Position numbers and translations under genes: made by a program. Below the pieces are notes generated by a model, which ran no database searches, was not told the origin of the DNA, and saw nothing but the letters and a program-made list of their open reading frames with translations. Shown one piece after another: positions 1-64,000 of a stretch of 64,000 nt of DNA. The DNA is from Thalassospira lucentensis (GTDB taxonomy: Bacteria; Pseudomonadota; Alphaproteobacteria; Rhodospirillales; Thalassospiraceae), in contig NZ_JAATOV010000001.1 in NCBI RefSeq assembly GCF_011806425.1, forward strand, positions 1 through 64,000. The letters run 5' to 3'. Positions within the stretch are counted from its first letter, which is position 1, and each line of letters opens with the position of its first letter.

Positions 1-1546
1 CCCCATCCGGATCTTCGTCATTGGCCAGAAGCTCTGACGCCAGAATGACCGTCGAACGGTTCGACACAATCGAAACCTCGTCGCCATACGCTACAATAGG
101 TTCGACTATCGGAGCGTATTCCCTGTATTGCGCTGGATCGAGTGTTTCGCCAGTTACACCGCTATCGACATGGATCTTGTAAAGTTCACCTTGCCCGGAA
201 TTGGTCGGATGGCTGAAATAAACATACACACCACCATCAATGGCATGCTCAAGCTTGACATAGATTTCCGGACCATCGACCAATTCGCCAAAATCAACAA
301 CACCGTTAAACGGGTTGCCAAGGGAGTCATAACGCTGCCCATAAACACGATGTACGCTTGATGCATCACTTTCCCGACTGTTGAACACCGTGAAGTAGCC
401 GCCATCGGAAAGCGCGATGACATCGCCTGACACCACATTGCCACCATCCGGGTCAAGTGTAGCAAGATCAACACGCGCGGCTTCCGTCACAGCATTGTCT
501 GAGCCAAACTCATACACAACAAGGCTACGACCACTGACGACGGCGACCCGACCATCCGACAACAATGCCGACTTCGCACTCAGCCCGGAATACATCGGAT
601 CCGTGGCATCATTGGCTCCAACAAAGTCACGGACCTCGAAGGGGGTGCTCAGCGGATATCCTGCGGATGAGAACAGCTGACCAACAGTTTCGTTTGCACC
701 GTTTTTCATCATCAGCAGCAAACGACCATCAGACAATTCAAGGCCGGTTGACATGCGGTCATTCCCACCGGCAAGCCCACTTAAATCAAATAGATCGCCG
801 ACCGCGTTACCCGAAGCATCATAGCGCTGACCAAATGTATCTTGCCCGACGGTTTCGCCATCAACATTGCGGCTCATCACAAGCACAAACCCGCCATCCT
901 GAAGACCAATGACATCCGCGTCTGTGCTATTCACACCTTCTTCCTGAAGACTGACATCTTTCAGACGGTTGCCCGTCGAATTGAATATCTGGAACTGAAC
1001 GGCATCGCCAGAGCTTCCACCAGGCTTCGAATAAGTGATGACATAGTTGCCATTCGCAAGACCGGTAATATTGAAACTTGTCGCCCCTGCGCCCGCACTA
1101 ATTGCCTGGCGATTGCCCAGAGCCGCCCCCGCAGCATCATAGCGTTGACGCCAAATCCGATTACTGCCGTCGTACCAGGTTACAACTTGGCTGCCATCAG
1201 AAAGCTGAGCAACATCCCATTCGACAAGACCTTCCGCTTCACCGTCGATAGCAAAGCCAAGCGGCAGTTTGGTAGGGTCATCAAGCGTCGCACGCACATC
1301 AACCGTCACAGTTGCCGTACTGCTTCCACCCGCACCATCATCCGCTGTGTAGCTAAACACTGCCGGGCCGTAGTAATCCACATCCGGGGTGAACACCACA
1401 TTGCCGTCAACATCAAGCGACACCGTGCCGTAATCAGATGCCTTAACTGTTCTGATGCTAACGGGGCCACTGTCGTTAGACAACAACTGCGAAGCCAGAA
1501 TCACTGTGGTGCGGTTTGCTATGGTTTGGATAAGATCGTCTTGCAT
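1..1546 (-). CDS. VCBS/cadherin-like repeat protein, N-terminal part (runs off the window)
   Basis: An open frame of 515 codons starts at ATG 1546 on the minus strand and stays open to the window edge, so the 3' part is missing. The N-terminus (MQDDLIQTIANR) has no Sec signal. Residues about 10-90 form a cadherin/Ig-like tandem unit (VILASQLLSNDSGP ... YGTVSLDVDGNVVFTP ... FSYTADDGAG). A second copy of the unit start (VILASELLANDEDPDG) lies at the window edge. Between them are repeated beta-propeller-like blades with the recurring motif QRYDaxGnxxG. Such architecture is known from large type I-secreted adhesins and RTX proteins; secretion and adhesion here are inferred, because the C-terminal secretion signal is outside the window. 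The nearest mobile-DNA remnants lie only about 180 bp upstream. Confidence 0.8.
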   Translation of the reverse strand, partial: MQDDLIQTIANRTTVILASQLLSNDSGPVSIRTVKASDYGTVSLDVDGNVVFTPDVDYYGPAVFSYTADDGAGGSSTATVTVDVRATLDDPTKLPLGFAIDGEAEGLVEWDVAQLSDGSQVVTWYDGSNRIWRQRYDAAGAALGNRQAISAGAGATSFNITGLANGNYVITYSKPGGSSGDAVQFQIFNSTGNRLKDVSLQEEGVNSTDADVIGLQDGGFVLVMSRNVDGETVGQDTFGQRYDASGNAVGDLFDLSGLAGGNDRMSTGLELSDGRLLLMMKNGANETVGQLFSSAGYPLSTPFEVRDFVGANDATDPMYSGLSAKSALLSDGRVAVVSGRSLVVYEFGSDNAVTEAARVDLATLDPDGGNVVSGDVIALSDGGYFTVFNSRESDASSVHRVYGQRYDSLGNPFNGVVDFGELVDGPEIYVKLEHAIDGGVYVYFSHPTNSGQGELYKIHVDSGVTGETLDPAQYREYAPIVEPIVAYGDEVSIVSNRSTVILASELLANDEDPDG

Positions 1547-1617
1547 TTGAGCCCCTGATTTCAGCACCCTACAAACATAAACAATCCAATGCTTATCCGT
1601 ACGTGCAATGTAGAACT

Positions 1618-1640
1618 AATACCCTTATGAGAAGAGTATT
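1618..1640. promoter_or_regulatory. Inverted repeat upstream of the surface-protein gene
   Basis: AATACCCTT and AAGAGTATT form 9-bp arms with one mismatch around a 5-bp centre, about 70 bp upstream of the ATG at 1546. No T-tract follows on either strand, so an operator is more likely than a terminator. The regulator is unknown. Confidence 0.3.
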
Positions 1641-1722
1641 GGGGCTCGACATAGTGCACAAGCAATAGTTTAGTTACTCAATTAAAAATCGCACATTAGT
1701 ATTTTTGTATTAAAAACAATTC

Positions 1723-1824
1723 CATACCCCGGAATTATGACAATTCCGGCTGGCTCTTACTGACGACTGATTTTAGGCGGGAAGTTGGAGAGCGATGGAG
1801 CAGTGATTACATTCTGTAAACACT
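1723..1824 (+). repeat. 102-bp direct repeat, copy A
   Basis: This segment matches 24044-24145 without gaps at about 94 of 102 positions, in the same orientation. It contains a small palindrome (GGAATT-ATGAC-AATTCC) at its left end and the left arm plus part of the right arm of a larger palindrome at its right end. Identity stops abruptly after ACACT, where the transposon-like end starting TGTCAGG begins. Copy B lies 10 bp from the 3' end of a tRNA gene. The two copies bracket about 22.2 kb of accessory genes. Confidence 0.85.
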
Positions 1825-1965
1825 TGTCAGGTGCCACAAAAGGTGACATTTGAGATACAGCAAAATCAACTACTTGGCATTTCCGATTGCCAGAAAAGTT
1901 GGCACTGATTGACACATAAGCTGACAAAAAACTGCAGGATTGACAGAAAAGCTGACATTTCCCCA
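1825..1965 (+). mobile_element. Remnant transposon end with four related ~22-bp motifs
   Basis: The segment begins TGTCAGGTGCCACAAAAGG and carries four related motifs with consensus roughly GATTGmCAsAWAAGyTGrCA: one at the very end (GTGCCACAAAAGGTGACA) and three further in, the last reading GATTGACAGAAAAGCTGACA. A terminal TGT plus an array of ~22-bp repeats is the known layout of ends bound by DDE transposases of the TnsB/TniA/IstA group (Tn7-like, Tn5053-like, IS21). No transposase gene and no matching opposite end are visible nearby, so this is read as a decayed element. Assignment to a family is inference. Confidence 0.6.
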
Positions 1966-2103
1966 GTGCATCAAAAACCATGTACCCATACAGACAATTA
2001 GAGAGATTATGAATTTATTCATAACAGCTTGCCCGCCTAACAAAAGAACTGGAACGCTGTACTCTTGATCTGATCCACCAAATTCCGAGACTAGACGCTG
2101 AGA

Positions 2104-2214
2104 TCAAAGTCGGCGGCAATCCATTTCATGATCATACCGCTCGCTTGTCGCGCGTCGTATGTCCTTGATTGCGTTCTCGGCCGTCGGTTTCTGCGGCTCG
2201 GATTTCTGTTTCAT
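2104..2214 (-). pseudogene. Truncated IS3-family transposase orfA (N-terminus only)
   Basis: Starting at ATG 2214 on the minus strand, preceded by GGAAG, the frame reads MKQKSEPQKPTAEN then AIKDIRRAT and then unrelated residues to a stop after 36 codons. The first 23 residues match what I know of the N-terminus of IS3-group orfA proteins common in Rhizobiales (...KDIRRATRKxYSAEEKIRIVL). The helix-turn-helix and everything after DIRRAT are missing, so the gene was cut by a deletion or later insertion. Together with the repeat-rich end at 1825 it marks this as a site of past insertions. Confidence 0.6.
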
Positions 2215-2234
2215 CTTCACTTCCTTTGATCGAG

Positions 2235-2489
2235 CTACGATGAGCCAAAATCCTCCATTATCCGTTGAGTCAAATCTGTCTCATGGGCGTTGAGACGGAA
2301 CAGGCAAAGCTTAATATTGATCCCATTGCTTTCGCAGAAGTGAAGCTGGGTGACACGTGTAAATCCGCACTTCACGAGCTCAACCGGACGACGAAGTGAA
2401 TACCGAAAATTGAGGCTTTTCGTATGACAGCCAGCCTCTTTGACTATCTTCTGAATGTTCGAACACGTGATATCAAAAGATACCGACAT
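2235..2489 (-). CDS. Hypothetical 84-residue ORF
   Basis: ATG at 2489, no clear ribosome binding site. The product has three cysteines and no motif, signal or membrane segment that I recognise. It sits between the IS fragment and the GntR gene. It may be a chance frame or a fragment left by insertions; I cannot assign a role. Confidence 0.15.
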   Translation of the reverse strand: MSVSFDITCSNIQKIVKEAGCHTKSLNFRYSLRRPVELVKCGFTRVTQLHFCESNGINIKLCLFRLNAHETDLTQRIMEDFGSS

Positions 2490-2658
2490 GTACTTGGCTG
2501 GAGAATCTCCAACCTTTCACATATTTCGAGTCTTCTAAAAATGTAATTAAGCAGACGGCAGTCGAAGACTGCGATAGGACCGCCGGGTTCAGCCCAAAAG
2601 CCTCTCTCCATCTTTTTAAAAATAGAGACTCACTTGACGGCAATAATCGTCTGTGATT

Positions 2659-2672
2659 GATTGTTGACAATC
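2659..2672. promoter_or_regulatory. Probable GntR-type operator
   Basis: GATTGT-TG-ACAATC is a perfect palindrome 11 bp before the chosen start of the gntR gene. Its core TTGTTGACAA fits the TNGTNNACNA pattern known for FCD-type GntR regulators. Position suggests autorepression of the gntR-proC-ABC transporter operon. It also argues against starting the protein at the TTG at 2657, inside the operator. Confidence 0.55.
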
Positions 2673-2683
2673 GATCACCAGCA

Positions 2684-3421
2684 ATGAGGCCTGATGTGAA
2701 CTCCGGCGTGTCACAAAATTTTATTCGAATTCCGAAGGCGACTTTCCGGGCCCATATCGTTGACGGACTGCGCAATGCCATCCTTAGCGGTGAAATTCCT
2801 CCGGGCGCACAAGTGATTGAGTCAAGCTTGGCAGCACAATTCGGTGTGAGCCGTGGCCCGTTGAGAGAGGCCATGCGCCAGCTCATCGACGAAGGTCTAC
2901 TTGTTACGGTGCCATACACCGGAACCCACGTTGTTGATCTCTCGGTTAGCGATGTCAGGGAAATTTACTCAATGCGCGTCAATCTGGAGATTTTTGCATT
3001 TGAGCAGGTCTGGTCGCGGCGAGATCAAAGCTTCCACGAAGGACTCCGCGCTCGCCACGCCGCCCTAACCCGGTGCATTGATGCGGAAGATGATGTTGCG
3101 AGCATCGACGCTGAGCTTCAGCTTCACGGTTTTGTCTACGAAGCCACCGGCCACCAAATCCTATTGAAAACATGGGAAAGTATACGTGGGCGCCTTCAGC
3201 TCTATTGGGCTGCGCATCACAGGGCACATGGTATTCGGGGTCCCCGCCGTGAGGGGCACGACAGTTATGTAGAAAATGCACTCGGCGATGATTTCGAAGC
3301 CATGCGGACCGAAATCAAAAACCATATGGCGCGTGGAGGCGAACAAACAGAAGAGTTTCTTCTCGGATCGGAGTCAAACACCGCGACGCAATCAGACCTC
3401 GCCGCTGGAGGTTCTAAATGA
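2684..3421 (+). CDS. GntR-family (FCD subfamily) transcriptional regulator
   Basis: 245 residues from ATG 2684; an upstream TTG at 2657 is rejected because it lies within the putative operator. The N-terminal winged helix-turn-helix is clear (LRNAILSGEIPPGAQVIE ... FGVSRGPLREAMRQL ... EGLL). It is followed by an all-helical FCD ligand-binding domain (about residues 85-220). FCD regulators usually sense small organic acids or amino acids. The stop overlaps the proC start (ATGA), so regulator and proC are translationally coupled, and the ABC transporter genes follow in the same direction. It probably represses this cluster until the transported amino acid or a derivative is present. The ligand is unknown. 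Confidence 0.88.
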   Translation: MRPDVNSGVSQNFIRIPKATFRAHIVDGLRNAILSGEIPPGAQVIESSLAAQFGVSRGPLREAMRQLIDEGLLVTVPYTGTHVVDLSVSDVREIYSMRVNLEIFAFEQVWSRRDQSFHEGLRARHAALTRCIDAEDDVASIDAELQLHGFVYEATGHQILLKTWESIRGRLQLYWAAHHRAHGIRGPRREGHDSYVENALGDDFEAMRTEIKNHMARGGEQTEEFLLGSESNTATQSDLAAGGSK

Positions 3422-4254
3422 CACCATTGCCCCCCGCCCCGCTTTCCGTCCTGATCATAGGATGCGGAAACATGGGAGCCGCTATCGCCGGCGGTGCAGT
3501 TGCAAATATCCCAACGGTCAGCATCACAGCTGTCGATCCTGACGTAGAAAAGGCTCGGAAGCTTCTCCCTTCCCACTCTGCGGTCGACGTAGTGGCGGAG
3601 TTTGATGAACTTCGTGATCGGCACTTTGACGTATGCATTGTGTCGGTCAAACCCCAACATGTCGAGACCGTCCTTCAAACAGCACAGCCTAGCCTTCCCA
3701 ATGCTTTAGTCATTTCTATTGCGGCCGGAATCCCGCTGGAAAGACTGCAAGCTTCGATCCCCAACCTGCGGCGGCTCGTCCGCGTGATGCCCAATCTTCC
3801 CGCCTTGGCGGCAACCGCGATGAGTGTTGGCTTTGCCGAACAGGATGCTGTGTCAGAGGCAGACCGGCGCATCGTAGAAGAAATATTTGGGGCAATAGGC
3901 CAATTCTGCTGGCTGACAAAGGAAACTGAGATCGATCTTGCAACAGGCGTAACAGGAAGCGGCCCTGGTTACGTGTTTGCATTCGCAGAGTATCTACAGG
4001 ACGCGGCGCAAAGACTTGGTTTTTCCAGAGAGTTGGCGGCGAAATTCGCCCGACAAACCGTCATTGGCGCTGCACGCCTCCTTGAACAGGATACGAGAAC
4101 CGCGCACGACTTGAAGGTTGCCGTAACCAGCCCCGGTGGCACCACAGCGGCAGGTCTTTCTGTGCTCGAGGCCCAAAACGCACTCCCCTCACTTTTGATC
4201 AAAACCACCCTTGCGGCCGCCGATAGAGCCGTCGAACTCGGCAAGATCCAATAA
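3418..4254 (+). CDS. proC: Pyrroline-5-carboxylate reductase (ProC family)
   Basis: 278 residues, the usual length. Reduces 1-pyrroline-5-carboxylate to proline with NAD(P)H, or a related cyclic imine. The N-terminal dinucleotide-binding loop reads LIIGCGNMGAAIAGG (residues about 12-26). The C-terminal dimerisation domain contains the family signature around TSPGGTTAAGLSVLE (about residues 240-254). The start overlaps the gntR stop by 4 bp. Location inside an amino acid uptake operon with a class IV aminotransferase-like gene suggests a catabolic or salvage role (reducing a cyclic imine from an imported amino acid) rather than the housekeeping proline enzyme; that part is inference. Confidence 0.88.
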   Translation: MTPLPPAPLSVLIIGCGNMGAAIAGGAVANIPTVSITAVDPDVEKARKLLPSHSAVDVVAEFDELRDRHFDVCIVSVKPQHVETVLQTAQPSLPNALVISIAAGIPLERLQASIPNLRRLVRVMPNLPALAATAMSVGFAEQDAVSEADRRIVEEIFGAIGQFCWLTKETEIDLATGVTGSGPGYVFAFAEYLQDAAQRLGFSRELAAKFARQTVIGAARLLEQDTRTAHDLKVAVTSPGGTTAAGLSVLEAQNALPSLLIKTTLAAADRAVELGKIQ

Positions 4255-4304
4255 GAAGAGCCGTAAAGGCCACTCGCCAGGTAATCAACTTCAGAGGCTT
4301 TACA

Positions 4305-5138
4305 ATGAACACGACACGCAGAACTTTTGTAGCGCTTTGCGCTGCAGTTATCACTTGCATGGCCACGCCAGCTTTCTCCCAGGATGCTTCAACCCTTGAG
4401 CGCATCAAGCAAGACAAACAGCTTCGAATTGGTGTCACGTCAGCTGAACCATGGTTTTTCAAGGACCCGATGACCGAAGAATGGACGGGCGTTGGGGTTG
4501 CAATGGGCGAGAAGCTTGCTGCCAACCTAGGGGCTACGTTGGTCCCCGTTGAAACGACTTGGGCAAATGCCGTCGCCGCCATTCAGGCAAACCAGATTGA
4601 TCTTATGTTCGTTCTGGATCCGACAGAAGAACGAAAAAAAGCTATCGCTTTCCCGGATGCGCCCCTGTTCTACTACGCTATGGGGGCCCTCGTACCCACA
4701 GACTCTGAAGTGACGTCCTGGGAAGATATTGACAAGCCTGGCACCCGTATTGGCGTTACGCTTGGCACCTCGCTTGACAAGAACATCACAGAGATGGCCA
4801 AGAACGCCGAAATCAATCGTTTCTCCAACAACGACGAAGCTATCGCGGCCTTCGCAGCGAAGCGCGTAGATGTCGTCGTGCAGTTCCATCCAGCTCTTGT
4901 TGTTCAGTATTCCCGCTTGAAGCTTGGTAAAGTCATTCTTCCTACCCCCGTCAACCCGGTTCCCACCAGCGCCGGCCTGCGAAAAGAAGCCGATCCTGCG
5001 TTCCGCGATTGGGTGAGTGAGCAGTTTGCCTCTCTCTACAAAGAAGGTGTTCCGGACCAGATATTTGACGCGTACCTGAAGTCGAAAAACATTGATCCCA
5101 CGGGTATTCCGGGCCTCGTAAAAGAAGCCTGGCAGTAA
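4305..5138 (+). CDS. Amino acid ABC transporter substrate-binding protein (family 3)
   Basis: 277 residues with a Sec signal peptide (MNTTRRTFVALCAAVI ..., cleavage probably after PAFSQ or PAFS). The mature part has the solute-binding fold of the polar amino acid family: ERIKQDKQLRIGVTSAEPWFF at the start, then DPTEERKKAIAFPDAP and GVTLGTSLD. It is periplasmic and delivers its ligand to the two permeases downstream. Proteins of this family bind amino acids or opine-like compounds; the exact ligand cannot be read from sequence. Neighbouring proC and aminotransferase-like genes point to an amino acid. Confidence 0.88.
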   Translation: MNTTRRTFVALCAAVITCMATPAFSQDASTLERIKQDKQLRIGVTSAEPWFFKDPMTEEWTGVGVAMGEKLAANLGATLVPVETTWANAVAAIQANQIDLMFVLDPTEERKKAIAFPDAPLFYYAMGALVPTDSEVTSWEDIDKPGTRIGVTLGTSLDKNITEMAKNAEINRFSNNDEAIAAFAAKRVDVVVQFHPALVVQYSRLKLGKVILPTPVNPVPTSAGLRKEADPAFRDWVSEQFASLYKEGVPDQIFDAYLKSKNIDPTGIPGLVKEAWQ

Positions 5139-5258
5139 TCTCGGCTGGCGGGAGGCTGGCGAGAGCTAGCCTCCCATATTTTATGTTTCGGACGAAAGGA
5201 TGGTCGCCAGCGAAGCTTGCGCGATCACTGCTTCGTATCATCCAAGGATCTGTTTCTC

Positions 5259-5924
5259 ATGAGCTATCAATGGGATTTCTCCGGCGTTTGGTCCCGATGG
5301 GACATTTTGGCTGTCGGTCTTCTGAACACTATAAAAATTGCGGCGGTCTCTATTGTTCTCGGGATCGTCGTTGGCTTGGTCCTGGCGTTTCTTAAACTTT
5401 CGCCCAAAAAATATCTTTCGGCACCCGCCACCGCGTTCATAGAGTTTTATCGGAACACCCCACCGATTATTCATTTTTTCTGGTTCTACTATGCCCTTCC
5501 AGTGCTAGCGAACATAAGTTTGGATCCTTTCGTAGCAGCCGTGCTCGCTCTTTCCACGCAATCAGGCGCCTTCTACGCGGAGGTCTTTCGCGGAGGCATC
5601 GTTTCCATCGAGAAAGGTCAGTGGGAAGGGGGCCGCTCCCTAGGAATGCGGCATTCACAGTTGATGCGGCGGATCATACTTCCCCAAGCGATGACCCGAA
5701 TGTTCGCGCCGTTTGTCGAACGGTCCTTCGAGCTGACGAAAACAACGGCACTCGCATCTACTCTTGCCTACGCTGACCTTCTTTATCAGGCAATGCGTGT
5801 CAATAGTGAGACCTTTAGACCTTTGGAGGTCTATACGACCATAGCTTTGATGTACGTCGTTCTACTTGTAACAGCCAGCACTCTTTCGCGCATTGCCGAA
5901 GCGCGCCTGACGGCTTATCGCTGA
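5259..5924 (+). CDS. Amino acid ABC transporter permease (HisM/GlnP type)
   Basis: 221 residues from ATG 5259, which has AAGGA 10 bp upstream; the frame is open to 5217 but the longer form has no ribosome site and would be out of line with the paralogue next door. Several hydrophobic segments (TIKIAAVSIVLGIVVGLVLAF and others) carry the transporter. The EAA loop that docks the ATPase is visible as EGGRSLGMRHSQLMRRIILPQA. It forms the inner-membrane channel together with the next gene. Confidence 0.88.
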   Translation: MSYQWDFSGVWSRWDILAVGLLNTIKIAAVSIVLGIVVGLVLAFLKLSPKKYLSAPATAFIEFYRNTPPIIHFFWFYYALPVLANISLDPFVAAVLALSTQSGAFYAEVFRGGIVSIEKGQWEGGRSLGMRHSQLMRRIILPQAMTRMFAPFVERSFELTKTTALASTLAYADLLYQAMRVNSETFRPLEVYTTIALMYVVLLVTASTLSRIAEARLTAYR

Positions 5925-5935
5925 GGAGCCAATCA

Positions 5936-6601
5936 ATGAATTATCAATTTGATTTTGGGCTTATTCTCCAAAGCCTTCCTGTCCTTCTTCGTGGTCTTCT
6001 CGTCACCATTGAATTGTGGATTCCCAGCATCCTTATTGGCCTTACTGCTGGTTTTTTTCTGTCGCTAGCACGAACCTCGAAGAGCATAGCGCTTAGAGCG
6101 CCAAGTCTGTTTTACATCGAGCTCTTCCGCGACACTCCGGTTCTAATCCAGCTCATCTGGTTCTTCTATGCTTTCCCGATCATTATCGGGGTCCAACTGT
6201 CTCCATTTACGGCCGCTCTTCTCGGGTTGGCGCTAAACACGTCGGCCTATTCCGCTGAGATTTTCAGGGGTGGGATCCAGTCGATCGCGCTAGGCCAGTG
6301 GGAGGGAGCGAGAGCTTTGGGTATGCGTAACTCACAAATTTTACGGCGGATCATTCTTCCACAGGTATTCAAACGCATGCTGCCCGCGTTCACCAATCGC
6401 GCGATTGAGGTCGCCAAGATGTCATCTCTCGCGTCGGTATTGTCTGTACATGAATTGATGTATCAGGGGCGATTGCTCAGTTCGACCTACTACCGACCAC
6501 TTGAAATTCTAACGACCGTAGCAGTCATCTATTTCATCCTGATTTACCCCGGAACATGGCTCTCCGCGCGCTTGGAAAAGCGCCTTGCGGCAAAAGCCTA
6601 A
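5936..6601 (+). CDS. Amino acid ABC transporter permease (HisQ/GlnP type)
   Basis: 221 residues, paralogous to the preceding permease and only 11 bp downstream, with GAGGAG before the ATG. The EAA motif reads EGARALGMRNSQILRRIILPQ. Several membrane helices span the protein. It pairs with the upstream permease as a heterodimer, and with the ATPase gene that begins 23 bp downstream. Confidence 0.88.
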   Translation: MNYQFDFGLILQSLPVLLRGLLVTIELWIPSILIGLTAGFFLSLARTSKSIALRAPSLFYIELFRDTPVLIQLIWFFYAFPIIIGVQLSPFTAALLGLALNTSAYSAEIFRGGIQSIALGQWEGARALGMRNSQILRRIILPQVFKRMLPAFTNRAIEVAKMSSLASVLSVHELMYQGRLLSSTYYRPLEILTTVAVIYFILIYPGTWLSARLEKRLAAKA

Positions 6602-6624
6602 CGCCGACTCAAGGAGGCATTGCA

Positions 6625-7401
6625 ATGAATGAACCTATTCTCCGCGTAACGGAGCTGAATAAGAAATTCGGAGAACATCACGTGCTGAAAGGAATCGACT
6701 TTTCGGTCGAGCAAGGCGAGCGTGTGGCAATCATCGGTGGGAGTGGCTCTGGAAAAAGTACCTTTTTGCGTTGCCTCAACTTCATGGAGATGCCCTCCAG
6801 CGGAACGGTTTCTCTTGATGGGAAGGAAATCGGAAAACCCGCCGGCAAAAACGGTGAACGTCGTTATCCTGAATCGGAACTTTGTTTGGTACGCGAGCGC
6901 GTCGGCATGGTCTTCCAGCAGTTCAACCTGTTTCCACATATGACCGTTCTCGAGAACGCCATGGAAGGGTTATTGACTGTAAAGGGCATGAAGAAAGAGG
7001 CCGCTCGAGACTTGGCGGTTAAGGAACTCGACAAAGTTGGGCTCGCGGATAAACACGACGCCTATCCGGGCCGGTTATCGGGTGGACAGCAACAACGTGT
7101 GGCAATCGCCCGTTCTCTTGCAATGGAGCCTGAGATACTTCTGTTCGATGAGCCGACGTCATCACTGGACCCCGAGTTGGTTGGTGAGGTGCTCGTTGTC
7201 ATCCGCAAGCTCGCGGAAGAAGGAAGAACAATGCTGCTGGTTACCCACGAATTGGGCTTCGCCTACCATTTCGCGACCAAAGTAATTTTCTTGGCAGACG
7301 GTGTTTTTCACGAAGTCGGCACACCAGCAGAAGTTCTTAAAAACCCAAAACAGGAGCGCACACGGGCGTTTCTCAACCGTTTCACCGAATTTGCGTTTTA
7401 A
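6625..7401 (+). CDS. Amino acid ABC transporter ATP-binding protein (GlnQ/HisP type)
   Basis: 258 residues from ATG 6625, chosen for the strong AAGGAGG upstream; the longer frame overlaps the permease. Walker A is GGSGSGKST, the ABC signature LSGGQQQR, Walker B ILLFDEPTSSLD, and the switch histidine lies in LVTHE. An insertion of about 20 residues (KPAGKNGERRYPESELCLVR) before the Q-loop is seen in some members of this family. It energises uptake by the two permeases and the binding protein encoded upstream. Confidence 0.9.
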   Translation: MNEPILRVTELNKKFGEHHVLKGIDFSVEQGERVAIIGGSGSGKSTFLRCLNFMEMPSSGTVSLDGKEIGKPAGKNGERRYPESELCLVRERVGMVFQQFNLFPHMTVLENAMEGLLTVKGMKKEAARDLAVKELDKVGLADKHDAYPGRLSGGQQQRVAIARSLAMEPEILLFDEPTSSLDPELVGEVLVVIRKLAEEGRTMLLVTHELGFAYHFATKVIFLADGVFHEVGTPAEVLKNPKQERTRAFLNRFTEFAF

Positions 7402-7449
7402 CCCTGCGGACGCAAACCATAAAAAAACTATGAATAGGAAGCTCTTGAA

Positions 7450-8370
7450 ATGACCGCAACAACCGCTAGCAACACGAGTTCGCAAGGATACGTCGCGGAT
7501 AATCGCAACGACGAAGTGATGATCTATCTCAATGGTGAATTTTTTAAACGTGACGAGGCCATGGTCTCGGTGTTCGACGCGGGTTTCGGGCTCGGAGACG
7601 GCGTTTGGGAAGGTGTTCGCCTGGTAAACGGGAAGATAGTCGCCTTGGATGAACACCTCGACCGGCTTCTTGAAGGTGCCAATTCGATTCAGCTTGATAT
7701 TGGTATGAGCCGTGACGAACTAGAGGCAGCTCTTAAGCAAACGTTCGAAAAAAACGGCATGACGGATGGTGCCCATGCTCGTTTGATGGTCACGCGGGGC
7801 AAAAAGACGACGCCGAACCAAGATCCGAGGTTCGCGATAGGCCAGGCAACGGTAGTTATAGTTGCGGAATTCAAACTACCTAAGCCGGAGTCAAAGGCGA
7901 ATGGTATCACGCTGATGACGTCGACAATTCGATGCAGCACACCAGATGTTTTCGACTTACGACTTAATTCCCATAGCCGTCTGAATTTCATCCAGGCCCT
8001 ACTCCAAGCGATCAACCTCGGCGCTGACGAGGCACTAATGCTTGATCCTCACGGGTTTGTTGCCAGCTGCAACTCTACAAATTTCTTCATAGTCCGCGGC
8101 GAAGAACTCTGGACCTCTACTGGCCGATACAATTTCAACGGGATTACGCGAAAGAAGGTCATCAAGCTATACGCGGATGCCGGATTTGTAGTGCGCCAGA
8201 AGGATTTCACATTGGCCGAGGTTTACAGTGCCTCCGAAGCTTTCGTGACAGGGACATTGGGCGGCATCACGCCGGTCACCCGGATTGATGGACGTCAGGT
8301 CGGAGATGGTAAACCTGGGCTTGTGACTCAGCGTATCGCCGATCTCTACGCCGATTATATCTCCAGCTGA
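7450..8370 (+). CDS. Class IV aminotransferase-like protein (fold type IV), catalytic lysine not found
   Basis: 306 residues, resembling D-amino acid / branched-chain aminotransferases and aminodeoxychorismate lyase. Family marks: MIYLNGEFF, SVFDAGFGLGDGVWEG (about 40-55), GADEALMLDPHGFVASCNSTNFF (about 189-211), FNGITRKKV and TGTLGGITPV. In characterised relatives the PLP-binding lysine lies in a segment like K-S-L-N-x-L; here residues 172-180 are LNSHSRLNF and no lysine is present in this region. The reading frame around it is clean. Either the lysine role is taken by another residue, the protein is inactive as a transaminase, or this branch places the lysine elsewhere. It follows the ABC transporter genes and precedes a ClC gene by 16 bp, so it is probably in the same operon. 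Confidence 0.75.
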   Translation: MTATTASNTSSQGYVADNRNDEVMIYLNGEFFKRDEAMVSVFDAGFGLGDGVWEGVRLVNGKIVALDEHLDRLLEGANSIQLDIGMSRDELEAALKQTFEKNGMTDGAHARLMVTRGKKTTPNQDPRFAIGQATVVIVAEFKLPKPESKANGITLMTSTIRCSTPDVFDLRLNSHSRLNFIQALLQAINLGADEALMLDPHGFVASCNSTNFFIVRGEELWTSTGRYNFNGITRKKVIKLYADAGFVVRQKDFTLAEVYSASEAFVTGTLGGITPVTRIDGRQVGDGKPGLVTQRIADLYADYISS

Positions 8371-8386
8371 GTTTCGGGAGTCATCC

Positions 8387-10171
8387 ATGCTCGAACTCGA
8401 CCGTTCGGGAGACGGACAGGAGCCGTCTTCCGAGTCAAAGCTGTTTCGCATTCCTCACCGGCTCCGCACGATTGTTCGAACGGACGAAATTTGGCTGGTC
8501 GTCGTTGCAGGCTTTGTTGGAATAATTGCGGGCTGTTTCGTTGCGCTGATGGTTGGAACTGTGCAATGGTTACATCATGTCCTTTTCGCGATAGAGGGAC
8601 ATGAAGTAAGCGGCGCAGCGTTCATTGTACCTTGGCGGGCAGGACTTGTTCCTGCGGTCGGTGGCATCATTCTCGGCCTGGTTGGTTGGCTTTTCACCCG
8701 CAGTCAACGCATCTCAATTGTAGACCCGGTGGAAGCCAACGCACTTTATGGTGGACGCATCCCCATGAAGGGGAGTTTGCTGCTCGTCTTGCAAACGATG
8801 ATCTCGAACGGCTTCGGCGCATCAATTGGCATGGAAGCTGGTTACACTCAGATCGGGTCTGCCTTTGCATCTCGTCTGGGACAACTTTTCCATGTGCGAA
8901 GAAATGATCTTAGGATTCTTGTGGGATGCGGAGCTGCTGGCGCCATCGCGGCAGCTTTCGACGCCCCACTGACCGGTGCGTTCTACGCTTTTGAACTCAT
9001 TATTGCGACTTACACCGTCACGAGCTTGGCACCGGTGGTAGTCGCATCGATTGCCGCCGTGGCAACAATGCGTCTGGTATTGCCACAGCAATCTTTTCAA
9101 GTTGGCTTTGCTGGCAATCTGAGTGCATCCGACTACTCTCTCGTATTTGTCATGGCCCTCGTAAGTGCCTTGGTGGCAATTGTTATGATGAGGACCGTTA
9201 CCCTCGTTGAGACGCTTTTTAGCAAGAGCCGCCTCCCAACCTGGATAAGACCAACTATCGGGGGGGGGTGCGTCGGTGGGCTAGCCCTCATAACACCCAC
9301 GGTACTTTCATCCGGACATTCTGCACTCCATGTGGGTTTTGGCGCCTATTACACCGCACCTGTGCTGATGATGCTCATTTCTCTGAAGGTTCTCGCCTCG
9401 GCAATCTCCATAGGCTCCGGGTTCCGAGGCGGTCTGTTTTTCGCCTCACTGTTTCTCGGCGCCATGTTGGGGAAATTGGTGGCATTAGGCTGGATGCTTG
9501 CTTTTGGCCTTGAAATTCCGGGTCTCATAGTAGCGATCGTCGGTATGTGTGCGATGGCGACGGCAGTTCTCGGCGCTCCTTTGACAATGGCCTTTCTTGC
9601 ACTTGAAACGACGGGGAGCCTGCCATTGACTATCGCGGTCCTCGCAGCAGCAGTAGTTTCATCAATAACCGTACGCCGTCTGTTTGGTTATTCATTCACC
9701 ACGTGGAGATTTCATCTGCGCGGGGAATCCATTCGGAGCGCCGCTGACATTGGTTGGATTCGAGAGCTAAGTGTGGGCAAGATGATGCGCAAGAACGTGC
9801 AAACTGTCCACGCAGATACGGATGTTGAGCGACTAAAACGAGACTATGCGCTGGGCTCAACTCAGAGAGTTACCGTCGTTGACGACGCAAATAATTATGT
9901 CGGGATACTCCAAGTTCCAGAAATTTATCGTCAACAGGATGAAAATCTTTGCGCAAAAGATTTGGTTTCATATCCCAACACCGTGCTGATACCGAGCATG
10001 AACGCTCGTGAAGCAATGAAAACCTTTTCCTCTGCCGAAGCAGATGCATTAGTCGTCGTTGAAAGCGTGAAGAGCCAACACGTAATCGGAGTGCTGACCG
10101 AACAGCATGCCTTGAGGCGATACAATGAGGAACTCGATAAACGTCAAAACGAAACGAACCTTTACTCCTGA
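8387..10171 (+). CDS. ClC-type chloride channel/antiporter with C-terminal CBS pair
   Basis: 594 residues. About ten or more hydrophobic segments cover residues 35-440. The region corresponding to the ClC GREGP gating motif reads GASIGMEAGYTQ (glutamate at residue 150 kept, GP replaced by AG), and the GxFxP region reads GSGFRGGLFF. Both are marks of a divergent ClC subgroup. Residues about 465-590 form two CBS domains (VGKMMRKNVQTVHADTDV ... VVDDANNYVGILQV ... HVIGVLTEQHALRRY), which in relatives bind adenine nucleotides. It probably exchanges an anion for protons across the inner membrane. Why it accompanies amino acid uptake genes is unknown; charge or pH balance is one guess. Confidence 0.82.
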   Translation: MLELDRSGDGQEPSSESKLFRIPHRLRTIVRTDEIWLVVVAGFVGIIAGCFVALMVGTVQWLHHVLFAIEGHEVSGAAFIVPWRAGLVPAVGGIILGLVGWLFTRSQRISIVDPVEANALYGGRIPMKGSLLLVLQTMISNGFGASIGMEAGYTQIGSAFASRLGQLFHVRRNDLRILVGCGAAGAIAAAFDAPLTGAFYAFELIIATYTVTSLAPVVVASIAAVATMRLVLPQQSFQVGFAGNLSASDYSLVFVMALVSALVAIVMMRTVTLVETLFSKSRLPTWIRPTIGGGCVGGLALITPTVLSSGHSALHVGFGAYYTAPVLMMLISLKVLASAISIGSGFRGGLFFASLFLGAMLGKLVALGWMLAFGLEIPGLIVAIVGMCAMATAVLGAPLTMAFLALETTGSLPLTIAVLAAAVVSSITVRRLFGYSFTTWRFHLRGESIRSAADIGWIRELSVGKMMRKNVQTVHADTDVERLKRDYALGSTQRVTVVDDANNYVGILQVPEIYRQQDENLCAKDLVSYPNTVLIPSMNAREAMKTFSSAEADALVVVESVKSQHVIGVLTEQHALRRYNEELDKRQNETNLYS

Positions 10172-10412
10172 CCCAAGAAAGCAGCGGATTAGTTGAATAC
10201 TGCCAACCTCACACTGTTCGGGCTTAACGTCCATGATTCAGAGGCTTGAAATCGTTTTCCCGGCAACTTTGTAAAACATTACCCAAATCGACCGCGATGC
10301 CCGCGAAACTGTGTCGGCGCATTTGACGGATAGCCTGACATTCTTCACCCGACACGATCGTTGCACACATTTTCAGTGCAGCAACTAGGCGAGTTTCACA
10401 AAGAATATCGCT

Positions 10413-11297
10413 CTAAACTCTCGGTACACCGAACTCTCCGGCCAGAGATGCAAGCTTGTCGTGGAAAAGGTTCAGAAGATCAATTTTGGCGGATGCTATT
10501 CGCTGCACGACGCCAATTTGACGATAAACCTGCGGATCGCCGAATGGCTTTATCAGCAAATCATGTTTTTCATCACGCACAGCAATATGGGGGACGACTG
10601 TCGCGCCCAGCCCCTCGGCAACGCACTCTACAATTGCGGAAATCGTATCAATTTCGGCAGTATCGGAGGTGACGATCCCCATCTTGGAAATCTCGAGGTC
10701 GATTAGATTTGCAAGCGGCACGTTACTACGAAATCGGATGAAGGGGAGTGTTTCCAAAATCGTGCGTGCATCCATTTCGGGTGTTCCGCGTGGCGCAATA
10801 ACAACAAGCGGTTCTCGAATGAATGGTCGCCAAGTCATACCCGACGGAATACCGAGATGTTCAGCCACAATTGCCATATCAAGACGACCAGCGTGGACAT
10901 CCGTAATCATCGAGCTTGAAAGACCGACACGCAAATTGATGCGCAAGTCCGGATACGTTGACCGCAAAGAGACGATGGTTTTTGGCAAAAGACCGATTGT
11001 ACTGGTTCTGACTGATCCAATGTTGAGGCTGCCGCTCTTTCGTTCCCCGCGCACAGCACTTCTTGTTTCCTCAACGACACGTAAAACCGATCTTGCAGTT
11101 TCGAGCAGTTGAAGCCCATGGACATTAAGTGTCGGCGGTCGTGTGTCACGGTTAAACAGACTGGCCCCCATTTCCTGCTCGAGGGCCTGCATTTGCTGGC
11201 TTACGGCTGACGGTGTCAGATGGACGATTTCGGCCGCGCGGGCGAACGTCCCATGCTCTGAAACAGCGACTAACGTCTTGAGCTGTCGAGTATCCAT
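10413..11297 (-). CDS. LysR-family transcriptional regulator
   Basis: 294 residues from ATG 11297 (MDTRQLKTLVAVSEHGTF); TTG and GTG codons just upstream would add a few residues without a better ribosome site. The N-terminal helix-turn-helix is typical (FARAAEIVHLTPSAVSQQMQ ... LEQEMGASLF), followed by the periplasmic-binding-like effector domain (residues about 90-290). It is divergent from the 2-hydroxyacid dehydrogenase gene. By LysR custom it should control that operon; the shared intergenic region is AT-rich. The effector is likely a hydroxy- or keto-acid of the pathway, by inference only. Confidence 0.88.
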   Translation of the reverse strand: MDTRQLKTLVAVSEHGTFARAAEIVHLTPSAVSQQMQALEQEMGASLFNRDTRPPTLNVHGLQLLETARSVLRVVEETRSAVRGERKSGSLNIGSVRTSTIGLLPKTIVSLRSTYPDLRINLRVGLSSSMITDVHAGRLDMAIVAEHLGIPSGMTWRPFIREPLVVIAPRGTPEMDARTILETLPFIRFRSNVPLANLIDLEISKMGIVTSDTAEIDTISAIVECVAEGLGATVVPHIAVRDEKHDLLIKPFGDPQVYRQIGVVQRIASAKIDLLNLFHDKLASLAGEFGVPRV

Positions 11298-11464
11298 CAA
11301 TTTCACCAAATTTTCTTAATCTATACGGAAATATTATTCGCTTTAATAAAAAAAATCTATCGTTAATCTTTCCTAATGCCGGAAAGGCAAAACAAATAAG
11401 AATTAATTTAGGGAAGAAACATGCAGGGTGACCTCTATTCACTGCCGTGCGCGGGAGTGGGCCA

Positions 11465-12505
11465 ATGACCGAGCCTGTAAACATCCTTGTCACGGGGCCT
11501 GATCTTGATCCGGCAGCATCGGCACTGATCGAGCAGGCTGGCGTTAATCGCGTTCATACCCCGCCTTACCCCACCGACGATGTGCTGACCGACCATCTTG
11601 CGCGCTTCCGCCCCGAAGGCGTGATATCACGCATGGGAAAATTCGGCGCATTTGCCATGGATGCAGCACCGGATCTCAAAGTTATTTCCAAGCATGGTGC
11701 GGGTGTCGACAATATTGACGTCGAAGCCGCAACCGAGCGCGGTATAGCGGTCCTGCGCGCACCAGGCGCAAATGCACTTTCGGTTGCCGAACATGCGATT
11801 GCCTTGTTGCTTGCCACCGTCAAACAAATTGTCCCGCTGGTGTCAGGCCTGCGTGAAGGGCGCTGGGAAAAACCGGGTTTCCTTGGTGTTGAAATCGCCG
11901 GAAAGACGCTTGGCTTGGTCGGGTTCGGTGCTATTGCACAATATACCGCCCGCCTGGGGCGTGGACTTGGCCTGAATGTAATTGCCTATGACCCAATGGC
12001 GAGAAATGAAGTGTTCGCCGCAGAAGGTGTCCAGCGGATTGGAAGCGTCGATGAATTGCTATCCGACGCGGACATTGTCAGCTTGCATTGTCCTTTGCTG
12101 CCAACAACGCAACACATGATCAATGCCGAAAGCCTCAAGATCATGAAGCCGCAAAGCTATCTGATCAACACCGCACGTGGCGGTCTGATCAACGAGGCGG
12201 ATTTGCTCGGCGCGCTGCAAAGCGGGCATCTGGCTGGAGCCGGTTTGGATACCTTCGAGCAAGAACCTCCATCCCAGGACAATCCGCTGATGTCGGAACG
12301 CATGGTTGTTGTCACCCCGCATGTCGGCGGCGTAACAGCAGCTGCCGGACGTCGGGTTGGTCTTCTGGCCGTCGAGGGCATCCTTGATTTGCTGGCGGGT
12401 AAAAAAATTGCTGCAGAGCGCATCGTCAATCCAGAGATTTTTAGTGCGGGAAACGCCAGAATTTTGGCGTCCGGTGCGGATGCAAAACTGTTCGAGAAAG
12501 GGTGA
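11465..12505 (+). CDS. D-2-hydroxyacid dehydrogenase (3-phosphoglycerate dehydrogenase-like)
   Basis: 346 residues from ATG 11465, with GGGAG just upstream; a GTG at 11447 is possible but less likely. NAD-binding loop GLVGFGAIAQ (about residue 145-155), substrate-binding arginine in NTARGGL, and the catalytic pair E in EQEPP and H in TPHVGG are all present. No C-terminal ACT domain, so it is not a full serine-pathway SerA. It probably oxidises a D-2-hydroxyacid (or reduces a 2-keto acid). First gene of an operon with an RraA-type aldolase and a TTT transporter, suggesting that the substrate is an imported hydroxy-carboxylate. Confidence 0.85.
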   Translation: MTEPVNILVTGPDLDPAASALIEQAGVNRVHTPPYPTDDVLTDHLARFRPEGVISRMGKFGAFAMDAAPDLKVISKHGAGVDNIDVEAATERGIAVLRAPGANALSVAEHAIALLLATVKQIVPLVSGLREGRWEKPGFLGVEIAGKTLGLVGFGAIAQYTARLGRGLGLNVIAYDPMARNEVFAAEGVQRIGSVDELLSDADIVSLHCPLLPTTQHMINAESLKIMKPQSYLINTARGGLINEADLLGALQSGHLAGAGLDTFEQEPPSQDNPLMSERMVVVTPHVGGVTAAAGRRVGLLAVEGILDLLAGKKIAAERIVNPEIFSAGNARILASGADAKLFEKG

Positions 12506-12510
12506 ACAGA

Positions 12511-13191
12511 ATGACTGTTGGAAATCGTATTTTCCCACGTAAACAAAAAATCTCGGCAGAGCTGGTGGAAAAGTTCCGCGTCCTGCCAGTGGCCAATGTG
12601 AGCGATTGCATGAGCCGTCTATATGCGGGCGGCACCAACCTTCGTCCGATGCACACAGATGGCGTTCTTGCAGGTCCTGCTCTGACAGTCAAATGCCGTC
12701 CGGGTGACAACCTGATGCTGCATAAGGCGATTGATATCGCAGAGCCCGGCGACATCATCGTTGTTGATGGCGGGGGTGATCTGAACAATGCGTTGATGGG
12801 TGAGCTAATGCTTGCACATGCGATCAATCGCGGCGTTGCCGGCTTTGTTCTGTATGGCAGCCTGCGCGACCTTGATGCGTTTAAAAGCGTAAATCTGCCC
12901 ACCTATGCGGTCGGCGTCACCCATCGTGGCCCCTACAAGTTCGGCCCCGGCGAAATCAACGCGACCATCTCGATTGATGGCATGACCATTGAAACAGGAG
13001 ATCTCATCCTCGGCGATTCTGACGGTGTTCTGGCAGTGCCGATCAACGATGCGGAAACCATCCTTGAAGCGACCTTGGCAAAACAAGCAGCCGAAGAACG
13101 CCAGATGCAGCATATCAAGGAACGCACCAACGATCGATCATGGGTCGACAAAGCGCTGGCGGCAGCAGGTGTCGAGGTTATCTCAGCCTGA
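12511..13191 (+). CDS. RraA-like aldolase/decarboxylase (HMG/CHA aldolase family)
   Basis: 226 residues from ATG 12511, 5 bp after the dehydrogenase stop; a GTG at 12502 overlaps that stop and is less likely. The family marks are VANVSDCMSRLYAGG, PGDIIVVDGGG and the metal/substrate motif ending in LRD (GVAGFVLYGSLRD). Characterised relatives are 4-hydroxy-4-methyl-2-oxoglutarate aldolases and oxaloacetate decarboxylases that need a divalent metal; others lack known function (RraA itself binds RNase E). In this operon an aldolase or decarboxylase acting on a keto-acid made by one of the two hydroxyacid-oxidising enzymes is the best reading. Confidence 0.82.
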   Translation: MTVGNRIFPRKQKISAELVEKFRVLPVANVSDCMSRLYAGGTNLRPMHTDGVLAGPALTVKCRPGDNLMLHKAIDIAEPGDIIVVDGGGDLNNALMGELMLAHAINRGVAGFVLYGSLRDLDAFKSVNLPTYAVGVTHRGPYKFGPGEINATISIDGMTIETGDLILGDSDGVLAVPINDAETILEATLAKQAAEERQMQHIKERTNDRSWVDKALAAAGVEVISA

Positions 13192-13317
13192 TCCGTGAAG
13201 CTCAGGCCAATTTGATAGCGACTTACAAAAACGCTGCAAAGCAGACAGAGAACAGGAAGTGGAGTGCGTTAAGTATTTGTCATCAATGAGTTATTGGAGG
13301 TGGCAAGACAAAGAGAT

Positions 13318-13343
13318 GTCTAAGATGTCTCATCATCTAAGAC
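13318..13343. promoter_or_regulatory. Candidate operator upstream of tctC
   Basis: Arms GTCTAAGATG and CATCTAAGAC are 10-bp inverted repeats with one mismatch, separated by 6 bp, in the 266-bp gap between the aldolase gene and tctC. This suggests separate control of the transporter genes. No T-tract follows, so it is not a terminator. Confidence 0.4.
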
Positions 13344-13457
13344 GAAATGCCTGCATCACAAAATCATAAAAGCTGTTGGAAGCATGAATTTATATTCACT
13401 TCCATAAACAAAAAGCGGTGATGCGGGATTGAATTCATCTATCAGGAGGAAACAAAA

Positions 13458-14408
13458 ATGAAATTCAAAACGATTGTTACGTCCGCGTTTCTCGTTGCTG
13501 CTTTTGCATCGAACGCCCATGCAGAATATCCGGAAAAGAAAATCGAAATCATCGTCGGTTATTCCGCAGGTGGTGGTACCGATGTCATGGCCCGCACGGT
13601 CGCGCCGTTCCTTGAGCGTTATCTGGGTAATGGCGCCACGGTTGTTGTCAAAAACATGCCGGGTGCCAGCGGTCAGATCGGTGTGACTGAGGTTGCCAAT
13701 GCAGAGCCAGATGGCTACACGCTCGGCACCTTCAACCTGCCGGGCATGATGGCCCGTACACTTGACCGAAAAGCTGATTATTCCGCCGACAGCTTTACCT
13801 ATCTTGCCAATGTTGTTGATGACCCGAACGTAATTGTCACGGCAAAAGACAGCAAGCTTGATACCATGGATAAGCTAATGGCGGCCGCAAAGGAAGATCC
13901 GGGTGCGATCACTGTCGGCATGTCGAGCCTTGGCGGGGATGATCACTTCTTCCTGATGCGCCTTCAGAGCAATAGCGGCGCCGAATTTACCATCGCGCCA
14001 TTCAAGGGATCAGCACCGGCGCGTACCGCGGTGATGGGCGGCCATGTAGCGATGGGTATCTTCAACCTTTCAGAAGTTCTCGGCTTCCGCGAAGAGCTCA
14101 ACATTCTTGGTGTTGCCACCGAAGAGCGTTCGAACCTTGCCGATGACATTCCGACTTTTTCCGAGCAGGGAATCAACGTCGTAAACGGCTCTATGCGTGG
14201 CTTCGTCGCACCGCTTGATCTTCCTGAAGATGTGCGTAGCGCTCTTCTGGATGCTTTCCAAAAGGCGTATGATGATCCTGAATTCTCCAAGGCAATGCTG
14301 GCGTCGGGTAATCCGGTAAAACTGACCCTTGGCGACGACTTCAAGGCGCTCAATCAGGAACAGTACAATTTCGCCAAGTCGGTTTGGGAAACCACCCCCT
14401 GGAAATAA
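13458..14408 (+). CDS. tctC: TTT-family substrate-binding protein (TctC/Bug)
   Basis: 316 residues, preceded by AGGAGG. Signal peptide MKFKTIVTSAFLVAAFASNAHA, cleavage before EYPEKK. The mature protein has the Bug-family start (YPEKKIEIIVGYSAGGGTD) and the carboxylate-binding loops (MPGASGQIGVTEVA; ADGYTLG-like PDGYTLGTF). It captures a carboxylate in the periplasm for TctAB encoded downstream. It is a close paralogue of the second TctC at 21636-22595: both share the SAGGGTDVMART/LART segment, the KADY box and the C-terminal TTPWK/NTPWK. Confidence 0.9.
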   Translation: MKFKTIVTSAFLVAAFASNAHAEYPEKKIEIIVGYSAGGGTDVMARTVAPFLERYLGNGATVVVKNMPGASGQIGVTEVANAEPDGYTLGTFNLPGMMARTLDRKADYSADSFTYLANVVDDPNVIVTAKDSKLDTMDKLMAAAKEDPGAITVGMSSLGGDDHFFLMRLQSNSGAEFTIAPFKGSAPARTAVMGGHVAMGIFNLSEVLGFREELNILGVATEERSNLADDIPTFSEQGINVVNGSMRGFVAPLDLPEDVRSALLDAFQKAYDDPEFSKAMLASGNPVKLTLGDDFKALNQEQYNFAKSVWETTPWK

Positions 14409-14585
14409 CCCCGGGTAAATATTGGTTTCATGATAACGGCCAAAGAGGTGCGAAGTGCCTCTTTGGCGATTTCCCCAAACATGCCTGCATTGCTTGGTTG
14501 ATTTTGTGCGAAACAGGATCAGTAAGATCCTTTGTATGCCGCGCAAACAAGCATTCAGGTTCAAACAAGTCGAAAGACCAGCAAA

Positions 14586-15041
14586 ATGACGAACCAAACC
14601 GGTTCACGCATATTGCAACCTGACAACATTGCCGGCGTTGTACTTATTGCTGCCTGTGCGTGGCTCCTCACCAAAGTAACTGACATGCCCGAAATGAGCG
14701 CGCTGTTGCCGATTGCAATGCTCAGCACAATGATAGCGCTTTCGGTCTTGATGATACTACGCAACCTGATCCGAACCGAAGCCATCGCTGTCAAACCGGT
14801 GTTTTCTTCGCTGTCGCGTTTCCTGCTCGTCGTGGTTTGTGTCGGGTTCTATGTTCTGGCTGTTGCGACGATCGGTTTCTACACATCGACATTGATCATG
14901 CTTCCGGCGGTTGCCTGGCTGTTTGGCTATCGCAGTATCAAGGGCATTGCCCTTGCCACGCTGATTTTTGTTGGCGGCATCGCGCTGATTTTCCTGGTTC
15001 TGATGAACCAAAGCCTGCCGCCGGAATTCTTCCAGTCCTGA
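14586..15041 (+). CDS. tctB: TTT-family small permease subunit (TctB)
   Basis: 151 residues from ATG 14586 (MTNQTGSRILQPDN); the frame is open further upstream but without a start as good. Four hydrophobic segments are visible (IAGVVLIAACAWLL, MSALLPIAMLSTMIALSVLMIL, FLLVVVCVGFYVLAVATIGF, GIALATLIFVGGIALIFLVL), matching the four-helix TctB fold. Usual partner of TctA, which starts 15 bp downstream. Confidence 0.88.
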   Translation: MTNQTGSRILQPDNIAGVVLIAACAWLLTKVTDMPEMSALLPIAMLSTMIALSVLMILRNLIRTEAIAVKPVFSSLSRFLLVVVCVGFYVLAVATIGFYTSTLIMLPAVAWLFGYRSIKGIALATLIFVGGIALIFLVLMNQSLPPEFFQS

Positions 15042-15056
15042 CGCCGGAGAGCTTTT

Positions 15057-16568
15057 ATGTATGCCAATTTGATTGATGCTCTGCCAAACGTTCTGGGCTG
15101 GGCCAATGTTCTTTCCGTCGTTGTCGGTGTGGTCGCCGGGATTTGCGTCGGCGCACTTCCGGGGCTTAGTGCCACGATGGCGATTTCGGTTCTCATTCCG
15201 TTTACCTTCGGCCTCGATCCGTTGGTTGCGCTTGGCATGATGGCCGGGATTTATAACGGCGCAATGTATGGCGGGGCGATCCCGGCCGTTTTGTTGCGCA
15301 TTCCGGGCACACCTGCCGCGGTTGCAACCAGCTTTGATGGTTATCCGATGGCACAGTCGGGCAGAGGAGGATTTGCTCTTCAGGTCGCCGTTGTTTCCTC
15401 GGCTATTGGCGGGATTGCATCGGCAATTGTTTTAATGTTGCTCGCACCGCCACTATCTAAAGTAACCTTGCTGTTTGGGCCTGCCGAAATTTTCTGGGTC
15501 GCGGTTTTTGGCCTGTCCTCAATCGTCTTCCTTTTGGGGGGCGACCCGATCAAGGGGCTGATCAGTGCCGCATTCGGCGTCACGGTTTCTGTTGTCGGTT
15601 CGGACACGATTACCGGTTATGAGCGGCTTACCTTTGGTTATCTTGAACTGCTTGACGGGATCAATATCGTTGTCTTGCTGGTTGGGTTGTATGCCTTGCC
15701 GCCAGCAATTGATCTTCTGGAAAATCCCGATTTTGACACGGCGAAGGACAAATTTAACCTTGGCACCGGCAGCATCTGGAAAGCCCTGCCTAGTATGTTC
15801 GGATTTTGGAAGACTTGGCTGCGTTCAAGTGTGATCGGGGTTCTCATCGGTATCCTGCCCGGTGCGGGTGGCTCCATGGCGGCATTTCTGAGCTATAACG
15901 AAGCACGCCGGGCATCAAAAACACCTGAAACATGGGGCAAAGGCGAACCCGAAGGCGTTGCTGCGGCTGAAACCGCAAACAATGCCGACACAGCATCGGC
16001 CATGATCCCTGCCCTGACACTGGGTGTGCCGGGAACATCTGTCGCAGCTGTCATGCTGGGCGGTTTACTTATTCATGGCTTGCAGCCAGGCCCGATGTTG
16101 TTCCGTGATAACCCGGACCTTGTCTTTGGCTTTATGTGGCAATTTCTTTTTGGTGCAATCCTTCTTATTTTCCTTGGTGGATCGTTTGCTACCAATAGCT
16201 TTGCACAGGTTTTGCGTTTGCCGCGCCCGATGCTCGGCGCAATTATCATCGCGCTTGTCTTTATCGGTGTCTATTCAATCAATGGACGGATGTTCGACGT
16301 CTATTTGATGCTTGGCTTTGGGTTGATTGGGTATTTCATGGACAAGCTGAAATTCCCGCTTCCGCCTGTGGTACTCGGCCTCATTCTTGGTAGTTTCGCC
16401 GAAGAAAACCTGCGTCTGGCGCTTCGTATTGGTCGAAACGACTGGTCAACCCTTTGGCAGAACAGCACAAGCCAAATCATCATCGCCATCACTGCAGCTG
16501 TCATTGTTGGTCCAATGATCATGCGTGTCATCAGGTCCAAGAAGCCTGATAACAGTTTCGAGAAATGA
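15057..16568 (+). CDS. tctA: TTT-family large permease subunit (TctA)
   Basis: 503 residues, the usual length, with about twelve hydrophobic segments. Signature segments include GALPGLSATMAISVLIPFTF near the N-terminus, GAMYGGAIPAVLLRIPGTPA, and GILPGAGGSMAAFLSYNEAR in the middle. It forms the membrane channel for sodium- or proton-driven carboxylate uptake. The gene overlaps the next one by 4 bp (ATGA), which ties the transporter to the oxidase. Confidence 0.92.
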   Translation: MYANLIDALPNVLGWANVLSVVVGVVAGICVGALPGLSATMAISVLIPFTFGLDPLVALGMMAGIYNGAMYGGAIPAVLLRIPGTPAAVATSFDGYPMAQSGRGGFALQVAVVSSAIGGIASAIVLMLLAPPLSKVTLLFGPAEIFWVAVFGLSSIVFLLGGDPIKGLISAAFGVTVSVVGSDTITGYERLTFGYLELLDGINIVVLLVGLYALPPAIDLLENPDFDTAKDKFNLGTGSIWKALPSMFGFWKTWLRSSVIGVLIGILPGAGGSMAAFLSYNEARRASKTPETWGKGEPEGVAAAETANNADTASAMIPALTLGVPGTSVAAVMLGGLLIHGLQPGPMLFRDNPDLVFGFMWQFLFGAILLIFLGGSFATNSFAQVLRLPRPMLGAIIIALVFIGVYSINGRMFDVYLMLGFGLIGYFMDKLKFPLPPVVLGLILGSFAEENLRLALRIGRNDWSTLWQNSTSQIIIAITAAVIVGPMIMRVIRSKKPDNSFEK

Positions 16569-17707
16569 CGCAGTTTCTGTGTCTGGATGACTACGAGGCG
16601 GTTGCACGCAGCCGCCTCCCTCATCCTCTTTACACCTACATCGCCAGTGCCGCCGAAACATCGGCTAGCTTGAACGACAACCAAACCGCATTTCAGAACT
16701 GGGGATTTATTCCCCGCGTCTTACGTGGTGTTTCAAATCGGACAATAACCACAAATTTGCTGGGACAAAGCTTTGATGCGCCTGTCGGAATAGCCCCAAT
16801 GGGCATCTCTGCCTTGATGGCCTATGACGGGGACAACGTGCTGGCCCGCGCCGCGGACAAACAGAATATTCCAATGATCCTAAGCGGTTCTTCGCTGACC
16901 GCCATGGAACAGGTCTTCAAAGCAAATCCCAATTGCTGGTTTCAAGCTTATCTGCCCGGAGAAGACGATAAAATTGTCGCCCTGATTGACCGCGTCAAAC
17001 GGACGGGGTTTGGGACACTGGTGCTAACAGTCGACACGGCAGTTCTGGCCAATCGCGAAAACAATCTGCGTGCCGGGTTCTCAACGCCTCTTCGGTTCAC
17101 TCCGAAAACCATCTGGAAATTTGCCACACACCCAAGATGGGTGTTTGGCACTTTCGTGCGAACTTTAGTCACGCAGGGAATGCCACATTTCGAAAATTCC
17201 TATGCCACACGCGGTGCCCCCATCATGTCGCTCAATGTTACCCGAGATTTCGGGCGTAAGGATCATTTGAACTGGGACCATCTGCGTCTGATAAGGGATC
17301 AATGGCAAGGCAAGCTCATCATAAAAGGTGTTCTCGCCCACCAGGACATACAGAAAATCCGAGAACTGGGCTGTGATGGTGTTATTCTATCAAATCACGG
17401 TGGCCGCCAGCTTGATGGTTCGGTATCCCCGCTGCGTGTTCTTCCCGATGCGCTTGAGGCAGCGGGCGACATTCCAGTCATGATTGATGGCGGATTTCGA
17501 CGGGGAACAGATATTATAAAGGCATTAGCCTTGGGCGCGTCATTTGTCTTTATTGGGCGAGCATTCCTCTATGCCGCCGTCGCAGACGGCGAGACCGGCG
17601 TTGGTAATGCGATCGAGATCATCAAATCCGAGATACACCGCGACCTCGGGCTGTTGGGCAAACGCACGATAGATGAGCTCACCAAAGACATTCTGTTACC
17701 GCTATAA
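16565..17707 (+). CDS. FMN-dependent L-2-hydroxyacid dehydrogenase/oxidase (LldD/glycolate oxidase family)
   Basis: 380 residues, starting within the tctA stop. TIM-barrel flavoprotein with the expected marks: APVGIAPMGISALMAYDGD, the lysine of LIIKGVLAHQD, and the active-site histidine/arginine in LSNHGGRQLDG, followed by the phosphate-binding DGGFRRGTDI and GASFVFIGRAFLY. It oxidises an L-2-hydroxyacid to the 2-keto acid, passing electrons to quinone or oxygen. With the D-specific dehydrogenase at the operon start, the pathway could handle both stereoisomers of an imported hydroxyacid. A terminator follows at once. Confidence 0.88.
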   Translation: MTQFLCLDDYEAVARSRLPHPLYTYIASAAETSASLNDNQTAFQNWGFIPRVLRGVSNRTITTNLLGQSFDAPVGIAPMGISALMAYDGDNVLARAADKQNIPMILSGSSLTAMEQVFKANPNCWFQAYLPGEDDKIVALIDRVKRTGFGTLVLTVDTAVLANRENNLRAGFSTPLRFTPKTIWKFATHPRWVFGTFVRTLVTQGMPHFENSYATRGAPIMSLNVTRDFGRKDHLNWDHLRLIRDQWQGKLIIKGVLAHQDIQKIRELGCDGVILSNHGGRQLDGSVSPLRVLPDALEAAGDIPVMIDGGFRRGTDIIKALALGASFVFIGRAFLYAAVADGETGVGNAIEIIKSEIHRDLGLLGKRTIDELTKDILLPL

Positions 17708-17723
17708 CCCGCCAAAGAGAAGC

Positions 17724-17756
17724 CCACTCAACACACACTGAGTGGCCTTTTTCTTT
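17724..17756 (+). terminator. Intrinsic terminator of the TTT/hydroxyacid operon
   Basis: CCACTCA and TGAGTGG stem with an 8-bp loop, followed by CCTTTTTCTTT. Confidence 0.8.
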
Positions 17757-17800
17757 GGTCATAGCTGCCTCGGAAGCAGATCAAGCCCGAACTGATCTGC

Positions 17801-18754
17801 TCAGCTTTGTACGCCGTGGCCTGAATACATGGCATGCCCGGAAATGCCTAAATGCGGTGCGAATTCAGCTTTAAGGATGGTCCCTGTATCAGATTCCGTA
17901 ATGTAAAGCGTTCGGTTATCAGGGCCACCAAACGCGCAATTGGTGGTCCCCAATCCGCGCGGTGAACGGACCACCGCAATAGGCCGGCCCAAAACATCAT
18001 GCACCCAAACCAGCCCCATCCCGGTCTGGCACACGACGACACCACCGGCATCCGTCAGTGCCAAGCCATCCGGCCCGGCACGCCCGCCACTAAATTGCAA
18101 GAATAGACCAGCCTTCACCACACGACCACTTGGCGAAATCGGAAGGCGCCAAACAGCATTGGCCCGGGTCACAGCCAGATACAAAACGTGCTCCGACAGA
18201 TCCAACACCAGTCCATTCGGACTTGGCACGGTGTTGATCAAACATGTCAGTTCGCCGCTTTGCGGATTCCAGCGATACACGCGCCCGGTCGGGTCCTGCA
18301 GACCTGTTTGCCCCTGATCCGTGAAGTACAGCATGCCGTCGCGATCAAAATGCAGGTCATTGCAGCCTTTAAAGCCCTCTGACTCCGCATCGCGTAGTAC
18401 GGGCGTTACTCCCCCCGTTACCGGGTCGAGCAACATGATACCATTTTGGAAATCGGCAATAAAAATTCGGCCGTCCTGATGAATTTTCAGGCCATTTGGT
18501 TGACCGTCATATTCAGCAACCTGACTGACCTGTCCATCTGGGGACGCTTTAAAAACACGCCCGAATGGAATATCGACAAAATACAGGTTCCCTTCCCGAT
18601 CAAAGGACGGGCCTTCCAGAAAACAGTCAACCACCGCGCCCCGACGGTTCCGTTCTGCCCAATAGGAACTGACATTCCGTCGCCGCAAGGATTCGGGCAA
18701 CTCGGTAAAGACCGTCGCATCAATGACGACAGGTTGTGGAAAAGGATAACTCAT
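17801..18754 (-). CDS. SMP-30/gluconolactonase family lactonase
   Basis: 317 residues. Six-bladed beta-propeller family: metal-binding glutamate in FLEGPSFDREGNLYFVDI (about residue 48), the later blades CNDLHFDRDGMLYFTDQG, SPNGLVLDLSEHVLYLA and PDGLALTDAGG. Characterised relatives hydrolyse sugar-acid lactones (gluconolactone, xylonolactone) using calcium or zinc. No signal peptide, so cytoplasmic. Last gene of the minus-strand set that begins with an amidohydrolase of a lactonase family and a TRAP transporter; two lactonase-type enzymes suggest aldonic or aldaric acid breakdown. Confidence 0.85.
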   Translation of the reverse strand: MSYPFPQPVVIDATVFTELPESLRRRNVSSYWAERNRRGAVVDCFLEGPSFDREGNLYFVDIPFGRVFKASPDGQVSQVAEYDGQPNGLKIHQDGRIFIADFQNGIMLLDPVTGGVTPVLRDAESEGFKGCNDLHFDRDGMLYFTDQGQTGLQDPTGRVYRWNPQSGELTCLINTVPSPNGLVLDLSEHVLYLAVTRANAVWRLPISPSGRVVKAGLFLQFSGGRAGPDGLALTDAGGVVVCQTGMGLVWVHDVLGRPIAVVRSPRGLGTTNCAFGGPDNRTLYITESDTGTILKAEFAPHLGISGHAMYSGHGVQS

Positions 18755-18757
18755 ATT

Positions 18758-20053
18758 TTACCTTCCGAGGCTCCAAGACGGGAACCAAAGCGCGATGTCA
18801 GGAACAGCAATCAAAAGCAGGATGAAAAGGAGAATAATCACAAAGAATGGGGCTACACCAAGTGCGACATCTTCGACCGTGACCTTGTCTGACGAACTGG
18901 CCACAACAAACAAGATAACCCCAAGAGGTGGCGTTAACTGCCCTAACTCGATCAGGATCACAACAAACACGCCAAACCATACTGGATCGACGCCCATCGC
19001 CATCAGGGCAGGAAATATCACCGGCACAATAATAGCGATCATGCCCAGACCTTCCATAAAGCATCCAAGAACGGCGAAGGTCACCATGATCATCAGCAAG
19101 AAGACGAATTTCGAATAACCCGATGTTTCAAGCCAGTGAGCCAGATTATCACCAACACCGGACAACGCCGTGGCATAGGCAAAAATCATCGAAGTAAATA
19201 CGATGAAAAGGATGTTCCCGCTCATCCGCAACGTGCGCGAAATGGCCTCTATCATCATCGTTTTGGAAACGCGACGATAAATGGCCGCGATAGCTGTCGC
19301 GCCGATCACACCGATCGCCCCGGCTTCGGTCGGTGTCGCCAGACCACCATAAATGCTGCCCAGAACCACAAAAATCAGCAATAGAAACGGCAAGATATCA
19401 CCAGCAGCACGGCGCAGCTCGCCGGCACTCGGCTTGGTCCGTTCGACAGGCACCAACGACGGGTTACGCCAGATCCGCAACATGATAAAGCCCATATAGG
19501 CCAGCGCCAGCAAGATACCGGGAACAAGACCTGCGGCAAAAAGATGGGCAATCGACGTTTCAGTAAACGTCGCGTAGATGATCATCGTGATCGATGGAGG
19601 GATCAAAATACCAAGCGTCCCGCCAGCAGCCAACGACCCAGCCACGATACGACGATTGTAACCACGTTTAGATAATTCTGGCAGGGCAACTGTTGACATC
19701 GCAGCAGCAGTCGGTGCACTGCCCCCCGAAATTGCTGCAAAAATCCCGCAACCGGCAATATTTGTATGAAGCAACCCACCCGGTAGCCAACGGATAAATG
19801 GGGCGACACCGTTATAAAGACGTCCGCTCAAACCACTGCCCAACAGGATCTCTGCCATAAAAACAAAGAGCGGTATGGCCGCGAGAGTAAAGCTGTTGGC
19901 TGATCCCCAACTTACAAGTCCAAGGGCCTTCCAGCCTGAAAATCCGGTTTGCAGCCAGATATAAAGCAAGCCAGCCGTTGAGACGGAAAACTGCACCCAG
20001 AACCCGCCCAGAATGAGACCAACCAAAAGCCCAAAGGCAAGAATGGCTTCCAT
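18758..20053 (-). CDS. TRAP transporter large permease (DctM)
   Basis: 431 residues with 12 or so hydrophobic segments. Family marks: FVFMAEILLGSGLSGRLYNG, the GGSAPTAAAMSTVALPELSKRGY segment that is hallmark of DctM, and GTLGILIPPSITMIIY. It makes the sodium-dependent channel for an organic acid. The start shares its base with the DctQ stop at 20053 (overlap of 1 bp), and the SMP-30 gene begins 3 bp after the stop; translational coupling of the set is likely. Confidence 0.92.
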   Translation of the reverse strand: MEAILAFGLLVGLILGGFWVQFSVSTAGLLYIWLQTGFSGWKALGLVSWGSANSFTLAAIPLFVFMAEILLGSGLSGRLYNGVAPFIRWLPGGLLHTNIAGCGIFAAISGGSAPTAAAMSTVALPELSKRGYNRRIVAGSLAAGGTLGILIPPSITMIIYATFTETSIAHLFAAGLVPGILLALAYMGFIMLRIWRNPSLVPVERTKPSAGELRRAAGDILPFLLLIFVVLGSIYGGLATPTEAGAIGVIGATAIAAIYRRVSKTMMIEAISRTLRMSGNILFIVFTSMIFAYATALSGVGDNLAHWLETSGYSKFVFLLMIMVTFAVLGCFMEGLGMIAIIVPVIFPALMAMGVDPVWFGVFVVILIELGQLTPPLGVILFVVASSSDKVTVEDVALGVAPFFVIILLFILLLIAVPDIALWFPSWSLGR

Positions 20054-20577
20054 TAGTTATCTCTCCTTTCAGGGGGACGAAGCGCCAGCATGAGGTGCTC
20101 AAGCAGGAACAGTGCAAGCACGGCGAAACCGACCGGCAAGGCAAGCTGTGGAATCCATAACGGAGTTTCCATAACGGTTTGGGAAATCTTGCCACGTGAA
20201 AACGAACTGGCGACGAGGTCCGCCGTCCGCCACGCAAACACACAACAGACAGCAATGGCCGTAAGGATGTAAAACACGCGACTTGCACGTTCGAGCGCAG
20301 GCGGCAAAAGATCAGCAATAAACGAAACCCGGAACAGGTCGTTCTTTCTCAATGCCTTCGCCGCACCGAGTACCATCAGCAAAACAACAAAATACCCGAC
20401 AAGTTCCTCGACCACGGCCAAAGAGGTATTGAACACAGACCGTGCGACAATCTCGGCCACGACCAGCCCGACCAGGGCGACAAGAGTCACCCCGGCCAGA
20501 ACCGAAACACCACGTGCCAAACCATTAAACATTTGGCCTACGACACCTGGCACAGCTTTCTCATTGTGCGCCGACAT
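20053..20577 (-). CDS. TRAP transporter small permease (DctQ)
   Basis: 174 residues, four hydrophobic segments (VLAGVTLVALVGLVVAEIVA; VGYFVVLLMVLGAAKAL; VFYILTAIAVCCVFAW; LALPVGFAVLALFLLEHLML). The pattern and the PLWIPQLALPVG segment fit DctQ. It lies 2 bp after the DctP stop and overlaps the DctM start. Confidence 0.9.
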   Translation of the reverse strand: MSAHNEKAVPGVVGQMFNGLARGVSVLAGVTLVALVGLVVAEIVARSVFNTSLAVVEELVGYFVVLLMVLGAAKALRKNDLFRVSFIADLLPPALERASRVFYILTAIAVCCVFAWRTADLVASSFSRGKISQTVMETPLWIPQLALPVGFAVLALFLLEHLMLALRPPERRDN

Positions 20578-20579
20578 GA

Positions 20580-21557
20580 TTATTTGCCGATCGCTTCACG
20601 CACGATTGCCAATGCCTTAACATATTCTGGGCCTTTATCAGCTGCCCATTCTTCCCAATATGCCGCCATTTTCTCACGTGCTGCTGGCAGTTCCGCCTGA
20701 TTGACCTCACCAATGGTCATACCGGCATCTTGCTGCTTGTTCATCTGAACGATTTCATCTTCGTTAAAAGCCGCAGTAATCGCCTGACCTTCTGCGCTGA
20801 CGATTTCTTTCAAAGCCTCACGGTCTTTCTCTGGCAAGTCTTCAAAAGAATCTGCATTGGCAATGATGACCGAGTTCCCGTAATTCACCGGGAACCGGTA
20901 ATTATAGGGCAAGAATTCGTGCCAGTTCTTGGCACCGCCCGCACTTGCAGTCAGGACACCGTCAATCACACCACGTTCAAGCGAGGTCGGCACTTCGCTG
21001 CCCGACAGAGTAATTGGCGAACCACCAAATGCCGCGACGAAGCTTCCTTGTTCTGGCGAGGTCACGCGGATTTTATGCCCGTTCAGATCATCGAGTGATT
21101 TCATATCAAAGGTCGTGAAGAAAACCTGCGACGGATAACGGTATCCTCCCAAATACACGACGCCCTGTTTGGTAAATGCCTCTGCCAGAACCGGCTCCAT
21201 GGCCGCATAAGCTTTTTGCCACTCGGCATCGTTCTCAATCAACAGCGGCAGATTGAGAACACGGGCAATCGGTACACTGCCAGAAAAGAAATAATCAGCA
21301 GCGAAATCAATAATGCCGTCACCGGTTGCCTGCGTAATGTCCGAAGATGCAATTTGCAGCGTTTTACCCAGATGCAGGGTAATGTCCAAATCCCCGCCGG
21401 TTTGTTTAGAAACCTCCTCGGTGATCCTTTTCATGCCCTGAACCGCAGCCGTCGTTGACACCGAAGAGTAGGTATAAGCCGTCCAGTCTGCAGCCTGGGC
21501 TCCCGACGCCGCCAAAAGCACGGATGCGGCAATTGCTGTTGCTTTCAAAATTTTCAT
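20580..21557 (-). CDS. TRAP transporter substrate-binding protein (DctP family)
   Basis: 325 residues. Signal peptide MKILKATAIAASVLLAASGAQA, cleaved before ADWTAY. The mature part has the DctP fold (GVVYLGGYRYPSQVFFT, DLNGHKIRVTSPEQGSFVAAFGGSPITLSGSEVPTSLERGVIDG). Periplasmic binding protein for the DctQM channel encoded downstream. The substrate arginine region (KIRVT) is kept, consistent with a carboxylate ligand. Which carboxylate is unknown. Confidence 0.9.
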   Translation of the reverse strand: MKILKATAIAASVLLAASGAQAADWTAYTYSSVSTTAAVQGMKRITEEVSKQTGGDLDITLHLGKTLQIASSDITQATGDGIIDFAADYFFSGSVPIARVLNLPLLIENDAEWQKAYAAMEPVLAEAFTKQGVVYLGGYRYPSQVFFTTFDMKSLDDLNGHKIRVTSPEQGSFVAAFGGSPITLSGSEVPTSLERGVIDGVLTASAGGAKNWHEFLPYNYRFPVNYGNSVIIANADSFEDLPEKDREALKEIVSAEGQAITAAFNEDEIVQMNKQQDAGMTIGEVNQAELPAAREKMAAYWEEWAADKGPEYVKALAIVREAIGK

Positions 21558-21635
21558 CGTTTCCTCCAGTTTCTGATAATATTTGTCGTCTTTGTGACGC
21601 TCGCATTCAAGGATTTGTTGTTTTTATTCAATGCC

Positions 21636-22595
21636 TTATTTCCAAGGAGTGTTTTCCCAGATTTCTTTGGCGACAGCGGCCTGCTGTTCGGCCAGAGATG
21701 CAAAATCATCTCCTGCAACAAATGAAATCGGGGTACCCTGTTCTGCGGCGGTTTTCTGGAATTCCGGGTTGTCATTTACCGCACGCAGTGCGTCAAGAAG
21801 CGTGTCGCGTACGTCATCTGGCAGACCCGCCGGTGCAACAAGACCGCGATAGGATCCCATCTGAACATCAAAGCCCAATTCACGTGCCGTCGGAACGTCA
21901 GGCGCAAACGTCGAACGTTCAGTATCCAGCACCGCCAAAATCTTTAAATTGTCTTCAAATCCGATTGTCTGGCCGAGTGTCATAGTGCCAACTGCAACGT
22001 GGCCGCCCATGATTGCTGTCCGCGCGTTTGCCGCACCCTTGAAAGGCACAAAGGAGAACTCTACACCCGCGGCCTTCTGCATCAGGATGCCAGCAAAATG
22101 ATCATTCCCGCCAAGGGAAGACAATCCCATTGTCACGGCTCCTGGCTCAGACCGGGCACGCTTGAGTAATTCGTTCAGGTCCTCAACCCCAGAATCTTGG
22201 GCAACAACAATGGTATTCGGGTCCCTCACAAAATTCGCCAGATAGGTAAAGCTCGTGGCATCGTAATCGGCCTTCCTATCCATGGTCAGTGCGAGGGCCG
22301 CCGGCAAATTGAAAGTACCAAGGGTGTAGCCATCCGGTTTTGCCTCGGCAACGGCCGTAAACCCGATTTGCCCACCAGCACCGGGCATATTTTTAACGAC
22401 GACGCTTTCGTCCCCATCAAGCGCCTTTTCGAGGAAACCCCCTACGGTGCGGGCAAGTACGTCTGTTCCGCCCCCGGCAGAAAACCCGACGACAATCTCG
22501 ACAGTTTTCTCGGGATACTGATCGGCTTTGGCTGCCGTGACGGACATTCCGAGCACGGCCAACCCTGAAATCAGGTATTTAAAAGCCTGTTTCAT
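21636..22595 (-). CDS. tctC: Second TTT-family substrate-binding protein (TctC/Bug), without own TctAB
   Basis: 319 residues. Signal peptide MKQAFKYLISGLAVLGMSVTAAKA before DQYPEKT. The mature protein is a close paralogue of the TctC at 13458-14408 along its whole length, including GFSAGGGTDVLART, MPGAGGQIGFTAVAEA and the terminal ENTPWK. It sits between an amidohydrolase gene, whose end overlaps this start by 17 bp, and a TRAP transporter; no TctA or TctB genes are in this operon. It may feed the TctAB pair of the divergent operon, or act as a sensor partner, as orphan Bug proteins do. Confidence 0.88.
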   Translation of the reverse strand: MKQAFKYLISGLAVLGMSVTAAKADQYPEKTVEIVVGFSAGGGTDVLARTVGGFLEKALDGDESVVVKNMPGAGGQIGFTAVAEAKPDGYTLGTFNLPAALALTMDRKADYDATSFTYLANFVRDPNTIVVAQDSGVEDLNELLKRARSEPGAVTMGLSSLGGNDHFAGILMQKAAGVEFSFVPFKGAANARTAIMGGHVAVGTMTLGQTIGFEDNLKILAVLDTERSTFAPDVPTARELGFDVQMGSYRGLVAPAGLPDDVRDTLLDALRAVNDNPEFQKTAAEQGTPISFVAGDDFASLAEQQAAVAKEIWENTPWK

Positions 22596-23649
22596 AAATG
22601 TTTTCTCCCTGAATTATCTTTTTGATTTGTGGAAACTCGACACCATAGGTCTCAGCTGCGGTGCCATAGAACAGGGCTGCGCGCTCATCCGCTGAAAGGG
22701 GACTGGCCAGACGCTTGAACGCATTCCAAAGCACCGGATAGGCAAACATACCTTTATCCACGGGAAAATTGCTCTCGAACATGGTCCTTTTGGCACCAAA
22801 TGCGTTCAGGCAAACATCCACATACGCTTGCCAATCTTGGGCAAGCTCCTCTGACGATGGCGGGGTATCGGACAAGTGATAATCTTTCCCCATTACCATC
22901 AGACCAAAACCACCAATCTTCATCCGGGTATTGGGTAACTGCGCCAATCGTTCAACGCCTGCCTGCCAAGCTGCAAAATGCTCTGAACGGTTATCTCGAT
23001 ATGGTCCGGCACCCAGCGGACCACCAAGATGATCAACAACAACCGTCAAGTCAGGATTGGCGGCAACCAAATCAAAAACGTCGTCAAGTTGGGTCTGATA
23101 TGCCCACACATCAAGAACCAGGCCAGCTTTGGCTACGGCCCTTACTCCGTCGCGAAACGCATCGGCTTTCAGCAAACCAGCTGGTGCAGGTTTGGGATTG
23201 GAGATCAAACGTGGATCAGGATGATGGGCCGTGGTGTTACGAATACCACAAACCATTCCGTCACCAGCCTCCACGAGGGCATCAATCACCGGTTCGGTTG
23301 CAGCACCCAGCATAAAATCGGCCTGTGCGATGATCTTGGCCGGAAATGATGTTGCCCCCGCATCGCACGCCCAACGACGAATGGTTTCAACCTCACCGAC
23401 AGGACGAAGTGCATCGGGCCCATCCGCGCGATAGCCTGTGCGGCACTGGACATAAATGCTGGCACGAACATTGTGTCCTTTGGCCAAATCGGCAAGAAAC
23501 TCTTCACAGCGATATCGACTGCCCGGACGATCCCAAAGATGATGGTGTGCATCCAAAATTGGCTGTTCAGGATCAAGAATAGGCTCCTCATGGCGAGAGA
23601 GCCACTCTTCACGGATGGTCGCGTGCGGGCCCATCATAGGGCCCACCAT
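22579..23649 (-). CDS. Amidohydrolase family 2 / lactonase (COG3618-like TIM-barrel hydrolase)
   Basis: 356 residues from ATG 23649; in-frame ATG codons at 23637 and 23634 are equally possible, as no ribosome site decides. Family marks are the metal ligands in PILDAHHHLWD near the N-terminus, VVDHLGGP in the middle and MFESNFPVDKG near the end. Relatives hydrolyse lactones (L-fuconolactone, 2-pyrone-4,6-dicarboxylate, 4-sulfomuconolactone) or decarboxylate aromatic acids. First gene of the minus-strand catabolic operon, overlapping tctC by 17 bp. Paired with the SMP-30 lactonase at the operon end, it supports a role in sugar-acid or lactone breakdown; substrate unknown. Confidence 0.82.
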   Translation of the reverse strand: MVGPMMGPHATIREEWLSRHEEPILDPEQPILDAHHHLWDRPGSRYRCEEFLADLAKGHNVRASIYVQCRTGYRADGPDALRPVGEVETIRRWACDAGATSFPAKIIAQADFMLGAATEPVIDALVEAGDGMVCGIRNTTAHHPDPRLISNPKPAPAGLLKADAFRDGVRAVAKAGLVLDVWAYQTQLDDVFDLVAANPDLTVVVDHLGGPLGAGPYRDNRSEHFAAWQAGVERLAQLPNTRMKIGGFGLMVMGKDYHLSDTPPSSEELAQDWQAYVDVCLNAFGAKRTMFESNFPVDKGMFAYPVLWNAFKRLASPLSADERAALFYGTAAETYGVEFPQIKKIIQGENIYETGF

Positions 23650-24043
23650 CCACGCACTTTGATATATTGAGTCTGAAGCATGTTGAGGCTCACGTTGGAA
23701 CCCTCAACCAAGGCATTCGCATGCATCGCTATGTTTCCTCCCGCAACCAGCTTGACCTTTGGCCTACCGATCACTTTTTTAATTTCCGAAAGCCTACAGG
23801 ATGAAACACGCTTCACATAAACGAATAATTTTGGTTATTTAATCCAGTTTTCCTTAATAACCCATACAGAAAAAGCCACACAGCCCAAGCGCCCGCCATT
23901 TCATGCGCTTTGGCGTCACAAAAGCCAGATCTCGTTTATGAGAAAAATTGAGGAGTATTAGGAGCTATACAAGGTAACAGCTGTCTTCTGATGAACTCAG
24001 GTGCTTAGCATTTCGGATTTACAGAAAAGCAGAACGATTGCTG
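23650..24043. other. Non-coding stretch upstream of the amidohydrolase operon
   Basis: No convincing ORF. It must hold the promoter of the minus-strand operon; AT-rich sequence at 23815-23870 (TTATTTAATCC, TTCCTTAATAACCC) is the likely place, but I could not fix -35 and -10 boxes. Its right end runs into the 102-bp repeat. Confidence 0.4.
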
Positions 24044-24145
24044 CATACCCCCGAATTATGACAATTCAGGCGGGCTCGGACTGACCACTGATTTTAGGCG
24101 GGAATATGGAGAGCGATGGAGCAGTGATTACATTCTGTAAACACT
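24044..24145 (+). repeat. 102-bp direct repeat, copy B, next to tRNA(CAT)
   Basis: Gapless match to 1723-1824 (about 94 of 102 bases). This copy ends 10 bp short of the tRNA 3' end and keeps the complete right arm of the palindrome at 24118-24150 that copy A has lost. It therefore looks like the older, undisturbed version. No part of the tRNA itself is repeated at copy A. Confidence 0.85.
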
Positions 24146-24150
24146 GCTCC
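24118..24150 (-). terminator. Long palindrome just 3' of the tRNA (hairpin, possible tRNA terminator)
   Basis: Arms GGAGCAGTGATTACA and TGTAAACACTGCTCC (15 bp each, one mismatch) around TTC. On the minus strand it lies 4 bp after the tRNA discriminator base. It lacks a clear T-tract, so it may be a processing or termination hairpin, or a protein-binding and insertion site. In repeat copy A the right arm is interrupted exactly where the transposon-like end begins. Confidence 0.45.
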
Positions 24151-24154
24151 ACGG

Positions 24155-24228
24155 TAGGCCCGGAGGGACTTGAACCCCCAACCAGACCGTTATGAGCGGT
24201 CGGCTCTAACCAATTGAGCTACGGGCCC
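24155..24228 (-). tRNA. tRNA with CAT anticodon (probably Ile2, lysidine type; else Met)
   Basis: A 74-nt cloverleaf on the minus strand: acceptor GGGCCCG with CGGGCCT, D arm GCTC/GAGC, anticodon stem GACCG/CGGTC with loop CTCATAA, T arm GGGGG-TTCAAGT-CCCTC. Discriminator A; the CCA end is not encoded (genomic ACCG). CAT anticodons serve initiator Met, elongator Met or Ile2. The G-C-rich acceptor beginning GGGCC and T-loop TTCAAGT resemble bacterial Ile2 genes more than elongator Met, and the standard pattern of an initiator is absent, but this cannot be settled by eye. Its 5' end is only about 20 bp beyond the rpoD terminator. Confidence 0.9.
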
Positions 24229-24248
24229 CCAAAACTGACATGGGGTCA

Positions 24249-24283
24249 GAAAAAAGACCGCACCAGATCACTGGTGCGGTCCC
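24249..24283 (-). terminator. Intrinsic terminator of rpoD
   Basis: GACCGCACCAG and CTGGTGCGGTC form an 11-bp stem with a 4-bp loop, followed on the minus strand by six T residues. It lies about 55 bp after the rpoD stop and just before the tRNA. Confidence 0.9.
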
Positions 24284-24334
24284 GAAAACTAGCGATTTTC
24301 GAGCTAAGGTCAAGCCCGAACGTCGTGTTATTTC

Positions 24335-26422
24335 TTAATAATCCAAGAACGAACGCAATTTGCGTGAACGTGATGGATGTTTCAGCTTACGCAGTGCTTT
24401 TGCTTCGATCTGACGAATACGTTCGCGGGTCACAGAGAACTGCTGACCAACCTCTTCGAGGGTGTGGTCGGTGTTCATGCCAATCCCGAAACGCATACGC
24501 AAAACACGTTCTTCACGCGGGGTGAGCGATGCCAGAACCCGCGTCGTAGTTTCACGCAAGTTTGCCTGGATCGCCGCATCAAGCGGTTGAACCGCATTTT
24601 TGTCCTCGATGAAATCACCAAGATGGCTGTCTTCCTCGTCCCCGATCGGTGTTTCAAGAGAGATCGGCTCTTTGGCAATTTTCAGAACCTTACGAACCTT
24701 TTCAAGCGGCATCTGCAGTTTTTCTGCCAGCTCTTCCGGGGTCGGTTCACGGCCGATTTCATGCAACATCTGGCGCGAAGTCCGCACAAGCTTGTTGATG
24801 GTCTCTATCATGTGAACCGGGATACGGATCGTACGGGCCTGATCGGCAATAGAACGCGTGATCGCCTGGCGGATCCACCACGTCGCATAAGTCGAGAATT
24901 TATACCCACGGCGATATTCAAACTTATCCACCGCCTTCATCAGGCCGATATTGCCTTCCTGAATAAGGTCGAGGAACTGAAGACCACGGTTGGTGTATTT
25001 TTTCGCAATCGAGATCACAAGGCGCAGGTTGGCCTCGATCATCTCTTTCTTTGCACGGCCTGCTTCGCGTTCGCCCTTGTTGACCACGCTATAAACGCGG
25101 CGGAATTCACCAATCGGCAAGCCGACTTCGGCGGAAACACCACCGATGCCTTCGCGCAGGTTGGCGATTTCTTCAGGATAACGTTCGATAAAGGCTTTCC
25201 AACCCTTGCCCGGCAGGCCCGAAACTCGTTCCATCCAGTTCGGGTCAAGCTCTTGGCCCTGATACTGTTTGATGAAATCGGGACGTTTGATTTTGCAACG
25301 GTCAGCAAAGCGCAGAAGTTTACCTTCAAGGCCCAGCAGACGGTTGTTCAAACCGGTCATGTGATCAAGAAGCTCTTCAATCCGGAAGTTGTTCAAGTGA
25401 ACATCTTCCATCAGGTCGACCATCTCGTTTTTCAACTTGTTATAGCGCTTTTCGGTCGCGGCCGGCACGGCCTCGCCCTTATTATGCGCGACAAGACGCT
25501 GTTCCTGCGCCTTATGCAGCTTTTCGTAGGTTTTCGCAATCAGCTCAAACTTCTCAAGAACCTGCTCGGTCAGCTCTTCTTCCATTTTGGAAAGAGAGAC
25601 ATTGACCTGCTCGTTCTCGTCATCGTCTTCGTCACTGTCGCGTGGGCCCTGGGCCTGCTCTTCTTCCTCGTCATCATCGGATTTTTCAGAAGTCTCGGAC
25701 TCATCGTCGTCCTCTTCTTCCTCTTCACCGATGGTGTGCGGGGTTTCAGTTTCGGCTTCGTCATCATCGTCGTCATTGGCACTGTCGAAGCTTTCGACAT
25801 CTGCCTCTGGATCGACTTCATCTGTGTCGGCGTCTTCGCCTTCGCTTTCCTGGGCTGCGATTTCCGCATCCGGACCACCGCCATAGGTGGTCTCAAGGTC
25901 AATCACATCACGCAGCAAAAGCTCGCCAGCCTGAAGCTGGTCATGCCAATTGACAATCGCACGAATGGTCAGCGGGGATTCACAAATCCCGCCAATCATC
26001 ATGTCACGACCGGCCTCAATACGTTTGGCAATGGCGATTTCGCCTTCGCGCGACAGAAGCTCAACACTGCCCATCTCGCGCAGATACATGCGAACAGGAT
26101 CGTCCGTGCGCCCGACATCATCTTCAGAGATATTACCGCGCGGATCAGCCTCGGCTTCTTCGCTATCGTTATCGTCTGAATCATCCCCATCGATGACATT
26201 GATGCCCATCTCATTGAGATTGCTCATCACGTCTTCGATCTGCTCAGAGGAGAAATGCTCAGAAGGCAGCGCCTTATTCAGCTCATCGACCGAGATGTGG
26301 CCTTTCTCTTTACCTTTGGCAATGAGCTTCTTTATGGCCGACTTATATGTATCGAGAAGAGGTCCGTCTGCGTTTTCAGAAGAGTTCTTTTTCTCTTCAG
26401 CGTTCGAAGTCTTAGACGACAT
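24335..26422 (-). CDS. rpoD: RNA polymerase primary sigma factor (sigma-70)
   Basis: 695 residues. Region 1.1 occupies about 20-80. Region 1.2 begins [30 protein letters not shown]. After the non-conserved region, region 2 is intact ([57 protein letters not shown]), followed by regions 3 and 4 ([20 protein letters not shown]). Residues 191-272 are an extremely acidic, low-complexity stretch of D, E and S inside the non-conserved region; it is long even for this group. It directs RNA polymerase to housekeeping promoters. Follows dnaG on the same strand, as in many proteobacterial macromolecular synthesis operons; no rpsU is present, the preceding gene being yqeY. Confidence 0.97.
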
Positions 26423-26539
26423 CTATTCCCCGTTTCCCGCTGGGTACAGCCTGTGTACCGTTGTTGTCCCAAGCACTGTGCTCTCAGTGCAAATCACAAA
26501 TAGCCCGACCCCCGATCGTAAGTGCAGAACACCCACGGA

Positions 26540-28453
26540 TCAGTCGTCGAGCTTAAACACGTTTTCCCGGCGGCGGGCGAGATCCTCACGTCTGTGAGAA
26601 AACCGCTCCCATTCTTCCTCGCTGGTATCTGCTGCCAACTGTCGGACGGCGTATTTTGCCTCTTCGTCCTCCAGGGAGCTTACAGCCATGGAAAAAACCT
26701 GTTTCCAACCCGCTCGGGCCCGTTCAAGCGGCGTTTCGGGCTTGGCGAAAGCGGCGTGCGCTAAAACATCGGCACTAACCACCCGCAAAACTGTCTCTGA
26801 CAGCCCGTCGCGCTTCAATTGGACCTTGATGGTATCAGAATCAAGTCCCGGATCATCATCAAGCAGCTTTAAGACGGCCCGACGAAGATTGTCAAGCTCG
26901 GAGTCTACACAACTATAAATTCCGAGCTGCTCACCAACCTCATCATGGAGCTGAGGATGGTGAATTAACGTCACCAGCAGGATCGAGTCTTGCAGGCTTC
27001 GCTTTTGTTGCATTGGTGGACGCGACATCCCCGGCACCGCTTTACCGGCCGGACCCCAGAAATGGTCATTTTTGCCGCGTTTGCCAGTCCTTCCACCTTT
27101 TTTATTTTGATAGCCGCCGCCAAAACCACCCGATTTACCACCGCCAAACCCGCCGCGACCGCCGGAATTCCCCGGTTTTTCGCTTTTAAACAATTTCCAC
27201 GTCCGATCATTATACATCGACCGGTATTGTGACTTCACGGCTTCGTCAGCAATCACTGAAATCCGCTGCGTCAGATCGGCTTCAAGCGCGGCACGACGTT
27301 CCGGGGTATCAATTTTGCGCCCCGACATTTCCATCCGCCAAACCAGTTCCGCCAGCGGCACGGCGTTATCAATAATTTTTTGAAATGTTGTGAACCCGTC
27401 GGGGGCAGACATCATTGTATCGGGGTCTTCGCCCTCGGGGAGAATCGAAAACACCAACGATTTCCCCGGACGCAAAATCGGCAATGCGCGCTCTGCCGCA
27501 CGAACCGCGGCCCGTTTACCTGCCGCATCCCCGTCAAGACACATGACCGGCTCGTTGGTCATTTTCCAAAGTTCGCCGATTTGTTCTTCTGTCACCGCCG
27601 TACCAAGCGGCGCCACAGCCCCACGATATCCCGCCCGGTGAAGGGCGATCACGTCCATATAGCCTTCGGTCACAATGATCGGTGCATCATGCTGTGCGGC
27701 CTCGCGTGCTTGCGGCAGCCCATACAGCAGACGTCCCTTGTGGAAAAGCGGCGTATCCGGGCTATTAAGGTACTTTGGCTTACCATCCCCCATGACGCGC
27801 CCGCCAAACGCCACAACGCGCCCGCGGCGATCAAGGATCGGGAACATGACGCGTCCGCGGAACCGGTCATAGGTTTGCCGGCCGCTATCTTCGGGCTCAA
27901 TCAAAAGACCGGCTTCGATCATAAGTTTTTCGTCAATGTCTTCGCGCTTCAGCGCGGCCTTAAGCGCCCCGCGATTATCGGGCGCAAAGCCAAGCCGAAA
28001 ATCGGCAATGGTTTTGTCATCCAAGCCACGTTGGTGGAAATAATCCAGGCCCTCTTTGCCCTCGGGCATACGCAACATGCGCTCAAAGAACACGCAGGCT
28101 GTTTCCATCACCTCGTACAGGGTTTTGGCTTTTTGTTCGCGCTCTTGGGCTTCGCGCGATTGCTTGGGCACTTCCATGCCAGCCTGATTGGCCAACACTT
28201 CGACCGCTTCGACAAAGGTCAGGCCGCGCGTATTCATCACAAAGCTGATGACATCGCCATGCGCGCCACAGCCAAAGCAGTGATAGAATCCCTTTTGGTC
28301 ATTGACCGTAAAAGACGGTGATTTTTCAGAATGGAACGGACACAGCCCGGAATATTCCCGGCCGCGTTTGATCAGCTTCACCGATGATCCGACAACTTCC
28401 GCCAAATCGACCCGTGCCCGCAGGTCGTCCAGAAACGACTGGGGAAAGCTCAT
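26540..28453 (-). CDS. dnaG: DNA primase
   Basis: 637 residues. The N-terminal CHC2 zinc finger is complete (GLCPFHSEKSPSF ... FYHCFGCGAHGD). The TOPRIM domain follows with IIVTEGYMDVIALHRAGYRG and the acidic metal motif CLDGDAAGKRAA. A glycine-rich linker (about residues 430-470, with repeated GGFGGG) leads to a C-terminal DnaB-interacting domain. It makes RNA primers for DNA replication. Located between yqeY and rpoD on the same strand, 117 bp upstream of rpoD. Confidence 0.97.
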   Translation of the reverse strand: MSFPQSFLDDLRARVDLAEVVGSSVKLIKRGREYSGLCPFHSEKSPSFTVNDQKGFYHCFGCGAHGDVISFVMNTRGLTFVEAVEVLANQAGMEVPKQSREAQEREQKAKTLYEVMETACVFFERMLRMPEGKEGLDYFHQRGLDDKTIADFRLGFAPDNRGALKAALKREDIDEKLMIEAGLLIEPEDSGRQTYDRFRGRVMFPILDRRGRVVAFGGRVMGDGKPKYLNSPDTPLFHKGRLLYGLPQAREAAQHDAPIIVTEGYMDVIALHRAGYRGAVAPLGTAVTEEQIGELWKMTNEPVMCLDGDAAGKRAAVRAAERALPILRPGKSLVFSILPEGEDPDTMMSAPDGFTTFQKIIDNAVPLAELVWRMEMSGRKIDTPERRAALEADLTQRISVIADEAVKSQYRSMYNDRTWKLFKSEKPGNSGGRGGFGGGKSGGFGGGYQNKKGGRTGKRGKNDHFWGPAGKAVPGMSRPPMQQKRSLQDSILLVTLIHHPQLHDEVGEQLGIYSCVDSELDNLRRAVLKLLDDDPGLDSDTIKVQLKRDGLSETVLRVVSADVLAHAAFAKPETPLERARAGWKQVFSMAVSSLEDEEAKYAVRQLAADTSEEEWERFSHRREDLARRRENVFKLDD

Positions 28454-28560
28454 GATGATCTAGATCCCATAATGCAGGTACGATGAGCCGCACCCAAATT
28501 GATACCCCTGCCCGACCGGATTGCGGTTTATCGTGTTTTGAATTGCAGTCCGTGGGACGA

Positions 28561-28597
28561 CGAAAGCCGGACGATTTTACACGCCCGGCTTTCATTT
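28561..28597 (-). terminator. Hairpin after yqeY
   Basis: GAAAGCCGG and CCGGCTTTC pair across a 14- to 16-bp loop in the gap between yqeY and dnaG. There is no good T-tract on the minus strand, so it may attenuate rather than end transcription. Confidence 0.4.
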
Positions 28598-28614
28598 AAA
28601 TAGGCTTCTTGGGC

Positions 28615-29070
28615 TTAACCCAGAAGTTTTTTAGCAACGCCGCCAGCTTTGCCGAAATCCATGGTGCCGCTATACTGCTCTCGCAGGGCGGCCATGGTAC
28701 GGCCCATATCTTTCAGGCAGGTCGCGCCAAGATCGGAAACAGTACTGCGTACAGCTTCTTCGATTTCTTCATCGGAAAGCTGTTTTGGCAGGAACGTCTC
28801 AATCACAGCAATCTCGGCTGCTTCCTGTTCTGCCAATTCCGGGCGGTTGCCCTTGGTGTACATTTCAATGCTTTCGCGGCGCTGTTTGACCATCGCCTGA
28901 AGCAGCATGACGATGTCGTCATCGGAAATACCATCGGTATTGCCCTCGCTGCGCGCGGCGATATCGCGCTCCTTCAGCGCAGCCAAAATGAGGCGCACGG
29001 TGGTTACGGAGCAGGCATCCTTCGCAAGGACGGCCTTTTTCAAAGCGTCGTTAAGCTGCGATCGCAGCAT
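28615..29070 (-). CDS. yqeY: GatB/YqeY domain protein
   Basis: 151 residues, the normal length. The sequence (MLRSQLNDALKKAVLAKD ... TVRLILAALKERDIAAR ... IVMLLQAMVKQRRESIEMY ... FLPKQLSDEEIEEAV ... MGRTMAALREQYSGTMDFGKA) matches the stand-alone YqeY family, which resembles the tail domain of the GatB amidotransferase subunit. Tail domains bind tRNA; the function of the free protein is not established. It is a usual neighbour of dnaG-rpoD in alphaproteobacteria and is divergent from carA. Confidence 0.9.
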   Translation of the reverse strand: MLRSQLNDALKKAVLAKDACSVTTVRLILAALKERDIAARSEGNTDGISDDDIVMLLQAMVKQRRESIEMYTKGNRPELAEQEAAEIAVIETFLPKQLSDEEIEEAVRSTVSDLGATCLKDMGRTMAALREQYSGTMDFGKAGGVAKKLLG

Positions 29071-29359
29071 GGCTCATCTCTGATTCTGTGGAACAAAGGA
29101 GCGAACATAGCGCAAAACGCCACCTGAGGCAAAGAAAACCGCCCCACCCAACCCATTGATTTTCCTGATAAAATAAAAGTTTAGATGCGTCCTTGACAGC
29201 CCCTGCTCCTTCCCGTAGACATCCGCCAATTTGCCTACCGGGATCGGGTCTTACTCTGCTCTACACAGGCTCGACTGATGCAACCTGGGCGCACAGTCAT
29301 CCATACTTGGATATATGTCGCGCATCTGCATGTCCGGTATGCGGGTTAAAAGCAGCCGT

Positions 29360-29388
29360 TTGAGTCGGCTTGCGTTGAATTATTATAT
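29360..29388 (+). promoter_or_regulatory. Putative sigma-70 promoter of carAB
   Basis: TTGAGT at 29360, a 17-bp spacer, then TTATAT at 29383, in the 368-bp gap between the divergent yqeY and carA genes. The rest of this gap (29071-29359) shows no ORF or strong hairpin that I can support; the yqeY promoter must also lie there. Confidence 0.5.
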
Positions 29389-29438
29389 ATATAAAGACTC
29401 CGTGTCTCACCGTGGAAAGATCGAAAGGACATTTGCCA

Positions 29439-30608
29439 ATGTCATCCCCCACGCACACCCCGCCTCCTGGTGCTTCTGCCGTTCTGGTTCTTGCAGATGG
29501 TTCAGTATTTTGGGGACGCGGCGTCGGTGCCCGAGGAGAGGTCGTTGGTGAAGTCTGCTTCAACACCTCGATCACGGGCTACCAGGAAATCATGACCGAC
29601 CCGTCTTATGCCGGTCAAATGATCACCTTTACCTTCCCCCATATCGGCAATGTTGGCACCAACGATGAAGACATCGAAAAGGCCACCCCGGTTGCCCTTG
29701 GCTGCATCCTGCGCCAGGACATTACCGAGCCGTCAAATTACCGCGCCCAAAAACATTTTAACGAATGGCTGGCCGAACATGGCCGGATCGGGATTTCCGG
29801 GGTTGATACCCGCCGCCTGACCAAGCGCATCCGAAATGAAGGCGCCCCCAACGGGGTAATTTGCCACAATCCTGATGGCACCTTTGACATCCCTGCCCTG
29901 ATCGCCAAGGCCAACGAATGGCCGGGCCTTGAGGGCATGGACCTTGCCAAGCCCAACAGTTGCGAAGAAGGCTACGAGTGGGAAGAGACCCTTTGGTCTC
30001 TTAAGGATGGCTACGGCACGCTTGGTAATGCCAAACACCACGTTGTCGCGATTGATTACGGCATTAAGCGCAACATCCTGCGTAATCTTGCCGCCCTTGA
30101 TTGCAAAGTTTCTGTCGTTCCGGCCGAAACCTCGGCTGAGGACATCTTGGCGATGAACCCTGATGGGATCTTCTTGTCAAATGGCCCGGGCGATCCAGCA
30201 GCAACCGGCGTCTATGCCGTTCCGACCATCAAAAAACTGATCGACAGCGGCAAGCCGGTCTTTGGCATTTGCCTTGGTCATCAGATGATGGCGCTGGCAT
30301 TTGGCGCGAAAACGCAAAAAATGGATGTTGGCCATCGCGGTGCAAACCACCCGGTCAAAGACACCACCACTGGTGTTGTCGAAATCACCTCGCAGAACCA
30401 TGGCTTTGTCGTCGATAAGGACAGCCTGCCCGACACTGTCGAAGCAACCCACTTCTCGTTGTTTGACGGATCGCTTGCGGGCTTGCGCCTGAAAGACAAA
30501 CCAGTCTTTGCCGTTCAGTACCATCCAGAAGCCTCTCCGGGGCCGCACGACAGCCACTACCTGTTCAAACGTTTCGTTGGTCTGATCGAGGATGCCAAAG
30601 CCCGATGA
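29439..30608 (+). CDS. carA: Carbamoyl-phosphate synthase small (glutaminase) subunit
   Basis: 389 residues from ATG 29439, which has AAAGGAC 10 bp upstream; a GTG at 29412 is in frame but less likely. The N-terminal domain (ADGSVFWGRGVGARGEVVGEVCFNT) is followed by a class I glutamine amidotransferase domain with the nucleophile cysteine in GICLGHQMM and the His/Glu pair in FAVQYHPEASPGP. It releases ammonia from glutamine and passes it to CarB for carbamoyl phosphate, used in arginine and pyrimidine synthesis. carB follows 86 bp downstream. Confidence 0.97.
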   Translation: MSSPTHTPPPGASAVLVLADGSVFWGRGVGARGEVVGEVCFNTSITGYQEIMTDPSYAGQMITFTFPHIGNVGTNDEDIEKATPVALGCILRQDITEPSNYRAQKHFNEWLAEHGRIGISGVDTRRLTKRIRNEGAPNGVICHNPDGTFDIPALIAKANEWPGLEGMDLAKPNSCEEGYEWEETLWSLKDGYGTLGNAKHHVVAIDYGIKRNILRNLAALDCKVSVVPAETSAEDILAMNPDGIFLSNGPGDPAATGVYAVPTIKKLIDSGKPVFGICLGHQMMALAFGAKTQKMDVGHRGANHPVKDTTTGVVEITSQNHGFVVDKDSLPDTVEATHFSLFDGSLAGLRLKDKPVFAVQYHPEASPGPHDSHYLFKRFVGLIEDAKAR

Positions 30609-30694
30609 TCGGGACACGCCCCAAAATCGCCGATTAACGGACTTAACGAGGCGGTGCAGCAGACGCGCCCGCCCTTCGAAAAGCGGAAAACGAC

Positions 30695-33600
30695 ATGCCG
30701 AAGCGTACAGACATTAAATCAATCCTTATCATCGGTGCAGGCCCGATTGTCATCGGCCAAGCTTGCGAGTTTGACTATTCCGGTGCGCAGGCCTGTAAGG
30801 CGCTTAAGGAAGAAGGTTACCGGGTTATCCTGGTCAACTCGAACCCAGCGACCATCATGACCGACCCGAACCTGGCTGATGCGACCTATGTCGAACCGAT
30901 CACGCCGGCCATGGTTGCCAAGATCATTGAAAAAGAACGCCCTGACGTTCTGTTGCCGACCATGGGTGGCCAGACGGCACTTAACACCGCCCTTGCCCTG
31001 CATGATGACGGCACGCTGGAAAAATACGGCGTTGAAATGATCGGTGCAAAAAAGCACGTCATTGAAAAAGCCGAAGACCGTCAGTTATTCCGCGAAGCCA
31101 TGGACAAAATCGGCCTTGAAAGTGCCCGTTCTGCCATGGTCCGAACCTTTGAAGAAGCAGTTAAGGCGCTTGAAACCACCGGTCTTCCGGCCATCATCCG
31201 CCCAAGCTTCACCCTTGGCGGTGAAGGCGGCGGCATTGCCTATAACCGTGAAGAATTCGAACAGATTGTCCGCAACGGTCTGGCGATTTCACCAACCCAC
31301 GAAGTTCTGATCGAAGAATCCATTTTGGGCTGGAAAGAATACGAGATGGAAGTTGTCCGCGACCATGCGGATAACTGCATCATCATTTGTTCGATTGAAA
31401 ACGTCGACCCGATGGGCATTCATACCGGCGACTCGATCACGGTTGCACCGGCACTGACCCTGACGGACAAAGAATATCAGATCATGCGCGACGCCTCTTT
31501 GGCGGTGCTGCGTGAAATCGGTGTCGATACCGGGGGCTCCAACGTTCAGTTTGCCGTAAACCCGGAAGACGGCCGTTTGATCGTCATTGAAATGAACCCG
31601 CGTGTTTCACGTTCCTCCGCACTGGCGTCCAAGGCAACTGGTTTCCCGATTGCTAAAATCGCAGCCAAGCTTGCGGTTGGTTATACCCTCGACGAGTTGG
31701 ATAACGACATTACCGGCGTTACCCCAGCTTCGTTTGAGCCAACCATCGATTATGTCGTCACCAAAATCCCGCGCTTCACATTCGAAAAATTCCCGGGTGC
31801 ACAGGCGCTTTTGGGTACGGCGATGAAGTCGGTTGGCGAAGCCATGTCAATCGGCGGCAGCTTTGCCGAAAGCCTTCAGAAAGGCCTGCGTTCCATGGAA
31901 ACCGGCTTGACCGGTCTGAACGAAGTCAAAATCGAAGGTGCCCCGGACAAGGCTGCAATCCGCGCCAAGCTGACCCAGCCGATCCCGTTCCGTATTCTGT
32001 ATGCCGCACAGGCATTCCGTCACGGCATGACCCTGGACGAAATTCAGTCGGCAACCAAATTTGATCCTTGGTACCTCAAGCAGATCGAAATGCTGGTCGC
32101 CGAAGAAGAAAAAGTCCGTGCCAACGGTGTTCCAAAAGACAAACACGAATTGCTGCGCTTGAAAAAGCTTGGCTTCTCGGACGCGCGTCTGGCCGAACTG
32201 GCGGACCGCGAAGAAGACGACGTTCGTGCTGATCGTCAGGCGCTTGGTCTTCGCCCGGTATACAAACGCATTGATACCTGTGCGGCCGAATTCCCGTCGC
32301 GCACCTCTTACATGTATTCGATGTACGAAGGCGACGGGTTCTTTGAACCGGAAAACGAAGCCGAAGTTACCGACCGTAAGAAAGTCATTATTCTTGGTGG
32401 TGGCCCGAACCGTATCGGTCAGGGTATCGAGTTCGATTACTGCTGTGTTCATGCGGCCTATGCGCTGCGTGAAACCGGGATCGAAGCGATCATGGTCAAC
32501 TGTAACCCGGAAACGGTTTCAACAGACTATGACACCTCGGACCGTCTGTATTTCGAACCGCTGACCGCCGAAGACGTGATTGAGCTTTGCCAGCTTGAAC
32601 AAAGCAATGGCGAATTGCTGGGTGTGATTGTTCAGTATGGCGGCCAAACCCCGCTGAAACTTTCGGCTGCTCTGGAAAAAGCAGGCATTCCGATCCTCGG
32701 CACCAGCCCAGACAGCATCGACCTTGCCGAAGACCGCGACCGTTTCCAGGAACTGATCCACAAGCTGGACCTGAAACAGCCGGCCAACGGTATTGCACGT
32801 TCGATCGACGAAGCTGTCGAAATCGCCGAAAGCATCGGCTATCCGATCGTGATCCGTCCGTCCTACGTTCTGGGCGGTCGTGCGATGGAAATCGTCCATA
32901 CCACCGAAGATCTCCTGCGCTACATGCACGAAGCCGTTCAGGTGTCTGGCAAAAGCCCGGTTCTGATCGACAGCTTCTTGCAAGATGCGATTGAAATTGA
33001 TGCGGATGCGGTCTCGGACGGCGAAAACGTCTTTGTCGCTGGCATCATGCAGCACATCGAAGAAGCCGGTATCCACTCGGGTGACTCGGCTTGCTCCTTG
33101 CCACCATATTCACTTGATCAGGACATGATCGACCGCCTGAAAGTACAGACGGTTCAACTGGCCAAGGCGCTTGACGTTGTCGGGCTGATGAACGTTCAGT
33201 TCGCGATCAAGGATGATGTGATCTACCTTATTGAGGTGAACCCACGTGCATCCCGTACCGTTCCGTTCGTCGCCAAGGCAACCGGCAACCCAATTGCCAA
33301 AATTGGCGCACGGATCATGGCCGGCGAGAAACTGAGCGACTTTGACATTGATCACGGTCCGTTCAAACATATCGCCGTCAAGGAAGCGGTCCTTCCGTTC
33401 AACCGCTTCCCTGGTGTTGACACCTTGCTTGGTCCGGAAATGCGTTCAACCGGCGAAGTCATGGGGCTTGATACCGATTTTGGCCGCGCCTTTGCCAAGG
33501 CACAGATGGCTGCTGGCCATACTTTGCCGCTGGCAGGCAACGTTTTCATCTCGGTTAAAAACCATGACAAGGCTGCGGCAGTTCAACTCGCACGCGATGC

Positions 33601-33937
33601 GATTGCCCTTGGCTTTGGTGTGGTCGCGACCCACGGCACCGCAAAAGCACTTGAAAAAGAAGGGCTAGACGTCACCCCGGTCAATAAGGTACAGGAAGGA
33701 CGTCCTCATGTCGTCGACATGATGAAGAACGGTGATATCAACTTGGTATTTAACACCACCGAGAGCAAACAGGCCGTGGTCGACAGTTTCTCGATCCGCC
33801 GCACAGCTCTTACAGACGATATTCCGTACTACACCACAGTTGCTGGTGCGCGTGCCACTTTGCGTGCCATCGACAACCTGAAACGCGGCGCACTTGATGT
33901 TCGCGCGCTTCAGGAATATCTTGGGGACAAGTACTGA
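30695..33937 (+). CDS. carB: Carbamoyl-phosphate synthase large subunit
   Basis: 1080 residues, the usual length. Two homologous ATP-grasp halves are evident: [22 protein letters not shown] opens the first and [21 protein letters not shown] the second, with paired glycine-rich segments [17 protein letters not shown] and [16 protein letters not shown]. The C-terminal MGS-like allosteric domain starts near residue 940 ([20 protein letters not shown]). It joins bicarbonate, ammonia from CarA and two ATP into carbamoyl phosphate. Confidence 0.98.
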
Positions 33938-33969
33938 GGTTCCTCACCGAACCCTGCTAAAGAGTTTAG

Positions 33970-34002
33970 ACCGCCCGGCGGTAATGCCGGGCGGTTGATT
34001 TT
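33970..34002 (+). terminator. Terminator of carAB
   Basis: ACCGCCCGGC and GCCGGGCGGT stem, 6-bp loop, followed by TGATTTTG. The T-tract is broken, so some read-through into greA is possible. Confidence 0.7.
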
Positions 34003-34040
34003 GTAGTATCGACCGCAATTAAGAATAGGCTGTGAGCGCG

Positions 34041-34514
34041 ATGGATAAAGTACCAATGACCCCGCAAGGGCATCAGCGCCTCGAAGAAGAACTGAAGCAC
34101 CGCAAATCCGTTGAACGTCTTGAAATCATCAAGGCAATCTCGGAAGCGCGTGAGCATGGTGATCTTTCGGAGAATGCCGAATATCACGCTGCCCGCGAGC
34201 GCCAAAGTTTCTGCGAAGGTCGTATTGCCGAGCTGGAAGATGTCCTAAGCCGGTCCGAAGTTATCGATGTACCGTCACTTGCCGGTTCTGTCGTCAAATT
34301 CGGTGCAACGGTTGAACTCGTCGATGAAGATACCGACGAGGAAACCACCTACCAGATTGTTGGCCCGATTGAGGCTGACATCAATGCTGGACGTATCTCA
34401 ACCACCTCTCCGATCGGGCGCGCCCTGATTGGCAAATCGGTTGGTGATTCTGTCGAAGTCACCGTTCCCGGCGGCATCAAAAGCTATGAAATTTTGAAGG
34501 TCGACTTCTCCTGA
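34041..34514 (+). CDS. greA: Transcription elongation factor GreA
   Basis: 157 residues from ATG 34041 ([18 protein letters not shown]), which matches the family start; the GTG at 34032 adds three residues. N-terminal antiparallel coiled coil (residues about 10-75) with the conserved tip [20 protein letters not shown], including the two acidic residues that place magnesium in the polymerase channel. C-terminal FKBP-like domain ([22 protein letters not shown]). It promotes cleavage of backtracked RNA. Confidence 0.96.
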
Positions 34515-34549
34515 TTGGGCGATTGCCCGATTGAAAAGTCTTTTCATAC

Positions 34550-34585
34550 AAAACGGCCCGACATCTGAACGGGCCGTTTTTTTTG
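34550..34585 (+). terminator. Intrinsic terminator of greA
   Basis: AAAACGGCCCG and CGGGCCGTTTT stem, 9-bp loop, then eight T. Confidence 0.92.
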
Positions 34586-34700
34586 TGCTGAGGACACATC
34601 AAAGAACGGTCAAGGCCCGTCCGCCAGACAACCGCGAATGTTTTGGGACATATCCAATTGACCCGCGTCCTTGTGCCATCGCTGCATGAATTCTGATGTG

Positions 34701-34736
34701 AAAAAACCCGACCTGCCATCACGCATATCGGGTTTC
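34701..34736 (-). terminator. Intrinsic terminator of the Lrp-type gene
   Basis: On the minus strand AAACCCGA and TCGGGTTT form a stem followed by TTTTC. Lies 30 bp after the stop at 34767. Confidence 0.8.
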
Positions 34737-34766
34737 ATTCAGCGAACGCTATAAGACGTAAAACCG

Positions 34767-35252
34767 TTAGTCTTCAGCATCGATATCAATCGGCACACCG
34801 GGCATATTTTTGGCGGTGCGAATCGACAGGGCCGATTTCACGTGGTTGACGTTTTCCGCAACGGTTAGCTGGGTGGTCAGAAATTTCTGATACTCGTCCC
34901 AGCTATGGGAAACGATCTTGAGCAAGAAGTCCATTTCACCAGCGACCATGTGACATTCGCGCACTTCTGGCCATTCAGCTGCACGGGCTTCGAACGCGCG
35001 CAAATCATGTTCGGCCTGACTTGCCAGACCAACCATCGCAAACACCGTGACATTATAGCCAAGTGCCTGGGAATCGACATCTGCGTGATAGCCTTGAATG
35101 AAACCAGTTTCTTCGAGCGCACGTACGCGACGTAAACACGGTGGGGCTGATATTCCTGCACGACGAGCAAGTTCCACATTGGTCATGCGGCCATCTTCCT
35201 GTAGATCGCGCAGAATTCTGCGGTCGATCTTGTCGAGTTTGACCCGTTGCAT
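34767..35252 (-). CDS. Lrp/AsnC-family transcriptional regulator
   Basis: 161 residues. N-terminal helix-turn-helix (LDKIDRRILRDLQEDGRMTNVELARRAGISAPPCLRRVRALEETGFI) and a C-terminal RAM/ACT-like effector domain (about residues 70-150, VRECHMVAGEMDFLLKIVS). The length and SAPPCLRRV segment are typical of the global Lrp branch found across alphaproteobacteria. It binds DNA as an octamer or similar ring and senses amino acids, often leucine. Divergent from trxB; the palindrome at 35338 may be its site or that of another regulator. Confidence 0.92.
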   Translation of the reverse strand: MQRVKLDKIDRRILRDLQEDGRMTNVELARRAGISAPPCLRRVRALEETGFIQGYHADVDSQALGYNVTVFAMVGLASQAEHDLRAFEARAAEWPEVRECHMVAGEMDFLLKIVSHSWDEYQKFLTTQLTVAENVNHVKSALSIRTAKNMPGVPIDIDAED

Positions 35253-35586
35253 TTATTCCTCGATTCTGTGCGCTAAACTGACCTCGTACGAAACAATATT
35301 ACAGCGAGGTCCGATGCTGGCAATAATATATTCCGGTCAAGATTGCAATCTTGCGCTTCGATTTCGGCGCTGAAAATGCGCTAAAATCTGCTTTTGTTTG
35401 CAATTATCCGCAGGATCAAAGGCTCCCCCCCCATACAGCACACATCCCCCGCCAAATCGCGGAAATATCAAAGCAGCTAAATCGCGCCAAAAGGCAGGCA
35501 AACTTTGTGCGAAGCTGTTGCGTCTTGCCCGGTCAGTCAATATGTTCGACGTCAGTTTTAATTCACCTCGGACGATTACAAAGCAC
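35253..35586. other. Divergent intergenic region between the Lrp-type gene and trxB
   Basis: It holds a perfect palindrome at 35338-35353 and imperfect flanking repeats ACCTCG/CGAGGT at 35281-35310. The trxB frame remains open upstream to 35398 and beyond, but the encoded residues (proline-rich, MQLSAGSKAPPPYST) do not belong to the family, so I treat it as non-coding. Confidence 0.5.
35338..35353. promoter_or_regulatory. Perfect 16-bp palindrome, candidate operator
   Basis: CAAGATTGCAATCTTG is fully self-complementary. It lies 85 bp upstream of the Lrp-type start and about 234 bp upstream of trxB. A dimeric regulator is likely to bind here; the Lrp-type protein itself is the nearest candidate. 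Confidence 0.5.
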
Positions 35587-36540
35587 ATGGCCCAAGAACA
35601 TCAGACCAAAGTCCTTATCATTGGCTCCGGCCCTGCTGGATACACCGCCGCAATTTATGCAGCGCGCGCGAACCTCTCACCGATGATGGTGATGGGCCTG
35701 CAGCCCGGTGGCCAGTTGACGATCACAACCGACGTTGAAAACTATCCGGGTTTTGCCGATGTCATTCAGGGTCCTTGGCTGATGGATCAGATGAAGGCAC
35801 AGGCCGAACATGTCGGCACCAAAATGGTGCATGACCTGATCACCGAAGTCGATTTTTCCAAGCGTCCGTTTGTCTGTAAGGGCGATTCTGGCGATACCTA
35901 TATTGCTGATACTGTCATCATCTCAACCGGCGCACAGGCGCGCTGGCTTGGCCTGCCGGGCGAAGAAAAATTCAACGGGCGCGGCGTTTCGGCCTGCGCG
36001 ACCTGTGATGGCTTCTTCTATCGCAACAAACCGGTCACCGTGGTTGGCGGCGGCAACACTGCTGTCGAAGAAGCACTGTATCTTGCGGGTATCTGCTCAA
36101 AAGTCACCTTGATCCATCGCCGCGACGAACTGCGTGCGGAAAAGATGCTTCAGGAACGTTTGCTCAAACACGAAAAGATCGAAGTGGTCTGGGACAGCGT
36201 TGTAGAAGACATCCTGGGCGGTGATGGCCCGATGGATGGCGTTGAAGGTGTGCGTGTGCGCAACGTCAAAACCGGCGAAATGCTCGACATCCCGGCAGAC
36301 GGCTTCTTTGTGGCCATTGGTCACGATCCGGCAACCGGCGTATTTAAAGGCCAGGTTACCATGGATGATGAAAACTACATTCTGGTCAATCCGGGCAGCA
36401 CCACCACCAACATCGACGGTGTCTTTGCCGCGGGTGACGTAACCGACAAAGTCTATCGTCAAGCGGTCACTGCTGCGGGCATGGGTTGCATGGCCGCTCT
36501 TGAAGCTGAAAAGTTCATTGCAGAACAAGAAGCCGAATAA
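35587..36540 (+). CDS. trxB: Thioredoxin-disulfide reductase
   Basis: 317 residues from ATG 35587 (MAQEHQTKVLIIGSGPAGYTAAIYAARA). FAD-binding GSGPAG near residue 14, redox-active CATC at 137-140, second dinucleotide-binding loop VVGGGNTAVEEALYL for NADPH, and C-terminal FAD contact GVFAAGDVTD. Transfers electrons from NADPH to thioredoxin in the cytoplasm. A ribosome site is weak, but family alignment fixes the start. The LysR gene downstream is a frequent neighbour in alphaproteobacteria. Confidence 0.96.
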   Translation: MAQEHQTKVLIIGSGPAGYTAAIYAARANLSPMMVMGLQPGGQLTITTDVENYPGFADVIQGPWLMDQMKAQAEHVGTKMVHDLITEVDFSKRPFVCKGDSGDTYIADTVIISTGAQARWLGLPGEEKFNGRGVSACATCDGFFYRNKPVTVVGGGNTAVEEALYLAGICSKVTLIHRRDELRAEKMLQERLLKHEKIEVVWDSVVEDILGGDGPMDGVEGVRVRNVKTGEMLDIPADGFFVAIGHDPATGVFKGQVTMDDENYILVNPGSTTTNIDGVFAAGDVTDKVYRQAVTAAGMGCMAALEAEKFIAEQEAE

Positions 36541-36925
36541 GACCAATTTATTGGCAAATGATCTTTGCCCGTGATCATCGCTTGGACGGCAACCTACGCC
36601 CCACGCGGCATCATTGGGCATTTATGATCAACCATTCGATAAGGGGGTGCATTTTTGCATCCCCTTTTTTACGACGTCATTTTGCGTCAAGCCCCGCCAA
36701 TTACCTGACTTTTCATCGGAAATCGGCAAGACGGCAAAGATCGTTTTGCAAAATGCCTGCTTGCAGAAACCGTCACAGGCCTCATATTGAATTAATAATC
36801 ATGTGCTTGGGTCATTTGTGTGAGGCACTTAACAGTGTTGAAACCAAATTACCCCTAAAAGAAGAGCATTATTATCAGGGGACTGGCGCAGCGACCGTGC
36901 GGCAGTGACATCTAGGAGCAGGTCT
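36541..36925. other. Gap between trxB and the LysR gene
   Basis: No ORF that I can support. It contains the trxB terminator at 36643-36671, then about 250 bp with no recognisable gene, which should hold the LysR promoter. GGAGCAGG at 36915 is its ribosome site. Confidence 0.5.
36643..36671 (+). terminator. Intrinsic terminator of trxB
   Basis: GGGGTGCA and TGCATCCCC stem with a T-rich loop, followed by six T. Confidence 0.9.
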
Positions 36926-37855
36926 ATGGACTGGGACAAGCTGCGTGTGTTTCACGCTGTTGCAGAAGCTGGAAGCTTCACCCATGCGGGGGAAAATCTA
37001 AATCTGAGCCAATCGGCCGTAAGCCGACAGATCAGCGCGCTTGAAGAAAGCGTGAAGGTCCCATTGTTCCATCGCCACGCGCGTGGCCTTATCCTGACGG
37101 AACAGGGCGAACTTCTTTATCGCACCGCACATGATGTGTTTGCCAAGCTTTCCATGGCAGAAGCCCGCATCCGCGAATCCAAGGAACGGCCAAGTGGCCC
37201 GCTTAAGGTTACAACCACCGTTGCCTTTGGCTCGACATGGCTAACGCCACGGATTAACGAGTTTCTGGAGCGCTATCCGGAAATCGAACTGTCGCTTGTG
37301 CTCAATGACGAGGAACTTGACCTTGCCATGCGCGAAGCTGACGTCGCGATCCGCATGCAGCCGCCCCGTCAGGCCGACCTTGTTCAGCGCCAATTAATGA
37401 CGCTGCGCTATCATGTGTTTGCATCGCCCGAATACATTAAACAGTACGGCATGCCCAAAACACCCGAAGAGCTTAAAGATCACCGCCTGATCATCTACGG
37501 TGCGGATGCCCGTCCACCGGTGTCGAATGTCAACTGGATGATGGCAACCGCCCAGCAATTCAAACCTGACATGCGGCCGATCCTTAAGCTTAACAACATC
37601 TATGGCATTTTCCGCGCCACGGAGTCTGGCCTTGGTATTTCGGCCCTGCCCGATTACCTGCTGCCGACCACCAGCAATCTGGTGCGCATTTTGCCAGAGC
37701 TCGAAGGACCAAGCTTCGACGCCTATTTCGTCTATCCAGAAGAATTGCGCCATTCAAAGCGCATCGCGGTATTCCGTGACTTCCTGATTGAGGAAATTAA
37801 TAAGGTCAAAGCTAAGGCCGCTGCCTCCGCCAGCAGCGCCGTCCCAACAAGCTAA
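36926..37855 (+). CDS. LysR-family transcriptional regulator next to trxB
   Basis: 309 residues from ATG 36926, preceded by GGAG. Helix-turn-helix MDWDKLRVFHAVAEAGSFTHAGENLNLSQSAVSRQISALEE, effector domain from about residue 90 (PLKVTTTVAFGSTWLTPRI). The C-terminal tail is rich in lysine and alanine (KVKAKAAASASS). Members with this start and this position beside trxB are widespread in alphaproteobacteria; the regulon is not known to me. Confidence 0.92.
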   Translation: MDWDKLRVFHAVAEAGSFTHAGENLNLSQSAVSRQISALEESVKVPLFHRHARGLILTEQGELLYRTAHDVFAKLSMAEARIRESKERPSGPLKVTTTVAFGSTWLTPRINEFLERYPEIELSLVLNDEELDLAMREADVAIRMQPPRQADLVQRQLMTLRYHVFASPEYIKQYGMPKTPEELKDHRLIIYGADARPPVSNVNWMMATAQQFKPDMRPILKLNNIYGIFRATESGLGISALPDYLLPTTSNLVRILPELEGPSFDAYFVYPEELRHSKRIAVFRDFLIEEINKVKAKAAASASSAVPTS

Positions 37856-37881
37856 ACACCTTTAAACGCGTGACGATCTGG

Positions 37882-37910
37882 ACGGCCCGGCCTTTGCCGG
37901 GCCGTTTGTC
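37882..37910 (+). terminator. Intrinsic terminator of the LysR gene
   Basis: ACGGCCCGGC and GCCGGGCCGT stem, 4-bp loop, then TTGTC; the T-tract is short. Confidence 0.75.
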
Positions 37911-38379
37911 TATGCGCTGACAACATGGCACGACGCAATGCCGATAACAGCACGCATCGACCCGATGGCGGTAAATCTGTTCTAATATCGGATTGAAATA
38001 TCACGCATTTTCCGATTATGCACCCGGTACGGCTTATGTAGACACTCCCAGACACCGCGCATTAAACGCAAAAATGTGTAGCAAAAGACTCGGAAGGCAA
38101 ATCGCCACGCCCAACCCACGATACAAATCTGGTTTTCCCGCACCATTCTCGGTGGAAACGCGATTTAAACGCCCTTCTCACCGCGCCATACATGCCCCAA
38201 AATTGTCATAGTGACCTCAAACTATTGACATTTCCCAGTCATGCAACCAGCGCATGGTTGAATTGATCTTATTCAATTTTAAATCTGAGATAAGCACACC
38301 TATATTTGCATCATAGGTTGTGAGCACACGCAAAAGCGACAGTGATCCAACCGCCCTTTGATCAGGTGATGATCCGTTC
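37911..38379. other. Non-coding stretch before the sRNA cluster
   Basis: No protein gene supported. Small hairpins occur, for example CAACCA/TGGTTG at about 38244-38260 and an AT-rich TTGAATT/AATTTT pair just after. This region must contain the promoter of the first candidate sRNA, whose start I cannot place. Confidence 0.45.
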
Positions 38380-38490
38380 GCCAGAACGATATCTGGCACT
38401 GGAATCTTCTTACGATTCCATACGTCTCCCAGACGTAAGCCTCCCTGTTGATCTCGCCGGTAGCACCCCATGCTACCGGCATTTTTTTTG
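38380..38490 (+). ncRNA. Candidate sRNA 1 with CCC-loop hairpin
   Basis: Three successive hairpins: GCCAGA/TCTGGC (38380-38397), GGAATC/GATTCC (38401-38419) and TACGTCT-CCC-AGACGTA (38421-38437). A single-stranded linker with AGCCTCCCTG follows, then an intrinsic terminator GCCGGTAGCA/TGCTACCGGC with eight T (38456-38489). The block TACGTCTCCCAGACGT plus AAGCCTCCCTG recurs in candidate 2. The 5' end is not known; the annotated start is the first hairpin. C-rich loops and linkers of this kind act as anti-Shine-Dalgarno seeds in known alphaproteobacterial sRNAs (CcsR/cuckoo, mmgR); membership in those families is not shown. Confidence 0.7.
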
Positions 38491-38739
38491 CTTTAGCACA
38501 ATCGTTCTGCCTGTTCTTTATACATCTTGCTGAGCGCGAACATTCAAAAAGACAAATAATCTTTTAAAATCAATAATTTAAACGTGTATATCGCAGCCTT
38601 CTACATTTATGCAGATTTTGCATGGCTGAAAGAGCAATTTGACAGTGGTCTTTCCTGTCAAAAACGCTATCTTGCTTCTCGAACCGCAGCGGCAAACACC
38701 GCACGCGGTACAGAGTTTTCTCCCTGACCGTTTTTTCGG
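38491..38739. other. Spacer between candidate sRNAs 1 and 2
   Basis: AT-rich first half, no ORF. Contains a hairpin TTTGACAG/CTGTCAAA at 38638-38662 and GACCG-TTTTTT-CGGTC near 38726-38741. The first could be an operator: TTTGACAG resembles a -35 box on both strands. Confidence 0.4.
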
Positions 38740-38857
38740 TCTTTGTCGGGCTCCCAGCCCGGCATACCCAGGGCCCCGCGAGGGGTCCTACGTCTCCCAG
38801 ACGTGAAGCCTCCCTGATAAACTTGCCGGGCACATTTGTTGCCCGGCTTTTTTTTGT
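38740..38857 (+). ncRNA. Candidate sRNA 2 with two CCC-loop hairpins
   Basis: Hairpins in order: CGGGCT-CCC-AGCCCG (38747-38761), GGGCCCC/GGGGTCC with loop GCGA (about 38771-38788), ACGTCT-CCC-AGACGT (38790-38804). Then a linker with AAGCCTCCCTG and an intrinsic terminator GCCGGGCA/TGCCCGGC with eight T (38825-38856). The last hairpin plus linker match candidate 1 at 26 of 27 positions, while the terminators differ in sequence, as expected for diverged duplicates under selection on the loop and linker. The 5' end is not known. Confidence 0.72.
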
Positions 38858-39340
38858 CTTTTCCCAAGCATCTGTGACAGCCCCCGCACACTATGCCCCG
38901 CGCAAGCATGAGATGGCAAAACAAAGCATCGGCAGCACTCAAAGCGCTGCCCAAACCTGATTATCCGTGCGGCGAGCCTCCGGACCGATTCACGCTAGGC
39001 GCTTTTCAGGATTTCAATTTTCTGTCTGTTTCCATCAGACAGCCGCCCCGTCAGTAGATCACGACCAAGCGCGTTAAATACTACGCATATTTATCTTCTG
39101 AATTATCTTTGGCCGGTTATAGCCTTGTGAAACGCAAGCTTCAGCAAGAAGAACCAAAGCACCTGCGATGTCATATAGGAAGGAGATTGATTTCCTGGCA
39201 GAGCGAGCAAGACAAATGCCTCAGTCAGCGCAGCGCTATCTTGCCAACACTAGGCTCACGCCGCGCCATCCTAGCCAGACGCCACACATCTTTTAGCGAA
39301 TTGCCGTCCAGCACAAAATCGCTCACCCCCAAGTCGCAGA
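38858..39340. other. Non-coding stretch between the plus- and minus-strand sRNA pairs
   Basis: No supported gene. Contains a hairpin CTGTCTG/CAGACAG around 39021-39043. Its right end carries the T-tract of candidate 3. Confidence 0.4.
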
Positions 39341-39470
39341 CAAAATAAAAGTCCGGGGAGCCTAAGCTCGCCCGGACTTTGGGGACAGATGGTCTTGGGG
39401 AGACCTATCAGATGCTGTGCCTTACCCGTAGGGTGCAAGTGCTGTGGGGGACAGCGTTTTTACGGGTCCG
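39341..39470 (-). ncRNA. Candidate sRNA 3 with CCCCC- and CCCC-loop hairpins
   Basis: Read on the minus strand: an outer stem ACCCGT/ACGGGT (39467-39462 with 39429-39424) encloses a hairpin GCTGT-CCCCC-ACAGC (39455-39441). Next is GGTCT-CCCCA-AGACC (39405-39391), a linker ATCTGTCCCC, and a terminator AAGTCCGGG/CCCGGACTT-like stem followed by TTTATTTTG (39380-39341). The GGTCTCCCCAAGACC hairpin recurs exactly in candidate 4. The 5' end is uncertain. Confidence 0.65.
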
Positions 39471-39639
39471 ATGCTAGCGAGGGAGGGGCACCGCATCGAT
39501 GTTTGTGCATCTGACAATTGTGAATATGCCCGCGAATTGAGGCTCAAAAACCGGCCATACATGACCATTTATAGGCGAATTACGGCAAATTGCGGCAGGT
39601 GGTTTTGGCTGGGATTTTTGGGGGCATCGCGACCAACAC

Positions 39640-39780
39640 AAAAAAAAAGGGGGCGGGATAAACCCGCCCCAACTTATTCGGGGTCATCTTGGTCTTGGGG
39701 AGACCGATCAGCCGCGGAATTTTCAGGTGGGGGAAGTACCCGAAAAATAAGCGATCCAGCATTGTGAGGGGGGACAGATT
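39640..39780 (-). ncRNA. Candidate sRNA 4 with CCCCC- and CCCC-loop hairpins
   Basis: On the minus strand: ATCTGTCCCCCC near 39779, then a hairpin TTTTCGGGT/ACCTGAAAA with loop ACTTCCCCC (39746-39720), then GGTCT-CCCCA-AGACC (39705-39691) preceded by CTGATC, as in candidate 3. A strong terminator GGGGCGGG-TTTAT-CCCGCCCC with eight or more T (39670-39640) ends it. Shared pieces with candidate 3 are the CTGATxGGTCTCCCCAAGACC block and ATCTGTCCCC. The 5' end is uncertain. Confidence 0.68.
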
Positions 39781-40235
39781 TTGCTGACCGCGTCCTCGGC
39801 TGACAGTTAGGAATGTGACCGATAATCAAGGCGGGAAAACAGGCCGGTTTGGGCTATTTCGGGGCGAATTGTGGTTTAATAAGGGCAGCAAAAACCTAAG
39901 CCATTGATATTGCTCAGCTGCGCTCCAACACCCACCATCTGGTCACCGTAAAAAAACCGCCAAAAGGAATAAACTTTCCTAAAATCTCCTGCCTCTGGCG
40001 AAGGGGAAGCATCGGCCGGCATCATCAGTGACCTTAACAAACGCACGCTCACCACTGGGAAACATTGGCGGCAAAAGCAGAGCCACGGAATAACCACACA
40101 GATTGTAATAGAATTAGCCTATTGCAAACGATCAAAGGATTGATTGGCTTCTCTTTTCCCCATGCGCGATACTCAGACTTACGAAATGGGACGATAACCT
40201 TTTGGGGTCCCCCACCCTGACTAAAGGAGACGAAA
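39781..40235. other. Non-coding stretch before dps
   Basis: No supported ORF. It should contain the dps promoter and perhaps the promoter of minus-strand sRNA 4. The dps leader has GGGGTCCCC, a short palindrome, at about 40204-40212, followed by the ribosome site AAAGGAGA. Confidence 0.4.
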
Positions 40236-40706
40236 ATGCAGATTGATATAGGTATTAATGAAACGAACCGCACTGAAATCGCCGACGGCCTTGGCCGCGT
40301 TCTGGCTGACTCTTATGCGCTGTATCTCAAAACCCATAATTTCCATTGGAACGTGACAGGTCCGATGTTCCAGACCCTGCACACCATGTTCGAAGGACAA
40401 TATGTCGAACTGGCTGCCGCAATTGACGAAATTGCCGAACGTATCCGTTCGCTCGGCGCCTTTGCTCCGGCAAGTTTCTCTGCCTTTGCTGAACTGTCCT
40501 CAATCGAAGAAGAAAAAGGCGTGCCTGCGGCCAAGGACATGATCGCGCAATTGATCACCGGACATGAAACCCTGATCAAAACCGCCCGTTCGCTCTATCC
40601 GATCTGCGATACAGCCGATGATGATGCGACGGCCGATCTTTTGACCACGCGCATTCAGGTCCACGAAAAAACTGCATGGATGCTGCGCTCCCTGCTTGAG
40701 GGATAA
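40236..40706 (+). CDS. dps: Dps family DNA-protecting ferritin-like protein
   Basis: 156 residues, the usual length. The ferroxidase-site residues are visible in [45 protein letters not shown]: His of HNFHWNVTG, Asp and Glu of the AAxDEIAERI segment. Forms a dodecamer that oxidises ferrous iron with hydrogen peroxide, stores iron and shields DNA. No long basic N-terminal tail, so DNA binding may be weak. Good ribosome site. A bidirectional terminator follows. Confidence 0.93.
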
Positions 40707-40747
40707 TTCCCTCGCCACAGCAGCACAACGCACCCCCAACAAACACC

Positions 40748-40773
40748 AAAGGCCCGGAATTTTCCGGGCCTTT
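40748..40773. terminator. Bidirectional terminator between dps and the amidase gene
   Basis: AAAGGCCCGGAA and TTCCGGGCCTTT form a 12-bp stem with A/T ends on both sides, serving the convergent dps (+) and amidase (-) genes. Confidence 0.85.
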
Positions 40774-40796
40774 GTGTATTTTAGAACATCTGTCGT

Positions 40797-42071
40797 TTAG
40801 TCAAACAATGGATCCAACTGACGCGCAGCATATAGAACCGCCTTGTCATGGCCATGCGGTGCGCCAATCATCAACGCTGCCGGGGCGGCCTGCCCCGCAA
40901 CAGGAACCGGCATCGAAATCGCGCAGGCATCAACAAGGTTCAGATACCCCGTATTGCGCAACATCATCGCATTAAGGTTATCAAAGTCGGCTTCGACCTC
41001 GGCAATCTTGGGTGCCATCATCGGCAAGGTCGGCGCGATCATGACATCAACCTCTGCCATCGCTGTGCTAAACATTGATACAACGTCCGTCCGCTTGGCA
41101 TAGGCGGCAATCAGATCATCCTCTGACAGAGTCTTGGCAAATTTAATGCGGGTCAAAACACGCGGATCGCCGCATGTTTCAAGCTTATCGATATCATTGC
41201 CATAGATTTTGTAAGCTTCGGCCGATACCAGCATTTTATTGAGGATCGCGTTTTCGGCAATAAAGCCAAGATCAAGATCGACCAATTCATGCCCGGCATC
41301 GCGCAATGTCGCGCAGACACTGGCAAAATCTGCCTTCACCCGGTCATCCAGTCCATCGACAAAGCCGCTGGTCGGAACACCGATGCGAAGTGGCGCCGGG
41401 CTGGCATCAAGTGCTGGCACCGTTTGACCAGAAATGACTTCAAACACCGTAATCGCGGTTTCAAGGTCCGGCGCCAATGGCCCCGGCGTGTCGAAGCTTT
41501 GTGCCAGCGGATGGATACCCGCCCCCGACACAGACAGGCGCGATGGCTTAAAGCCATACAAACCATTGATCGCCGACGGAATACGAATGGATCCGCCCGT
41601 ATCGGTTCCAAGTGCGAAATCAACCAGACCATGGGCCACGGTCAAACCACCGCCCGATGTCGACCCACCGGGAATGCCTTGCGGGTCAAACACGTTACCC
41701 GGCGTTCCGTAATGCGGGTTCAAACCAACACCGGAATAAGCAAACTCGCTCAGCGTGGTGCGTCCAAACGGAACTGCGCCGGCTTCTTTAACCCGGCGCA
41801 CAACATCACAATCTTCTGCCGCTGGGCTGCGACCTTTCAAAAGTTCGGATGCCGCTGTTGTGGCAACACCGGCCTCGTCATACAGATCCTTGATCGATAC
41901 CAGCATCCCCGCAAGCGGCAGGTTCGGCGTTTTGGCAATCTGCTCTTCGCATTGCTCGGCATCGCGCAAGATCCGATCGCGATCAAACTCGGTAAAGATT
42001 TTACCAGCCAAATCACCAAGCTGATCAACCGCGTCAATCGCCGCCTTGGCCTTATCGATAATCCCACCCAT
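40797..42071 (-). CDS. Amidase signature family hydrolase (allophanate hydrolase/AtzF-like)
   Basis: 424 residues from ATG 42071, which has GGAGG 8 bp upstream; the frame remains open upstream but overlaps no better start. Catalytic Ser-cisSer-Lys residues are in place: lysine 61 in LVSIKDLYDEAG, the serine-rich loop GIPGGSTSGGG, and the nucleophile in DTGGSIRIPSA. Cytoplasmic amide-bond hydrolase. Operon partners are DUF2848, TRAP transporter and DUF1445 genes, so the amide is probably made from a transported compound. Allophanate as substrate is possible but biotin-carboxylase type urea genes are absent. Confidence 0.85.
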   Translation of the reverse strand: MGGIIDKAKAAIDAVDQLGDLAGKIFTEFDRDRILRDAEQCEEQIAKTPNLPLAGMLVSIKDLYDEAGVATTAASELLKGRSPAAEDCDVVRRVKEAGAVPFGRTTLSEFAYSGVGLNPHYGTPGNVFDPQGIPGGSTSGGGLTVAHGLVDFALGTDTGGSIRIPSAINGLYGFKPSRLSVSGAGIHPLAQSFDTPGPLAPDLETAITVFEVISGQTVPALDASPAPLRIGVPTSGFVDGLDDRVKADFASVCATLRDAGHELVDLDLGFIAENAILNKMLVSAEAYKIYGNDIDKLETCGDPRVLTRIKFAKTLSEDDLIAAYAKRTDVVSMFSTAMAEVDVMIAPTLPMMAPKIAEVEADFDNLNAMMLRNTGYLNLVDACAISMPVPVAGQAAPAALMIGAPHGHDKAVLYAARQLDPLFD

Positions 42072-42129
42072 CGGGCAGCCTCCATTCTGTGATGTTTTCT
42101 GTCTGCACGCTTTGTCGCCAAACAAATGG

Positions 42130-42813
42130 TTAGGCGATTTCCGGCAGTTCCTGAATGTCATAGGCGTGCTCAATCGTGCGATCAAGTACCGGGTCATGCA
42201 AGGCCATCTTAAATCGGCGCGCTGGGCGTACCCCACCTTTGGCACCAAGGGTGCCGCACAGCATCACTGATGCTTTACCGCTTTCTGCCGATCCCATCAG
42301 ATTGGAACCTTCGATCAGATCGGTTAACGGGCGGATCGATGCAACCGTGCCTTCTTGATAGACAACCCAATCGTCGCCGTCTTTTTCCTGAATCCAGGAC
42401 CGCATTTCGATCTGTTCGATATGGTCTTTAACCTCGTCAAAGCGCCAAATTTCCGACGCCACCGGCTTTTCACAAATCTGTTTGGACAGCGCGACTGAAT
42501 GGGCTTCAAGTTCGCGGTCGGTATGATCCGATGCCAGACCAAGATACAGCGTCCCGTCATGTGCAATCAGGAACGGCTCAATCTCGCCCGATGTACCTTT
42601 GCCAACAACTTCAATACTTGGTGCTTGGGTCACCATGCCCGATGCGGTGCGGTAATAAAGCGGCACGCTTGATGGCGGCTTTACACCGATTTCGGCCAGT
42701 TCATCGATGTGATGCTGAATGGCCGCCGCATCGCGACCGGTCCATCCGGCAACCGTACAATGGGCAATATCAAAATCAATTTTTTCGCCCGCAAGGATGA
42801 ATGTCATCTGCAT
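42130..42813 (-). CDS. DUF2848 family protein
   Basis: 227 residues. The sequence (GRDAAAIQHHIDELAEIGVKPPSSVPLYYRTASGMVTQ ... EIEPFLIAHDGTLYLGLASDHTDRELE ... LMGSAESGKASVMLCGTLGAKGGVRPARRFKMALHDPVLDRTIEHAYDIQELP) has the length and segments of DUF2848. Parts resemble the fumarylacetoacetate hydrolase/hydratase fold. No characterised function known to me. It recurs beside amidases and TRAP transporters. It lies 58 bp upstream of the amidase gene in the same direction, so a common catabolic route is likely. Confidence 0.82.
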   Translation of the reverse strand: MQMTFILAGEKIDFDIAHCTVAGWTGRDAAAIQHHIDELAEIGVKPPSSVPLYYRTASGMVTQAPSIEVVGKGTSGEIEPFLIAHDGTLYLGLASDHTDRELEAHSVALSKQICEKPVASEIWRFDEVKDHIEQIEMRSWIQEKDGDDWVVYQEGTVASIRPLTDLIEGSNLMGSAESGKASVMLCGTLGAKGGVRPARRFKMALHDPVLDRTIEHAYDIQELPEIA

Positions 42814-42940
42814 GTTGAAGTCCAGTCTTACTGAATTTGGGGGGGGTGCCGGGGTTAAATCCCGGCAGAATGAAGGGGCCCGGACCGGGATAAACCCGGC
42901 CCGTCAGCCAAAAAGTGTGATGAATGGACCTACCCGGTTC

Positions 42941-44221
42941 CTAAAGGTAATCAGGCAGGAACAAAGCCAGTTCGGGCAGGAAGACGAGGCCAATAATCAT
43001 CGCCACCATCACCAGAACAAACGGAATGGTGCCCAGCATGACTTCGGTCAGGTTTCCGGACTTCCGCGCCCCTTGGACCACATAAAGGTTCAAACCAACC
43101 GGCGGGGTAATCAGCGCCATCTCGATCAAGACGATCAGAAGAATACCAAACCAAACCTTGTCAAAGCCCATGCCGGTCATGATCGGGACAATGATCGGAA
43201 TGGTCGCCACCATTAGCGACAGGGTCTCGATAAAGAAGCCCAGCACGATATAAAGCGCGATCACAACCAGAAGCGTGCCCATCGGGCTAAAGTTAAGACC
43301 GGTCAAAAGGTCTTTAAGCTCTTGGCCCATGCCCGCTGCCGTCAGGGTAAAGTTCAGGAAGTACGCCCCGACAACCACCAACATGATCATGGCGGTAATC
43401 CGCACCGTGCCCATCAGGCACAGTTTGAACATCTCGCTTGAAACGCCGCGGTTAAACGCCGCAATCAAAAGCGCGATCGCAACACCAATGGCGGCTGATT
43501 CTGTTGGCGTCGCCCACCCGGCATAGATCGATCCAATCACGGCAAAGAACAGGATCAGGATCGGGATCAAATGCCGCAGGCTGCCCATACGTTCCGCCCA
43601 CGTGAACGACCGGCTTTGCCCACCAAGGGACGGTTTGATCTTACACAGGACAACCGTGACCAGCATAAAGACCAGCGCCATCAAAAGACCCGGCACCAAG
43701 CCCGCCAAGAATAGGCGCGGAATGGATGTTTCGGTCAAAAAGCCATAGACGATCAAATTGATCGATGGCGGGATCATAATGCCAAGCGTCCCGCCCGCCG
43801 CAATCGCGCCGGAAAACAGCTTGGGATCATAGCCAAGCTTTTCAGCCTGCGGCATGGCAACGGTGGCAACAGTCGCGGCCGTCGCAACCGACGAGCCCGA
43901 GGTTGCCGAAAACATCGTTGCGGTGCCGATGTTGGCATGGATCAACCCACCAGGCAGCCACGAAAACCATTTATCCAACGCTTCATAGGTTTTCTCGGCG
44001 ATCCCTCCACGCACCAGAATTTCCCCCAACAGGACGAAAAACGGAATGGCGATCAGGGTCGATGAATTTGACGATGACCAAACAACTTGCCCAAGCCCGC
44101 GCAACAGCGGAAATGGCGTAAAGAACTGATCAACACCAATGCCCAAAAGGAACAACACGATCCCAACCGGGATCGACAAAGCCAAAAAGCCTAAAAGAGA
44201 TGCGGTTACAGCAAAAATCAT
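42941..44221 (-). CDS. TRAP transporter large permease (DctM), second system
   Basis: 426 residues, about twelve hydrophobic segments, with IPFFVLLGEILVRGGIAEKTYEAL, the SGSSVATAATVATVAMPQAEKLGYD segment and GTLGIMIPPSINLIVYG. It overlaps DctQ by 4 bp. Makes the channel for the unknown substrate of this operon. Distinct from, and only distantly similar to, the DctM at 18758. Confidence 0.92.
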   Translation of the reverse strand: MIFAVTASLLGFLALSIPVGIVLFLLGIGVDQFFTPFPLLRGLGQVVWSSSNSSTLIAIPFFVLLGEILVRGGIAEKTYEALDKWFSWLPGGLIHANIGTATMFSATSGSSVATAATVATVAMPQAEKLGYDPKLFSGAIAAGGTLGIMIPPSINLIVYGFLTETSIPRLFLAGLVPGLLMALVFMLVTVVLCKIKPSLGGQSRSFTWAERMGSLRHLIPILILFFAVIGSIYAGWATPTESAAIGVAIALLIAAFNRGVSSEMFKLCLMGTVRITAMIMLVVVGAYFLNFTLTAAGMGQELKDLLTGLNFSPMGTLLVVIALYIVLGFFIETLSLMVATIPIIVPIMTGMGFDKVWFGILLIVLIEMALITPPVGLNLYVVQGARKSGNLTEVMLGTIPFVLVMVAMIIGLVFLPELALFLPDYL

Positions 44222-44766
44222 TGTTCCAGCTCCACTTCGGAGCGCGCACCAACAAGGGTATCTGCCACAATAAACTCACGACGCATCAACAATACCAATG
44301 TCAGGATTACAAGAACGCAGGACGAAACCGCAAACCACGTCCAGCCCGAAAACCAGATGACCTGCGGAATCCAAAGCGGGGTTTCAAGCGCCGTATTCGC
44401 GCGCGATCCCCGTTCAATGGTTTTTGCCAGGACCGGCCAGCACTGAAAGGCAACAATCGATGCCACCCCGGCCAGTGCGACAATTGAAATAAGATCAAGC
44501 AACGCCTTGCCGCGCTGACGCAATCGCAGCCGGACAAGGTCAATACGCACATGGGCAAGCTCGGTCAGGGCAAATGACATGCCCCAACTGGCCACACCCG
44601 CCATGACATAGCCGGAAATTTCTTCGGCACCGCCAAGCGATATGCCCACTTCGCGTAAAACAATTTCAGAAATAATCAGGACCACGGTGCCCGTCAGAAC
44701 AAGTCCGACGAGCAACGCGATAATACGATTTGTGCGGCGGATGGCCGCAATCACTGAGTTGGTCAA
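44218..44766 (-). CDS. TRAP transporter small permease (DctQ), second system
   Basis: 182 residues with four hydrophobic segments and the typical loop ISGYVMAGVASWGMSFALTELAHVRIDLVRLRL. TPLWIPQVIWFSGW near the end fits the family. Lies 37 bp after the DctP stop and overlaps the DctM start. Confidence 0.9.
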   Translation of the reverse strand: MTNSVIAAIRRTNRIIALLVGLVLTGTVVLIISEIVLREVGISLGGAEEISGYVMAGVASWGMSFALTELAHVRIDLVRLRLRQRGKALLDLISIVALAGVASIVAFQCWPVLAKTIERGSRANTALETPLWIPQVIWFSGWTWFAVSSCVLVILTLVLLMRREFIVADTLVGARSEVELEQ

Positions 44767-44803
44767 TAGTTGGCCCTCCGCCGATATCTATCTTAGTTCA
44801 GGC

Positions 44804-45859
44804 TTAGTTCAGCGGAACGGTAACACCGACCACTTTACCAACGCTATCGTTCCAGCGTTTAACCCAATCATTACCTGCACGTTCTGCCCACTCTGGCAGG
44901 ACGGTTTCGGTCAGGGTTGCTTTTGCCTGTGCAACTTCTGCATCGCTAACTTCAACCAGTTTCATGCTGGCAGCGTCGCCTGCCGGGCATTCACCGTTAC
45001 CGGTCAAGCATGCAACGTCGTTTTTAAGCGCATCAGCAGCAGATGCCCAAGCCGGAGCTTCGAATTTGGTCGCAACTTCATCGCTGATGAATTTCTGGGT
45101 TTCAGGCGACAAATCGTTCCATTTATCAAGGTTCATCGCGGTCACAACCGGATCCCAACCACCGAGCGGAATGGTCATCAGGTTATCGGAAACTTCCCAC
45201 CAACCTGCACTGTACCCAGAACCGGCACCGGTAACGGCACAATCGATCACACCACGCTCAAGCGCGCCAGGAACTTCTGAGAACGCAACGTTAACGCCGG
45301 TTGCACCCATTGCTTCAAGGAACTTGGTGGTCATACGGCCCGAACCACGGACTTTTTTGCCTTTAAGATCGGCAAGCGAATTGACATCACCCGAACAGAA
45401 AACAACCTGCGGCGGATATGGCGCAATTGCCAGAACCTTGGAATTAAAGCGCGTCTCAAAGATGTCATCAACCATCGGACGGGCGGCTTCAACCATGGCT
45501 TTGGCTTCGGCGGCGGTGTTGGCCACCAGCGGAACGTCAAGACCTTCAAGTTCTGGTGCATCACCAACGGCATAATCGCCAACGGTCATGGCAACATCAA
45601 AAACGCCGTCGCTCAGCAGACGGAAAACGTCGCCGCCGCTAATGCCCATCTGATCATGCGTGGTCATCTGAACGGTGATGTCACCGTTTGAATCTGCAGG
45701 CAGGGTTTCGGTCCAGAACGGGTTTTCGTACTGTTTATAAAGCGGCAGGCTGCTCCAGCTGCCGACAACCGAAAGTTCTTCGGCGGCTACTGCTGGGGTG
45801 GCAATGAAACCTGCACCAAGTGCAGACACTGCCAAAAGCGAAGAAACCATCTTTTTCAT
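44804..45859 (-). CDS. TRAP transporter substrate-binding protein (DctP type), second system
   Basis: 351 residues from ATG 45859, with GAGAGG 8 bp upstream; the frame continues 47 codons further but the signal peptide fixes this start. Signal MKKMVSSLLAVSALGAGFIATPAVA, cleaved before AEE. Mature protein has the DctP fold (KGKKVRGSGRMTTKFLEAMGATGVNVAFSEVPGALERGVIDCAVTG). Several cysteines (FCSGDV, CAVTG, CLTGNGECPAG) may form disulfides in the periplasm. Its ligand is unknown. Confidence 0.9.
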   Translation of the reverse strand: MKKMVSSLLAVSALGAGFIATPAVAAEELSVVGSWSSLPLYKQYENPFWTETLPADSNGDITVQMTTHDQMGISGGDVFRLLSDGVFDVAMTVGDYAVGDAPELEGLDVPLVANTAAEAKAMVEAARPMVDDIFETRFNSKVLAIAPYPPQVVFCSGDVNSLADLKGKKVRGSGRMTTKFLEAMGATGVNVAFSEVPGALERGVIDCAVTGAGSGYSAGWWEVSDNLMTIPLGGWDPVVTAMNLDKWNDLSPETQKFISDEVATKFEAPAWASAADALKNDVACLTGNGECPAGDAASMKLVEVSDAEVAQAKATLTETVLPEWAERAGNDWVKRWNDSVGKVVGVTVPLN

Positions 45860-45884
45860 AAGAATGTCCTCTCTGATAGGGTGT

Positions 45885-46760
45885 TTATGGATGGTAGATT
45901 TCAGGTTTGCCCTGAAGTGAAAATTCCGCAGCTTCTGCCAGTACATCCGTAACCAGCATGAAACCCGGTTCGTGTGTGATGGCAAAATCTGGCAACGCAT
46001 TGCGGATTGCCATTTGTGGTGTCACGCCACATGCCCAGAAAACCGGAATGTCCCCGTCTTTAATGACGGGATCATCGCCAAAGTCCGCTTTCTGGATATC
46101 TGTAATACCGATCTGTGCCGGGTCACCAATGTGAACCGGTGCCCCATGGGCAAGACGATATCGATCGGAATATAAAATCGCCCGGATCGCATCGCTGGGT
46201 GCAAAGGACCGCATCGAAACCACCAACGGCCCCTGGAAACGGCCTGCTGGGCTGGTGGCAATGTTGGTCACATACATCGGAACATTTCGTTTTGCGTCGA
46301 TGTGGCGCAACGAAACACCGCTGCGCGTGATGGCCGCCTCAAACGAAAACGAACATCCCAAAACAAAGGTCACCAGATCATCGCGCCACACATCGGAAAC
46401 ATCCGATGCACTGGTGTAATCCGTGCCACCGCGGAAAATGCGATAACCCGAAAGATCGGTACGAATATCAAGATCCGCGCCAAGCTGCGGAATATACGGC
46501 GAACCCGGTTCGGACATGCCGATCAGCGGGCAGGATTTCGGGTTCTTTGCACAGAACTGCAAAAATTCGTCGGCATAGTCACGCGGTAAAATCACCAGGT
46601 TGCCCTGAAGATACCCCGATGCATATCCGGTGGTCGTTCCAGTGTGATGTCCACTACGAATGGATTTGCGCAACGCCAACGGCGTGATCTGCGCAATATC
46701 TGTCGATGTGAGTTGATCGGAACGGGTGGCGCTATTGGATGCGTTCATTTTAAGTCCCAT
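45885..46760 (-). CDS. Putative hydro-lyase (DUF1445/UPF0317 family)
   Basis: 291 residues from ATG 46760, with AAGAGGC upstream; the ATG at 46748 is an alternative. Family marks: SGHHTGTTTGYASGYLQGNLVILP near residue 36, FVLGCSFSFEAAI, and IPVFWACGVTPQMAI near residue 245. The family is annotated as putative hydro-lyases, and the mitochondrial D-glutamate cyclase carries a related domain; that suggests interconversion of a cyclic lactam or hydroxy compound. With the amidase downstream, a lactam or ureide catabolic route is plausible. Starts 25 bp upstream of the DctP gene. Confidence 0.85.
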   Translation of the reverse strand: MGLKMNASNSATRSDQLTSTDIAQITPLALRKSIRSGHHTGTTTGYASGYLQGNLVILPRDYADEFLQFCAKNPKSCPLIGMSEPGSPYIPQLGADLDIRTDLSGYRIFRGGTDYTSASDVSDVWRDDLVTFVLGCSFSFEAAITRSGVSLRHIDAKRNVPMYVTNIATSPAGRFQGPLVVSMRSFAPSDAIRAILYSDRYRLAHGAPVHIGDPAQIGITDIQKADFGDDPVIKDGDIPVFWACGVTPQMAIRNALPDFAITHEPGFMLVTDVLAEAAEFSLQGKPEIYHP

Positions 46761-46836
46761 TACTTGCCTCTTATGAAAGATTGTAAAATGGGACCGATCT
46801 TGTCAAGCAATCATTATAAATGATTTATGATCGTTT

Positions 46837-47730
46837 TTAACGATCAATCTGATCAGATAGCTTTGCTGCCTCCTGAACGGCTGCCCCAACTTCTTTGTTT
46901 CGGTCGGGGTAATGGGCAACGACAAAATGCAACGAGGACAGGGATGCTTTGGGCACAACCGGGATCGGTTTGATATGGTCGGCCCATTCGGAATTTTGCA
47001 CCATAAGGGTCGGTAAAACGCCGATTCCAAAGCCGCCTGCCACCAAATGCTTCACTGTCGAAAGCGATGCCGACCCGTGCAATGTCGGCGGCGAAATATC
47101 TGGCGCAGCAAAGATACTTTCGACTTCGCGAAACGGCAGGGTTCCTTTCGGGAAGGTCACAATTGCGTGCTCCGCCAACTCGCATAATGACAAGGGCTGA
47201 TCGCCCAATTCCAGATTTTCAGGACAGTACCAACCAAGCTCAACCGGCTTAAGCGGGGTGGCAACCGCCCCTTGCGGGACCGATTCGCGCAGCAAAATCG
47301 CCACATCCATATCATCATCGCTCAGCGCCTTGCTCAACTGTCCGGATGTATCAACCGATAATTCAAACCGTACTTTGGGAAACTCATCTTTGAGGGTGTT
47401 GAGCATATCGGTCAGCAACGTATGAACAATCGTTTCCGCCACCCCGATCCTGACCGTGCCGCTCAGCTCGCCGGGATGGGTCAGCTCCTGCCAAATGCGA
47501 TCGCGCGCACGCGACAAACGCTGGGCTTCCTCGATAAAGCGCAATCCTGCCGCTGTCAGGCGGACTTGTCGGTTGCTGCGATCAAACAGCATCATGCCAA
47601 GCTTCTTTTCAAGGGCGGAAACCCGGGCCGAAATGGCCGATTGCGACAGATTGTACTTCTGTGCTGCCGCCCGAAAACCGCCCGCCTTAACAATGTCCTG
47701 TAATATTTCGATATCTTTGAACTCAAACAC
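46837..47730 (-). CDS. LysR-family regulator of the TRAP/DUF1445/amidase operon
   Basis: 297 residues. Helix-turn-helix FKDIEILQDIVKAGGFRAAAQKYNLSQSAISARVSALEKKLGMMLF; effector domain from about residue 95. It is upstream of and in the same direction as the DUF1445 gene, 76 bp apart, so it may be transcribed with the operon or control it. No operator is certain: AAATGATTTATGATCGTTTTT lies between the genes at about 46817-46840 and contains short inverted pieces. Confidence 0.9.
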   Translation of the reverse strand: MFEFKDIEILQDIVKAGGFRAAAQKYNLSQSAISARVSALEKKLGMMLFDRSNRQVRLTAAGLRFIEEAQRLSRARDRIWQELTHPGELSGTVRIGVAETIVHTLLTDMLNTLKDEFPKVRFELSVDTSGQLSKALSDDDMDVAILLRESVPQGAVATPLKPVELGWYCPENLELGDQPLSLCELAEHAIVTFPKGTLPFREVESIFAAPDISPPTLHGSASLSTVKHLVAGGFGIGVLPTLMVQNSEWADHIKPIPVVPKASLSSLHFVVAHYPDRNKEVGAAVQEAAKLSDQIDR

Positions 47731-47970
47731 GTTTTCACCCTGATTTTATCGGACCTTGATCTTGTTACGATCACAATAGCGCCCATCCGATCACTTCGCA
47801 CGATCATTTGAGGTAAAAGTTGATCAGATGCGCGTGCCCCTGCGTAGGATAAAGAACGAACATATTGAAATAGCCCGCAAAACAGATTTCACCGGCTACT
47901 CACCGAGCCGTGACTTGCCCGAAAGTCATTTTGCCCTGACAGTATGTTCAGTGCGATTTTGGAGGACGAA

Positions 47971-48939
47971 ATGCTGATACGCCGCAACAAAGGCTGGGAA
48001 ATCCCGGAACGTGATGCCACCCCCGAAGCCATTTACAAAGATCGTCGGCAATTTCTAAAGGGAATTGCGGCTGGCTCTATTGGCGCCTCCGCCGCGGCCC
48101 TTCCGCTTGGAAGTGCGCTTGCACAGGGCACAAGCCCCACCGCCGACCTGTATCCGGCAACCCGCAATCCGGCCTATACCGTTGATCGCGAAATCACCGA
48201 AAAAGCCAAGGCGGTGACCTACAACAACTACTATGAATTCGGATCCCACAAATCGATTTCATCGGCTGCACAGGCGCTTAAACTGCGTCCATGGACGATC
48301 AAGATTGACGGTCTTGTCGAAAAACCAATTGAAATCGATTTCGATGAGTTGGTGCATAAAATGCCGCTCGAAGAACGGGTTTATCGATTCCGCTGCGTTG
48401 AAGCTTGGGCAATGACCGTGCCGTGGACCGGCTTCCCGATGAAGGCACTGGTCGACTTTGCCAAGCCCCTGTCTGGCGCAAAATATGTCGAAATGGAAAC
48501 CGCCACCCAAAAGGACACCATGCCGGGCTTGCGTCAATTCTGGTATCCATGGCCCTATATCGAAGGCCTCTCCATGGCCGAGGCCACCAACGAGTTGACA
48601 CTGATTGCCACCGGCCTTTACGGCGAAGAAATCCCCAAACAAAACGGTGCTCCGCTGCGGCTGGTTACGCCATGGAAATACGGCTTTAAAAACATCAAAT
48701 CGATTGTGCGCTTTACCTTTACCGACAAACGCCCGGTCAGTTTCTGGGAACAGCTTAACAAGGATGAATATGGTTTTTGGGCGAACGTAAACCCCAAAGT
48801 CCCCCATCCCCGCTGGAGCCAGGCAAGCGAACGTTTACTCAATAGCGGTGAAACCGTCCCGACCCAAATTTACAACGGCTACGGCGATTATGTCGCCGAC
48901 ATCTACAAGGGCATGGATGACGAAAAGCTGTTTATGTAA
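47971..48939 (+). CDS. msrP: Protein-methionine-sulfoxide reductase catalytic subunit
   Basis: 322 residues from ATG 47971 with GGAGGAC upstream; the longer frame from 47944 spoils the Tat leader. The twin-arginine signal is RRQFLKGIAAGSIGASAAALP near residue 34. Molybdopterin ligand cysteine lies in YRFRCVEAWAMTVPWTGF. It repairs oxidised methionines on periplasmic proteins, normally taking electrons from the haem membrane protein MsrQ. No msrQ is adjacent: a terminator follows and the next gene is convergent mntH. Confidence 0.92.
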   Translation: MLIRRNKGWEIPERDATPEAIYKDRRQFLKGIAAGSIGASAAALPLGSALAQGTSPTADLYPATRNPAYTVDREITEKAKAVTYNNYYEFGSHKSISSAAQALKLRPWTIKIDGLVEKPIEIDFDELVHKMPLEERVYRFRCVEAWAMTVPWTGFPMKALVDFAKPLSGAKYVEMETATQKDTMPGLRQFWYPWPYIEGLSMAEATNELTLIATGLYGEEIPKQNGAPLRLVTPWKYGFKNIKSIVRFTFTDKRPVSFWEQLNKDEYGFWANVNPKVPHPRWSQASERLLNSGETVPTQIYNGYGDYVADIYKGMDDEKLFM

Positions 48940-48963
48940 TCGCACCTAAATGCACCAATGACA

Positions 48964-48990
48964 AAGGGCTGCCGGTTGGCAGCCCTTTTT
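48964..48990 (+). terminator. Intrinsic terminator of msrP
   Basis: GGGCTGCC and GGCAGCCC stem with loop GGTT, followed by five T. Confidence 0.9.
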
Positions 48991-49027
48991 GCATCTAACA
49001 TCTAAAATGCCCGTGCAGTTAATTACG

Positions 49028-50386
49028 CTAAAGCATCACACCGTTGAACGTGATGTCGTACAGCAGCTTCACATTCAGCGCGATAATGATCGCCGCAATC
49101 AAAGACGCCACCATCGTAAGCCACACGGGTGCGCGCAAATCACCCATTTTCTCACGTGATGCGGTGAACATCACCAACGGCACCACCGCAAACGGCAATT
49201 GGAAACTCAGCACCACCTGCGACAAGATCAACAGCTTGGCGGTTTGCCCTTCGCCGTAAATCATCGTCACCGCAATCGCGGGCACAATCGCGATCAGTCG
49301 CGTAATCAAACGCCGCATCCAGTTGGGCAGACGAATATTGATGAACCCTTCCATCACAATTTGTCCGGCCATGGTCGCGGTGACCGTCGAACTCAGCCCG
49401 CAACATAACAGTGCAATCGCAAACAAGGCCGGTGCAACCGTCGCCCCCAAAAGCGGTGCGAGCAATTCATGCGCAATGCCAATATCATCAACATTGGTCC
49501 GCCCCGCGACGTGGAAGGTCGATGCTGCCAAAATCAAGATCGACGCATTAATCAAAAGCGCAAAGGACAGGGCAATGGTCGAATCAAGGGTGGCATATTT
49601 TAACGCCTCGCGCTTGCCCGCCGGGGTATGTTCATAGGCACGCGTCTGCACAATACCCGAATGCAAATACAGATTATGGGGCATTACGGTCGCGCCAATA
49701 ATGCCAAGTGCCAGATACAGCATATTCTGATTGCCAAACAGATCGACGGTCGGCGCAAAGCCAACAATCACGCCATACCAATCGGGATCCGCCATGGCGA
49801 TCTGAACGCCAAAGCACACCGAAATCACTGCCAGCAACGAGATAATAAACCCTTCGACCCAGCGAAAACCGCGCCCCTGAAGCCACAGGATCAACAGCAC
49901 ATCGGCCGCTGTGATCAAAACACCCAGTTCAAGCGGGATCGAAAACAAAAGGTTCAGCGCAATTGCCGTCCCGATCACCTCGGCCAAGTCCGTGGCACAA
50001 ATCGCCAGTTCGGCAAAAATCCATAACGGCCAAGAAACCCACACCGGGAATGCGTCACGGCACGCCTGCGCAAGATCACGCCCCGACCCAATCGCAAGTC
50101 GCGCGCACAACGATTGCAACACAATCGCCATCACATTGGACAGCAACGCCACAAACAACAATGCATAGCCAAACTGCGATCCGCCCGCCAACGAGGTCGC
50201 CCAGTTTCCCGGATCCATGTAGCCAACCGCGACAAGGTATCCCGGCCCGGCAAAGGCAAGGAACTTACGGAATTTTCCGGAATGGCTGGAGACCGCAATG
50301 GATCGAAAAACCTCGATCATCGATGGATCGGATGCGTCGCTGCGCCATCCATCATCTTTGACCGGCCTGCGTTCGGCTTGGGACAT
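49028..50386 (-). CDS. mntH: Nramp family divalent metal transporter (MntH)
   Basis: 452 residues, eleven or so membrane segments. The first-helix metal motif DPGN is in [15 protein letters not shown] and the sixth-helix MPHN in [14 protein letters not shown], so both metal-binding bends are intact. Takes up manganese or iron with protons. The upstream palindrome at 50452-50475 is likely to make it metal-repressed. The N-terminus is somewhat long and charged ([14 protein letters not shown]). Confidence 0.93.
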
Positions 50387-50451
50387 CAGAAAATCGGCCT
50401 GTGTGTGAAATATCCTTACGACTTGTAAGGGTTCTATATATGGCGGGACTT

Positions 50452-50475
50452 CTAAAGTTAGTCAAACCTAACTTT
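50452..50475. promoter_or_regulatory. Palindromic operator upstream of mntH
   Basis: TAAAGTTAG and CTAACTTTA are perfect 9-bp arms with a 6-bp centre (TCAAAC), about 65 bp before the mntH start. The TTAG...CTAA core resembles DtxR/MntR-type boxes; a manganese-responsive repressor is the likely binder. A second, shorter repeat CTTAC/GTAAG lies closer to the gene at about 50414-50428. Confidence 0.55.
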
Positions 50476-50651
50476 AAGGCAAATTAGCCATATTTGGCAT
50501 TGCTGATCTGCGGTCTGGGTATGATCTGGTGCTAAGGCTACTGCGTCCGGTATGCAAATTGGCGGCTGGCAAAAACCCTTTACCAACCGCCCTATGCAGA
50601 TGCCAAAATGGCAAAATCAATCGCCCTAGAATTTCGCACCCGGCTTAACGC

Positions 50652-52787
50652 CTATGCGCCCTTGCGACGGCGCCCCTTATATTTCGGCTTATTGGCCGAT
50701 TTCGACCCCGGCCCTGCGGTTCCGATACTGCGCGCCATCGGTCCGGCTTCCGCCAGTCCCAGTTCTTGGTTCTCAAGACGCTTGATCTCATCACGCAGAC
50801 GGGCGGCTTCCTCGAACTCAAGGTTCCCGGCTGCATCGCGCATGCGTTTTTCAAGGTCCTCGATATGGGCACGCAGGTTATGACCAATCATCACATCGCC
50901 CGACACACCGGTATCGACGGTGACGTAATCCTGTTCGGCAACGCTTTCGATGACGTCGTTAATGCGTGACCGCACAGATTCTGGCGTAATGCCATTCGCC
51001 TCGTTATAGGCAATCTGTTTTTCACGCCGGCGATTGGTTTCATCAATTGCGTATTCAAGGCTTTCGGTCATTTTATCGGCATAAAGCAATACGCGCCCAT
51101 CAAGGTTACGCGCCGCACGACCAATCGTCTGAACCAATGAGGTTTTAGAGCGCAGGAATCCTTCCTTATCGGCATCCAAAATCGCCACCAACGCACATTC
51201 AGGGATATCGAGCCCCTCACGCAGCAAGTTAATCCCGACCAGAACATCAAACACGCCAAGACGCAGATCACGGATAATCTCAATCCGCTCCAACGTATCA
51301 ATATCGGAATGCAGATACCGCACGCGGATGCCGTGCTCGTGCAGGTATTCGGTCAAATCCTCGGCCATGCGTTTGGTCAGGGTCGTAACCAACACACGCT
51401 GACCTTTGGCGGCACATTCTTTGGCCTCGCCCAACAGATCATCGACCTGGGTTTCCACCGGCCGGATAATGCATACCGGATCGATCAAGCCGGTCGGTCG
51501 AATTACCTGTTCGGTAAACACACCGCCCGTGCGTTCCATTTCCCACTTGCCCGGTGTTGCTGACACAAACACGCTTTGTGGGCGCATGGCTTCCCATTCT
51601 TCGAATTTAAGCGGCCGGTTATCGACGCAACTCGGCAGGCGGAACCCATGTTCAGCCAACGTAAATTTGCGGTTAAAGTCACCCTTGAACATGCCGCCAA
51701 TCTGGGGCACGGCAACGTGGCTTTCATCGACAAACAGCAATGCGTTTTCTGGCAGATATTCAAACAAGGTCGGCGGCGGGTCACCGGGATTACGCCCTGA
51801 CAACCAGCGGGAATAGTTCTCAATCCCTTTGCAGTGCCCGACTGTTTCCATCATCTCCAGATCAAACATCGTGCGCTGCTCAATACGCTCTGCCGCCAAA
51901 AGCTTACCTTCGCGCTCAAACTGCGCAAGGCGGTCTTTAAGCTCCTGCTTGATACCAGACATCGCCTGCACCAAGGTCGGACGCGGGGTGACGTGGTGCG
52001 AATTGGCGTAAACGGTCACGGAATCCATGCTGGCGAACTTGTGCCCGGTCAGCGGATCAAACTCGGCCAATTCTTCGATCTCATCACCAAACATCGAAAC
52101 ACGCCACGCCCGATCTTCGGAGTGGGCCGGGAAGATTTCCAACACATCGCCGCGCACCCGGAATGTACCGCGCGAAAAGGCCGCGTCATTGCGGGTATAT
52201 TGCAGCTCGACCAAACGCTTCATGATGTCGTTGCGATCAATTTCATCGCCGACTGAAATGCGCTGGGTCATTTCCAAATATGTTTCCACCGCCCCGATAC
52301 CGTAAATGCATGATACCGATGCCACGATGATACAGTCGTTGCGCTCCAAAATCGCACGCGTGGCCGCGTGGCGCATCCGGTCGATCTGCTCGTTGATCGA
52401 CGAGTCTTTTTCGATATAGGTATCAGAGCGCGGCAAATAAGCTTCTGGCTGGTAATAGTCGTAATACGACACAAAATACTCGACCGCATTATCCGGGAAG
52501 AAATGCTTCATCTCGGCATAAAGCTGCGCTGCCAGCGTCTTATTAGGTGCCAAGACCAAGGCCGGACGCTGGGTCTGGGCAATGATATTGGCCATGGTAA
52601 AGGTCTTACCCGACCCGGTCACACCCAACAGAACCTGATCACGCTCATCATCATTGATGCCGTTCATAAGCTCGGCAATGGCGGCAGGCTGATCGCCCGC
52701 TGGCTCATATTCCGTAACCAACTTAAATTCCCGCGATCCGTCGACCGGCGGGCGGCGTTTGGTCAAAAATTCTGGTAGTGCATTCAT
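50652..52787 (-). CDS. uvrB: Excinuclease ABC subunit B
   Basis: 711 residues. Walker A in [16 protein letters not shown], damage-verifying beta-hairpin in [20 protein letters not shown] helicase motif in [13 protein letters not shown], motif VI region QTIGRAARN, and the C-terminal UVR domain that contacts UvrC ([28 protein letters not shown]). Extra basic tail after it ([16 protein letters not shown]). Works with UvrA and UvrC in nucleotide excision repair. No LexA box of the alphaproteobacterial GTTC-N7-GTTC form was found upstream. Confidence 0.97.
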
Positions 52788-54391
<1,604 letters not shown>

Positions 54392-54420
54392 GGCCTACGC
54401 GCCAATAAATCATTTACCTG

Positions 54421-54457
54421 CAAGGCCCGGTTCACATGAACCGGGCCTTGTTGTTTT
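54421..54457 (+). terminator. Intrinsic terminator of the aminotransferase gene
   Basis: CAAGGCCCGGTT and AACCGGGCCTTG stem with loop CACATG, then TTGTTTT. Confidence 0.88.
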
Positions 54458-54569
54458 ACGCGGCCTTCTGACATGCGTCTTCAAACGCGCAAGCCTCGAC
54501 CATCGTTCAAAAACGACCCACGGCACTAAGCGCTTAACCCCACACGTCATCGACGGATCAGCTCATTGG

Positions 54570-54612
54570 CACGGCCCGACAATGCGCAGCACTTGCCGGG
54601 CCGTGTTTTTTT
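54570..54612 (+). terminator. Second, separate terminator-like hairpin
   Basis: CACGGCCCG and CGGGCCGTG stem with an 18-bp loop, followed by seven T, about 110 bp after the first terminator and with no gene between. It may end a short RNA started after 54460, or catch read-through. Confidence 0.6.
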
Positions 54613-54667
54613 GTCCATTATCCAATTAAATAATTACGCACCAAATTACCGATAAATCGGACAAACC

Positions 54668-55474
54668 ATGTTAAACGAGAATTTCTACGTCACCGTCGAT
54701 GGCATCAGCCTGTCTTGCCAACGCATTATCCCGATGGATGTGAAGGAAGATGCGCCCACCATCCTTTTCCTGCACGAAGCACTTGGTACCATTCGCATGT
54801 GGCGCGACTTTCCGGCAAAGCTTGCCACCGCCACACGGCATCCGGTGATTGTGTATGAACGGCGCGGCCATGGCCGGTCCGATCCACACGGGGATGGTGA
54901 TGTTCCGCGCCCGATTGATTTTCATAACACCGAAAGCGATGTTTATCTGCATGGGCTGATTGCCGGGCTTGGGCTGGAACGTCCGATCCTGTTTGGCCAC
55001 AGCGACGGGGCGACGATTGCGCTTAAATATGCCGCGCGCTTCCCCGATCAGGTCACCGCGGTCATCAGCGAAGCCGCCCATGTTTTTGTCGAAGACGTCA
55101 CCATTGCGGGCATAACCGAGGCGGCAAAAACATATGCCACCACCGATTGGAAAACCAAGCTGGAACGCCATCACTTTTTCCAAACCGACACGGTCTTTTC
55201 ATCCTGGGTCGATACATGGCGCCAACCAGAATTTCGCGATTGGAACATGGTTGATGAACTGCCCAACATCACTTGTCCGCTTTTGGTGATCCAGGGCGAT
55301 GATGATCCGTTTGGCAGCGATTATCAGGTCCACACCATCTGTGAACATGTCAGCGGCCCGGTGACCAAAATGCTGATCAAGGATTGCGGTCACATCCCGC
55401 ATTTCGATCAACCAGATCAAGTGATCACAGCAAGCCTTAAGCATATGGGCCTTAAAGAAACCGTCACCGCCTAA
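54668..55474 (+). CDS. Alpha/beta-fold hydrolase
   Basis: 268 residues. Oxyanion segment ILFLHEALGTIRMW, nucleophile elbow GHSDGATIAL (serine), acid in QGDDDPFGS, and final histidine in CGHIPHFDQPD. All of the triad is present. Cytoplasmic ester or lactone hydrolase of the 3-oxoadipate enol-lactonase-like branch; exact substrate not known. Stands alone between an aminotransferase and a convergent ahpD. Confidence 0.85.
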   Translation: MLNENFYVTVDGISLSCQRIIPMDVKEDAPTILFLHEALGTIRMWRDFPAKLATATRHPVIVYERRGHGRSDPHGDGDVPRPIDFHNTESDVYLHGLIAGLGLERPILFGHSDGATIALKYAARFPDQVTAVISEAAHVFVEDVTIAGITEAAKTYATTDWKTKLERHHFFQTDTVFSSWVDTWRQPEFRDWNMVDELPNITCPLLVIQGDDDPFGSDYQVHTICEHVSGPVTKMLIKDCGHIPHFDQPDQVITASLKHMGLKETVTA

Positions 55475-55492
55475 CTTTCGCGTCCCCAAACA

Positions 55493-55528
55493 AAAAAGCC
55501 CCGGCTGCATCACGCAACCGGGGCTTTT
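55493..55528. terminator. Bidirectional terminator between the hydrolase and ahpD
   Basis: AAAAGCCCCGG and CCGGGGCTTTT stem, A-run on the left and T-run on the right, serving both convergent genes. Confidence 0.88.
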
Positions 55529-55559
55529 GATCGGGCTTTTACCCGGAAATTCTGTTGGC

Positions 55560-56096
55560 TTAGTCGGCCAATGCGTCTTCGGCGTCAATGACAACCGCGA
55601 CAGCATGGATCACAGATGCGATGCGGATCGCGTTCTGGATCGTTTCTTTTTTGATACCGGCATTTTTCAACACTTTGTCGTGGCTATCAATGCACATACC
55701 ACAGCCATTGATCGCCGAAACCGCGATCGAAAACAGCTCAAAGTCGGCTTTATCAATGCCCGGCTTGCCGATGATGTTCATCCGCAAGCGTGCTGGCATG
55801 GAGCTGTATTCTTGATCCGAAACCAAGTGGTTGAACCGGTAATAGATGTTGTTCATGCCCATGATCGCCGCCGCACCTTTGGCGGCTTCAATGGCTTCTT
55901 CGGAAAGCTTGGCTTTGGCTTCGGCGGCAACGGCCTTGGTCAGTTTGGCGTTGCGCGACGCAAAAGCACAGGCCAGTGCCGTGCCGTAAACTTGCTGATC
56001 GGTCATGCCCGGATTGTTTGCCATGCTCGACAGGTTGAGCTTCAGGTCCTTGGCATAGGCTGGCATTGCATCTTTGATTTCGGTAATCGAAGTCAT
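55560..56096 (-). CDS. ahpD: Alkylhydroperoxidase AhpD
   Basis: 178 residues. The CxxC active site with adjacent histidine is in INGCGMCIDSHDKVLKNAGI (about residue 131-140), as in the mycobacterial AhpD. It reduces the peroxiredoxin AhpC, using electrons from a lipoyl protein in known cases. Located 201 bp downstream of the ahpC-like gene on the same strand; the pair replaces the AhpF system. Confidence 0.92.
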   Translation of the reverse strand: MTSITEIKDAMPAYAKDLKLNLSSMANNPGMTDQQVYGTALACAFASRNAKLTKAVAAEAKAKLSEEAIEAAKGAAAIMGMNNIYYRFNHLVSDQEYSSMPARLRMNIIGKPGIDKADFELFSIAVSAINGCGMCIDSHDKVLKNAGIKKETIQNAIRIASVIHAVAVVIDAEDALAD

Positions 56097-56297
56097 TGGG
56101 TGTCCTCATATTTCCGTGTTGCGCATGGCGCAAAATCATTAAACAAATCAGCCGCCACCACCTGCTTTGGTCAAAGCAAGGTTTTATGATCGATCAATAT
56201 TCGATGGGCTGTTCGAAAGGGTCTTCATCGGCCTGAAACTGGGCCGAAAGCGGGATCGGGCCAAAGCCCGATCCCATATTCGTCGTCCAAACCAGAC

Positions 56298-56825
56298 TTA
56301 GAGGGTTTCGTCACCCTGGGTCCAGTTGCACGGGCAAAGTTCATCGGTCTGAAGCGCATCGAGAATACGAAGAGCTTCCTGCGGGTTACGACCAACGTTA
56401 AGGTCGTTTACCTGCACGTGACGGATGATATTGTCCGGATCAACGATGAAGGTCGCACGCAGCGCAACACCAGCGTCTTTGGCCAGAACACCAAGCGCAT
56501 TCGAGAGTTCTTTTTTCTCGTCAGCCAACCATACGAACGGGCTGTCGCCCAGGTCTTCGTGGTGGGTGCGCCATGCAGCATGGACAAAGTCGGTATCGGT
56601 CGAGCAACCCAGAAGAACCGCATCACGGTCTTCGAAATCACCGTTCAGTTCGCCGTAACCAACGATTTCGGTCGGGCAAACAAAGGTGAAGTCTTTTGGC
56701 CAGAAGAACAGGATCTTCCATTTGCCAGCATAGGATTTATCGGTCACCGGTGCGAAGCTGTCCGGGGATTTACCCGAAACACCAGTCAGATTAAATTCAG
56801 GAAGCGTATCACCAACGGTAAGCAT
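56298..56825 (-). CDS. ahpC: Peroxiredoxin (AhpC type, partner of AhpD)
   Basis: 175 residues. Peroxidatic cysteine 50 in FTFVCPTEIVGYGEL, resolving cysteines near the C-terminus in DELCPCNWTQGDE. Degrades hydrogen peroxide, organic peroxides and peroxynitrite. Divergent from oxyR, and followed by ahpD, the layout known in mycobacteria and in other alphaproteobacteria. OxyR control is likely. Confidence 0.92.
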   Translation of the reverse strand: MLTVGDTLPEFNLTGVSGKSPDSFAPVTDKSYAGKWKILFFWPKDFTFVCPTEIVGYGELNGDFEDRDAVLLGCSTDTDFVHAAWRTHHEDLGDSPFVWLADEKKELSNALGVLAKDAGVALRATFIVDPDNIIRHVQVNDLNVGRNPQEALRILDALQTDELCPCNWTQGDETL

Positions 56826-56989
56826 TATGGTTTCTCCTAACCTTTATTAGAATCCCAATCCACGGCCCCCGACAGGCCGCAAATATCTTGTGAGCAAGTG
56901 CAAAAAGCACACTCATTGCTAGCGATTTGTAGAGAAATGCACTAACTAAGACAAATAGATAAAAATTCGCTTCTTGATAGGAAAAATTT
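56826..56989. promoter_or_regulatory. ahpC-oxyR divergent promoter region
   Basis: 164 bp. The AT-rich part 56930-56980 contains repeated ATAG-type tetramers (AAATAGATAAAAATTCG, TTGATAGG), which fit loosely with OxyR half sites at ten-base spacing. No exact four-box match was found. Confidence 0.35.
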
Positions 56990-57913
56990 ATGGCTGCCCA
57001 ACCAAGCATCAAGCAGCTCAAATATCTTGTCGCACTCGCAGAATGTGGCCATTTTGGCCGCGCTGCTGAGGCATGCTTCATCACGCAACCAAGTCTTTCG
57101 GCCGCAATTAACGAGCTTGAAAACCTGCTTGGCGCGCAATTGGTGGAGCGTAATAAACGACAAGTTCTGATCACCCCCCTTGGCGAAGATGTCGTCTCGC
57201 GGGCGCGAAGTATCCTTCAAGAAGTTGATGAACTGACCACCATGGCACAGGCCGCGACCGAACCACTTTCGGGGCCAATCCATATCGGCGTCATCCCGAC
57301 CATCGGCCCGTATTTGCTGCCCGATGTCATGACGCAGCTAAAATCAGGCTTCCCAAAATTGCAGCCGTTCCTGCGCGAAGACCAAACCGCCAAGCTGGTC
57401 TCGCTTTTGGCGGCGGGCAAATTGGACATGGCCCTGATTGCCCTTCCGATCGAAGAACCGTTTCTCGAAGAATTTGATCTGTTCGAAGATCGCTTTGTCT
57501 TTGCGTGTAGCCCGGACAATCCGCTGACCAAAAAGCGCCATATCGAAATCGCCGACATCAAGGACGAAAAGCTTCTTCTGCTTGAAGACGGCCACTGCCT
57601 GCGCGATCAGGCGCTTGAAGTTTGCCAAAAAGCCGGCTGGAGCAAATCTGCCGATTTTCAGGCCAACAGCCTGTCGACCTTGGTGCAAATGGTATCCGCC
57701 GGAATTGGCTCGACCTTGCTGCCCGAAATGTCGCTTGAGGTCGAAGCCCGTCGGCCAGACGCGCTTAAGATCATTCCGTTTGAAAATCCGGTCCCCATTC
57801 GCCGCATCGGCATGGTCTGGCGCCGCAGCTCTGCGCGCAAACGTGAATATCGTCAATTGGCTGCCCATTTGCGCGATAGCCTGACCGCCCAAAACTGCGC
57901 GGATGTCGCATAA
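56990..57913 (+). CDS. oxyR: Hydrogen peroxide-inducible regulator OxyR
   Basis: 307 residues, LysR family. Helix-turn-helix IKQLKYLVALAECGHFGRAAEACFITQPSLSAAINELE. The redox-switch cysteines are conserved: C203 in LLEDGHCLRDQALE and C212 in EVCQKAGW, spaced as in E. coli OxyR. Disulfide formation by peroxide turns it into an activator. Divergent from ahpC-ahpD, its likely targets. Confidence 0.93.
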   Translation: MAAQPSIKQLKYLVALAECGHFGRAAEACFITQPSLSAAINELENLLGAQLVERNKRQVLITPLGEDVVSRARSILQEVDELTTMAQAATEPLSGPIHIGVIPTIGPYLLPDVMTQLKSGFPKLQPFLREDQTAKLVSLLAAGKLDMALIALPIEEPFLEEFDLFEDRFVFACSPDNPLTKKRHIEIADIKDEKLLLLEDGHCLRDQALEVCQKAGWSKSADFQANSLSTLVQMVSAGIGSTLLPEMSLEVEARRPDALKIIPFENPVPIRRIGMVWRRSSARKREYRQLAAHLRDSLTAQNCADVA

Positions 57914-57972
57914 GCAGCAAAAGTTTCGTACACTACGGCCCCTTTATATATTCAGGACCAGATACCGAACCG

Positions 57973-58977
57973 ATGCTGCCAATCAAGGATGACAACCCGA
58001 CCACAATCACCCCATGGGTGACCTATGGCCTCATTGCGATCAATGTGGCGGTCTTCCTTGTCACCGTATCGCTTAGTCCTCAGGGCAACACCCTGGCAAC
58101 CTTGCAATATGGTGCTATCCCCGCAGTCTTGTTTGGTCATGCGGATTTACCGCCACAACTTGCCGTCTTTCCACCGGGATATGAATTTCTGACGATCTTC
58201 AGTTCCATGTTCATGCATGGCGGCTGGATGCATATTGGCGGCAACATGCTGTATCTTTGGGTGTTCGGCAACAATGTCGAAGACGCCATGGGCCATTTCC
58301 GTTTTTTGATATTCTATCTGTTGTGCGGGGTGGCGGCCGCCCTTGGCCATGGCTTGCTTGATACCCAGTCACAAGTACCAATGATCGGCGCATCCGGCGC
58401 ACTGGCCGGGGTTTTGGGCGCGTATTTCCTGCTCTATCCCAAGGCCCGGATTCTGGTCTGGTTCTTCTGGGTTTTCATTTTCTATGTGCCTGCTGTCTTC
58501 GTTCTGGGTTTCTGGTTCGTGACACAGGTCTTCAATTTCAGCAGTGGTGCGGGCGGCGGCATCGCATGGGTTGCCCATATCGCCGGTTTCATTGCCGGCG
58601 TTGCCCTGATCCCGCTGTTTAAGCACCGCAATGTGCCGCTTTGGCATGATGGGTCGCACGCCCCGGCCTTTGGCGTGTATCGCCCCGGCCGCCCGGGCCG
58701 CAAGGCGCGCGGCGTCAGCACCTCAAACTCACGGACATCAAGTACCGGCGCCCCACCCTGGGCTGCCGCCTATGAGGCCGAACGTGCGGCCAAACATGCC
58801 CGCATGAAGCGTAATAACGCCGGCCCGTGGGGCAAGGAACCCGAACCGGGTGAAACCCGTGACACATCGCCATGGGGCCGTTATCAGCCAAATAAACCCA
58901 AACCGGCCCCAAAACCGGGCATTGGTGTGCCCAAAGTTACCCGCTTGCATAAAGACCGCGACAAAGACGATACTTAA
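57973..58977 (+). CDS. Rhomboid-family intramembrane serine protease
   Basis: 334 residues. About six membrane helices cover 15-220; the loop MHGGWMHIGGNMLYLWVFGNNVED, the catalytic serine in GASGALAGVLGAYF and the catalytic histidine in VAHIAGFIAG are all present. Residues about 230-334 form a hydrophilic tail rich in proline, arginine and serine, with no domain I know, probably cytoplasmic and disordered. Cleaves membrane proteins within or near the bilayer; substrate unknown. Lies 59 bp after oxyR. Confidence 0.9.
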   Translation: MLPIKDDNPTTITPWVTYGLIAINVAVFLVTVSLSPQGNTLATLQYGAIPAVLFGHADLPPQLAVFPPGYEFLTIFSSMFMHGGWMHIGGNMLYLWVFGNNVEDAMGHFRFLIFYLLCGVAAALGHGLLDTQSQVPMIGASGALAGVLGAYFLLYPKARILVWFFWVFIFYVPAVFVLGFWFVTQVFNFSSGAGGGIAWVAHIAGFIAGVALIPLFKHRNVPLWHDGSHAPAFGVYRPGRPGRKARGVSTSNSRTSSTGAPPWAAAYEAERAAKHARMKRNNAGPWGKEPEPGETRDTSPWGRYQPNKPKPAPKPGIGVPKVTRLHKDRDKDDT

Positions 58978-59028
58978 ACGGTAACCTTTGACGCGAACCT
59001 TTCGTTCGTCCACGTCAGGAGCCTTAAA

Positions 59029-60075
59029 ATGCGCGCAGCCTATTTCACCGAGTACCAAGGTCCGATCAACGTTGAAAACGTCGATGACCCCACCCCATCA
59101 AACGATGGCGTTGTGATCAAGGTCGGTGCAACGGGTTTGTGTCGAAGCGACTGGCACGGCTGGATGGGCCATGATTCCGATGTGCAACTGCCCCATGTTC
59201 CCGGCCATGAATTTGCCGGCACTGTTGTGGCGGTTGGCAATGGCATTTCATCGTGGAAAGAAGGCGACCGGGTCACCGTCCCATTTGTATCGGGCTGCGG
59301 CCATTGCCCGGAATGCCACAGCGGCAATCACCAAGTCTGTGACAACCAATTCCAGCCCGGCTTTACCCACTGGGGCAGCTTTGCCGAATATGTCGCCATT
59401 GATTATGCCGACACCAATCTGATCGGCCTGCCCGATGACATGGATTTCGCCACCGCCGCCAGCCTTGGCTGCCGTTTTGCCACCAGTTTCCGCGGTGTGA
59501 TTGATCAGGGCAAAGTATCGGCGGGTCAAATCGTTGCCGTGCATGGCGCGGGCGGTGTTGGCCTATCGGCCATCATGATTGCCGCGGCGGCGGGTGCGTA
59601 TGTGGTTGCGGTCGATATTGACGACAGCAAGCTGGAATTTGCCAAGGAACTTGGCGCGAATGCCACGTTAAATGCTACGACAATTTCCGATATTCCAACC
59701 GCGATCAAAGACATTACACGCGGCGGCGCACATGTGTCGGTCGATGCCCTTGGCAGCGCGCAAACCAGCTTTAACTCCGTGTCCTGCCTGCGCAAACGCG
59801 GCAAACACATCCAGATCGGCCTGATGACCGGCGATCACGCCCATGCCAAAGTCCCGATGGACCGCATTGTCGCCCATGAACTGGAAATCCTCGGCAGCCA
59901 CGGCATGCAAGCATTTCGCTATCAAGATATGCTCGACATGATCATGACAGGCAAACTGGCACCACAAAAACTGATCGGGGATCGAGTCACCCTATCCGAA
60001 GGAGCCACTGCTCTTATGAACATGGATAGTTTCACCTCAACCGGCGTTACCGTGATAAATCGTTTTTCGGCATAG
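59029..60075 (+). CDS. Zinc-dependent alcohol dehydrogenase (medium-chain family)
   Basis: 348 residues. Catalytic zinc ligands: C in [12 protein letters not shown] in PGHEFAG. Structural zinc cysteines [18 protein letters not shown]-binding loop [10 protein letters not shown] near residue 175. Oxidises an alcohol to an aldehyde or ketone with NAD. Starts 51 bp after the rhomboid gene, substrate unknown. Confidence 0.92.
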
Positions 60076-60309
60076 AATTCTCAATAATGCCGCGTGTTGG
60101 GTAGATAGCCAATTTGTTGGAATAGCTACAACATTAGGTGCCATTAATACGCCACATTTTCAATTGCAATACGTATAGTAAAGACCTTACTTTTGGGGTG
60201 GGTATTCACCAGTTTTGGCCAATACCCTAAAAAGAGAACACCGACTTTCGCTTGGGACATAGTGGCGAAAGCAACGGTTTCCCGCCCACGAAGTGAGAGA
60301 AACGAAGTC

Positions 60310-60483
60310 ATGAGCGACAACCAAACTCTAGATGTCCCAACCCGGCGTAAGACAGAAACGCGATGCTTCCTGTTTTTGGCCGTATTTCTCGCCCCGGCCC
60401 TTTCGATTGCGATCGTTGGCGCTTTGGGCTTTTCAATCTGGATTTATCAAATGTTTGCCGGACCACCAGGACCGCCGATGTAA
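60310..60483 (+). CDS. napE: NapE, small membrane protein of the nitrate reductase operon
   Basis: 57 residues from ATG 60310 (MSDNQTLDVPTRRKTE). One membrane helix (FLFLAVFLAPALSIAIVGALGFSIWIYQM) and a GPPGPPM end, matching NapE/TorE small proteins. Function unknown. First gene of the nap operon; 16 bp before napF. The 234 bp upstream show no certain FNR box. Confidence 0.85.
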   Translation: MSDNQTLDVPTRRKTETRCFLFLAVFLAPALSIAIVGALGFSIWIYQMFAGPPGPPM

Positions 60484-60499
60484 GCGGTAGGGGGTGAAC

Positions 60500-61024
60500 A
60501 TGTCTGCACACGCAAAACAGACAAGCCGCCGTGATTTTCTGTCCCGCTTCCGGGCTGTTCCGGCGACGCATTCTGATCCAGTCGATGATGTGGTACGTCC
60601 ACCATGGGCACGCGATATTTGTGATCGCTGCACGGGATGCGGTGATTGTGCGCCAGCCTGCCCAGAAGGCATTATCGCATTTGACGGCAAAAACCATCCG
60701 GTCATTGATTTTACCAAAGGTGAATGCACCTTTTGCGGGGCCTGTTCCGATGCCTGCGCAGAGGGGGTCTTTGACCGCACAGCCGACGCCCCCTGGACCC
60801 TAGATGTTGACGTCGCAAAAACCTGTTTTGCTGAGAACGGAATTTACTGTCGGTCTTGCGGCGATGCTTGCCCGGAAACGGCGATCCGTATCGCACCACA
60901 ACTTGGTGGTCGGGCCCGTGTCATCATCGATGACGATACCTGTACGGGATGCGGCGCATGCCTTTCAGCCTGCCCTGCCGACGCCATATCCATCACCCGC
61001 CAAAAGGACACCGCCCATGGATGA
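60500..61024 (+). CDS. napF: Ferredoxin-type protein NapF
   Basis: 174 residues from ATG 60500; a GTG at 60494 is in frame. Cysteine clusters for four [4Fe-4S] centres: CDRCTGCGDCAPACP, CTFCGACSDAC, CRSCGDACP (with an upstream cysteine), and CTGCGACLSACP. Short twin-arginine-like start (TSRRDFLSRF) as in E. coli NapF, which works in the cytoplasm with NapA precursor. Overlaps napD by 8 bp. Confidence 0.92.
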   Translation: MSAHAKQTSRRDFLSRFRAVPATHSDPVDDVVRPPWARDICDRCTGCGDCAPACPEGIIAFDGKNHPVIDFTKGECTFCGACSDACAEGVFDRTADAPWTLDVDVAKTCFAENGIYCRSCGDACPETAIRIAPQLGGRARVIIDDDTCTGCGACLSACPADAISITRQKDTAHG

Positions 61025-61268
61025 AAATATCGGGGTGATCTCCAGCATGATTGTTCAGGCCCGCCCAGAAAAACTCGAAACAATCACAACAGAACTTAAA
61101 GCCTTTCCCGGCATCGAAATTTCCGCACGTGATCCGTCTGGAAAAATCATTGTCGTTCTGGAAGCAGAAAATGACAGGCAACTGGCCGACACCATGAACG
61201 ACATCGGCAACATTGCCGGCGTTCTTGGCGTCAACCTTGTCTATCACCACAACGAACATGCCAACTAG
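61017..61268 (+). CDS. napD: NapD, Tat-signal chaperone for NapA
   Basis: 83 residues from ATG 61017. Ferredoxin-like fold with ISSMIVQARPEKLETITTELKAFPGIEISARD and VVLEAENDRQLADTMNDIGNIAGVLGVNLVYHH. NapD binds the NapA twin-arginine signal and delays export until the cofactor is in. Start within napF, 67 bp before napA. Confidence 0.93.
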   Translation: MDENIGVISSMIVQARPEKLETITTELKAFPGIEISARDPSGKIIVVLEAENDRQLADTMNDIGNIAGVLGVNLVYHHNEHAN

Positions 61269-61335
61269 CGCCAACGCGCCTTAAAACAAGAAGCTGAAAA
61301 TCAAGAATTTGCCATCTGGCCCGAGGAAACAAACG

Positions 61336-63840
61336 ATGTTCAAGACAAAGATATCCCGCCGAGATGCCCTTAAAGCAAAAGCCGCCGCAGTGGCTGCCGC
61401 TGCTGCTGGCGTCAGTCTTCCGGCATCTGCACAGAATCTGGTAACCGAGACAGAACACACCGAACTCAAATGGTCCAAAGCCCCCTGCCGCTTTTGTGGT
61501 ACGGGATGTTCGGTCATGGTCGCGACCAAAGACAATCATATCGTGGCAACCCACGGTGATGTGCTGTCTCCTGTGAACCGCGGCCTGAACTGCGTCAAAG
61601 GCTACTTCCTGTCAAAAATCATGTATGGCAAGGACCGCCTGACGGAACCACTGCTGCGTAAAAAGAACGGCGTTTACGACAAAAACGGTGACTTCGAACC
61701 TGTTTCCTGGGACGAAGCATTCGATATCATGGCAGAGAAATGGAAAACGGCCCTAAAAACCAAAGGCCCAACCTCCGTTGGCATGTTTGGATCTGGTCAA
61801 TGGACCGTCTTTGAAGGCTATGCCGCATCCAAATTGATGAAAGCCGGTTTCCGGTCCAACAACATTGATCCCAACGCGCGCCACTGCATGGCGTCGGCTG
61901 TTGTCGGCTTCATGCGGACTTTTGGCATGGACGAACCCATGGGGTGCTATGACGACATGGAAGCCGCAGACGCCTTTGTGCTGTGGGGATCGAACATGGC
62001 CGAAATGCATCCGATCCTCTGGACCCGTGTCACGGATCGGCGCCTGTCGGCACCACATGTAAAAGTCGCCGTACTTTCGACCTATGAAAATCGCTGCTTT
62101 GATCTGGCCGACATCCCGATGGTGTTCAAACCCCAGACGGACCTCGTGATCCTCAACTACATCGCCAACCACATCATCTCGACCGGTCGGGTCAATACCG
62201 ACTTCGTCAACAAACATACCATTTTCCGGCGCGGCAACACCGATATTGGCTATGGCTTGCGTCCAGAAGACCCGCGCCAAAAATCCGCCGCACACGCATC
62301 CGATGCCGGTGGATCAACCGATATGACGTTCGACGAGTATGCCGAATTCGTATCGGAATATACGCTTGATAAAACCCATGAAATGACCGGCGTCCCCAAA
62401 GAACGCCTCAAAGCGCTTGCCGAGCTTTATGCTGATCCAAAGATCAAGGTCACGTCATTCTGGACCATGGGCTTTAACCAACATACGCGCGGCGTTTGGG
62501 CCAACAACCTGTGTTACAACATCCACCTTCTGACCGGTAAAATCGCCGAACCGGGCAATTCGCCCTTCTCGCTTACGGGGCAACCTTCGGCCTGTGGGAC
62601 AGCACGCGAAGTTGGGACATTCTCGCATCGGCTGCCTGCCGATATGGTCGTCACCAATCCCGAACACCGAAAAATGGCCGAGGAAATCTGGAAACTGCCC
62701 GAAGGCACCATTCCAGGCAAAGTTGGCTATCACGCAGCATTGCAGAACCGCATGCTCAAAGACGGCAAACTGAACGCGTACTGGGTGCAGTGTAATAACA
62801 ACATGCAGGCCGCCGCCAACATCAACGAAGAAGCTTGGCCGGGCTATCGCAACCCAGAAAACTTTATCGTTGTTTCCGATGCCTATCCGACCGTCACCTG
62901 CGAAGCGGCCGACCTTATCCTGCCAACAGCAATGTGGGTGGAAAAGGAAGGCTGTTACGGCAATGCCGAACGCCGTACGCACATGTGGCACCAGCTTGTT
63001 GACGCCCCGGGAAATGCAAAGTCGGATCTTTGGCAAGTGATGGAGTTCTCCAAACGCTTTGTCATGGAAGACGTCTGGCCCGAAGAACTTCTGGCCAAGG
63101 CACCCGAGATGCGGGGCAAAAGCTTGTTTGACGTGCTGTATCGCAACGGCAATGTCGACAAATTCCCGCTTGAGCAAACTGCCCCGAATTACAACAACGA
63201 CGAATCCAAGGAATACGGGTTCTACGTTCAAAAAGGCCTGTTTGAAGAATACGCCACCTTCGGACGTGGTCACGGGCACGATCTGGCACCGTTCGACCGC
63301 TATCACAATGAACGCGGCCTGCGCTGGCCGGTTGTTGATGGCAAAGAAACGCTTTGGCGGTACCGCGAAGGATATGACCCGTATGTCACGCCCGGTGCTG
63401 GGGTCGAATTTTATGGTCACAAGGATGGCAAGGCACGCATCTTTGCCCTTCCTTATGAACCCGCCGCCGAAAGCCCGGACGAAGAATATCCATTCTGGCT
63501 TTGCACCGGACGTGTTCTGGAACATTGGCACTCTGGTTCCATGACGCAGCGCGTACCAGAACTCTACCGCGCATTCCCGGATGCTGTGTGCTTCTTGCAC
63601 CCAGACGACGCCGCCGAACAGGGTCTGCGCCGTGGCGACGAAATCCGCGTGATTTCACGTCGTGGCAATATCCGTACACGCGTTGAAACACGCGGCCGTA
63701 ACAAGCCGCCTCGCGGACTTGTTTTCATTCCTTGGTTCGATGCCAGCGAGTTGATCAACAAGGTCACACTCGATGCGACCGACCCAATGTCAAAACAGAC
63801 TGACTACAAAAAATGCGCCATTCGCATTGAAAAAGTCTGA
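61336..63840 (+). CDS. napA: Periplasmic nitrate reductase catalytic subunit
   Basis: 834 residues from ATG 61336, with GAGGAAAC upstream. Twin-arginine signal [21 protein letters not shown], cleaved before about residue 33. [4Fe-4S] motif [12 protein letters not shown] with the fourth cysteine in GLNCVKGYF. Molybdenum-ligand cysteine in [13 protein letters not shown] (about residue 181). Bis-MGD enzyme that reduces nitrate to nitrite in the periplasm with electrons from NapB. Confidence 0.97.
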
Positions 63841-63851
63841 AGGAGGAAACC

Positions 63852-64000
63852 ATGAAAATAAGTTCAAAATGGCTTCTGTCTCTTGCCATCATCAGCATTG
63901 CTGGCATGGCATATGCTTCAGAACCGATAACCACATTGCGCAGTACCGCCCCGGATCAGGAATCCGCTGCACCGCGCATCACCAATTTCGAAGATAACAG
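63852..64000 (+). CDS. napB: NapB, dihaem cytochrome c subunit (N-terminal part)
   Basis: 49 codons from ATG 63852, preceded by AGGAGGAAAC, and still open at the window edge. Signal peptide MKISSKWLLSLAIISIAGMAYA, then SEPITTLRSTAPDQESAA, typical of NapB before its haem motifs. The haem-binding CxxCH motifs lie beyond the window. Lies 11 bp after napA. Confidence 0.88.
   Translation, partial: MKISSKWLLSLAIISIAGMAYASEPITTLRSTAPDQESAAPRITNFEDN

Follow-up and report, generated by a model that had tools for sequence, protein, structure and literature searches.

What occupies the stretch of roughly 2.4 kb that separates the stop of a lysR gene (37855) from the start of dps (40236) in Thalassospira lucentensis? 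The window that we analysed, 64,000 nucleotides long, forms the start of contig C4 of a 4.5-Mb genome, and its gene order around this point is greA, an asnC-like gene on the minus strand, trxB, lysR, the gene-free stretch, dps and an amidase gene. A sequence-only reading had proposed that the stretch lacks any supported protein gene and holds four small RNA genes, two per strand. This picture holds: the seven ORFs tested among those listed for the stretch have no Pfam match, and each strand carries two RNA units that fold stably, contain C-rich motifs and end in terminators (Table 1). The interval 38380-39780 to which they had been assigned lies within the locus, but the features extend beyond it on both sides, from a VtlR-like box at 38252 to the end of a minus unit at about 39806. 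At Rfam gathering thresholds, a tRNA was the sole match in the whole window. All four units stay below threshold.

Table 1. Features of the lysR-dps locus, in coordinates of the window.
Feature	Coordinates	Strand	Evidence
Lrp/AsnC-type regulator gene	34767..35252	-	NCBIfam Lrp/AsnC matches, below cut-off
trxB, thioredoxin reductase	35398..36540	+	TIGR01292 412 bits (cut-off 343)
lysR, LsrB/VtlR counterpart	36905..37855	+	best PDB match 9HH1, E 4.8e-99
VtlR-box-like site GCAT-N3-TG-N3-T, upstream of plus unit 1	38252..38264	+	21/21 genus regions
Plus unit 1	38311..38488	+	R1 55.5 bits; covariation; z -6.1
Relaxed box copy (GCATGGCTG...), upstream of plus unit 2	38620..38632	+	16/21 genus regions, absent in 5
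Plus unit 2, paralogue of unit 1	38680..38858	+	R1 64 bits; z -6.2; suhB/SorX sub-threshold
Minus unit m2	39342..39516	-	R2 133 bits; covariation; fold, z -6.7
m2 upstream region: phased GCC/GGCC repeats + CATATTC	39517..39600	-	consensus of anchored upstream regions
Minus unit m1	39640..39806	-	R2 26.7 bits; z -4.3
m1 upstream region, same architecture	39807..39890	-	same consensus

As had been claimed, each unit ends in a terminator. Three of the four were recovered by a terminator scan (stems 38456-38480 and 38825-38847 on the plus strand, 39670-39650 on the minus strand); that of m2 (about 39380-39342) is absent from the scan and visible in the fold. The scan returned 15 terminator-like sites between 37000 and 41500, against 5.0 +/- 2.6 in shuffled sequences. 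Compared with dinucleotide shuffles, folding z scores are -6.1 and -6.4 for plus units 1 and 2, -4.3 for m1 and -6.0 for m2, and with a second folding tool plus unit 2 scored -6.2 and m2 scored -6.7. The stable hairpins with C-rich loops of the sequence-only reading are real, but the exposure of these loops is nearly equalled in shuffles: the C-runs are mainly unpaired, and 5, 24, 0 and 7 per 100 shuffles reach the observed value in the four units. Exposed C loops alone are weak evidence because shuffled sequences come near the same accessibility, and we dropped C-run accessibility as proof of the units. The strong evidence for them is conservation.

The four units are two unrelated families of two members each. 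In this genome, R1, the core model of the plus family, is strong only at the plus units, and R2, a minus model built from 15 m2-type copies, matches only the minus units, and we rejected the proposal of a single redundant family of four as unsupported. The third R1 match in the genome reaches 23.2 bits; this further weak relative, at 8253-8331 of contig C7 on the minus strand, overlaps a suhB match of 25.5 bits.

The 5' end of plus unit 1, placed by inference from a TATATT at 38301, is followed by hairpins at 38380-38397, 38401-38419 and 38421-38437, the last with the apex CUCCCAG, of which only CCC is unpaired in the predicted fold; then come single-stranded CCUCCCUG at 38440 and the terminator. 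Plus unit 2, whose 5' end we placed by analogy with unit 1, has its core at 38784-38825, followed by its terminator. In 16 genus copies of plus unit 1, both sides change in 10 of the 28 pairs (shuffle mean 2.5), and 98.9% of the cells are paired, compared with 27-39% in slid controls. When the DNA of the locus was used as query, some part of it was matched in 56 of 60 genomes, namely in all 29 of the genus and in 27 of 31 others; among the matches listed, those in the 27 fall in the plus units. R1 matches 171 of 385 genomes of the class at E <= 0.01, some of them weakly. Its core is found in 54 of 68 named lysR loci from outside Thalassospira, always downstream of lysR and on the same strand. 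This count has to be read with the facts that 25 of the 68 loci gave rows to R1 and match by construction, that some of the 68 stop shortly after lysR, and that the 54 include one borderline locus (L090, E 0.0089) and one with the match 3.8 kb away (L098). The plus units are in tandem in Thalassospira, and just one of the 54 other loci has two R1 matches. In two genomes we noticed a third plus-type copy some kilobases off (at about 7241 in L037 of G021 and about 5636 in L051 of G010). Among 20 loci taken from the best R1 matches in the class, the match lies 156-470 nt after a LysR relative in 11 and about 1.9 kb after one in two more; the other seven are without such a LysR within the fetched stretch.

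The best PDB match of the LysR protein, whose true start is probably 36926 and whose closest named relatives are from Thalassospira (up to 99% identity), is the LsrB of Agrobacterium tumefaciens (9HH1, PMC11975290). In A. tumefaciens the order trxB-vtlR-abcR1-abcR2 has been described, together with a proposed VtlR box, GCAT-N3-TG-N3-T (PMC7486931). In Sinorhizobium meliloti Ak57 we found asnC-trxB-lysR followed by two ar15 RNAs (110.2 and 106.5 bits). Our locus has the same arrangement: asnC-trxB-lysR is followed by a tandem pair of sRNAs encoded on the lysR strand, so that the plus pair occupies the position of AbcR1/AbcR2 (ar15, RF02345). The Lrp/AsnC-type gene opens this synteny block, common with Sinorhizobium, and an equivalent gene has the same position in locus L231; trxB precedes lysR in 75 of 80 named loci. 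The box lies 185-189 nt before CCTCCC in all 21 genus regions examined (the genus comprises 29 genomes in our set). Within 400 nt downstream of lysR, 10 of the 68 order loci have the strict box, compared with 1.4 in shuffles and none in lysR coding sequence, with the reservation that in at least two of the 10 it lies beyond the core and not before it. Of the 47 loci in which a pattern defines the unit, 30 have a looser GCATG/CATGC between -200 and -145.

Like AbcR, whose M1 motif CUCCCA forms the loop of the first hairpin and whose second motif is GUUCCC (PMC5461406), the plus units combine a CUCCCA apex and a second single-stranded C-rich motif with a VtlR-type box upstream. Unlike AbcR, they have GCCUCCCUG as second motif, they carry extra 5' hairpins, and their CUCCCAG apex sits in a later hairpin with only CCC unpaired. 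They also do not belong to ar15 as modelled: the ar15 model (threshold 40 bits), with the two S. meliloti RNAs as its positive control, has no match at the plus units up to E 10 in the genome search, and ar15 is absent from the Rfam matches of the locus too, where a rule of one match per clan could hide it under suhB. A search with RF02345 over the 385 class genomes was uninformative, with no match there and none in its controls either, and it was replaced by cmscan of the S. meliloti and Sinorhizobium loci. Conversely, R1 reached at best E 0.96 at the lysR loci of S. meliloti, Sinorhizobium K101, the A. brasilense Sp7 chromid (with no trxB annotated there) and Methylobacterium. The partner protein differs as well. 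A heading in PMC11975290 calls LsrB unique to Rhizobiales, and S. meliloti LysR has three cysteines, whereas the aligned LysR has none in the window protein and in all 12 named Thalassospira loci; in the 68 other loci of the order, 53 are without cysteine and 15 have one. It is therefore unlikely that these LysR proteins sense thiols in the way described for LsrB. We see in the plus pair a syntenic and probably a functional counterpart of AbcR, perhaps as a diverged homologue or as a replacement.

The sequence-only reading had also suggested a distant branch of the CcsR/cuckoo or mmgR groups. For mmgR this stands in part, for the plus pair only: up to E 10, the units have sub-threshold matches to suhB/mmgR (29.6 bits, plus unit 2; RF00519 threshold 41) and to SorX (27.0 bits, and 26.3 bits in plus unit 2; RF02784 threshold 46.6), while the genome's own mmgR/suhB RNA, of 52.4 bits, lies apart from the window units at 84380-84450 of contig C10, minus strand. 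What the plus family has in common with SorX and with mmgR/suhB (alpha-r8) is the 3' module CCUCCCUG...terminator, at 22.8-38.7 bits; it differs from both in falling below threshold wherever tested, including the best SorX relative in the family (38.7 bits). Rfam 15 thresholds were reached in none of 32 plus-family loci (20 of the class and 12 of the order). No CcsR or cuckoo name appears among the 16 Rfam matches of the locus up to E 10, which counts only if Rfam holds such a model. On the minus strand, m1 matches SorY at 24.3 bits, far from its threshold of 111. Our searches of an open-access collection of papers found nothing on these RNAs, and published small-RNA work on Thalassospira lists 18-25-nt 'miRNAs', none of which, in portions of its main text, we recognised as coming from these units (PMC6413936).

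The minus units are built differently. In m2 a closing stem P1 (39507-39516 with 39406-39415) is accompanied by a P2 hairpin with a CCCCUCCC loop, a P3 hairpin with a CCCCC loop (centroid fold), a P4 hairpin GGUCUCCCCAAGACC (39391-39405), an unpaired UGUCCCC and the terminator. In m1, P1 is formed by GTCAGCCG/CGGCTGAT; hairpins with CCCCCC and UUCCCCC, a P4 (39691-39705) identical to that of m2, GACCCCGAA and the terminator make up the rest. Accessible C-runs number about four per copy in the family and three in each window unit. Covariation was assessed on 71 R2 matches from 28 genomes (66 distinct rows), in an alignment fitted to the model: both sides change in 20 of 25 pairs (shuffle mean 13.7, with 20 reached by none of 500 shuffles), and 92.6% of cells are paired, compared with 28-41% in slid controls. 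The MAFFT alignment A5 gave 7 of 25 pairs (shuffle mean 2.1) and 97.5% paired against 23-44%. RNAalifold on the ragged alignment A1 returned just nine pairs, and cleaner subsets were used instead. G-U cells outnumber A-C cells by 66 to 14, or by 63 to 5 when columns 1, 10 and 28, judged poorly paired, are omitted; this excess indicates that the minus strand is the RNA. The compensatory changes that were to be sought in homologous loci are thus present in both pairs, and covariation, synteny and conservation together argue for sRNA genes with anti-Shine-Dalgarno-like C motifs. The five pairs without two-sided change form the P4 hairpin, which is exact in stem and loop in 67 of the 71 copies (three have one change and one partial match is without P4), a constancy that is partly selected for, above all in low-scoring m1-type copies, since P4 belongs to R2. 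Across 33 m2-type copies, gathered at first with the P4 pattern, three blocks do not vary: CTCCCTC in the P2 loop, P4 and CTGT-CCCC.

Upstream of the minus units, a consensus could be drawn from 36 of 53 regions (one of them mis-anchored; 17 were not anchored), and CATATTC ends the repeat region just before the closing stem. By eye, the GCC/GGCC repeats are about 10-12 bp apart. The common architecture suggests a common regulator of the minus units, and the phasing could possibly mark the site of a cooperatively binding one. R2 detected all 29 genomes of the genus and none of the 31 others of the order, in searches whose filters can lose weak matches. In the class it matched four of 385 genomes: two belong to the genus, and the other two are marginal matches at E 0.009 that we regard as chance. 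Copy number is 1-2 in 23 of the genus genomes and 5-7 in the other six (G007, with matches spread over three contig stretches, G010, G019, G023, G026 and G027). The sequence-only reading had noticed neither that the minus pair is restricted to the genus and grows into arrays nor that the plus pair shares the lsrB/AbcR synteny.

We consider it likely that the stretch holds four sRNA genes of two families, an AbcR-type plus pair under the control of an LsrB/VtlR-type LysR and a minus pair that acts like sX13 through multiple CCCC sites. Conserved RNA folds, the minus strand, terminators, synteny, the box and the distribution were observed; transcription, regulation by LysR and target pairing are what we infer. 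The LysR encoded next door would control the plus RNAs, which would silence mRNAs by pairing their CUCCCAG apex and single-stranded CCUCCCUG with Shine-Dalgarno sequences. In the minus RNAs, a covarying scaffold would present several fixed C-rich motifs, which would pair or kiss with G-rich runs of mRNA leaders. The sX13 RNA of Xanthomonas has stable hairpins with apical CCCC/CCCCC loops, as the minus units do, and depends on GGGG motifs of its target mRNAs (PMC3771888). It has three loops, whereas the minus RNAs carry about four C-runs per copy, inside a closing stem, and form arrays; sX13 (RF02232, threshold 50 bits) gave no match at our locus up to E 10, and its one match in the minus family (17.5 bits, E 2.8, in L047) is not significant. 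LhrC of Listeria, from another phylum and likened here by description only, is also a multicopy sRNA. The LhrC family has C-rich sites. An RNA that pairs with many G-rich partners would be expected to keep its C motifs fixed while its scaffold varies, and sX13-like pairing with G-rich leaders appears the most likely role of the minus pair by analogy.

The same constancy could be read otherwise. The minus RNAs might sequester a C-specific RNA-binding protein, in the manner of CsrB and CsrA, with the CCCC hairpins, above all P4, as protein sites and arrays that raise capacity. An invariant P4 stem and loop, next to 20 other modelled pairs that all change on both sides, would suit such a site, as would the several sites per RNA and the growth of arrays. 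Nevertheless, we know of no titrated C-specific protein of such a kind, and a match of the rpoN leader to the complement of P4, stem bases included, in several genomes (GTCTTGGGG/GGTCTTGGGG) would explain the invariance of the stem by pairing; we thus hold sequestration to be unlikely. For the plus units, the alternative is that they are products of the lysR mRNA 3' UTR and not independently transcribed, processed as SorX is cut from the 3' UTR of a regulator mRNA, ompR-1 (PMC8625941). SorX is indeed their top sub-threshold Rfam relative (up to 38.7 bits, with 9 of 11 class loci matching), and the strand of lysR is shared in all 54 loci. However, the box and a TATATT-like element are conserved upstream of the plus units, and the seven of 20 class loci without such a LysR in the fetched stretch fit poorly with an origin in its mRNA, which makes this account quite improbable. 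A reading of the minus units as an expanding REP-like repeat without function, which folds because it is palindromic and has tandem copies in some species, is very hard to believe in view of the compensatory changes across copies, the fixed C motifs and the similar upstream region in anchorable copies.

If the minus RNAs pair with G-rich leaders, as we favour, rpoN, recognised by its Pfam Sigma54 domains, would be their best candidate target. The P4 loop has TTGGGGAGA as its perfect partner, and this sequence occurs at eight genome sites, two of which are the minus units themselves. The six non-self sites, from which rpoN was chosen post hoc, lie 36 nt before rpoN, at the Shine-Dalgarno position of an NYN-like ORF, before a possible GTG start, inside ORFs (two) and near none (one). 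The NYN-like gene (so named by eye) was rejected as a target, with a site at that position in just two of the 29 genus genomes. Each of the 29 genomes has at least two G4 runs within 50 nt upstream of rpoN, where the left flank varies; the background for at least two such runs is one of 49 ORF leaders in the window and 0.9% of 60-nt tiles. Ranked together with 40 window leaders, that of rpoN comes first when the partner is P4 or the UGUCCCC segment, and second to ninth for the eight other segments, those of the plus units included. Within the 3.4-kb rpoN locus, its leader is first for P4 pairing in 16 of 29 genomes, fourth to fifth in five and 31st to 75th in eight, and all five array-bearing genomes tested fall among these eight: their clade keeps the G-run before rpoN but not the extended P4 match. 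In several genomes, the leader matches the P4 complement over stem bases too (GTCTTGGGG or GGTCTTGGGG). The post hoc choice and the array-bearing clade count against rpoN, and so does the region downstream of it, which takes in the leader of the next gene and likewise has a G4 in 29 of 29 genomes. Most of 13 sequences of that leader (the gene is hpf/raiA-like by position and eye) carry GAGGGGC and TGGGGAT-like runs. A test of pairing with leaders versus coding sequence in 40 genes was discarded, as four of six C segments favoured leaders and the reversed control did so equally.

Outside the genus, the lptB-rpoN spacer has no G4 in four Azospirillum records (three have one inside lptB), none in Sinorhizobium and one near the start in Methylobacterium (one record each), and minus RNAs gave at best E 0.25 at the four lysR loci searched in bacteria of these three types. 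On this reading rpoN may be a target of the minus RNAs. One could go further and imagine an RNA control of sigma-54 that is Thalassospira's own, in which array RNAs carry a frozen kissing hairpin GGUCUCCCCAAGACC and CCCC sites, the lptB-rpoN spacer gained two conserved G-runs as docks, and the lsrB/dps stress locus became coupled to rpoN translation; we regard this scenario as doubtful.

The structural evidence for both families is good, and no Rfam model reaches its threshold with either. Regulators of this kind are known, and the two families are new variants whose proposed functions are inferred. The plus family looks like an AbcR counterpart across a large part of Alphaproteobacteria, as its distribution in the class indicates, and the partnership of sRNA and LysR would be separable from thiol sensing, because the LysR proteins here are mostly without cysteine. 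The minus family is a naturally occurring example of fixed C motifs set in a covarying scaffold, with copy-number change within one genus, and it offers, in rpoN, a concrete and testable candidate target.
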